This document shows positions 1 through 45,635 of a DNA stretch of 45,635 nt, piece after piece. Source of the stretch: Cylindrodendrum hubeiense (lineage: Eukaryota > Ascomycota > Sordariomycetes > Hypocreales > Nectriaceae); the NCBI GenBank assembly GCA_014621425.1, contig JAANBB010000336.1, forward strand, positions 1 through 45,635, written 5' to 3'. The notes below the pieces were generated by a model. It ran no database searches. It had not been told where the DNA came from and was given only the letters and a program-made list of their open reading frames with translations. Each line of letters opens with the position of its first letter. Positions within the stretch are counted from its first letter, which is position 1. The position numbers and the translations under genes are program-made.

Positions 1-89
1 ATATCGCCCTAAAATCTCAAACTTCTTTCACTTAACTATTACTTTCATTTAGTTCTTATTTACTATTAGTTCCCTCTATCTTTATCTAT

Positions 90-464
90 ATCACTAACAG
101 TCATAAAGTAAATTACATTCTAGAAAATAGAGGCACAAACACTATTTCCAAAAGTATCAATACTATAACTTATAGTGGCTTTATTATTATAATTAGCTTC
201 CTGATAATATATTCCCAGAATAAGATACCTGATATTACTGCCCTTACTTTATTAAAAGGTACTGTTATTCGTGGTATTATAGTCAGATTGAAATAGTAGT
301 TGGAGGATGCTATACGTTTCGTTACCTTGAAAATTTTTAGAGTTCCTGTAGAGAAGGAGTTTGGCTTTAGCCGAGATGGGATTATTGCTGTTTTTAATTA
401 TATGACTAGGGACCAGTATGTCAGGAAGATCTGTATTACTGTTAGTTAAGTGTATAATAGAAAG
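90..464 (+). pseudogene. RIP-mutated copy of the 3' end of the MDR dehydrogenase gene
   Basis: This stretch aligns base for base with 4684-5058, the tail of the MDR dehydrogenase pseudogene downstream. The differences are almost all C-to-T and G-to-A relative to the downstream copy, for example ggcgcgggcactgtttcc there versus ggcacaaacactatttcc here. The similarity ends abruptly after 'atagaaag' (464 and 5058). Left of about 90 it fades. The copy keeps a base near position 117 that the downstream copy has lost, and keeps CAG where the downstream copy has TAG. It is therefore a separate descendant of the ancestral gene, not simply a worse copy. It encodes nothing on the + strand. On the - strand it supplies the C-terminus of the neighbouring Ser/Thr-rich protein. 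Confidence 0.9.
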
Positions 465-1319
465 GACTGGCTTAATTTGGCTCTTGACATGGTCCACTTT
501 ATTGATTGTGTCCGTCTTAAGTGACTCTGCACTTTTCTTCCAAGACGTAATGACAGGAAAGAGGGCCACAACCTGGGAAGACACCGAGGATACGCTAGAG
601 GCTGCTTCGGTACCGGTGACAATGGTCGTGGCTGGGGGCTGAGTAATTGTTGCCGATGTGCTTGTAGTGCTCATTGCGGACTCAGTGGTTGATGGCTGGG
701 TGGACGTGGTTGAATCTGGCCCAGAAGGCTTGGAAGTGGAGGAAATGGACTGAGTAGTCGATTTAGTAGTCGATATTGGCGTAGTAGTTGTCGGAGAAGA
801 TTTAGGAGTGGAGTAAAGAGACTGAGGAGTTGACGTAGTAGTCGACGATAGCTCAGTGAACCCAGGAGTAAGATAAGTAGACTGAGTAGTTGATGTAGTA
901 GCCAACGATAGCTCAGTGAGACCAGGAGTAAGGTGAGTAGACTGAGTAGTAGTCGACGATAGGTCAGTGAGCCCACGAGTAAGGTGAGTAGACTGGGTAG
1001 ACTGAGTAATCGAGGTAAGAGTCGACGATGGGTTGGTAGATGTGAGAGTCAACACAGGCCCAAAGGACTCGGGGGTCGATCGAGTCGAGTGAGAATAGGT
1101 ATCACTACTGCTCGAAGCAGATGATTTAGAGTCGCTTCCTAAGACAAGAGCAGACGAAGGAGTTTGATATGGAGTGCCATAAGAAGTTGTCGTAGTCCCA
1201 GGAGAAATAATAGGCTCGTCGCCGAGTGCTGCAACGGGACTAGAGGCATAGAGGGTCAAAGACAACAAGAGCAGGAATACCCTTCCGGCCGAGAGAGACC
1301 AACTATCGGGGGACGGCAT
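252..1319 (-). CDS. Secreted Ser/Thr-rich mucin-like protein with an acquired C-terminus
   Basis: Single-exon frame of 355 aa. Residues about 10-32 form a signal peptide (basic start, SAGRVFLLLLSLTLYASS core, Ala-rich cleavage region). Residues about 38-240 are extremely rich in Ser, Thr and Pro and would be heavily O-glycosylated. They contain three imperfect tandem copies of a unit like STHLTPGLTELSSTTT (residues about 105-165). No catalytic domain is visible, so a cell-wall or adhesin-like surface role is inference. The last 72 residues or so (from PVLSII) are translated antisense through the RIP-mutated MDR fragment at 90-464 and are unlike the rest: Asn/Lys/Ile-rich with no GPI-anchor tail. 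The original C-terminus was probably replaced when that fragment arrived. Whether the chimera is expressed is unknown. The start is the first ATG of the frame and precedes the signal peptide directly. Confidence 0.6.
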   Translation of the reverse strand: MPSPDSWSLSAGRVFLLLLSLTLYASSPVAALGDEPIISPGTTTTSYGTPYQTPSSALVLGSDSKSSASSSSDTYSHSTRSTPESFGPVLTLTSTNPSSTLTSITQSTQSTHLTRGLTDLSSTTTQSTHLTPGLTELSLATTSTTQSTYLTPGFTELSSTTTSTPQSLYSTPKSSPTTTTPISTTKSTTQSISSTSKPSGPDSTTSTQPSTTESAMSTTSTSATITQPPATTIVTGTEAASSVSSVSSQVVALFPVITSWKKSAESLKTDTINKVDHVKSQIKPVLSIIHLTNSNTDLPDILVPSHIIKNSNNPISAKAKLLLYRNSKNFQGNETYSILQLLFQSDYNTTNNSTF

Positions 1320-1773
1320 GGTCGGCGAGCTGAAAATGATGACAAGATGACTTCAAGGGGGTGTAGAGAGTTGAGTTGAAAGGAGTGTAGAGAGTTGAGT
1401 TGGTCTGATATTTTTGGCGATTTATCCGTTGCGGTCCTCGCCCTTTTAGTCTCGAGTTCGAATCCAAAGACATGCTTGACTCCATGTTGGTTGCGAGTAC
1501 TCGTATCGCGAGACATTACGGAGGGAGGCCTAGGATATTAACGCCTAGAAATCCTTCACGTTTCGCCAGAAGTTCCTCTCCAACCAACCTATGACCCAGC
1601 TGAAATACATGAAACCATTGTCCCACGAAGCAGCCCTTCAATCTTGCTTGTAATACGACTTGTAAGATTAGTACTATCAAAGCCAACACACATTGCTCAA
1701 CGAATGGGACTAACAGCAGACGGGGTAGTAGCTTTGCCTCTCTAAACACCCCACCATAGCTGGGATGATGATG
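1320..1773. other. Intergenic spacer and likely promoter of the Ser/Thr-rich gene
   Basis: No convincing gene. An 18-bp direct repeat, GTGTAGAGAGTTGAGTTG, occurs at 1361-1378 and 1385-1402, within 85 bp of the start codon of the - strand gene, so it lies in its promoter or 5' leader. Short open frames between 1500 and 1750 have no recognisable domain. Confidence 0.5.
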
Positions 1774-2925
1774 TCACATTTGATTTGGTGTTGGTCGCAA
1801 TGCCACAACAGATGTCCAAGCCTGCTCTGTCTGAACCCCTACCCATTTCTTTGCCGCAAGTCCCTCCACCATAACACTCTTCATCTCATCGCTACCAATT
1901 CTCGCCGCAACCTCGGCTGCAGTTCTGCCCCGGCTTCTCGCGTGTGGATCAGCACCATGGTCCAATAGCCATCTCACCCGTTCTACTGCGCCAGCCATAA
2001 CAGCACACGAGATCGCATGTAATGGCTGTACGTACGGTGAGTCCATTGTTTGGTTGACATCAGCCCCGCGCGCAACCAACAACTCCATCACTGGAATCCT
2101 ACCCTCATCAAATTCCTTGCTTGGTCTAACCTTCTCACGGTTAACCTCCCAACGGTTTGGGGGGGAGGTGCGTTTTTCGCGCACTCCTGCTGCGCAATGT
2201 AGCGGTGTTCCGTAGCCGATCTGGGCGCCGGCGTCAAGGAGCATCCGCACAGCCTCGACAGTGGAGTGAGCGGCAGCACGGTGCAACGTAATGCACGATT
2301 CCGTACTTGGCCCGCTAACGATACTGTTGGGGCGGTTGGGATGCAATCCTAGGTTGGGGTTTGCACCATGCGTGAGAAACCAGCGAAGGACATTAAGGTT
2401 CGTGACAACAGAAAGGAGCATGGCATGGCCGTGATAGCGGCGCACATTGACATCCCAGCCGTGTTGGGCGAGAAGGTCAAAGAGGGGAACCTGCTGGTCT
2501 GCGGGGGCCTGGAGAATACAATCTGGGGTGTTGAGACCAATAGGCGTGCCACTGTCGAGGAGATAGCGAGCGGCCTCGACATTGCCAGCCTTGAGCGCAA
2601 TAGTGAGTGCATGGTGAAGGAAAGCTAGTGTGCGAGGCTCAGAGGTGACCATGGAATGAATAGCAGATGGCGGTCCATTCTCGCAGATGGAGTGAAACGT
2701 AAAGAGATGCGGAAGGTGATGGCCCGTGTCCACTGGGCCGATGTCAGGATGAGTAAAATCCCTCGGATCCAGGATAGGAACAAATGAGTACATGGCTGGC
2801 TGTGTTGTCTGCTGATTTACACCTATTGCCGCATCTTGTTGTGGTTGCGGCCTGGCTGCAGTTGCTTGCGGTTGCAGCTCCTGATGTGCGAGGAATTTCT
2901 GTCGAAGCTGCTCTGGCGTTGGCAT
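1774..2925 (-). CDS. Ankyrin-repeat protein
   Basis: Single-exon protein of 383 aa if translation starts at the ATG whose complement is 2923-2925 (MPTPEQLRQKFLAHQ). An in-frame ATG at 3012 would add 29 residues that look like leader sequence. The N-terminal 45 residues are Gln/Ala-rich and low in complexity. From about residue 90 there are five to six ankyrin-like repeats, seen as helix pairs such as GNVEAARYLLDSGTPIG, LNVLRWFLTHGANPNLG, STVEAVRMLLDAGAQIG, IPVMELLVARGADVNQT and GAVERVRWLLDHGADPHAR. No signal peptide, membrane segment or enzymatic domain is visible, so a cytosolic or nuclear protein-binding role is the most that can be said. The frame is free of stops and GC-normal, unlike the RIP-damaged neighbours. 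Confidence 0.85.
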   Translation of the reverse strand: MPTPEQLRQKFLAHQELQPQATAARPQPQQDAAIGVNQQTTQPAMYSFVPILDPRDFTHPDIGPVDTGHHLPHLFTFHSICENGPPSAIHSMVTSEPRTLAFLHHALTIALKAGNVEAARYLLDSGTPIGLNTPDCILQAPADQQVPLFDLLAQHGWDVNVRRYHGHAMLLSVVTNLNVLRWFLTHGANPNLGLHPNRPNSIVSGPSTESCITLHRAAAHSTVEAVRMLLDAGAQIGYGTPLHCAAGVREKRTSPPNRWEVNREKVRPSKEFDEGRIPVMELLVARGADVNQTMDSPYVQPLHAISCAVMAGAVERVRWLLDHGADPHARSRGRTAAEVAARIGSDEMKSVMVEGLAAKKWVGVQTEQAWTSVVALRPTPNQM

Positions 2926-3012
2926 CGTTGCTTGTTTTGTCCGACTGGTCTTGTTGGTTAACAAGTCAAGAGTTGAAATTGATAAATGCGGTACTGAATG
3001 GAGCTGAAACAC

Positions 3013-3956
3013 AGCGCGTGGCCTGTGTCATGTGATGTCTACCAGGACCTTGCTTCCTTGGGCATGGATTATTGCCTGCAAAGCCCCTACATTCGCTCTC
3101 TGCCTCCCAGCCCGTAACTTCATGTAAATCGAGTCATACAGCGATCCCTGGTCTTGAACTGATTGTATCTGCGATGGATTTACCAGCGGAAATCTTTTCT
3201 TGGTTTTGTCTGTGCGTGTTTTGTTGCGTTGGAGATTGCACTTCTTGGTTTTCAGATCGAAACAGGGAGGAATACGGGGTGGCGCATGCGTCTTATCGTT
3301 GGCCCCCTCAGGACATCCATTTGTTGGCTGGATATTCAATAATCATAAAACGTGGAAGGATTCAAGATGGAGCAAAGTCTAACCACATTATTTTGACTGT
3401 CGTAAGCCCACATGTACGTATGGATACTGTGCCTCGTATTACCCCAGCCAAGCCTCAGATACGTGGTGTGGCCCTGTGTCGGACGCGGATCTTACCAATA
3501 ACAGCCATGTACCAGTTAAAACAGGGTTACCCGAGGACACCAATTAATCACTGCGGGGCTCTAATGTGGTTACAGGATCTAAGCTCAGTAATAGACGTAC
3601 AGACCGAGACGTATTCTAAAGTGATGGGTGAAGTAATAGGTTAGCTAAGACAGAAAATTAAGAATTAATTATAGGAAGTAAACTGTTATTTAGATACTGG
3701 ATTAGAATAAGGAATCTTAAATCTATAGACTTTATTAACTGATTATATGTACATATATTAATACTTAGAGATCAATTAAGTTTAAATCTACATATACATA
3801 TAAATATTTATATAGTTCTAATGCTTTTCAAACGTGGAGTGACATGTCTATTTATACTTGCCTATCTCGCCGCTAAGCTCGCGCATCGTCTTTCTCCATT
3901 ACAATCTGTTCGTTCCCATCACAGCTACTTCCCCTCATTCACACGCCTTGACAACA
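3013..3956. other. Intergenic region, partly AT-rich
   Basis: Holds open frames on both strands of about 100-190 codons (3028-3339 minus, 3072-3644 plus), but neither shows a domain, signal peptide or consistent splice structure. I do not call them genes. From about 3640 to 3830 the base composition turns very AT-rich, similar to RIP-affected DNA, just upstream of the MDR pseudogene. Confidence 0.4.
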
Positions 3957-5043
3957 ATGGCCACAGAACAATTATTTTGCCTGTCTCAGCGGACTTCTAT
4001 TCAACACCTGAAAGTCCTCACTGAAGCCGTGCCAGAGCCCGCGGCCCACGAGGTCTTGATCCTAATTCGCAATGTCGCCTTGAATTTCCGTGACTACGCT
4101 GTCGCTATTGGACAGTACACCTTCCCTGTCAGGTATGATGTCATTCCTGGCTCTGATATGGCTGGCGGAGTTGTTGCGTCTGGCAGCATGGTGGAGGGCT
4201 TTCCCCAAGGAGACAAAGTCATCACCTCATTCGACTTCAATACGCTCTACGATGCTATAAAGGACTAGCATCACAGTCTAAGCGGCTGGTACGACGGAGT
4301 GCTTCGAGAGTATATCACACTGCCGAGTTCTCTTCTGGTGAAGGTTCCGACAGAATCGAGACTCTCCTTTGCGCAATCGTCTGCCCTTGTCTGCATTGGT
4401 ACCACTGCCTGGAATGCCCTCTACGGCAATCTACCCCTGAAGCCTGACCAGGTTGTTCTTTTCTTGAGTAAGGCAATCCAATCAATTCAGTCAGTTTATC
4501 TAACATAACGCCAAGCACTGGCGATGTTTATATCACTGGCCTGGTTCTTGTCATAGCAGCTGGCGCCACCACCATTATTAATTCTTCTTCAGATGCCAAG
4601 CTTAAGCATGTTCAGAAGAAATACGGCGCCGACCATGTTGTCAACTACAATATCAATCCCAAGTGGTCTGAGGAAGTGCTCAAGATCACTAACGGCCGTG
4701 GAGCAGACTCATTCTAGAAAATGGAGGCGCGGGCACTGTTTCCAAAAGCATCAACACCGGAGCTTACAGCGGCTTCATCACTGTGATCAGCTTCCTAACA
4801 GCATGTCCCTAGGACAAGATGCCTGATATTACTGCCCTCGCTTTATCGAAAGGCGCTGTTATTCATGGTATTATGGTCGGATTAAAGCAGTAGCTGGAGA
4901 ATGTCAATCGTTTTATCACCTCGAAAAAATTCAGTGTTCCTGTGGAGAAGGAGTTTGGCTTTAGCCGAGATGAGGTTATTGCTGTCTTTAAGTATATGAC
5001 CAGTGGCCAGTCTGTTGGGAAGATCTGCATTATTGTTAGTTAA
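3957..5043 (+). pseudogene. MDR-family alcohol dehydrogenase / quinone oxidoreductase-like gene, inactivated
   Basis: Translation from the ATG at 3957 gives a medium-chain dehydrogenase: an N-terminal GroES-like region (HEVLILIRNVALNFRDYAVA, PGSDMAGGVVASG), a linker and a Rossmann region (AAGATTIINSSSDAKLKHVQ, KKYGADHVVNYN), ending in SVGKICIIVS. The zinc-ligand cysteines of classical ADH are absent, which fits the zinc-free quinone-reductase branch. It is broken in several places. TGG became TAG at 4266-4268. One base is missing near 4712, a frameshift confirmed by the copy at 90-464. CAG became TAG at 4810-4812. A further TAG lies at 4891-4893 and is shared with the copy. An intron starts at about 4468 (GTAAGG); its 3' end near 4513 reads CAAG and may also be damaged. 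The changes fit light RIP of both duplicates. Confidence 0.85.
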
Positions 5044-5326
5044 GTGTACAATAGAAAGCAAACAACGCGCATATTGCTCCAGTCAGTTGAATACAGTTCC
5101 CTATTTCAAATTTGTGTCATAACTTCGGTTGCTGCTAAGCAGTAGGGTGCCATCACCATTGTAAGACGCAGCGGTCTACTGTATGATACAAGCCAGTTAA
5201 AAAAAAAGATGCTATTTGGTTCCTCTACAACTAATCTAATCTAAAGGACTTCAATAATTGGAGACTGATCGGTCAACTCTATTACTTTATCATTAAAACA
5301 TTTTAGGTTGCCCTCCATTACCTGTC

Positions 5327-7915
5327 TTACCCCCCATGATCAAAACGCCAGCGTTTGCTATTCTCTTTGACAAACCAACGGGATATGAAAGCGCCCTCCT
5401 CGGCCCATTCCGCCACCTTGCGGCCGTATTTTTCTTCCACGCTCTGCAAAAATGACACAAAGTCTAAGCTCTGTATGGAATCATGTTCATGCGGGTCAGA
5501 TGTAAGATTGCTCAAACGCCAGGCGACGTTCTCGATAACGGGGACAATCAGGCGTCGTTCAGGATATCGGGCGTCGCGGACAGCAAGCAAAGCTCGACCG
5601 GGGTTCGTAACTGAGAATTGCCATTGTCCTTGACCGGTTTGACTATTAACCACATTCAGAGGTCGTAGAAGAGATTGTCCCTCGTAGTTATGGATGAGAT
5701 CCATCGCAACTTGCCGGCTTGCATTGTTCAATGACCCGGTCTCGAGAAGTATGTCAAGAATCGTAGGTAGGATCTGTGAAGAGTGGACAGCATCATGGGT
5801 GTCAAAGGCTGGAAGTTGAGGATGTGAAAGAACCAGAGGGACGTGAGAAACGCCGATATTCGGGTTGTAATATGGGGAGGCGATGTCGTTTTCGGGTAGG
5901 GAGACGCCATGATCTCCGAGAAAGATGACCAAGGTCTCGTTGGCGACGCCTTGCTTGTCTAATATGTTGAGAACCTTGCGAATCCAATTATCGCCGTAGC
6001 CCTCAGTGTTGATATAACGAGACATCTCATCGAGGCCTTTAGCCATAGGGACGTATTTCTCCTTTTTAGGCATATGAAAGCGGTGGTGAGTGGTGCTGGT
6101 GATATGTGTGAGGAAGACTCGATCGTTCTTGTCATTGGCATCAGCAAAAACATCAGTGATGTAGTCTTCAAGTGGATCCTCCTCGAAGGCGAATCCGTTT
6201 ATGTTTGGCAGTGTGACAGGGCCATGTTTTGCAGCTGGGCTGCGAAGGTACTCTCGATCGATGGTGTTTTCTTTTGGGAAGCCCATTACAGTCATCAGAT
6301 TGTCATGGTTATCGTAGTCAAGTGTCGCGGCCTGGAAATAATACGACTTCCAATTGGACTCCAGCTCGGTCGTATTCTTCTGGGTCTCTTCCACTCTGTT
6401 CAGGGCTTCCAAAACGTGAGGCAGACAGGGTTGGTAGAAATGATGAGTGTGTTCGAGATTGAAGTCACCAACTAATGGCGCCACGCCGCAGATCGTGCCA
6501 ACCAAGCTCTTGAGCGTATATGTTCCGGCAGTGTGCGCATTGGTGAAGCGAATGCCGCCGCGCTTTTTCATTTCGTTGTGATCAAATCCGTCATCATAGT
6601 CGCCCGTGATGAAGTTGGCAGTCGGAGTCAGCTTAGCGAGCCTGTCTTGGGCCTCTTGAGGAAGTTGGTGATCAGGGAATGTCTCGGCGAAGCGATTCCA
6701 AGCCAGGCCGTTCTTTTTGATAGGGAACACATCATTCCTGGTGCTTTCGAGTAGAAAGAGCACAACGTGTCGGACTGAAATGTCTCCCAGCTTACCGCGC
6801 AGCGATTCCAACAAGGGCTCATCAAGATTGGAAATCTTCAACGGGTCGGCGGTGGCGTCATAGTGCGTCTGATTTGTATACCAATCCTCGAACCCTACAA
6901 GCGGTGTGCCTTCTGGCAGCCAGCTAAAAGGTGTCGTTTGGGCGAGGGCTGATCGCTCATCCCAACCACGCTGTATGCTGTTTCCGAAGTAAGAAGGCAA
7001 ATCATCTAGAAATGGCGACGTCGAAGCAAAGTCGACAAATGGTAAAAGCCCGCTGGTCCATGAGAGAAAAATCAGGGAGGAGTCTTTCGGCCTCAAGAGT
7101 GTCAGGGTGAAGAGAGCTGTGAGAAGAATAGTGACCACAATGTACGGCAAGGCGTGCAGGATGCACTTGATTGATGGCCACCCTGGAACTTCGCGTGTAT
7201 TAAATCCTCTTGATGGAGGCGGTGAGGGAAGCGATGATGATTTAAGTTTTTCGTTGTATCCAAGGTAGCTTTCAAGGCTCGAGACGTCGTCACCCTTAGT
7301 GAACCGGTCAATTGGGCGGTGCCTGCCGTATCGTTGGGGGATTAGATCGTAGCTATTTCGAAAGCTAATGTAGGGATCCAGTTTACGTCCAACGAAGGCG
7401 ACGGGCCAATTGACAAGGTCTGCACCTATTCCAAAGAGCCCGTAGCAGGCGCCTTGGAGTAGCCCGCTCAAAAGAACGAAAAAGAACATGACCACTATGA
7501 GAGTCATGGACCCGGAGAGAAGAATGGCCCTCGACGTCGGATCGGCGGCAAAACCAATGTTCCGCCAATGGATTTCGGATCCTGCGACGATGTAGAAGGT
7601 GACGGATATGACACCTAAGACGACGTTGCAGGATATTAAACAGCCCGTGAGGGTTGTGACGAGGAGACGTAGCTTGCTAGGGACGCTGGGCAGCCAGTGG
7701 CCAAGGAGAAGCCTGATGGAAAGAAGAAGAAGTATATCCTGGGTAAAGAATGAAAAGAAGAACAGCAGCATTCGCTTCGGAGCCACTGAAAGTCGGTGGT
7801 TATGAAGGTGTGTGCCCTTGGCGCCACAGACAGCCAAGGCGACGAGAGTAAAGATGAATCGTCGGTTGGCGAGGCGTGAGCCAAGACGCGTAAGCCATCT
7901 GAGGTTTCGGCTCAT
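5327..7915 (-). CDS. Polytopic membrane protein with extracellular sulfatase/phosphotransferase-fold domain
   Basis: Intact single-exon protein of 862 aa. The N-terminal third is membrane-embedded, with hydrophobic segments at about 20-31, 48-72, 84-112, 130-165 and 250-275. Residues about 380-850 form the soluble catalytic domain of the alkaline phosphatase/sulfatase superfamily. Visible motifs are FLLESTRND (about 387-395), HTAGTYTLKSLVG (461-473), HITSTTHHRFH (604-614) and FLGDHG (665-670, metal-binding Asp-His). The CxPxR motif of formylglycine sulfatases is absent. The nucleophile position appears to carry Thr (T465 or T467), as in LtaS-type and phosphoethanolamine-transferase-type enzymes, so a phospho-transfer or lipid-headgroup role is more likely than sulfate hydrolysis. 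That is inference; databases usually label the family 'sulfatase domain protein'. The start ATG is followed by a basic stretch and the first membrane helix. Confidence 0.9.
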   Translation of the reverse strand: MSRNLRWLTRLGSRLANRRFIFTLVALAVCGAKGTHLHNHRLSVAPKRMLLFFFSFFTQDILLLLSIRLLLGHWLPSVPSKLRLLVTTLTGCLISCNVVLGVISVTFYIVAGSEIHWRNIGFAADPTSRAILLSGSMTLIVVMFFFVLLSGLLQGACYGLFGIGADLVNWPVAFVGRKLDPYISFRNSYDLIPQRYGRHRPIDRFTKGDDVSSLESYLGYNEKLKSSSLPSPPPSRGFNTREVPGWPSIKCILHALPYIVVTILLTALFTLTLLRPKDSSLIFLSWTSGLLPFVDFASTSPFLDDLPSYFGNSIQRGWDERSALAQTTPFSWLPEGTPLVGFEDWYTNQTHYDATADPLKISNLDEPLLESLRGKLGDISVRHVVLFLLESTRNDVFPIKKNGLAWNRFAETFPDHQLPQEAQDRLAKLTPTANFITGDYDDGFDHNEMKKRGGIRFTNAHTAGTYTLKSLVGTICGVAPLVGDFNLEHTHHFYQPCLPHVLEALNRVEETQKNTTELESNWKSYYFQAATLDYDNHDNLMTVMGFPKENTIDREYLRSPAAKHGPVTLPNINGFAFEEDPLEDYITDVFADANDKNDRVFLTHITSTTHHRFHMPKKEKYVPMAKGLDEMSRYINTEGYGDNWIRKVLNILDKQGVANETLVIFLGDHGVSLPENDIASPYYNPNIGVSHVPLVLSHPQLPAFDTHDAVHSSQILPTILDILLETGSLNNASRQVAMDLIHNYEGQSLLRPLNVVNSQTGQGQWQFSVTNPGRALLAVRDARYPERRLIVPVIENVAWRLSNLTSDPHEHDSIQSLDFVSFLQSVEEKYGRKVAEWAEEGAFISRWFVKENSKRWRFDHGG

Positions 7916-9974
7916 CTTGACAGAAGAAGTCGTCGAAGGTTTTGAGAGCTTGCGACTTCGTTCTGGTCAATTCGCATCGATCCTCTTAAGGCAAAAAGGA
8001 AAACGGTCGGGTCGCGTGACGGCTGCAGGGGCTCAGCTGCTAACAAATTTCCCCATTCCACTAGAACTTCATAGGTAGAATTTAGCTTGTGTTCGAGGAG
8101 TGTACATCAGTACAAATGCTGGGCACTTGCTACCGATAAATAGCGCCGCCCCAGGGCCTGGTACGCCTCGTGTGCTCAACCAAAAGCTCGAACCCAAATG
8201 TGGCATGCTCCGCCCGCGTTAGGCCTTATGGAAAGAGGTATCGACTAACGCTTATAGGTACTTTGGGCTTGACGAGGGGACTTTGGGCTTGATGAGCTAG
8301 GCCTGAGTGCACGGTTAGGGGGTAAATGTGCTTTTCCTCGACAGCTTTCTCCGCCTCTCGCGCTCAGCTCAACGCTAGCCACCCTACCAGAATCAACCAC
8401 GAGTACGGGAGGCTGTTTCAAGAGCCTGAGGGTAAAAGCACTAACTAATTACATGCTGCTCCCTGTGAGGGCTGATTTGCTCCGGTGAAGGCTGAAAGGT
8501 CCCCGCAAGGGCTGAAAGTGGCAGTCGCCGGGGGACTGTTGACCAATACCCGCTAGGTCCTGGTCAGCTGCGCCCACTAACCCCTGAAGTGACCGAAGGC
8601 GTAGCGGATGACTTTGCCGAGACTGCTACGAGGTGGATCAGTACGGCCTTATGAGAGGAGACTGACAGGGATAAAAGGATGTGGCGCTGCTAGTGTTTGA
8701 ACGAGAATCTTGAAAGACCTTTCGTACGACTACTCTGTACGTGCTGACTAGCAGTTCCGCAAGGGACCTTCGCCATTTTCTGACAGGGTCGCGTGCGGGC
8801 TTACCCATTGGATCGCTCGTACCCTTCGTTTTATTTCTCGTATCCCGCTTGGTACATTAGTGCCGCACATCCAGTCTAGCGGGAATGTCCCCGCAGCACC
8901 CTGACTCTGCTTGACCGACGCAAAGGAGCATGTGCGACATCATTTAAGGCGCGACTATGGGCTACCTGATGTTGACGTTTGTAGTATCAGTGACCGATGT
9001 GATCTCTGCCACCAGGTGAGTGCTGGTGCACCTCCCAACAATTTTCCTTGACTGGTGGAACATCCCCAGACCAGACTGTGCATTTAAAAGGATTGTCCCC
9101 AAAGGCGCTACCGGCTTCGCTAGCCGGCTGCGCCACTCGGATAAACCAACAGTGCCTATTTTCGTTTACCGGATCGGGTCCGAAAAAGGGGGCCTAAGGG
9201 GTCTAGATCTCTCGCAAATTCCAGTCGCTAAGAAGCCCCGGTAGGATGCATGTGGTCGTGTCGCTCCCATTCGAACAGCAGGCTTGAATCATAATCCCAT
9301 TCAGTAAGAATAGCTTTATTTTTAATGGCTACTGTGATGGGGCCAGCAGACAGCCTGGAGTTTTAATGACAGTAGGGGCTTAATGCAGCTTTGCTGCTCA
9401 CTACGTGAGCTGTGGAGACTGCCCTCGGTGAAAATACGTGCTTTTTCCTTCTTCCAATTACTTTGACACCTTCTGTCCCATTGCTATTGCCCAAGCTGTC
9501 GCAGCAGCTCTTATTATTACTTTCACCTTCTTTCTCTTCAATTACGTTAAGAACTATTTGATCAAATAGTCTTCGTATGATTTACCCCAGGCTTTGCTCA
9601 GAGTCCTTCATTCCCTTCTTCTTTCCACTTCCGCCTGCTACCCTAGAGGATGGGTGTGGTCCGCACTAAAGGGTCATCCCCACTAACAAAATATAACGCG
9701 GGTAGTGATATCCACTCTTTCCTACGCGTTACGCTAGTTAGTCATCAGGGTTTCAGATTGCACACCTCCGAATCCACGCAGGACAGATAACTGAAGCTCT
9801 CAAGCTTCAGTCTTAATACAGAACGAAGGGTACCATTTGACCTACCTAGCTGCACACCTATTACGGGACAACTCCCTTATAGTATACAAGAGAGAAAAAG
9901 GCATAGCTAAAATTAAAATTAAAACTAAAGCTAGTACTAGAGCTAGTACTATAATAGGATTTATTGTTATTTTT
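7916..9974. other. Two-kilobase orphan region without a recognisable gene
   Basis: Base composition is balanced, unlike the RIP blocks, yet no long open frame, intron chain or domain is visible. Small structures seen: a near-tandem duplication of 'actttgggcttga' around 8261-8304; three loose 'agggctga' repeats at 8466-8517; a long GC-rich hairpin (GGCGC ACCGGCT loop AGCCGG GCGCC) at about 9101-9135; a perfect palindrome CTATTTGATCAAATAG at about 9551; and CTGAAGCTctcAAGCTTCAG near 9790. It may be an old, decayed insertion or unannotated noncoding DNA. From about 9890 it becomes AT-rich. Confidence 0.4.
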
Positions 9975-10727
9975 ACTCAATACGACCATTTTCAAGTAAA
10001 ATGAACTGGACAGGGGAAATGCGTCTCGATTAACGTGATCATCATCGCGTCCTACGTCTTCTCGGCTTCGAACATCCTAGTCAATTGGGTGGTTGCGATC
10101 CTTCCGGATTTATCTTGTGGAATCTTCAGCTTCGTCGAAAGTTGAAGCTGATATACATAGGCATCCTGGGGGTTGGGGTCTTGTAATTTTGTCAGTTCCT
10201 TTGCTGTCGATTATTGAGATGAATGTAATTGTGCTGATAGTTGACAGTAGTATCAAGAGCATCCGTCGCTACTATTACTCTGATACCCTATGTTCCAAGT
10301 CTTTCTACAGACAAGGATAAACTATGTGAGTCAACATCGATCTACTACAGTCTATCTACACCTCCGTTGGCCACTGAATAACAATCTTTGATTATACGCA
10401 GACAAGATTGACTGGATGATTTTCTGGACAGTTGTCGAGCTCAGCCTCGGAATTATCAGCGGTTCCCTCCCTTCACTATACACACAATTCAGGAGCCTCT
10501 CCAAAGACAACAGCACTGGAGACTACAACTTGCATGACACTAAGCTCGTAACGATAGGAGGACATAATCGAAGCCGAGAGGCGCTGAGAGCTCCGTACGA
10601 CTGCAAAATAAATACGATTGTTAAGACTGGAAGAAACGGAAGTAATGATAGCGCACAGGATAAGGATGATGATAGCACACGTCGAATTATGCACGTTACG
10701 CGAGATGTTACTCAAACATATCACTAG
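9975..10727 (+). pseudogene. PTH11/SAT4-type fungal rhodopsin-domain membrane protein, C-terminal half, degenerate
   Basis: Conceptual translation in pieces gives the typical second half of this seven-helix family: a cysteine segment (GKCVSIN), a helix SYVFSASNILVNWVVAILP, then FILWNLQLRRKLKLIYIGILG, a further helix (ASVATITLIPYVPSL), then DWMIFWTVVELSLGIISGSLPSL followed by a charged tail ending in a stop at 10725-10727. Pieces join across a probable intron at about 10178-10241 and a clear one at 10326-10401 (GTGAGT...CGCAG). Frames shift near 10010 and 10108, and the N-terminal helices are missing or lost in the AT-rich sequence before 9975. Members of the family are plasma-membrane proteins, some of them putative G-protein-coupled receptors. 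This copy looks dead. Confidence 0.7.
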
Positions 10728-11529
10728 ATAGAATTTAAGATATGATCTAGGTAAATTTCTCAAAGTTCTCAATGACGAAAAACCTAGAACAGTGGATTTA
10801 AGACCTTAGCGAGTTAGTTACACATGGATAACTTCAGTGCTACAACAATGAATCCTGTTTCAGCTCTACACATACTGGAAAAGGAAGAAGAAATCAATTG
10901 TGAAAAAGGGTAAAAGTATTGTGAAAGATATTTCAAGACAATATTAATAGGTGAACTATGTATACACAAGATGAAAATTAGGCAAAGGCGCCTCGGGCTT
11001 TCTACTCATTTGCCCGTTTATTCGACTTCGGATATTAACAAAAACGTTTGAAGTATCATGAGAAATCAGCTAGCAGGTCGGTGATGGCACTGCTGCATCA
11101 TCTGCATGCGTCACCTGTGGATCCAGCAGACGATCTTCTGACTTGGCCTCCGAGAATCTGTATTAATCGGTGCCTTTGGAGATCATGAAGTAGTCCGACT
11201 TCCTGCCAAAGTGACCAAAGTTGAACATGATCCTGCCATCGCCCCTTGACCCAGGCGCTTGTTGGTTCCCTAGCATCACTCTGCCCAGGATAGAGCAAAA
11301 CTGTAGAAAGTCAACAGGGTAATTAATGCCTGGTTGTACATATCACGTAGGTTGGCTATAACTCCACATATAATATATTGTTGTCACTGCATGTACCCCT
11401 TTCATAGGACTGTAGTAATGGTTATATAACAAGGCTGTATTCACTCATGCTTACATCAATAATCTAAATCTGGGTAGCTAAGACTAAGAATATAATGTGA
11501 TTAATACTCAATGATAAATGGAGAAACTA
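10728..11529. other. Intergenic region with a possible small gene remnant
   Basis: Mostly featureless. On the - strand between about 11310 and 11053 one frame reads well on both sides of a single TAA: SILGRVMLGNQQAPG, GRIMFNFGHFGRKSDYFMIS, then after the stop YRFSEAKSEDRLLDPQVTH. The stop is one C-to-T change from CAA, so this may be an exon of a RIP-hit gene. I do not recognise the family. AT content rises from 11310 to 11530. Confidence 0.3.
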
Positions 11530-13070
11530 TTAAAATAGATCAAGGCCAAGAAACCGCCTGATCCGTGACTTGAAATCTTGAATCAAGGTCAGCTGGCCGT
11601 TTCTCTCAACACGGTTGCCCCGCGCAATCATTCTTGCACCTATATCAATGAACTTGTCAGCCACAGCAGATTGGTATAGTGCTTCACGAAATGAAGCAGT
11701 CTAGGGAATTGACTCACCAAGTGCTGCATAAGCTAAACTGTCTGATCCGGGGACTCGTAATTAGTAACCAAATACAACACACCGAATGTAGGAGGCAGTT
11801 GACGGCTTACCTGCATTGTAAACACCATTGTCGTACCCTGGGTTATTAGCCTTTTGGACGCAGTTAGGCCAGAAATATGCCTTTAATTTAGCTGCTGGTC
11901 CCCGACCTGGAATATCCTGCGACCCCCCACCGAAATCAATGGACTTGTGCAATTCATGAGGGGGGCACAAATTTGGGTCGTTGTTATGGCATACGGGTAT
12001 CACAAAGCTCGTATGTGTTAACTAGACAACACGTATTAGTTTCAGCTCAGATCAAGTCAGTAATTATCACTAGAGAACCTACTTCGTGAACAAGTAGGTG
12101 ATCAATCCCGACTGCAGCGTCCATGGGCGTCTTGTCACCAAGCAAGCGCTTTACCCCGTCTCTGACCCCGCTCACAAACATGTGCCACTTCCGGAAGAGC
12201 CAGGAGCCAGGATAAGGCGAAGATGTGATTTTCCGGAGATACCAAGGGCATATTTGTATGTAAGACTGGCCGAGCGCCTGAAATACAATTAGCACGCTGT
12301 AAGAGCCAGTGATCCGGCTCATATATGGACTTTTCACATACAGGGAAGTTGACAGTATTAGCGGCTTCAGCGGAGAAAAGGCCAGTGCAATCAGCCAAAT
12401 CACTCGTTGTTATTTGGATCTTGTGGTCTTTTCAATTGTGTTAGTAGCCAAATACGGAGCCGTTGTAGCAAATATCTCACCATCATCCCACAGCGTATCT
12501 GACCGCAATTCCTTCGTTGGAGGTTGGTCGACACGTCGTTTCACGATGTAATCTGGTCCGAAATGGTCGGCATTGCAGAATATTAACTAGAAAGTTCTTA
12601 ATTCAGCCGCTTAGTCCACTATCATCAAGTTTTAATGCGAACTCACCACGTTACTCCATCTATTACTTGCGACGTATGGTTCTTCTTGGCCAAAGACGGT
12701 GCCGACTCTGCCCAGGAACTGCCCCGCTAGCCTTGTCCTTTCGATACTCCCAAACAAATAAATACCAAGATCTTGGACGTTAGGATCTAAGGCAGATAGG
12801 CCACCTGGGTTGAGTACTTCAGCTCCTCTTTTACCCATCTCGATGGCATCCAACATTGCTTCCCTCATGATGGATCCCAATCGCGCTAGAGGTAGCATCT
12901 CCCGTTAGTTCTCCAATTATCGATAGCGTTGGATTGAAGACTCTGTATGTTCTTTACTGACGATCTGAGGTGCAAGATGGATGAAGCATCCACCCGTATA
13001 CCGGGCTTATGCCAAGCAGCAGTAAGTAGAAGATTTGCACCATCGGTAGCACACGGAATAAAGTGAACAT
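11530..13070 (-). CDS. Secreted zinc metallopeptidase, M35/deuterolysin-like, 8 exons
   Basis: Spliced by eye on the - strand: 13070-12962, 12885-12647, 12586-12481, 12427-12342, 12277-12083, 12021-11811, 11732-11718, 11639-11530. All phases agree and the product is 356 aa. The donors are GTCAGT, GTGAGT, GTGAGA, GTATGT, GTAGGT, GTAAGC and GTGAGT. Several branch sites match CTAAC or TACTAAC. Residues 1-26 are a signal peptide (MFTLFRVLPMVQIFYLLLLG...). The zinc site HELTH is assembled across intron 5 (VHE | LTHT). Flanking segments such as ICPWYLRKI, NCVQKANNPGYDNGVYNA and YAALGARM resemble fungal secreted peptidase-like proteins. The third zinc ligand is not certain. The gene is divergent from the Cys-rich secreted gene at 13826. 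No premature stop is seen, so it is probably functional. Confidence 0.75.
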
Positions 13071-13825
13071 CTTGAAAGAGAGCAACGCCCTGGAAGCTGA
13101 AACAAAGTGATAGATGGCGATACGAGATGAGAATCAAATTAAATACCAGCATAATTCGGCAGTTCATGGTTATTTAAGCAACTGTCAAGTCTGTCTATCA
13201 TTGCGAGTTGTTGAATCGGCCCCCAAAAGTGACTGGCCCCACATCATGCTTCGCCCCAACGTTTCAGCCCTTTTACCCGCTTACGCGCTACTAATGCACA
13301 TACAAACGAGCACTGAATAGACGCTATTGGTTAACTCATAAAATTAGAATGATAATAACAAGAGCAACTTCATTGTAACATGCCATGCATGGGTCTAGAG
13401 CCAATGGGAAGCTGGCCATGGACTCGATAGTGACCCCTGCACTGATAACTTTTGAAGGAGGCTAAAGTTGCTTCGCCGAATATTTGAAAGGCTAAAAGCT
13501 GTGCGGGGCCAAATTATATTGTTTCTGAAACTGAACATTGCGCTGGGCTGGGTTCGGCCGCCCAAATGTAAGAGCTAGTACATGACCGCTTACTACCTTA
13601 AAATAAACTATTTTGAATACGATGAAAGTCAGTACAGTATCTACATGACCGCTTACTGGCTTAAAATAAACTATTTCAAATACGATGAGAGTCAGCACAG
13701 TATATGCCGGCTATACGACGAATTGGAGTTTTCACATTGGAATAATGTCGTATAGATACCCGACTTGACCTTCCTCCTTCTTTGTCCAAACTATGTCCCC
13801 CTTGTCTAAATCATTCCCCGTCATA
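13071..13825. promoter_or_regulatory. Shared divergent promoter region of the two secreted-protein genes
   Basis: The 755 bp between the two start codons must carry both promoters. The only obvious structure is a 63-bp tandem duplication (listed separately). No specific factor-binding site is claimed. Confidence 0.45.
13579..13703. repeat. 63-bp tandem duplication, two copies
   Basis: Two adjacent copies starting tacatgaccgcttact at 13579 and 13642, differing at about eight positions, mostly transitions. It lies between the divergent metallopeptidase and Cys-rich genes, closer to the latter. Confidence 0.9.
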
Positions 13826-16261
13826 ATGAAGCCACGCTCCAGTTTCGCTGGTGTATGGCTCATGCTCATCGACGCCGCTGCATCGTCAGTGGTTATCGAG
13901 GGCAGAGCGCTGAAGCCAAGGCAGACGAATCCCGTCTCTACCGATCTTAAAGAATTTGCTCCGGACCCAAATACCGACTTCCTCAGTGTCAGTGGCACTG
14001 AAACTAGTTGGCTTCCTAAGGTACGAATAGTCTCTATGGAACCTAACAGTAAGCCATCAGCTATTAACCACTAGTATAGGATACTGATGCGGTTTCTACT
14101 GTGACTGTGACTATGACGTCTTCAGACGGTCAGACTGCGACCACAGTGACTCCAGCTGCTGTCGCGCTCTATACAGGAGAGTCTGGTGACTTAAACTACC
14201 TGATTGCGCCCGCTCTTAGGCAGCATATGGAAGATATTGCAGAAGTTCTTTGCGGCGTGCCTGATGTGCCCGTCAAACGAGATCAGACATTTTGCTCTTA
14301 TCCTCAAAGTAACTTGGAGGGGAGCCTCTTCGATTCTGTGGTGCAGCAGCTTCTTAACGAAATCACAAGCCTTCTCTATGATCTAGGGATATCGGTCCCA
14401 CAGGCCCAGGCTGTAAACAGGCTGACAGTGCCGAAAGTGGCCTTTATGATGGTCGACAATACTATAGGCAGCTTGAGAGATGATGTCAGAGTACCATTAT
14501 CAGGAAAGATTCCTGTTGATGCTCCCTCACACCCAGATGACCGGTGTCCGCTTACTCTCCCACGCTGTTCCGAGTGCGGTGGTGGGAACACAGGATTCTG
14601 TACCGGCACACTTTATAGATGTATGTCGCAACCGTCTGAACTCTTCCTAGAAGTTTCTTTTTCCCATCTGACTTGCTATTACAGGTCCTTGTGAAATATC
14701 TTGTCCCATGTTTGACGAACAGAAATTGTCGTGTAGGGACAAGGCTTGCGATAGCAAAAACGGGCGGGTGTGCAGCAAGGTAAGAACTCTTAGCTCGCTA
14801 GAGCATTCATTCACTTTTTAAACTAAATTAATTTCTCTAGAATCCATATGAAGGCTGCCCTTGTCAAGAAAAAGATGAATGCTCGGAATTGAAATACGCC
14901 CCAAATTGTCGTGACGATGAATGCAGGAGCATCAATGATATGACTTGTACCACGGTTAGTTAAACGTTGGATCCTACCTCGAAAACCCTTTTTCTCATCA
15001 TATAATAGGAGTTGTATTTGGATTGCGCCTGCAAGTTTGTCGGCTACATGCATATCGACCGGAGCCCAGACTTGAAATGGCTTACAGACCGAGATACAAT
15101 CCTGGACATGATGGATGATGACGGTACCTGTGATCAAGATTCATCCTATCGCAATGCATCGACTGTTTGGCAGTACGACATCAACAAGCTAACAAACGCT
15201 GGCTTCCTGAAAATAAAACAGAGTCAACATCCAGAGCTGTTTCAGCCGGGCACTCAATGGAGATTCACCGACCTCCAAGGGATCCTTTCAGAGATGAGCG
15301 TCACTGGCGACACTGACGCGACAAATCCTAAGATCATAGAAAAGGAAGAGGATCACATCATATTTGAGGTCGTACCAGACACACGTGAGTTGTCCCAGGA
15401 GACAATCACTTTGTCTAAACTTCACAATACCGCAGGAAATCTAATGATTCGCCAGAGGAGATTAGCATCATGACCATAGTTAAAAGCTTGGACAGGAAAT
15501 GCGATACCACAGTCATTCTGCAGAGTGACGGCGCGGTAAGCCCTCCTACTTTGCAGTGCTATCACGATGCCCTTCTAACGTGGGATACCAAACACAGGCT
15601 AGCGATGAATGCGGTGGCAAACTACCAGAAATCCCGATGAAAACCGCACCAGTCGGCTGTCCAAAGGAGATTCCCGATCTTCCCGATGTTACACAGGACG
15701 CTTCATTCCGAGTACTCGCACAGAGATCAACCACGGGAGGGACATGGAGGGAAGGCCTCGCTATGTATGGCACCGAAGCACAGTGCCCAGACGTTGCGAC
15801 AAGGCCAGAAGAATATCTTGTGACTATGGAGTCTAACACTCTTGAACCAGGGGCTAAAGATCCCTTTCCTCTATTGCAGAACAGCTCCGCTGTCATTAAC
15901 TATTCCGATTTCGTCCTCAAGGGCCAAGGCACCAATCCCTGCGGTCTGGATACCCAGTTTTATTTCCGAAAGAAGAGCGGTTCACGATTTTGTAAGTCAA
16001 TGCAACCCCCCAGATATCAAACTCGTTCCAACTACGCGGCAAGGGGTTAAAGTATGATTTATCTGACTATGGGTTACAGATTGGACCGACCGGGGCAAAG
16101 ACACGGATGCTTGGCAGGGATACTGTGATATTCCACCAGAGAATCAACCATTTTGTATACCAAATGGTGGGAAAGACCCTTATTCATATGCTATTATGCT
16201 GAATTGCTTCCAAATTGATAATCATAACTATTGTCTTAAATATGGTAGTAATCCTAGCTAG
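13826..16261 (+). CDS. Secreted cysteine-rich modular protein of unknown function, 8 exons
   Basis: Exons by eye: 13826-14020, 14080-14620, 14685-14779, 14841-14954, 15009-15384, 15456-15535, 15598-15991, 16080-16261. All junction phases agree and the product is 658 aa. The start at 13826 (MKPRSSFAGVWLMLIDAAAS) gives a signal peptide; an upstream in-frame ATG at 13793 would bury it. A Thr-rich stretch (about 66-85) leads into an unknown region. Then come three Cys-rich modules with a recurring Y-x-x-C-x-C start (LYRCPCEISC, YEGCPCQEKDEC, YLDCACKF); the first two are one exon each. The C-terminal part has further Cys and a WTDRGKDTDAWQGYCDIPP segment. No catalytic domain is recognised. The family looks like large fungal secreted Cys-rich proteins, and an effector or matrix role is only inference. 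No premature stops are seen. Confidence 0.75.
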
Positions 16262-18313
16262 ATAATATATGTATATGCTTTCTCCTTTACTCTTACGTTT
16301 ATCAGCTGGGATATTAGCTATTATATAATACTTTACTATAACTATAGTTACATAATGTTATGGGCTCGAGCTTGAGGCTCGTGCCTCTTAGCTTGAGAGA
16401 AGCACGTGATGAGGCATACTTAAGTACCCATCCCGGGGCCGGACTGTACTCAGAGTTCTTCCCCTTTATGTTTATAAATACTATCATACGGCGCCCATCG
16501 AGCATGAGCATTGGGGCCAGCCTCATTACACATAAGTGATAGTAGTTATAGGAAAATATATACCCTGGCTACATCTGACCAAGTGTAGTAAGACGAAATG
16601 TGAAATATTTACACAAGTAGGCTCTTCCTTACTCTCCTCCGGAAAAAGAATCCTTCTTCACACTGCCTATATCTATACTGTTATGTGTATATTCTGGCCG
16701 AACAATCCTGTCTGTCTAGTGTAATAGGTCAAGCCCAGGGATTTTCATTTATCTCTTATTCCCAGTCTTACTAACTACCTTCTCTCATCCCTTTTTCTCG
16801 ATATTGATACCAGTCTGATTCTCGGCTGTTAGTGTGTGGGGTGTTCTAGTTAGCCTTACCTTGGTAATTATCATTCTAGACTTGGATTCCAGTCTGTTAA
16901 TCCCCTTATATACTAAACTTAAAAAGAACTTTATTATACTTATTTATGTATAGAGAGATTGAGTACTCTCTTTAGTTATAAATAGATATATATATTAAAG
17001 TATATGTAAAATATATCTTGTATTTTGGGATTTAATCTAAAAGCTAAGTATCTCATTAGTAAAGAGTTATACATAGAGGATAATTATTCTATCACTTACT
17101 TTACTCACTGTTCTCTTACATATTCTTTATTTTATTCTAGAGTTATTCTATTAATAACTTTAAAAGGGATTTAAGTTTTTTTTAGAGGTTTAAATCTATT
17201 TATAATTATGTATATTATGTTATATATATTTTATGATATTAATTTTTAGCATTTCTATAAAGAAAATTAGAATTCATAATAATTAAGGTAACTTAAAATT
17301 ATCTTGAAATTATTTAATATAACCCTAACTAGAACTGTAACCCTAAAAGTGAAAGAGTATATGAATAAAATGACCTAAGATAGTAAATATAACCCTAGCT
17401 TAACCCCTAAGTCTTATTATCTAATATCTATAGCATTATATTTAGTATTACTTAGTATTTTAACAGCCTGTGATCTTTCTCAGATTAATGCAGTAATACT
17501 CAGCGACGAATCTAGACTATCCTGATTTCCATTTTCACATACAATCCCGAGCTGCGGCCGCTTTATTCTGAGCTTGAGTGATTTTCTTTTGGTGCAACCA
17601 GGTGTCTAATTTCGACTACTGTGTTAGCGATTTAAGGTCTTTTAGGGAAAACAGGGGAAATTGAAGCTTTCCGCATTTTTGAGAAGGGGCCCACAGCCGG
17701 CAGTCTCCTTTGGGATATCCGCTTTAGCTAGGGCTATTGGCTCGATCTGATGAGCCAGTATTGTGGTCTTCAAGGGAGGATCTTGGGTCATCAGATTGAT
17801 CTGTCCGCAATCACCATTAGCTACTATCTACAGATTGTTCAATTGATAGTACTTTTGGCCCATCAATACAGCGTTCCTTTATGAACCGTCTGATCAAATG
17901 ATGCCCATTGTGGCATCCCTATTATCTTGTCTCTTTTGTTCATTTCCATCATCCTCAATCTCAGCTTTTGGGGTTATTGAAGACACACTGCCGCCACAGC
18001 TTTCACTTGCCTTTTGGGTGGCTTTTAGCCTCTCTGTTGCTCATCTCCCCTAAAGCGGGCAGTAACCGGCGGACTACTTAGCGCTTAGGCAACTCCAACC
18101 CCGCGATTGTTTTATTACTGTATGGCCGCAAGCGTCACCCATATGGCGCTCCGACCGGGACTTAGACTCGGCAAATCGCCATTCTTAGTAGTCAACGGCT
18201 GCGTTAGCGAGAGATCTTATACCACAGGACTGCTGTCTGCTGAAGGGGATTGTTTTGGATGTGCCTACTACGCAGACAGTTCATTGACATATTTACACCG
18301 TCAGCCGTCCGCT
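16262..18313. other. Intergenic region with an AT-rich RIP-like core
   Basis: From about 16900 to 17460 the sequence is very AT-rich with hardly any CG. It contains scattered 'aaccctaa'-like motifs at about 17322 and 17341, and 'aaccctag' at 17392. The flanks (16262-16900, 17470-18313) have normal composition but no supported gene. The last 200 bp are presumably the old promoter of the ADH pseudogene. Confidence 0.4.
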
Positions 18314-19574
18314 ATGTCACGAACCACTACCGCCCTTGTCGTGCCGGAACTCAATGGCCACTTCGAACTCCAAGAGATATCACTCGATGTACTTTAGTCC
18401 GATAGAGCTCTCGTCTAAGTCTATGCGTTTAGTGTGTGCTACACTGACGCCTTGTGTGCCAACGGTAAACTACCATGCGGCCCGAACGCTGTGCTTGGCC
18501 ACGAAGGTAGGCAAAGACCTCATCCACGCACATGGTCCATGACGCAAGCGTGTTAACAACTCGCTTCTGGGACTAGGTGCCGGTGTAGTTCTTGATGTTG
18601 GCTCCGCTGTCACGTCGTGAAAGGAGATAAGGTGCTGATGTCCTTTTCCTACTGCGAGTTATGTCCATGGTGTGTATCAGGCCAGCCGGCATACTGTCGT
18701 AACTTTAACAACCGAAACTTTGGTGGTAAGCGTCCTGACGGGTCATCGGCAATGCTTTCAATAGCAGCAGGTCAGAAGCAGCCCCTATTCAGCTCCTTTT
18801 TCGGGCAGAGCTCCTTTGCCAGGCACACGGTGGTACACCAGTCTAGCCTAGTCAGGCTTGCACCTGAACCTCCCCTGAATCTTTTTGCTCCATTGGGCTG
18901 TGGCATTTAGACGGGTGTAGGTGCAGTCCTGAACACTCTTCGTGTTAGGCCTGGTAGCTCGGTAGCTGTTTTTGGTGTGGGCGCTGTTGGTATGGCGGCA
19001 GTAATGGCAGCCAAGTTATGCCAGGCCAAGACCATAATCGCCATTGATCTACGACCTGGGCGGCTAGAGCTCGCCACGCAGCTCGGCGCCACTCACGGTC
19101 TTCTTGGCTCCGACCCGCGTGTCGTCAACTTGATTCAAGAAATCTGCCCTCCAGTTAGCGTCGACTATGCCGTTGACTGTACCGGCGTCCCGGCCGTCAT
19201 TGAGAAGATAGTGGCGGCCCTGGGAACGAAAGGGAGGGCGGCGACCGTCGGTGCGCCAGGCGGCAACTCTCAGGCCAAGATAGACATTATGAGCCACCTG
19301 ACGTATGGTAAAGAATACGTGGGCTGTTCTGAGGGTGATAGCAATCCATCCAAGGTAGGTTTAAGCGTGGTGTTAAAGCCCCTGTGCTCATCTATGCAAT
19401 AATGGTAGTCTAACAGATAGGATACAGTTCATCCCTTACCTAATCGATTTGCACTCTCAGGGACTCTTACCTCTTGAAAGGCTGATCACCTATTACAGCA
19501 TCTAAGATTATAAGAAAGCCATTGCCGATGTAGTTGGTAGACTGGCCATCAAGGCAGTGATTAAGTGGACTTGA
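18314..19574 (+). pseudogene. Zinc-containing alcohol dehydrogenase (aryl-alcohol type), inactivated
   Basis: From the ATG at 18314 the translation follows a zinc MDR alcohol dehydrogenase. It shows a catalytic-zinc Cys (VCYTD), GHE, the four structural-zinc Cys in CELCPWCVSGQPAYC, a Rossmann glycine motif GVGAVGMAAVMAAK, DLRPGRLELA after it, and an ending KAIADVVGRLAIKAVIKW. Introns are visible at 18507-18576 (GTAGGC...CTAG) and from about 19354 to 19430 (GTAGGT...ACAG). It is broken by TAG at 18395, TAA at 18416, a one-base frameshift near 18617, TAG at 18908 (Gln position) and TAA at 19503. All four stops are one C-to-T step from CAG or CAA. It belongs to the relic cluster with the P450s and regulator downstream. 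Confidence 0.85.
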
Positions 19575-20044
19575 AAAATCTCGCGAACTATAAGCAAGTG
19601 TACGCTAGATTTTATGTAGAGACATTTATCTTCTCATCTCAGAGATATAAAGTTTATATTCCCCAACTCAGCCAAAAATAGTCACCAATTCAAATCCTAA
19701 CCTATAATCCCCTCCTCTGCATGGTTTTTCACTGAATACACAATCTTTACTTCTAGAACCCCCTGACTGCCACGGCTTCTTCTTGAGGTTTCAGTCATCA
19801 CAACATTCTAAGTTATCATAAAATAAACTCGGTTCTTGATTGTATTGTCACGATGCTTCTTTGCTAGTGCGGCCCTGGGAAAAGATCCCAAGGAAAAGGA
19901 ATAACAGTATTGCGACGATCTTACAAAACCAACTATACAATAAGATATATCAATTTCTCATACTAACGGGAAACTTTTCCAATAGCGTTTACAACCACTG
20001 CATTATCGTAGGGTCAAGGAACTGACTCGAGCATCTTCCCAATC
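19575..20044. other. Convergent intergenic spacer
   Basis: Region between the 3' ends of the ADH and P450 pseudogenes. No gene or notable structure seen; moderately AT-rich. Confidence 0.4.
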
Positions 20045-21761
20045 CTACATGACCATTGCTTTCTTCACCTCGGATCGCTGTGTGATTTTAGCCGGGAACT
20101 CCTCAAGCATACACACAAATCCCTTAGTCAACTTATCCAGGTCAGGCAGGATAGGCTCACCGGCCTCATCCAGAACTGGTTCAATGTTAAAGGCCCACAG
20201 CATGCGCAAGATACCGAGGAAGAAGCTGCGCTCGGCAAAATGAATACCAGGGCATATACGTCGGCCAGCACCGAAAGTGAACTGATCGCACTTGGCGGGG
20301 TCGCCACTGGAGGCAGAGTCGCCCAGACTGAGGATGTCAGATCGATATCGTTCGGGGTTGAATCGACGGGGTTCTGGATGACGATCCTCATCCATATGGA
20401 TAGACCATACATTATTGAGAACGCCAGCACCCTTGGGAATCAAGCATCCGTTATAAATGTCATCCTGCGTCACAGCGTGAGGAACGGCGCCGAGGATGGT
20501 TGTTGGCATCCAGCGGAGCGTCTCCTTCATGCACATGCGCACATATTGAAGGCGGTCCTGGTCATCCATAAACAGCAGGCGGTCATCCCCAACGACATCA
20601 TCTATCTCCTACTGCACCGCCTTCTAGACAAGCATTGCCAGCGCCCAGACGTAGAGTGTGTTAGACATAGTATCAGACCCAGCCTCAAGCAACGTGCCCG
20701 AGATGTAGGCGGCTTGCTCGTCGGAAAAGCCATCTTTCTTCTGTACCTCTACCAGACCTATACAGAAACATGGCTTGATAGTACCGTTTATAAATTCCTC
20801 CTTGACCTTAAGCCAATGGCTCAAGTAGAGAGCTTTCTCTTTCTGGTGTAGATCCCTGGCTTTCAGCTGCAAGGGCAGAAAGAACTCCGGGAGTTTCCGC
20901 AGCATTGGGAAGGAGTCGAGGAGAGCAGCAACGCCAGTCTGGTTGAGGTCTGCGAATTCGGGGAAGCCTTCAAACAGCTAGATCAACTTCTTTTCATTGT
21001 TCATGGGCGTCCGCCAGCCAAACACCATGGTCGTTGTGAGAGAATTGGAATACCGTCGAATGTTGCCCAGGTACTGTTCTGGTTAGACAGCCGTGTCATG
21101 AAGTATTTGCTTATTCTCCATAGCCTGGTACGGCACGTGCTCTTTTGATACTTGGGAATTCAAAAGTCCGTGTACCATTTTGCGGAACTAGTTTCCCCTT
21201 GTAAGTAGCCATACATCGGGTAGCGAATGCCTCTTATATAACTTTCCGATCTCCAAGTTCGACCATAACCCTAAACACCCAGGTTCCATGTTAGCGCCAC
21301 TCTTCACAGAGGGAACGACAGGTATGCAGTAAGAATATAACAACGAACCATTATAAGCAGTCGAAGATCACCACTGGCCAACTTCTGACCAATGTACATT
21401 TCCTGTCTGTGCGAGTACAGACTACTCCTGCGGTCAAGCAGATCCTTGACTGCCAGATCACTCGACAGCACCACAAGGGTCTGTGTAACCAGTATCAGGC
21501 TGTACACCGGTCCGTACTGTTTTGCTCACTTCTGGAGCTGCAGGTGGATGTCCCGTTTTGGCATCTGGGAATCATCAGTGTCCAGTATTTCGCGAAGCGG
21601 AAAGGCATTTGCCGAGTGTTACCAGATGGATATTTTCCGAGGATAGGAACAGTGGGCGGGCCCGGGGGAAAGTTCTTTGGTCTTCTTCCCACAAACAACA
21701 ACCGCACGAAGGCGGCCGCAAAGAGCAGCGACAACAACTTGATTGTGTATGTGTTAAACAT
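20045..21761 (-). pseudogene. Cytochrome P450 (class II, membrane-anchored), inactivated
   Basis: N-terminal anchor MFNTYTIKLLSLLFAAAFVR and proline hinge FPPGPPTVPILG start at 21761. Further pieces show KQYGPVYSLILVTQTLVVLS, the I-helix motif LEAGSDTMSNT, the ExxR motif (KETLRW), PERYRSD and the heme-binding loop FTFGAGRRICPGIHFAERS, ending at 20045. All core P450 motifs are therefore present, with the heme Cys. The gene is interrupted by TAG codons at 20624-20626 and 20609-20611, more stops near 20980, 21085 and 21190, and a frameshift just after the proline hinge. The stops that can be judged are C-to-T changes of CAG or CAA. It lies convergent to the ADH pseudogene and was probably in the same biosynthetic or detoxification cluster. 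Substrate unknown. Confidence 0.85.
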
Positions 21762-21971
21762 AATGGCATTGAATGTGACAAGCCAACAAAGACCAGGGAG
21801 AGATGACGAGAATCAAGTCTATTATAGACCGAGAAGGCGCGGGGTCTTTGATTCGATGCGCTTCATCGCCGATGTAATTGTCGGAGTTGATGTGGGACAT
21901 CTCCGCATTCCCACATCGCTTTCTCCGCCGCTAGCAGCCTTGGTGCTGGTAGTCGGTACTCTAGCCAGCGC

Positions 21972-24392
21972 CTAATGTAACTGTATATTTTGGAACTCTG
22001 TGATTAGGTCCTTTACCTGACGCATGCTTGTCTGGTCGGAACCTGCAAGTATCGGGGCCCAAGCATGGCCGTCCCCATTCCCCACCGCATGTCTGAAGCG
22101 CTCGAGATGCGATCTACCACTACCGTTGCTAGGAGCCAGAACTCGGGGGAATGGCGCATGAATCCGATTCGCTTCCACATGTTGATTCCTGGAGAGTAGT
22201 TCTCTTTCGTTACCATTGCATGTGATGGACTGCACAAAAGCTGGTCTGTGTACATTTCCCATACCGACTTCCAAATGGCGAGAGCGTTGCGGATCGTTGT
22301 GCAATCTTCAGTAGCGAAGGCATTTTGCCGTAAGAACAATAAAGAGTGGAAGGCTATTTCGAAGGCATTAATGGGATGGAGCATAATGGGTGTGTTCAAA
22401 GCTCTTACCGGAAACAATCGTGAACAGATTGAGAGGCCCGAGATCCGCAAATTGTACCCGAGTATCCGGCCCAATGTTCTTGTTGCAAAAGATCTCGACT
22501 GCATCGCGGACGGTCATGTTCGTCAAGGCGGACCGCCCAAGCCAAATTTGAACTTGTTGAGCACACTCGTCCGCAGTGGCGGCCTGAAATAGAGCCTCTG
22601 GCCAAGCCATGTGCATGGTCATTTCTCGGATGAACATCCTAGGAGGCAAATTGTTGAATATAACAAACGCATTGTCAAGTAGGAAGATCCGGAAGAAAAC
22701 TCCGTAGGTTGCGGTTTGTCAGTCAGCGATGCAGCCCCGAGTTGCTCGACAAGTTAGGCTCACCGTATGAGTTGTTCCCTTGACACAAAGTCTTTCTAGT
22801 CAAACTCGTACTGGCTCACCATACTGTAGTCTGCATGTCTGGTAGACGTGATGCCAATATCTCGTGCCACCTGTAACACGTGTCAATCCCCACGCGATTT
22901 TCTGGAAGAGTGCATATTACCGACACAACGGTGCTGAAACGATATCGGCGAATTCGTCGCTTGCTAGCATCTGTCCTCTCCCAGTTCTGGTAGAGGCATA
23001 CCATGTATGCCGCCTGCAAAGCCTCGATCTCGCGCATGTTGCGACTTGGGATCCAAGGAGTCGTATCATCAGTAAATCGGCAATCACTGTAGAAGTCTTC
23101 ATCAGTGAAGACCATTTCCTCAATGCAGTTGTACCATTGCTTTGCCTGCTCAACATCAAGAAGATCCGGCGAGACGGAGGCTCCTACGGGATGTTAGCCA
23201 ATACCAAGAGAAGGAGCTGAACAGATAGAATAGATGTCTTCTCACCAATCAGAATCATGGCTGCAACAAGCGCTGGCTTGGCACTGGCTGAGTCAAAGGA
23301 TGGTCGGTGGACGAAATTGACATTAGGGTGCCATATTTCCCAGTATAGGGCCAGGAACTTTCTGATGTTGTTTGGCGAAAAGAACTGCAGGCACCGCTGC
23401 TCTAAAGCAGTAGACCACTACAGCGTGACGGAGCTGTTCCTGGGCTTCTTGGTGACAACATCCTTGACTCGAAGGAGGATCTCGTAGGTTTTCAGGACCA
23501 GGTTGTCTTGGAGGCTTGGGGTGTAGAGTGCAGTTGGGCTTGTTGATGCCAGATCAGGATCTGTTACAGGCAGTTCACTGGTTGGATTTGTCAAGGCTTG
23601 CAAGAATACCGAGAAAACTTGGAGGCGCTAGATTTCAGTCCCACAGTCAAACAATTCAACCAGGCCAATCCTGCTAATAAAGTTATCTAGGAAGTGGAAT
23701 GAGTAGTCGTTGGGCTCAGGCAAGTCTGATGGCAACGTCTCGGCCGCCAAGTTCAGAAAGTTGATCCAATTTGCGTTATTGACATGGTCACAGCCGAAAA
23801 TATCAGAGGCGGAAAGGGAGCTGCCGAGATATGCGAACGGTAAGGTATCGCCCAAGGTGAGGGGAAGCACCGGAGGAGGCACCACAGGAGGCATCATAGG
23901 ATCGGCGTCAGGCAGGGCTATGGTCTGACTGCTCCCGGAGCTGTCGTCCAGGTCTAGCGAGTTTCCAGCTTGGCCAGGCATGGTCCTCACCGGCTCGGTC
24001 AGGTGGGAGGAGACGCAGTCGAGGGAGTTGCGGCGGCAGTTACTGCATGGCAGGCCGTCAGTGCAGGCCTTCTTATGCCTGACGCAAGAGTCACAAGCCC
24101 GACGCCGGCGCGACGCGGTAGCGGCCTTGCCAGTAAGAGGCTCGCGGCCCAGGCAAGTCAGAGCATGGCGGCGGAGCACGTCGGCGCGTTGATACGAGCT
24201 GCTGCACCATGGACATGGGAATGGCCTCGCGGTGCTGTGGGTGGCGATATGGCGGGAGAGGTGCCCGCTCCGCTTGTACCGCTTGTGACATATTGGACAC
24301 GAATACGAATACGCAGGCTTTGCATCGAGCTCGACGTCGGACATTGCTGCGGGATATGGGCCTAACTTGCGGGTTGCTTGGTGGGTTCGCAT
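21972..24392 (-). pseudogene. C2H2 plus Zn2Cys6 transcription factor with fungal-specific regulatory domain, inactivated
   Basis: The N-terminus from 24392 has two C2H2 fingers (CPICHKRYKRSGHLSRHIATH; the second ends H-x4-C) followed directly by a Zn2Cys6 binuclear cluster (CDSCVRHKKACTDGLPCSNC... , spacing C2C6C5C2C6C). The rest is a fungal_trans-type domain, seen in WSTALEQRCLQFFSPNNIRK, WHPNVNFVHRPSFDSA, VARDIGITSTRHADYSMV and LLDNAFVIFNNLPPRM, ending VKDLITEFQNIQL. One intron is clear (about 23246-23184, GTGAGA...CGTAG). Premature TAG codons lie at 23628-23630, 23418-23420 and 22796-22798 (the last from TGG), and frames shift after about 22400. This type often acts as the pathway-specific regulator of a secondary-metabolite cluster, which fits the neighbouring P450s and ADH. 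Confidence 0.85.
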
Positions 24393-24763
24393 CAGCTAGA
24401 GGAGCATGTATGGAGGAGAAGACGGAGTTGTCGTGGGACTAGCCAGGCGGACTTGATCTGGCTTTTACGTGCCGTACCCTATACTCCTCCACAATACAAG
24501 ACTAATAATCGAATCTTGCGGGGTGCATCGCCACCATCGACATCGGCGCGGGGCCCCGGTCGGACTTAATGTGGGTGAGCCCACCGTAATCTTCCACCGC
24601 TAGACTGTAGTCTGCTCCGTACAGATTGCATCCGCAATCATTTCCATAGCACCTGGAGAACCAGAACCACCTCAGCTTAAGCTCACCATGCTCAAGTATA
24701 ACAGGTCCATTCCGCCTCGGCAGGTTCTCGTCCTCGCCTGGTCAGGACTCCAAGCAACAGAAC
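24393..24763. other. Divergent spacer between regulator and second P450
   Basis: Would carry the promoters of both pseudogenes. A frame with MLKYNRSIPPRQVLVLAWSG near 24690 could be a leftover of the P450 N-terminus, but it does not join the downstream frame. Confidence 0.35.
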
Positions 24764-26213
24764 TTGGTCCCTGAATCTCGTTCACGCACGAGCACCACAA
24801 CAACCCACCATGATTGTCGATTCCTTGCTCTCGCATCTTCTCCTATACCCTACAGCCTTGACCCTGCTGCGAATTCCGGATTCACCAGGACGGATTTCTA
24901 TCTGCCTTTTGCAGCCCATCTGTCCCAAAATGAAGACTTGTTTACCCAGCAGGAGGAGAAGCATCATGCCCACCGCCGCCGGTTCGTCAACAACCTGTAC
25001 TCGCTCAGCAGTATCCTAGAGTCGGAGCAATACATTGATACCTGTGCTGCGACCTTCATGTCTCGCCTGGATGAGTTCGATTCATCCCGTAAGCCCATTG
25101 ACCTGGGACTATGGCTTCAGATGTATGCCTTCGATGTCATCGGCGAGCTATTTTACGGACATCAGTTTGGGTTTATGGAGAACCGCCACGACTACGGCAG
25201 TTACATCGAATCGTTGGACGCGTTGCTCCCGGCTGTTGCTGTTGCTTGCGCTCTACCATCCTATGTGCGCCCCTTGCAAGTCTTGGGTCATCTCTTTCCT
25301 CCGCTTCACAGGGCACTCAAATGTTACGACAATATTGTTCGTGCCGCGAAGCAGGCGGTGCGTGACCGCCAGACACAGACGGAAGAGAAGAAGGTTGAGA
25401 GGTAGGTCGTCCTCCAGGGCTTACTCCACCCTTCCGCCCAAGGACACCGCTTACTCACTCGTCCGTCCAAGATCTGACCTCTTGGACAACCTGTTCAACG
25501 TCGCGGCTACCAAAGACGACTTCTCGCTCGCCGACGTAACTACCGAGGCTTGGGTTTCATTGTTTGTAGGATCTGACACGACTGCCATCGCGATGCGCTC
25601 CATCTTGTACAATATAATAAAGAACCCGGAGGTGTACAAAAAGGTCACGGCTGAGATCGACGACGCTGCAACTCAGGGCAGACTTAGCACCCTAGTCAAG
25701 TACTCCGAGGCTATCCGGTTGCCATACTTTGTTGCCTGCTGCAAGGAGGGTTTCCGTGTTCATCCAAGCGTTGGCATGTTCATGCCACGACATGTTCCAC
25801 CTTCTGGTGCAACTATTGCCAGCCAGTATTTCAAAGGGGGTAGCTGTGTCAGTATGAGTGCCAGCGTCCTAAAATTTGACAAAGACATCTTTGGTGAGGA
25901 TGCCGACAGGTACAACCCAGACCGATGGCTGCAGCCTGGTGCGGACGTTATGGAACGGTATATGATGCATTTCGGTGCCGGACCACGTACCTGTGTTGGG
26001 AAGAACGTATGTTTCACTGTTCTTTCACACAACAGCCGCCTCCAACTAACAAGTATCGCAGATATCTCGTGCTGAGATCCATGAACTCATTCCGACTCTT
26101 CTACGTTATTACCACCTTCAGCTCGTTGATACTAAGAGGGATCTGAAGACTTTAATTTTTGGTTTAATAAGCAGCTTGGTTTAAGCCTTAAGGTTACACG
26201 AAGAAATAGCTAG
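24764..26213 (+). pseudogene. Second cytochrome P450, N-terminally truncated
   Basis: Exons 24764-25401, 25472-26006 and from 26062 join in phase (donors GTAGGT and GTATGT). The product has SGFTRTDFYLPFA, the I-helix VGSDTT, ExxR as KEGFR, NPDRW and the heme loop FGAGPRTCVGKN, resembling fungal pisatin-demethylase-like P450s. The membrane anchor, proline hinge and about the first 90 residues are missing. The frame has no ATG before the homologous part, and the ATG at 24810 is in another frame. At the 3' end the frame stops at 26184. The expected tail (NFWFNKQLGLSLKVTRRNS, stop 26211) is in a shifted frame, so one base has probably been gained or lost near 26150. The body has no internal stops, so the gene is less decayed than its neighbours. 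Confidence 0.75.
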
Positions 26214-27084
26214 TTTAATGCTTTAGATTGTGCATTAGTCTATAGTATTGTGACAGTCGGATCTACTCCAGGACTCTAGGGTAGGTAGACACGGGGGTGT
26301 TTGTGAATGTAGTAGATCAGGACGTCAGTCTAAGCAAAGAGATTGGTGTCATGTCGAGGGTACATTCTTGCTTCATCCGCGAAATCGGGACGGGCTGCCT
26401 GTGCAAGTGCAATCCAGAACACCCCTCCGGTAACTGGTAATAGGCTAGCCTGGTAGATAAGAGGTCGATAGGTAATTAAATGATGAAAATTCCAGCTGCT
26501 ATTAAAGTTTATTAATTATTTTGTGTCGAGTTCTAAAATGACTTGTATGTGCTCATGCTGCTTGGATAAAGTCCTTAAGTCTTTTGAAGTTCGCGCTGAG
26601 TACGTCTTATATTCCATCTTGAGTGAAATAACGATAGAACGAACTGAAATCATCCCGGGCGTAATCCGCTCAACCAGACAACCAAAATAGTACTAACCTT
26701 GGCAAGCCTAACTGTCAGTCAATTAATTCATTAGCCTGCTTAATATAGCAGTATATATTACGTAGTATATTTAAATAAAAATATTGCCTATTGTGCCAGG
26801 CGGTTGGGGACCCTTCGGCTAGCTGGTCGCTAGCAGGGACATAACCGGGATAAATAGGAGAGGAAGCGGCACACTGAGGGACGAGGGAGCAAGGTATCCT
26901 TTTCCTTAACTTTTCCTTTAGATCTTTTTAGCCTAACGGCGGAGGGGTCTTTTGTAAGGCCGGGCATACCACCCTGACTCTGACAAAAATACATAGCTTA
27001 TTATAATTTGACAGAAATAACTATAAGGCCTTTTATATTAAAAATACAAATACTAAATTTAAAACTGCAAATATCTTAATATAT
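26214..27084. other. Intergenic region before the transposon
   Basis: No gene seen. Mixed composition: AT-rich at 26450-26800 and 26990-27084, with a GC-normal island at about 26800-26980. The island could be part of a decayed LTR or other repeat, but no second copy is in the window. Confidence 0.35.
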
Positions 27085-27110
27085 CTAACGTGCATGATAA
27101 GCGAGTGAGA
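27085..27110 (+). repeat. Left terminal inverted repeat of the pogo-like element
   Basis: 26 bases starting with CTA, perfectly complementary to 28925-28950. The element proper starts after the TA. Confidence 0.92.
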
Positions 27111-28949
27111 TACCCAACCACAATTACGCGACTACCCATATTCAAATTGACTTTCCTCCACCCACAATAATGAGGTCACCTAATAAAGAAAGTGGTATGC
27201 TCTTAGCCATCCAAGCTATTCAAAACGTCCCAAGTCTAAGCGCCCGGGCTGCCGCAAAGATCTACACAGTCAGTATAGCAACGTTAAGTCGCCAACTTAA
27301 TGGGACACCATCCCGACGCGATCCCATACCCAAATTGTTTAAACTTATAGATCTAGAGGTGAAAACAATTGTTGAGTATGCCCTTGACCTAGATTTACAA
27401 TCATTTCCTCCCCGGCTTTGCGATGTGGAAGATATAACTGATTGATTGCTTGCTGACCGCGACGCGCTTCCAGTCGGGAAGCGCTGTGCTTCAAACTTCA
27501 TCAGGCGACAACCAGAGCTTAAAACGCGTTTTACGCGTAGATATAACTATCAGAGAGCCCAATACGAAGATCCCAATATTATTTGGGGCTGGTTTCAGCT
27601 TATACAAAATACAATCGCGAAATACAGTATCCAGGAATCAGATATCTATAATTTTAATGAGACTGGGTTTATGATAGGCATTATCTTGACTGGAATAGTC
27701 GTTATAAGCGCCGAACGATGTGGAAGACTAAAAATGGCCCAGCCAGGAGATAGGGAATGGGTTATTGTAATCCAGGGCGTTAATTCGTAAGGGTGGGCGA
27801 TCCCGCCGTTCATATTATTGCGGGCCAATATTATCTTGCGGCCTGGTATGATGAAAGGACCTTACCTCACGATTGGGTCATCGCAACCTCAGATAACGGC
27901 TGGACAACAAACAAGAGAGGCCTAGAATGGATCCAGCACTTCAACAAGCATTCAAAGGCGCGTTCTTCTGGCTCTAATTGCCTTCTTGTGTTGGATGGGC
28001 ATAAAAGCCACCAATCGACCGAATTCGAGCTATGCTGCAGGGAGAATAATATTATTACTCTCTGTATGCCGCTACATTTATCTTATATCCTCCAACCACT
28101 TGATGTTAGCTGCTTTGGGCTGCTCAAGCAGACTTACGGTCGACAAATTAAGACTATAATTAAGACCCGAATTACGCATATTACCAAGGTCGACTTCTTT
28201 TCTGCATTTCAAGCTGCATTGTAAAGCGTACTATTGAGGAAAAAAACATCCGGGGGGGTTTTTGAGGTACAGGACTTGTTCTATACAATCCAGAAAGTGT
28301 GCTTTCTCACTTAGATGTCAAGTTACGGACTCCATCGCCTGCACGTGCAGATTCCGAACTGCCCAACCTTTGGGTTCTGAAGACCCTAAACGACCTAATT
28401 GAAGCTACTTTACAAACTGATCTCATTAAAACTCGAATCAGTCATCACTAGGGGAGCTCTCTGATATCGATTTTAGCTGCTATAGATCAATTTGCGAAGG
28501 GGGCGCGAGGAATAATGCACCAGATGGCATTATTGAGGGCGGAGGTCAACGAGCTTCGGGAGGCAAATGCAACACTTAGCCGGCGGCGCAGGGCAAAAAA
28601 ACCACGTCTCCGGCTTTCAGGGAGCATGACAGTAGCTGAGGGGCAGGAGCTACAAGAACAGAGGGAAATCGCTGATTAGATACAGCAGGAAACGCAGCAA
28701 AGTAATGGTCGGAAGAGGCGGACAGAGATGAGGGAACGGCGATGTGGAAGATGCAGGCAGCCTGGGCATAATGCGCGCCCTTGTCAAGCTGATGTAGATA
28801 TATCTAGAGAAGAGAATAGTGATTGATTTTAATTGATTGAGGTATTGTGGTTGTTTTATTTTGATATTTACTGGTGAAGGTTTGGTTAGGTGTCACTCGT
28901 TTGTCTGTCTCACTCGTTTGTCTGTCTCACTCGCTTATCATGCACGTTA
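27086..28949 (+). mobile_element. pogo/Fot1-like DNA transposon, complete ends, inactive
   Basis: Matching terminal inverted repeats begin ACGTGCATGATAAGCGAGTG and are flanked by TA on both sides (27086-27087 and 28948-28949), the target site duplicated by the Tc1/mariner/pogo superfamily. The body is about 1.86 kb and holds one transposase gene. The right subterminal region carries about two and a half copies of a 17-bp repeat (tcactcgtttgtctgtc). The insertion ends 29 bp before the stop codon of the HeLo-like gene, so it landed in that gene's 3' flank. Confidence 0.92.
27170..28826 (+). pseudogene. pogo/Fot1-type DDE transposase, multiply broken
   Basis: Starts at the ATG at 27170 with a helix-turn-helix region (SARAAAKIYTVSIATLSRQL), then a CENP-B-like DNA-binding half and a DDE domain. 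A TGA at 27443-27445 (from TGG) and a TAA near 27788 interrupt it, a frameshift lies near 27813, and further stops follow 28224. The first catalytic Asp has become Asn (YNFNETGFM, where YNFDETGF is usual). The second (LVLDGHKSH) and third (LQPLDVSCFG) are kept. The C-terminus has a zinc knuckle, CGRCRQPGHNARPC, and ends at 28826. All the damage that can be judged is C-to-T or G-to-A apart from the frameshifts. It cannot move itself. Confidence 0.88.
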
Positions 28950-28950
28950 G
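28925..28950 (-). repeat. Right terminal inverted repeat of the pogo-like element
   Basis: Exact inverted match to 27085-27110. Tandem 17-bp subterminal repeats, possible transposase-binding sites, lie just inside it (about 28890-28930). Confidence 0.92.
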
Positions 28951-28978
28951 CTTTAAAAAAAAACTCTTCTGTATCTAA

Positions 28979-29846
28979 TTATCCTTTTAACCCTGCTAAA
29001 ATTGCAGCTAAAGCAGTACTAGATGTTGAGCCATTGATAACCAGTGCGTTATTATAGCCATTATTACTTGAGTATGTAATTCTCTGATTAGAACCCACTG
29101 GATAGCCACTGTCGCCCACTGAGCCGTTAATGACGCTAGAGTTATCAAATCCCTCATTTTGGTCATACTTGATGGTAATAGTTGCCGCTGTGCCCGTCCT
29201 TTTGTCGCTCACTGATGCGCCATTTGGTTCACCTACAACTCGAGATTGTCAATCTAGGATTCTCGCCACTTAGTTAGGATGCAAAGGAATACTTGCCTTC
29301 CTCGGCCCGAGCTCTCTGGGCCTCAAGCCTCTCCGCAATAGCTATGCGCTGACCCAGGATTCTCTGCACATTCTGATCGACCCTCTGTATGATAGGCCAT
29401 GTCGCAATCAGGCCACCTCTCATGTCAGATGAGATGCCTACATTTGTTGCCAAGATTCTCGTGTTAAGGTTTGTAGTCGCTCTGTGAAGCTTGTCGAACA
29501 GGTTCTGTAACATCTCCTTATCCTCATCGTTGGTTACCAAGGCATTGATGAATTGCCGTGGCTTGCTTTTGCCCTGGAACTGTCGCAGCTCTTCAAATGA
29601 GCACCGGATATCTTTGCAGATGGAGTGAAGGAACTCGAGCTGGTCTCTGATGCTACTCGTATGCAATTCTTTTTCGTCTCCGATTAGTTCGAGGGTTTGA
29701 AATAGGTTGTCGAGCTGGGCTTGGTAATTGGTGATGACTGCGCCAGCCTGATGGACTCGGGCGAGGCTACGGCGGATGGTCTGGATTACTTCAATCGTTT
29801 GCCCTAGCAATTGGGCTATGCCGACTGCAGCTGCCATCGCCTCCAT
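28979..29846 (-). CDS. HeLo-like-domain protein with two C-terminal prion-like motifs (putative cell-death effector)
   Basis: Exon 1 is 29846-29297 and exon 2 is 29232-28979, joined by a GC-AG intron (donor GCAAGT, branch CCTAACTAA, acceptor TGTAG); product 267 aa. Residues 1-183 are an all-helical domain (MEAMAAAVGIAQLLGQTIEV; KMLQ-type amphipathic helices to residue about 180) of the HeLo-like / N-terminal STAND-associated type found in fungal incompatibility proteins. Residues 206-224 (YDQNEGFDNSSVINGSVGD) and 237-255 (YSSNNGYNNALVINGSTSS) are two copies of one motif, 31 residues apart. A third copy opens the NLR remnant encoded divergently at 30315. By analogy with HET-S/NWD2 the motifs would form an amyloid template that triggers the helical domain at the membrane. 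That role is inference. The frame has no premature stops. Confidence 0.75.
29233..29296 (-). other. GC-AG intron separating HeLo-like domain from amyloid-like motifs
   Basis: 64-nt intron with donor G|GCAAGT, a CCTAACTAAG branch region and acceptor TTGTAG. No GT donor nearby restores the frame; the GTATTC three bases on leads to TGA. Retention of the intron gives a 190-aa protein ending GKYSFAS, without the motifs. Confidence 0.7.
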
Positions 29847-30314
29847 CTTGGCTTTTAAAATTGAATTTGGGATGAATGATTTCGGAACAGGCTTGGAAGG
29901 TAGAGGGTCCCAGTACTATTAAAACGCACGTAACGGTATACCCTGTGTCCTCCCTTCCAATCAGGCTGGAACGCTCGGGTTCATATTCAGCTCCAACCGC
30001 TGCATATTGCCCACGTAGCCAACATGGTGGATGGAGGAGTATCCTCATAATTGGTCCGTCTCAGAAGGATTCCTGCAGGGAGTAAGCTTACTCAAATAAG
30101 TAGTGGACCCCGAATTGCGTGGCCATCCAATAACTGTGTTATCCTCTACAGCCCAGTTCTTTAAATAGGATACGCCGACGCGTCACGGGGTGTCACAGTC
30201 TGCCTTGTCGCCAGCGAATGTCTTGAAAAATAATCCCTCACGATCTTCAGGGCACATCGACTGCGACACGAAAACAGAGCAGCGTTGGCGCTTGGCGAAA
30301 GATACAATCTTAAG
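29847..30314. promoter_or_regulatory. Shared divergent promoter of effector and NLR remnant
   Basis: 468 bp between the two start codons. Composition is normal and RIP is not evident. No specific sites recognised. Confidence 0.4.
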
Positions 30315-30827
30315 ATGGAGCAATCCTTCTATGACAAGCTATCGGCTTCGACATCGTACAGCAACAACTCAGGGTTCGACTCGTCAATCGTCATCAACGG
30401 GCCTGTTGGCAACCTGCATCGACATGTGAGCGACATAGCTGACGGCATGTCATATCACGCCGCTGGCAATATAAATAGGCATTTCCTGGTACCCCATAGA
30501 CTTTCGCCGATATACACTGGAAGGAAACATTTGCTGGAAAAGCTCAAGGATCATCTATGTCCAACTCCTGAGACTGAATCTCCTGAGACATACCGGCAGT
30601 CTGCCCAGAAGGTCGCTGTTGTTCATGGTCTTGGGGGCTCGGGCAAGACACAATTATGCGTTAAACTCTCATACGATGTCCAAGAAAGGTAACATGAAGT
30701 TGGTCTTTGAAGGCTTTGAGTATGCTGATAAGCGTGCAGATTCGGCGGCGTCTTCTGGGTGGACCTATCGTCCCAGATGGCCGCAAGGGATGGGCTCGAA
30801 TCAGTGTTTAGATGTCTCAAGAAATGA
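30315..30827 (+). pseudogene. NLR/STAND receptor, N-terminal remnant with prion-like motif and P-loop
   Basis: Starts at the ATG at 30315. Residues 15-33 (YSNNSGFDSSIVINGPVGN) match the motif of the divergent HeLo-like protein, 12 of 19 identical to its first copy. Then come FLVPHRLSPIYTGRKHLLEKL, typical of the linker before fungal NB-ARC/NACHT domains, and the Walker A loop VVHGLGGSGKTQL. After an intron (30689-30739, GTAACA...TGCAG) the frame continues FGGVFWVDLSSQMAARD, the strand after the P-loop, and stops at TGA 30825-30827. Nothing NLR-like follows; within about 100 bp the sequence becomes AT-rich and leads to the RIP-degraded helicase. The receptor has therefore lost most of its NTPase domain and all of its sensor repeats. 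Confidence 0.75.
30357..30413 (+). other. Prion-like motif R0 of the NLR remnant
   Basis: Encodes YSNNSGFDSSIVINGPVGN. It shares Y, N, G and VING with both effector copies, plus F, D and VG with the first. Confidence 0.75.
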
Positions 30828-31259
30828 CCTCCTGACAATATCCCTATCGCCATTTGGTAACCGGCAATTAAATTTTGGTATGAAATCAAAACACGCTAGC
30901 ATGATATAGGATAGCCGGTAATTAAAATCGAGGATAGTTGCCAATTAGTAGTTCCTCAACCCCAGGTTATAATGAGATTATAAAAACGAGTAAATATATT
31001 AATCTCAATTATCTGATAATATTTATGAACTTTTATTTTACTTTATTATTTTATAGAATAAGTTTTATTAGTTTTTTCTATAACCCTGAAATATTAATAG
31101 TTCTTAGCTAATAGGGATAATCTGTTTAGACTAGCTAATAAGATCAGTATTTACCTTAGTAAGGATATAGTAGCTGTGATTACTGTAATCTGATAATTAT
31201 ATATATAAAAGTAAATATAATTTAGGAGAAGAGTAAAATATCTATTTAATCGCAGAAAG

Positions 31260-34200
31260 TTAAATAAATTATTCTAAATTATTTTATTATTTATTTTTAT
31301 TTAAGATAGAATATTTTTCCTATATCCTAGAACTTTACCTTCTTGGATATCATACTTACAAAACTGGTATTATTTTAAACAGGATTTAGTTATATCTCTA
31401 AGTATTATCCTATAAATTATATAAGGCTAAGATTATAAAGATATAATAATAGATAGCTAAGCTTAATATTATTAAAGATTAAGATAGTATTAGTAATATA
31501 TTATTCCCTACTAATATAAATATACTAATTAATATACTTAGAAAACCTAAGTCTAGAGGATATTAATATATTACTATCCTAGATTATTATTTTATAAACT
31601 CTACCTTAAAGAGAACTTAAGAATATCTTTATTATATTTATTAATAGGATTAAGAGTTAAAAGTCAGTTATTAATTAGTTATATAAGTTAAAGAGGAATA
31701 AACTAATAAACTATAGAAAAATAAGGTCTTTTATTAGCAGGTTTTTGCTAAAGGTCCTCATAATGAATTATTTAAGGTTATTAGAGACCAGGATCTTATT
31801 AGTCTAAAAAATAAGATATAAGAAAATAAGAAAAATATCTAAGGAACTTTAAAAGTATTCTAATCCAAGATAAGATATATTTAAAAGTAAGAGATTAAGT
31901 TTATTAAAGAACAAGGTGATTTCACTTCTCCAAATATATAACTTTACTAGTTAGGAATAACTATCTATCTTAAAGACTTTAATAAAAAGAAAAAATTCTT
32001 ATAAGGACTTATTTTATTATAATATACTATTAATCTAATAAAGGGCAATAATAATACGGAATTATAATATATATATTATACTATTAATCAGGTTATCTCC
32101 TCTATTATTTAGACTATTAATCTAAATATTATCTTATAGAATATACTATTCAAAATCAACTATAAGGAAATTAATAAAAAACAAAATACACTCTTCTATT
32201 TCCAATTCAAAGAAGTAACTAAAAAGAAATATATTATAATATGCTTATAGCTATTTATTTATATTATTTGATATATAGTATTCGAAAATCTAGCTAATTA
32301 ACCACTATTTAAGCTTAGCTAGAGATAAACTGTTACCTATTATATAATAATAGAATATGTAAATAATCTAATAGATATATTAGAATAGAATAGTAATAAT
32401 CTTAAGATATTAAAAATAAGGAAATTATAAATCTTACTTTAAGAGGCTATCTTAGAATTATATATCTCTGTTCTTAATTATTTTATTAAGATAATTAAAT
32501 ATTAAAGTATTCTAGTTAACTTCTTAATAGTTTTAAGTATATATAATAATAAGACATGGAAAACATATAATAACTTTATACTAAAGCTTTCTACTATTAT
32601 AACTATCTCTTATCTTATAATTATTCAGTATTCTATGAACTAATAAGTGAAATCCATTTAACAGAAAATATCACAAAAATAAAACAAAGAAAATATAAAA
32701 GAGAATAGTCCAAGTTATTTTAAACTTATCTCTAAGATAATACATTAATTTATAGTTAGTAATAATTAAGGTTAGGATATCACACTAATCCAGTTTATTA
32801 TATAGCTATGTAATTATAATATAGTAGCTAATAATAATAAGATCACATAAAGTTTTATTAACTAAGATTGGGATAATATTATCTATAAGGGCTTTTATCT
32901 TAATATCCTTAGAATCTAGTTAATATTTTAAGCTATTATATAATAAGGGGAAATACTATTCTATATAAAGCTACTTTTCTATAGGAAATTTAAAGATCAG
33001 TTACCTATTAAACTTGAGTTACCTATAATCCTATAAGATACTCTTATTAATAATACTATAGATATTACTATTAGTTATTTATTTATGGAGAGTCTCTTCT
33101 AGCTAGATCTAACAAGTAAAAGATAGCTTTTTTAGAAAATGTGAAAAGATAAAAAGCTCTGGGGATAATAGATATAATCTTACCTAGGGGATAATATTAT
33201 ACTCTATAAGAAAGCTATAGTCCAATTTAATATAAATATAAAAGAATTTCTTGAGATTCTCTTATTTATTATTTATCTTAATAGAGGACAGTTAGTATAA
33301 TCCCTTAAGTTTCTTACCTTATAATATTAGAATACAGTTAATAGTAGAATATAGAATATCCTATTAGATTGTAGTTTATTAATACTTATTACTAGTTATT
33401 ATAAAGGGTTCTCTAAGATAGAATATCTAAAGATTATCTATTGATTTCTCTCTCAAGAAGTTAACATCCTATTAATCTATTATCTTTAGCTTATTTTATC
33501 CTATTAGGAAAAAGCCCAAGCTAATACCTAGAATATTAATAAGTTTAATGCCAATCTCTAAATAACAGAGAAAATACTAGATAAACTGATTAATCTTAGA
33601 GAAGTTAGAGAGAGTGAGACTAGAGAGAGTAAAGGTCTATTACTAGAAACTATACAAAAGGTATATAAGCTAGGCCCTAAGCCACATTAAACATTAATTT
33701 AAATAACCCATATTCTACGAAAAATAAGTTAACCTAACTATAAGAAAGGCTTTACAATTAGCAGCTAGAGACATCTTATTATTATATTTACCTAACACTA
33801 TTTCCAGAATACAAATACAACACATTTAGCTCTTATCAGAGAGGTAAATAAGAGCTAAGAAAGTGATAATAAGGATAAGGATAATAAAGATAGCCCATAA
33901 AATATCCAAGCTAGATATAGATCCTTAATTACAGGCTTAGTCTATAGGTAATTACTTATAGAAGGATACTTCAAGACAAATAAACACTATATTAATTTTC
34001 AATTTATTAGCTAAGAATAGTACTGACTCCTTAAATTCCTATTAACTATCTAAGGATTTGGGAATATACTCAAGCTAGAATATAAATAAAAGAATCTATT
34101 ATTACACTATAAAACTATATAAGAACTCTAACTTAGATAATAGAAAATCTTATAGTAAATTAATATTAATTATAAGCTATACCACTTATATAATAACCAG

Positions 34201-35790
34201 ATCCACTTCCAAGACAAATAGCAAATAACAGTAGAGTTAATTATAATAAATATAAGTCTAATAATAGCAATAATGGGGACTGGTATTAGAAAAAGTCTCT
34301 ATTTTATATTACTAACTGCTAGCTATCTTAAAGGGGTTACAATAATTATTATACTGCTAATATCTCTTTAAGGTAACATACTTTATCACTATTAGAAATT
34401 GAACATCTCCTATACTAAATAGAAGAGTAATAAGACTCTAGGGAATATCTTAATTATTTTTATAACACCAGAGTTAGTAATAATAAAGTATTTCTAAGAT
34501 TATATTAAGTTATTATAGAGTATAGTATAATTAGATCAATTTGTGATTAATAAAGATTATACTATCCTCGAGGATATAAGAACATTTTAACCGAAATTAT
34601 AAGAACTTAGAAGCTTAGCACTAATTGAAGTGTAAATAATCTATCTTATTATTACACTCCTACCTATTTAAGAGGATATACTCTTTAATCTTATTAATAT
34701 AAGGTAAGAGGATATTATTATAATCTAGATAAATACTATATATATAAATATTATATATAATATTCAGTTAATTCTCATAATAAATACTCGAGAAATTACA
34801 ATAGTAATAACCTTAGTAGTAAGAGAACTTCTCAATTAAAAGCTATAAGAATATCCATGACCTACTAAGATTATTATATATTACTAATAGGTAGAGATTA
34901 TAGAAACTCTAGTAGAGGAATTAAATTATAATACCTATTATTAAGAGGTTAATATAAAAGATAATAAAGTAGAGAGATTATAAGCCTAGATAAATAGATT
35001 AAAATAAGATTAATATAATAATAGTAGAGTGATTATAATAATAAATATTTTTAGTCTTAGTATTAATATTCCTAATATCTAACTTATTTTATATATTAAG
35101 ATATTATTTTAAATAGCTAATTATACACAATAAAGTAAATGAGCTAGTTAAGATAATTTGTAGAGTGAGACTATTATCCTCTATATAGATACTAAAAAGA
35201 ATATATAGAGGATATAATATTTAATTGGGAAAAGTATAATTATTAATAATTATATTAATAGACGAGTTTATTACCGTATAGTTCTAGATTCTATTATAGA
35301 TAGACAGACAGATTAAGAGAACTATAAGAAAGGGGAGGAGCTATATAATATCTATTAAGCCTATAATAAAGTCATTATCTTAGAAGATATAAATATCTCT
35401 GAAGATAAGGAAGAGATAGATATATAAGTATAAGAGTTAATAGTATAGACAGCTAAAGATCAAATAATCACTAATAATCTAAAAGAATAAGAAAAGTTTA
35501 AGGAATTTAAGTAGAGACTAAAAAAGTAAGATAATAATAATTATATATTTTATTAGTCCAGGGGTATTAAGGATCAAGCTCACTCTAATATTTAGTATAC
35601 TAATATTATTAAGATAAATAAGTAGAGGAAGAATACATTCAGTTTTACTATTTAGATAGATAGATTTCTATAGCAGAATAGAATAATAGAGGACTTTATA
35701 TATTATATAGGCTATTTAATACTATAAGAACTATATAATATATAAAAGAAAGATATAATAAAGGGTAAGTAATAAAAGGTATATAGTTAA
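31260..35790 (+). pseudogene. Telomere-linked RecQ-type helicase (TLH), RIP-destroyed
   Basis: A single frame (codons starting at positions of the form 3n+1) can be followed from about 31260 to about 35790 despite well over a hundred stops, nearly all explained by CAG/CAA/CGA or TGG mutation. Helicase motifs are visible in that frame. Walker A is GTGIRKS at 34276-34296 (from GTGAGKS). The DExH box reads INKDYT at 34546-34563. Motif III reads LIITLLP at 34645-34665 (from LTATLPP). Motif VI at 35128-35157 reads Q*SK*AS*DN, a perfect transition-only derivative of QQSGRAGRDN. N-terminal to this are segments typical of TLH proteins (SYYKGFSKIEYLKIIY; IYKGFYLNILRIQ) and a possible zinc-finger region near 31350. 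After the helicase comes a Cys-rich stretch (ELYNIY from ELCDIC). TLH genes sit next to telomeres in many fungi and are multicopy, which makes them RIP targets. Confidence 0.85.
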
Positions 35791-36114
35791 AGATATTAAT
35801 ATAAGGGGATAATAATATTTATAATTACTTATATAGAGACCTATATATCTAATAATATTAATTTACTTTATCAGAGGCTTAGGTTTAGAGGGATATATAG
35901 GGATAATATATCTATAAAAGAGAATTATAAGCAAGTATAAAGATAGATGGGTAAGAGGGTTCTTTGGGCTAGAGTGGATATATTAAATATATATTAAGTA
36001 TTTATATGTATAGCTAAGCTAGAAGATTAAGAGAATAGATTATTATATATATATATATTATATAAGAAAAAAGAAGAAAAGATAATTATAAATTTAATAT
36101 TTAATAATTAATAT
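35791..36114. other. AT-rich spacer after the helicase
   Basis: RIP-like composition with an (AT)n run near 36045. No gene or repeat family recognised; it may still contain the end of the TLH gene. Confidence 0.35.
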
Positions 36115-36650
36115 ATTATTATATAGAGAAAAAATATTATTATATTATCTATAGAAGATAAAGATATTATTATTATATTTTCTCTAAGATATAAAAATAC
36201 TACTATTGTATTATCTCCGAGAAATAAAAATACTATTATTATATTATCTCTGGGAGATAAAGATACTATTATTATATTATCTCTAAGATATAAAAATACT
36301 ATTACTATATTATCTTTAAGAGATAAAGATACTATTACTATATCACTTCTAGGATATAAAAATGCTACTATTATATTATCTCTGGGAAATAAAGATACTG
36401 TTACTATTATTATATTATCTCTAAGATATAAAAATACTACTATTATATTATCTCTAAGATATAAAAATACTATTATTACTACATTATATCTGGGATATAA
36501 AAATGCTATTACTATATTATCTCTGGGAGATAAAAATGTTATTGCTATATTATCTCTGAGATATAAAAATACTACTATTATATTATCTCTAGGATATAAA
36601 AATACTACTACTATATTATCTCTGGGAAATAAAGATTTATTCTCTAAAAA
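36115..36650. repeat. 33-bp minisatellite, about 16 copies
   Basis: Tandem units like tattatctctgggagataa followed by agatactattatta, each with an internal inverted repeat TTATCTC...GAGATAA. AT-rich, with transition-type differences between units. Confidence 0.85.
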
Positions 36651-36654
36651 TAAA

Positions 36655-36875
36655 GATTATATTAAAATATTATATCCTAATATTATAAACAATTTAGAAT
36701 TTTATATACTTATATTATAAATAACTTAGGACTTTATATCCTAATATTATAAATAATTTAAGATTTTATATATTAATATTATAAAGAATTTAGGATTTTA
36801 TATACTAATATTATAAATAATTTAGGACTTTATATACTAATACCCTAAATAATTTAGGACTTTAAATCCTAAATA
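36655..36875. repeat. Short tandem array of about 40-bp AT-rich units
   Basis: About five imperfect units around 'actaatattataaataatt' plus 'taggactttat', directly after the 33-bp array. Confidence 0.75.
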
Positions 36876-37080
36876 ACTCTAAGTATATAATCCTTATATC
36901 TAATCTTACACTTCCAATCTACTAGCCTTCTCCATTCACCCCATAAACTTAAGAGAACTGTAAAAAGCAATATTAAGACTATACTAGACATTTCCAATCT
37001 TCTATCTCCAGCCTACTAAGATTATCCTCCCTTTCTCATTCTATTACCACTATAATATCTTTATTATAGTACTATTCCTA

Positions 37081-37081
<1 letters not shown>

Positions 37082-37112
<31 letters not shown>

Positions 37113-37113
37113 C
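37082..37113. repeat. (ATT)n microsatellite
   Basis: About ten uninterrupted TTA/ATT triplets. Confidence 0.9.
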
Positions 37114-37448
37114 ATTTTAGCATATTCTGAGTATCACATTAAAAATTATAATAAGTTTAGCTTAAACTTAAGATCCGGTTCATGCCCTAAAAGACTGGTT
37201 ATATCTAAGAGGTAGTTAGGTCTGCCAAGACTATATATTTTCGAGCACTTTATTATCAGTTCTTCCATAGAAGATCTACTCTATTCATACTTAAAGCTTA
37301 TCTACCTGTACTTCCTGACTTTAAGCTATAATAAGGCCTAACTTCTCCCACCCTTACATAACCTTAAAAGAACTATCACAAACAATATTAAGAATGCCCT
37401 GGATACTTCCATTCCTATATTTCTAGGCCTGGAAAGTAATATTATAAG

Positions 37449-37795
37449 CTGACCTGTTATTTATCTCTTCTAATACTTAAACTCTTGGATTTTCTTGAGC
37501 CAGTCTATATCAAAGCTAACCTATTATTTATCTTTTCTAATACTTGAACTCTTGGATTTTCCTGAATTAGTCTATGTCAGAGCTGACCTATTATTTGTCT
37601 TTTCTAATACTTGAACTCTTAGATTTTCTTAAACCAGTCTGTGTTAGAACTAACCTATTATTTATCTTTTCCAATACTTAAACTCTTGGATTTTCTTAAG
37701 CCAGTCTGTATTAGAGCTGACCTATTATTTATCTCTTCTAATACTTAAACTCTTGGATTTTCTTAAACTAGTCTATATTAAAACTAACCTATCTT
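37449..37795. repeat. 66-67-bp tandem repeat, about five copies
   Basis: Units begin gctgacctattatttatct and contain aactcttggattttctt and a ccagtct motif near the end. Copies differ mainly by transitions. Confidence 0.88.
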
Positions 37796-37999
37796 TACTC
37801 TCTTCTATCTAACTTTCAGTTAATATAAGGTTTAGCTCTCTTATATTCTAGATAATTATAGCTAATATAAGATAGTATTATATAACTTTAGGTATTACTA
37901 AGAAATCTATAATATTATAGGATTATTATTAATATTTAATCTAATAAGAGAGTAGACCTTAAATTAAAATAGGTTAGAGAATAAGATTATTATAATAGT

Positions 38000-38515
38000 T
38001 AGTTAATTAATCTAGTATTTACTTAGTAATTTACTTAACAGTTTAATTAGTAACTCACTTAGTAATTTACTTAATAATCTATTTAATAGTTTACTCAATG
38101 ACTTACTCTATAAATTAGTTAATAACCTATTTAATAATTTACTTAGTAAATCCCTTAGTAATTTACCTAATAACTCACTTAATAATTTACTTAGTAACTT
38201 ATTTAGTAATTTACTCAGTAACTCATTTAGTAGTTTACTTAGTGACCTATTCAGTAATTTACTTAGTAACTCACTTAGTATATTAATTAGTAACTTACTT
38301 AATAATTTACTTAGTGATCTATTTAGTGATTTACTTAATAACACACTTAGTAATTTACTTAGTAACACACTTAATAATTTACTTAATAACACACTCAGTA
38401 ATTTACTTAGTAATCTATTCAGTTATTTACTTAATAACACACTCAGTAATTTATTTAGTAACCTATTTAATAATTTATTCAATAATCTATTTAGTAATTT
38501 ATAAGGTAGTTTACT
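38000..38515. repeat. 12-bp near-palindromic minisatellite, about 40 copies
   Basis: Units of the form TTACTYAGTAAY. Each unit is almost its own reverse complement (TTACT.AGTAA). Because 12 is a multiple of 3, both strands stay open and give Leu-Leu-Ser-Lys-like or Ile-Tyr-Leu-Val-like repeats; I do not regard these as genes. Confidence 0.9.
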
Positions 38516-38529
38516 TAAAGTAGTAAGTA

Positions 38530-39560
38530 TAGGTCAAATACAGAGAGATATATAAGAAAATCCTCTTATATATAACTACAGTTATAGTTCCTTCTACAAA
38601 CATCTTTAAGAATATCCTTATAGTTATAATAAACCTATATTAATACAAATTAATATATTACTTAGATTATATCTTACAATACTAACTAAAACTCTAATAA
38701 GTAAGCTATTAAGCTCATAAACTAAATCACTATATAGCTAAGATAGAAGAAAAAAAAAAAAGATAAGAGAAATATATAAGAAAATCCTCCCACATATAAT
38801 CACAGTTATAATTATTTTTATAGACATTTTTATAAATATCCTCATAATTATAATAAACCTATATTAACACAAATTAATATACCACTCAGGTTATATCCTA
38901 TAATACTAGCTAAAATTCAAGTAAGTAAGCTATTAAGCTTACAAACCGAGTTACTATATAGTCAAGCTAGAAGAGGTAAAGGAAAAGATAAGAGAGATAT
39001 AAGAGATAATATCCAAGGTAATAAGAAGGGAAAGTAAACTAAAAATAATTAATAGATATAATATTTATTAAAATCCTTTCCTATATATAATTATAATTAT
39101 AATTCCTTTTATAAATATTCTTATAAATATCCTTATAATTATAATAAACCTATATTAATATAAATTAATATACCATTCAGATTACATCCTATAATACTAG
39201 CTAAAACCCAAGTAAATAAGAGTAACCATAATTAGTATAGGGTAACCTCTATTAAACCAGTTCAGGATAGCCTATATTAGACTAGTTCAGGATAGCCTTA
39301 TTAGAGTAGTGAGTACAGGTCAAATACAGAGAGATATATAAGAAAATCCTCCTATATATAACCATAATTATAATTCCTTCTATAAACATCCTTATAAATA
39401 TCCTTATAATTATAATAAACCCATATTAACATAAATTAACATATTACTTAGATTATATCTTATAATATTAGCTAAAATCTAAGTAAGTAAGTTATTAAGC
39501 TCACTTACTAAGTCACTATATAGTTAAATTAAAAAAAGTAGTAGAAAAGATAAGAGAAAT
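38530..39560. repeat. Four diverged copies of a 220-300-bp subtelomeric repeat
   Basis: Copies start near 38540, 38765, 39062 and 39330. They share gagagatatataagaaaatc, atccttataattataataaa and a closing segment around 'aagtaagctattaagctc'. Differences are mostly transitions. Confidence 0.8.
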
Positions 39561-39689
39561 ATAAAAGATAATATCCAAGATAATAAGAAAGGGAAATAAC
39601 CTAAAAGTAATTAATAGATATAATACTTATTAAAATCCCTTCTTATTTAATACTAATTAGCTCAAGGATCTTTAGAATAAATCTTTCTA

Positions 39690-40150
39690 GTACTATAACT
39701 TTGTCAGTATAGGATAACCTCTATCAATATAGAATAATCTTATTAATACAGAGTAGCCTCTATCAGACCAGTTTAGGATAGCCTTATCACAGCAGTTCAG
39801 GATAGCCTCATTAATATAGGATAACCTCTGTCAGACCAGTTTAGGATAATTTTATTAATTTAGGGTAATCTTATTAATATAAGGTAACTATAATTAATAT
39901 AGGATAGCCTTTATTAATACAGGATAATCTCTATTAGACTAGTTCAGGCTAACCTTATTAATATAGGATAGCCTCTATCAGACCAGTTTAGGGGAACCTT
40001 ATTAATACAGGATAGTCTCTATTAATACAGGGTAACTATAATTAGTATAGGGTAACCTCTATTAATATAAGATAGTCTCTATTAGACCAGTTTAAGATAT
40101 CCTCTATCAGTATAGGATAGCTTTATTAGTATAGGATAGTCTTACCAGTC
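39690..40150. repeat. 20-21-bp minisatellite array, proximal
   Basis: Irregular units like tagtataggatagcctctat with occasional 'cagaccagttcaggatagcc' variants. It directly precedes block copy A and resembles the larger array before block copy B. Confidence 0.85.
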
Positions 40151-40180
40151 TCTATTACACTAAATAAGACTAAACTTACG

Positions 40181-41760
40181 AAATATATATAAAATGATTT
40201 TATATTTTAATAGTTATAAGTCAATTTTTTTGTTTTCCTATAATTAAGAATTTTATAGAAAATAAAGACTAGCTCTTAAGCTTACTATAATATACAGCAG
40301 GCTAAAAGTCCATTAATTAGTATATAAAGGGATAGGTTAACTTAGATAAATATGATATAATATTAGGCTTTATCTAGACTTACTAAATTATCTAATTCCT
40401 GGCTATTAGGCCTTGGAAGAATAGCTAGGGATACTAGGTAACATTATAACTATATATTACCTTATTAGTATACCTACTCCCTTAGGCCTCTAATAACTCT
40501 ATTAGAGACTTTATACCTAATCTTATAGATATTCACTGTATGTTTACTATCTTAGATAGGTATATTTTATTAAGATAAAATACAATATCTTATATAAGAT
40601 ATCTTTAAATAGGCTCACAGATTCCAGCTTTACTTACAGAGAGTTTATAATAGGCATTGGCCTCTATAAAAGTGATTACTCTGATAATATAGTATATTAA
40701 AGATAACTAGTTATAGGGATTAGTAGGTAATATCTCCAGCTATTACTAGATTAGTTTAATTAATAATAAATTTACTATTTAAGTAATAGAGGGTAACCTT
40801 ATATAGCTAACACTATAATAGTAAATACTATATATAGTATCCCTCTCTTAAAATATATAGAAGTTATACTATCTATAGTGGGTATATTATAGGAAAATAT
40901 ATCTTAAAACTTAGAGGGGGAAAATAGAATATCCTAATAATACTCTTAGCTATTATTTACAGTACTAATTATATTATTTAGGGTATATCTTTATTCTTAT
41001 AGATATTATCTAATAACTTACTATCTTTCTAATATTTTATATTTATAAGTATTAGTGGTTAATCCTAGTATATAATAATTATCTGGTTAATTCTATAATA
41101 GGAATATATTACTATTAGGATTAGGGTATAAGTAAGTATTAACCCTTAGATAAACCTCTTAATAATTCCCTTTCCAAATTATAGGTCTCCTAGATAAATC
41201 TAAATCCCTTTTTAGTATTACTTTTATTCTTCTATAGGACTAAAAGGAAGATATATAATAGGTTAAAATACACTTCTTTCTTAATATAGGGTATAATAAT
41301 AAGTAATAAGCTTGATAGAAGAAAATAGTCTAATAGAATAAGGTGACAAGGTTATATATTATTATAATATATATCTCTATATTTACTAGGAATATAAATA
41401 TCTTATTTATAAAATCTTCTCTAGTTCAGAGTCTTCGGTTTAAAAGTATTAGTATTCTATAATAATTATAACTAAATTAAGATATTCCTAAGAATACTTT
41501 AAGAACTATATTTAGTAGATTTTTATATTTATAAGGGGGGGTTATAAAGGCAAGTTTTATAAAAAGCTATTAGTCAGTGAGTAAAGTATATAATTCCTAA
41601 AGGTTAATAGGATAAGTCTTTTAATAAAAGTGGGATAAACTGGAATTATATTAGTTATAACCTTGAAAGTATATCTTTATAATAAAAGAGAGACTTATCT
41701 TTATTAGAACTCTCACTATACTTATCTAATTTTCAGATAGTATAAAGAGGGTTATATTAT
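40181..41760. repeat. Subtelomeric duplicated block, copy A
   Basis: A direct repeat with copy B (43571-45385). Shared landmarks are aaaatatatataaaa at the start, 'aattaagaattttaygga', 'gtgggtatattatagg', 'cttagagggggaaaatagaa' and 'cagatagtataaagaggg' at the end. Strongly AT-rich and RIP-like. The original coding content, if any, could not be identified. Confidence 0.85.
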
Positions 41761-41879
41761 ATAATTATTATAGTATAATAATATAAATACTAATAAATTA
41801 TAGAATAATTAATATATAGGAAATTAATATTAAAAGATATAAACTATACTAAAAAGTAAAGGTAAATAAGATAAATATA

Positions 41880-43555
41880 TAAATAGCTTTAGTTATTTAA
41901 GATTAGCTATAATTAATAAAGATTAGTTTTAGTTATTATAGGATAGCTTCACTTAGTACAGGATAACTATAATTAATAACCTCAGGATCTATAATATAAC
42001 TTCAATTAGTATAGGATAGCCTCAATTATTATAAGATAGCTTTAGTTAACATAAAGTAATTATAAGATAACCTAAGTTATTATAATATAATTAGTTAATA
42101 TAGGGTAGTTATAGGATAATTATAGGATAGTCTTAATTACTATAACATAACTTCGATTAGTATAGGATAGCTATAAGATAATCTTAGTTATTATAGTATA
42201 GTTAACTAGTATAGGATAATTACAGGATAACCTCTATTACTATATTATAACTTCAGTTAGCACAGGGTAACTACAGTTAATACAGGCTAGCTTTAGTTAT
42301 TATATTATAGTTAGCTAGTATAGGATAGCTATAGGGTAATCTCTGTTAGTATAGTGTAATTAGCTAGCATAGATTATCTATAGAATAACCTCTATTACTA
42401 TAATATAACTTCAGTTAGTATAAGATAATTATAATTAATACAAACTAGCCTTAGTTATTATAGTATAGTTAGCTAGTATAGGGTAACCTCTATTATTATA
42501 GTGTAATTTCAGTTAGCACAGAGTAATTATAGGATAGTCTCTGTTATTATAATATAGCTTTAATTAGTATAGGGTAATCTCAGTTCTCTAACTCTAGCTT
42601 TACTTAGTATAGGGTAACTATAGTTAATAACCTTAAAGTCTATAATATAACTTTAATTAGTACAGAATAACCTTAATTATTGTAAAATAGCTTTAGTTAA
42701 CATAAAATAACTATAAGATAGCCTGAGTTATTATAATATAATCAGTTAGTATAGAGTAATTATAAGATAGCTATAGGATAGTCTCAATTATTATAATAAA
42801 GCTTCAGTCAGTATAGGGTAATTATAAGATAGCCTCTATTATTATAGTGTAACTTCAGTTAGTATAGGATAGTCTCTATTATTATAGTGTAGCTTTAGTT
42901 AGTATAGGATAACTGTAGGATAGCTTCTATTACTATAATATAACTTTAGTTAGTATAGGGTAATCTTAATTATCTAATTATAGCTTTAATTAGTATAGGA
43001 TAACTACAATTAATACAGGCTAGACTTAATTACTATAGTATAATTAGTTAATGTAATATAACTATAAGGTAATTTCAGTTATTATAATATAGCTTTAGTT
43101 AGCATAGAGTAGTCTTAGTTATCTAACTCTAGCTTTAATTAGTATAGGGTAACTACAGTTAGTATAGGTTAACCTTAGTTACTATAGGGTAACCTCAGTT
43201 ATTATAGTACACTTTCTATTATTAAAGGATAACTTAAATAACTATAGGATAGTTTCAGTTAACACAGGGTAATTATAATAGAATCCCAGTTAGTATAATT
43301 TAAATTCAAATTATAAGATAACTTTAATTAGCTAAGGTTAGCTATTATTAATACAGGGTAACCTCAGTTATTATAGGATAGCTTTAGTTAGTATAGGATA
43401 GCTATAGTCAATATAAGATAATTATAGTTAATACAGGATAGCTTCTATTAGTATAGGATAGCTATAATTAATATAGGGTAACTTCTATTAGCACAGGGTA
43501 GCTATAATTAGTATAGGATAGCCTTAGTTAATATAGAATAAGTCTGCTATAGACC
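41880..43555. repeat. 20-21-bp minisatellite array, distal (about 1.7 kb)
   Basis: About 80 imperfect units of the type 'ttagtataggatagctatag'. Higher-order variants alternate 'ggatagct', 'gggtaacc' and 'gtgtaact'. Same unit as the array at 39690. Confidence 0.88.
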
Positions 43556-43570
43556 TTTTTATTAAGCTTA

Positions 43571-45385
43571 TAAAATATATATAAAACAATTTTGTGTTTT
43601 AATAGCTATAAGTTAATTTTTTTATTTTCTTATAATTAAGAATTTTACGGAAAATAAAAACTAGCCCTTAAATCTGTCCTGGTATGTGGTAGGCTAAAAG
43701 TCTATTAGTAAGTATATAAGAGGGGGATAAAAAAGCTAAGTTAGTAATAACTAGGCTTTAGAGTCCTAGTAACTCTCTAAGTGACCTTATAAGGTATTGT
43801 GATTTCTAAAAGATACCTAATTTTTTAGATTCCCACTATATGGCCTTCTAAATTAGCTTATAGGTTCTGGCTTCACTTATAGGGGATTTATAGTAAGTAT
43901 TAACCTCTACAAAAGTGGCTGCTCTAGTAATATAATATACTGGAGATAACTGGCTATAGGGACTAGTAGCTTAGAGCTCTAGCTATTACCAGATTAGCTT
44001 AATTAATAACTATACTTACTAATTAGGTAATAGGGGGTAACCTTTTATAGTTAATACCATAATAATAAATACTATAGATAGTGTTCCCCTTTTAGGATAT
44101 AGAAACTATACTATTTATAGTGGGTATAGTATAGGGAATATTTCCTTAAAAACTTAGAGGGGGAAAGTAGAATATCCTAATAGTATTATTAATTACTATT
44201 TATAATATAAAGTATATTATTTAGGGTATATCTTTATTCTTATAGGTATTATTTAATAACTTATCTTTTCTCTAATATAATATATTTATATATATTAATA
44301 GTTAACCCTAGTATATAATAATTATCTAGTTAATTTTATAGTAAGAATATATTTATATTAAGATTAAGAAGTGAGTGAGGGATAACTAGAGATTATAATT
44401 TAGACTTTTAGTTACTCTCTTAGTAATCTTCCCTTCTAAATTATAGGTTTCCTAAACAAGTCTAAAACCCTTTCTAGTATTATTCTTTATTTTCTAGAAC
44501 TAAAAGAGAGTATACTATAAGTAAAGATCTTTTAGATATTATAAACTGTTTTTATATAATCACATTTCTATTATATAAGTGAGTAAAAAAATAATAGAGT
44601 TATTTAGGGGTAGAAATATATTAAGATTGAGTTCTATAATACTATTCTGATAATTCCTTAGATAAAGTTTACTATTAAAGAACTCTTTACTTATTATACT
44701 ATTAGTAGTGAAAGTGTCTATTAGATTTGATCTTATTATGTATAGCTTACTATTTAAGATTAGAGATCTAGTCCTATTATCTAGTTTTATATAGTTTAAG
44801 GTATTTTATAAAGGACTCAAGTATTATAATAACCCTTTAAGTAGTTTAATTATTAGGAAGATTAATTAGGGATATAACTAGTTCTTAGACTAATTAGTCC
44901 TATTTAAGGAAGTCAGTAATTGTGTATTCTTATAGGGTTAATTAGGTATTGTGAAAGTAAACTAATAGAGTTAGATAATAGAATTATAAATTATTATAGT
45001 ATATATTTTTATATTCCCTGAAAACGTGAGTATCTTATCTATAAAGTCTTCTATAACTAAGAGTTTTTAGCTTGAAAGTGCTAGTAGGCTATAATATCTA
45101 TAATCAAGCTAATCTTTATTATTAGAATACTTAAAAAACTGTGTTTAGTAGACCCTTATTTTTATAAGGGGAGATTATAAAGGTAAGCTCTACTAGAAAT
45201 AATTAGCTAGTAGGTAATATATATAAATCCTAAAGGTTATTAGGATAGGTCTTTTAATAAAAGTGAGATAAATTAGAACTATATTAGTTATAACCTTAAA
45301 AGTATATCTTTATAATAAAAAAGAGACTTATTTTTACTGGAACTCTTACTATACTTACCTAATCTTCAGATAGTATAGAGGGGGC
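43571..45385. repeat. Subtelomeric duplicated block, copy B
   Basis: Second copy of the block at 40181-41760. It is about 230 bp longer overall; the extra sequence seems to lie around 44520-44960. It is the telomere-proximal copy. Confidence 0.85.
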
Positions 45386-45439
45386 TTTAGATCTAATATT
45401 ATTATAAAATAAGATAAGAGTAATATATTATAGAAATTT

Positions 45440-45563
45440 CAAAATTAAAGACTTATTTATAGAAGGTTAAGAATTATTTATAGAAAGTAAAAAGATCTAT
45501 ATAGAGGGTTAAGAATTATTTCTAGAGGGTTAAGAATTATATTCAGAGGGTTAAGAATTTGTC
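45440..45563. repeat. Degenerate telomere-adjacent repeats
   Basis: Five loose copies of 'agagggttaagaattattt' with spacing of about 20-40 bp. Each contains GGGTTA, and they may be decayed telomeric DNA. Confidence 0.75.
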
Positions 45564-45635
45564 TTAGGGTTAGGGTTAGGGTTAGGGTTAGGGTTAGGGT
45601 TAGGGTTAGGGTTAGGGTTAGGGTTAGGGTTAGGG
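45564..45635 (+). repeat. Telomere, TTAGGG x 12
   Basis: Twelve exact TTAGGG units run to the end of the window, G-rich strand 5' to 3' outward. This is the right chromosome end. Confidence 0.98.

What the first reader, a model, noticed from the sequence alone, without database searches (positions are those of the whole stretch)
28979..30827. Candidate amyloid-signalling pair: HeLo-like effector and divergent NLR sharing a 19-residue motif
The effector carries two motif copies at its C-terminus (YDQNEGFDNSSVINGSVGD and YSSNNGYNNALVINGSTSS, 31 residues apart). The adjacent NLR carries one at its extreme N-terminus (YSNNSGFDSSIVINGPVGN). The NLR copy is closer to effector copy 1 (12/19 identical) than the two effector copies are to each other (9/19). 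Copy number, placement, spacing and gene adjacency match HET-S/NWD2 in Podospora, where the NLR motif templates amyloid folding of the effector. The V-x-x-G core is reminiscent of HET-s-related motifs (HRAM), but the Y..N.G(F/Y)(D/N)...VING pattern may define a distinct subclass.
Basis: partly seen in the sequence, partly recalled or inferred. Interest (0 to 1): 0.9.

Follow-up and report, generated by a model that had tools for sequence, protein, structure and literature searches.

The report
Candidate new fungal amyloid-signalling pair
Two neighbouring genes of a fungus share an old, conserved 19-residue motif laid out like the HET-S/NWD2 prion cell-death switch, but the motif fits no published class that could be tested here, and the receptor gene is cut short in this strain.

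Summary
A divergent gene pair encodes an effector with two 19-residue repeats at its C-terminus and an NLR start with one repeat near its N-terminus; 0 of 3000 shuffles reach the similarity. 9 of the 12 residues shared by NLR and effector copy 1 use different codons, so the likeness is old and kept at protein level.

Corrections: (1) the NLR is a 153-aa remnant ending shortly after its P-loop, beside a 15-kb RIP-like AT-rich block; (2) the effector repeats join the protein only through a predicted 64-nt GC-AG intron; (3) the motif fails the printed HRAM rules and PF11558, which HRAMs of the same genome pass; (4) the effector matches no Pfam family; profiles lean to HeLo-like, not HeLo or SesA.

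New: the effector is a divergent relative of an unannotated Nectriaceae family with a conserved tail (typically NNxTFDQALQINGxV ... IENNEARxxSxQxN) that resembles the motif. In this genome two such relatives have no NLR nearby.

Best reading: a HET-S/NWD2-like templating pair using a new motif class, its receptor now lost here. Amyloid formation is untested.

The parts
29297..29846 (-). effector exon 1: helical domain (HeLo-like-related by profile), from ATG
   Evidence: ORF and splice enumeration; one relative at 53% identity over 64% of the query, P0002 of Fusarium decemcellulare; all-helical model, mean pLDDT 67.4; profile link to HeLo-like
29233..29296 (-). predicted 64-nt GC-AG intron (GCAAGT ... 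TTGTAG), phase 1
   Evidence: one of many joins listed, chosen for its signals and length; no transcript evidence; the C112 relative is also annotated with an intron between domain and tail
28979..29232 (-). effector exon 2: tail with R1 and R2, ends at the stop
   Evidence: 46 of 83 residues are N, Q, S, G, Y or T and 11 are charged
29111..29167 (-). motif copy R1 YDQNEGFDNSSVINGSVGD
29018..29074 (-). motif copy R2 YSSNNGYNNALVINGSTSS
30315..30688 (+). NLR remnant exon 1: R0, linker, P-loop
   Evidence: related NLRs
30357..30413 (+). motif copy R0 YSNNSGFDSSIVINGPVGN
30627..30650 (+). P-loop GLGGSGKT
30689..30739 (+). predicted 51-nt GT-AG intron of the NLR
   Evidence: the join gives the GVFWVD stretch seen in relatives
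30740..30827 (+). NLR remnant exon 2, ends in TGA (30825-30827)
   Evidence: tblastn similarity to four NLRs ends at 30794-30824; best downstream match E 5.3
30851..45635 (.). AT-rich block with RIP-like dinucleotide bias to the contig end; no rest of the NLR found in it

Best explanation
The locus is a divergently transcribed effector/NLR pair that works by the logic of HET-S/NWD2, built on a motif outside the fungal classes that could be tested here, and its receptor is truncated in this strain. SHOWN: the shared motif, its copy number and placement; conservation at protein level; failure of the printed HRAM rules; kinship of the effector domain, and more weakly of the tail, with a Nectriaceae family; truncation of the NLR. 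INFERRED: the intact NLR, on ligand binding, oligomerised through its nucleotide-binding domain and brought R0 copies together; these stacked as a beta-arch or beta-solenoid template; the effector's R1-R2 tail folded onto it; the helical domain was thereby set free to attack membranes and kill the cell. In this assembly the receptor step should not work, leaving an effector whose reading frame is intact if the intron is spliced, and an R0-bearing fragment.
For: R0-R1 similarity exceeds all 3000 shuffles. Of 12 residues shared by R0 and R1, 9 use different codons; third positions agree in 6 of 19, positions 1-2 in 28 of 38: not a recent DNA copy, and constrained as protein. The remnant matches four NLRs at E 1.8e-12 to 4.9e-8 (4 of 364 candidates); three of these have their P-loop at residue 251-353, behind a longer N-terminal part, where the window has it at residue 105 behind R0; the fourth (P0003) has it at 93. 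Exchange of an integrated effector domain for a short motif is described in PMC3321046 (passages). Layout and the 12-residue spacer fit known pairs (6-18 residues in 154 of 155 HRAM proteins; PMC4518210, Results part 1); the tail is low in charge (11 of 83). The effector domain aligns with three HeLo-like domains of the genome (hhalign 39.0; 0 of 100 column shuffles as high).
Against: There is no amyloid evidence. Only one pair is known: the NLR N-terminus as query found 1 place in the genome, regex scans found the motif at 0 of 17 NB-ARC loci, the 85 NACHT matches were not scanned, and 0 of 4 related NLRs carry it (read by eye). Two relatives of the effector in this genome have no NLR nearby, so the tail may have another role. 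The one close effector relative has no tail in its annotated model. The intron is unconfirmed. The tail kinship is weak: hhalign probability 13% for the tail and 5.5% for R0, and R2 alone does not resemble the family's second repeat (290 of 500 shuffles as high). Fold searches gave common helical bundles; the AlphaFold model of the family tail is of low confidence (block means 32-55).
Confidence: 0.55

Rival explanations
1. The pair is a divergent HRAM (HET-s-related) system, perhaps near HRAM2-5, whose sequences could not be loaded here.
For: Same layout and spacer length; R0 and R1 end in V-G-[ND], as HRAM repeats tend to; HRAM is the class with two effector repeats (PMC4518210). The best single comparison, R0 with the HRAM of the NLR at C1, is reached by 62 of 500 shuffles.
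Against: Window repeats match 4, 4 and 4 of 9 HET-s consensus positions, as do 3238, 3295 and 3585 of 5000 shuffles; four HRAM repeats of the same genome match 6, 9, 7 and 9. The relaxed pattern (hydrophobic 5, 8, 10, 16, 18; G19; Q allowed at 16 and 18) is absent from effector tail, NLR N-terminus and 13 family tails, present in three of three control proteins. PF11558 finds 4 places in the genome, not this one.
Confidence: 0.12
2. The tail is a non-amyloid interaction or regulatory segment of a Nectriaceae protein family, and the NLR carries a copy that meets the effector by ordinary protein contact.
For: 18 of 23 listed proteins carry the ALQIN core of the tail, several in longer proteins with P/Q-rich ends; the two relatives in this genome have no NLR-type P-loop nearby by regex, and no NB-ARC or NACHT match is listed on their contigs C112 and C35.
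Against: In the window the two-copy tail ends the protein and the single copy takes the place of an effector domain in the NLR, which is the layout of amyloid signalling.
Confidence: 0.25
3. The effector is not expressed with its tail (intron not spliced, or gene broken), and the repeats are a relic beside an NLR relic.
For: Two reading frames that need an unusual GC-AG intron; truncated NLR; a transposon 28 bp behind the effector's stop and RIP-like sequence about 1 kb from its start.
Against: GCAAGT and TTGTAG are good signals with a CTAAC stretch between them; the tail frame is open and its repeats are conserved; the C112 relative also has an intron between domain and tail.
Confidence: 0.08

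Closest known systems
HET-S/NWD2 of Podospora anserina and HRAM pairs (PMC3321046, passages; PMC4518210, Results part 1)
   Same: Adjacent genes, divergent as in Podospora; two repeats at the effector C-terminus, one near the NLR N-terminus; helical effector domain; spacer length in the reported range.
   Different: Motif does not meet the HRAM position rules or PF11558; effector domain does not match HeLo (PF14479); receptor truncated.
PP, sigma, PUASM and GDQN motif pairs (passages of PMC3321046, PMC9815663, PMC12261475)
   Same: Effector and NLR share a short motif; GDQN was likewise put forward from one pair, in a Fusarium oxysporum strain.
   Different: The printed PP, PUASM and GDQN patterns are absent from effector and NLR; no sigma or PP family among the Pfam matches.
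Unannotated Nectriaceae family of P0007 (Cylindrodendrum hubeiense G7Z17_g229) with Fusarium, Ilyonectria and Dactylonectria homologues
   Same: Related helical domain (hhalign E 5.3e-6, probability 86%); tail aligned over 60 columns.
   Different: About 20% identity in the domain; longer P/Q-rich C-terminus in several; no NLR near the C112 copy.
HELLP/PNT1 (HeLo-like PP protein and PP-NB-ARC-TPR receptor; passage of PMC12881547)
   Same: HeLo-like-related effector beside a receptor whose core resembles TPR-type NLRs.
   Different: Motif is not PP/RHIM.

Membership tests
HRAM (HET-s-related amyloid motif) | HET-s consensus: N1, hydrophobic 3, 6, 14, 16, G10, R/K13, G17, N/D18 | tested here: not met
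   4 of 9 in each of three window repeats, at shuffle level; four control repeats of the same genome 6-9 of 9; rule from passages of PMC3321046
HRAM (HET-s-related amyloid motif) | pattern common to five subfamilies: hydrophobic 5, 8, 10, 16, 18 and G19 | tested here: not met
HRAM (HET-s-related amyloid motif) | Pfam PF11558 match | tested here: not met
   not among matches at E up to 10; genome scan 4 places, not the window; but only 38 of 155 HRAM proteins match it (PMC4518210)
PP / PUASM / GDQN motifs | NxGxQxGxN; FxGxGxQxxGxGxF; GDQNxVS core | tested here: not met
   regex on effector and NLR exon 1
sigma motif | sigma profile | tested here: inconclusive
   no sigma family among Pfam matches at E up to 10; published sigma profiles not available
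NLR-effector amyloid-signalling pair | same motif at effector C-terminus and near the N-terminus of an adjacent NLR | tested here: met
NLR-effector amyloid-signalling pair | complete NLR (nucleotide-binding domain plus repeats) | tested here: not met
   153-aa remnant; no convincing NLR similarity downstream
NLR-effector amyloid-signalling pair | pair conserved in related species | tested here: inconclusive
   one close effector relative, F. decemcellulare, without a tail in its model; its DNA is not held
NLR-effector amyloid-signalling pair | peptides form cross-beta fibres and seed each other | not testable with these tools
   needs experiments
HeLo-like (PF17111) | profile match of the effector domain | tested here: inconclusive
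   no Pfam match; hhalign against three own HeLo-like domains: window+family 39.0, 0 of 100 shuffles as high; window+P0002 25.8, 0 of 100; family alone 22.8, 1 of 100
HeLo (PF14479) and SesA (PF17107) | profile match of the effector domain | tested here: not met
   no Pfam match; hhalign 13.8 and 13.0, with 43 and 50 of 100 shuffles as high; remote kinship is not excluded
MLKL/HeLo four-helix fold | structural match to a solved HeLo or MLKL domain | tested here: inconclusive

The most novel reading that the evidence does not exclude
A new class of fungal signalling amyloid ('VING' motif, roughly Y..N.G[FY][DN]...VING) arose from the conserved tail of a Nectriaceae effector family and was captured by an NLR; family members without a neighbouring NLR still answer to unlinked receptors or assemble by themselves.
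Probability: 0.25. Interest if true: 0.78.

Novelty: new variant of a known kind. Interest (0 to 1): 0.6.

Why it matters
Few fungal signalling-motif families are listed in a 2025 paper: HRAM, sigma, PP, PUASM 1-2, and a provisional GDQN (PMC12261475, passages). A further class whose tail can be linked to a family without adjacent NLRs would show how such motifs arise and are taken up by receptors. It would also suggest that pairs can stay hidden where motifs are short and diverged and where an unusual intron leaves the tail out of the gene model. The truncated receptor is a natural case of an effector that lost its trigger.

Tried and rejected
HRAM membership: rejected on three tests with positive controls from the same genome. 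Chance: rejected. Recent duplication or gene conversion of the motif: not favoured, third codon positions are unlike. HeLo and SesA: no profile match. Rest of the NLR in the AT-rich block: tblastn with four NLRs, best downstream E 5.3. Other motif copies in the genome: protein queries found one place each; the family-tail query did not find the window tail, so such searches are weak. PDB by sequence: nothing for the effector, two unrelated weak hits for the motif profile. The rows shown by the fold searches name no HeLo or MLKL chain, which does not exclude the fold. The hhalign column-shuffle controls for HeLo-like vs HeLo, family vs tail and family vs NLR N-terminus did not run, as the script hit its time limit; for the last two the hmmsearch shuffles stand instead. 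Paper searches: Cylindrodendrum hubeiense, 6 papers (listing only); amyloid+NLR+Nectriaceae, 1 unrelated (listing); new amyloid signalling motifs, 16 (listing). Papers seen: PMC4518210 (abstract, Results part 1, legends and tables), PMC9815663 (outline, passages, section 19), PMC3321046, PMC5485727, PMC12261475, PMC12881547 (passages). I found no print of this motif in these, but logos and supplements were not visible.

Full report
WHAT WAS LOOKED AT. The window is the whole contig C264 of a 47.5-Mb fungal assembly. Protein P0007, whose domain part and tail are identical to translations of locus L006 on C112, lies on a contig of the same length as C112 (550,424) and is named G7Z17_g229 of Cylindrodendrum hubeiense. 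I infer that the window is from that species (Nectriaceae).

THE OBSERVATION. Effector copies R1 (29111-29167, -) and R2 (29018-29074, -) and NLR copy R0 (30357-30413, +) are as reported: 12/19, 9/19 and 8/19 identities for R0-R1, R1-R2 and R0-R2. The NLR-effector match (score 64) exceeds all 3000 tail shuffles (maximum 53) and, at full length, all 300; the internal repeat (61) exceeds all 3000 (maximum 54). Of 12 residues shared by R0 and R1, 9 use different codons, and third positions agree in 6 of 19 against 28 of 38 for positions one and two. The likeness is thus not a recent DNA copy; it was kept at protein level in two genes on opposite strands.

GENE MODELS. The effector's helical domain and tail are in different frames. 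Of many possible joins I chose a 64-nt intron with GCAAGT and TTGTAG (29296-29233), which gives 267 residues. The models P0001 (190 aa, window ORF) and P0002 (188 aa, F. decemcellulare) stop before any tail; that P0002 hides a tail behind a missed intron is a guess. The NLR starts at 30315, has a 51-nt intron and stops at 30825 after 153 residues. It matches four proteins at E 1.8e-12 to 4.9e-8 (4 of 364 candidates), all with precomputed Pfam domains that I recall as TPR; one (P0006) also lists NB-ARC PF00931, and P0004 lists PF17111. A linker of the kind [HY]F.[VI]P...[TL]GR precedes the P-loop in all four and in the window. The P-loop lies at residue 105 in the window, 93 in P0003, and 251, 353 and 319 in P0004-P0006. 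tblastn similarity ends between 30794 and 30824; the best downstream match has E 5.3. GC falls from 0.60 (30751-30800) to 0.14 (31001-31050), and from 31 kb to the end TA/AT is 1.15-1.76 and (CA+TG)/(AC+GT) 0.25-0.68, values that I recall as typical of RIP. The receptor is a remnant.

NOT AN HRAM BY THE PRINTED RULES. Rules were taken from passages of PMC3321046 and from PMC4518210 (Results part 1 and legends). The window repeats reach 4 of 9 consensus positions, as 3238, 3295 and 3585 of 5000 shuffles do; four HRAM repeats of the same genome reach 6, 9, 7 and 9. The relaxed pattern is absent from effector tail, NLR N-terminus and 13 family tails and present in three of three control proteins. 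PF11558 finds 4 places in the genome, 2 over cut-off, none in the window. PP, PUASM and GDQN patterns are absent. The controls are HRAM1-like; HRAM2-5, sigma and other published profiles could not be loaded, so 'new class' rests on printed rules.

A FAMILY BEHIND IT. The effector has two weak relatives in its own genome, at C35:276141 (E 0.015) and C112:104773 (E 0.017). The C112 protein has a tail NNRTFDQALQINGMVG ... IENNEARGFSTQIN. A profile of window, P0002 and this protein gave 23 proteins at E up to 1 among 8000 scored candidates, a capped number; E-values of the C112 protein's kin are inflated because it was in the query. 18 of 23 carry the ALQIN core, one is partial (P0027), four have no tail in their models (P0001, P0002, P0011, P0012). 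Those with an organism name belong to Cylindrodendrum, Ilyonectria, Dactylonectria and Fusarium, all Nectriaceae. With the window left out of the profile, the domain aligns at hhalign probability 86%, E 5.3e-6 (0 of 100 column shuffles as high). The tail aligns at E 0.0022 but probability 13%, R0 at E 0.007, probability 5.5%; these are one-against-one E-values. A tail HMM scores the window tail 17.3 bits against a shuffle maximum of 14.8, and the NLR N-terminus 7.8 against 6.2; 0 of 3000 shuffles each reach the observed score, counting as misses the 373 and 718 that the program did not report. Pairwise, R1 and R0 resemble the family's first repeat (0 of 500 shuffles each), R2 resembles it too (7 of 500), but R2 does not resemble the family's second repeat (290 of 500), while R1 and R0 do weakly (11 and 22 of 500). 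So the family link is good for the domain, fair for R0 and R1, and unproven for R2. The family tail is itself a weak two-fold repeat, offset 29-30 (0 to 7 of 2000 shuffles in 13 proteins; registers chosen by eye). No NLR-type P-loop was found by regex in 40 kb around the C112 gene or 20 kb around the C35 gene, and neither contig appears among the 17 NB-ARC and 85 NACHT matches of the genome (in one search, 90 of 128 candidates were scored).

EFFECTOR DOMAIN. No Pfam match of note. hhalign with three HeLo-like domains of the genome scores 39.0 (0 of 100 shuffles as high), window plus P0002 25.8 (0 of 100), the family alone 22.8 (1 of 100); HeLo and SesA are at shuffle level (43 and 50 of 100). 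For scale, HeLo-like vs SesA, remotely related according to PMC4518210, scores 30.9. The model is all-helical, mean pLDDT 67.4; fold searches gave common bundles. The family model's tail is of low confidence.

MECHANISM. Most likely the intact system worked as HET-S/NWD2 does: receptor oligomerisation, nucleation by R0, templated folding of R1-R2, release of a membrane-active helical bundle. Each step after the sequence facts is inference by analogy. In this strain signalling from this receptor should be lost. Rivals are an HRAM variant, a non-amyloid interaction segment, and a relic.

VERDICT. Observation confirmed; interpretation partly supported; a new variant of a known kind.

Noticed in passing
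window 27085-28950: A 1866-bp DNA transposon of pogo/Fot-like kind (DDE_1, E 2.5e-24; 'pogo/Fot' is recalled) with 26-bp perfect terminal inverted repeats and a transposase split over several frames ends 28 bp from the effector's stop codon.
   Followed up: partly
window 30851-45635: About 15 kb of AT-rich sequence (18-28% GC from 31 kb on) with RIP-like ratios and low-complexity ORFs at 36.1-36.7 and 38.0-38.5 kb.
   Followed up: partly
G000 C667:386812, C490:47284, C2:130151, C1:16163: The same genome holds canonical HET-s-type repeats: behind a HeLo domain in an open frame (C667), one copy with a TGA inside (C490), and single repeats near the start of two long open frames (C2, C1).
   Followed up: partly
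P0003 (Lecanora helva), residues about 17-36: The NLR relative with a short N-terminus has another motif-like stretch (ENFRAEGYSQVQIGDRYYYN), possibly a different signalling motif.
   Followed up: no
L005 (C35:276141): A weak relative of the effector domain (E 0.015), followed by an ORF whose end resembles the second repeat of the family tail by eye.
   Followed up: partly
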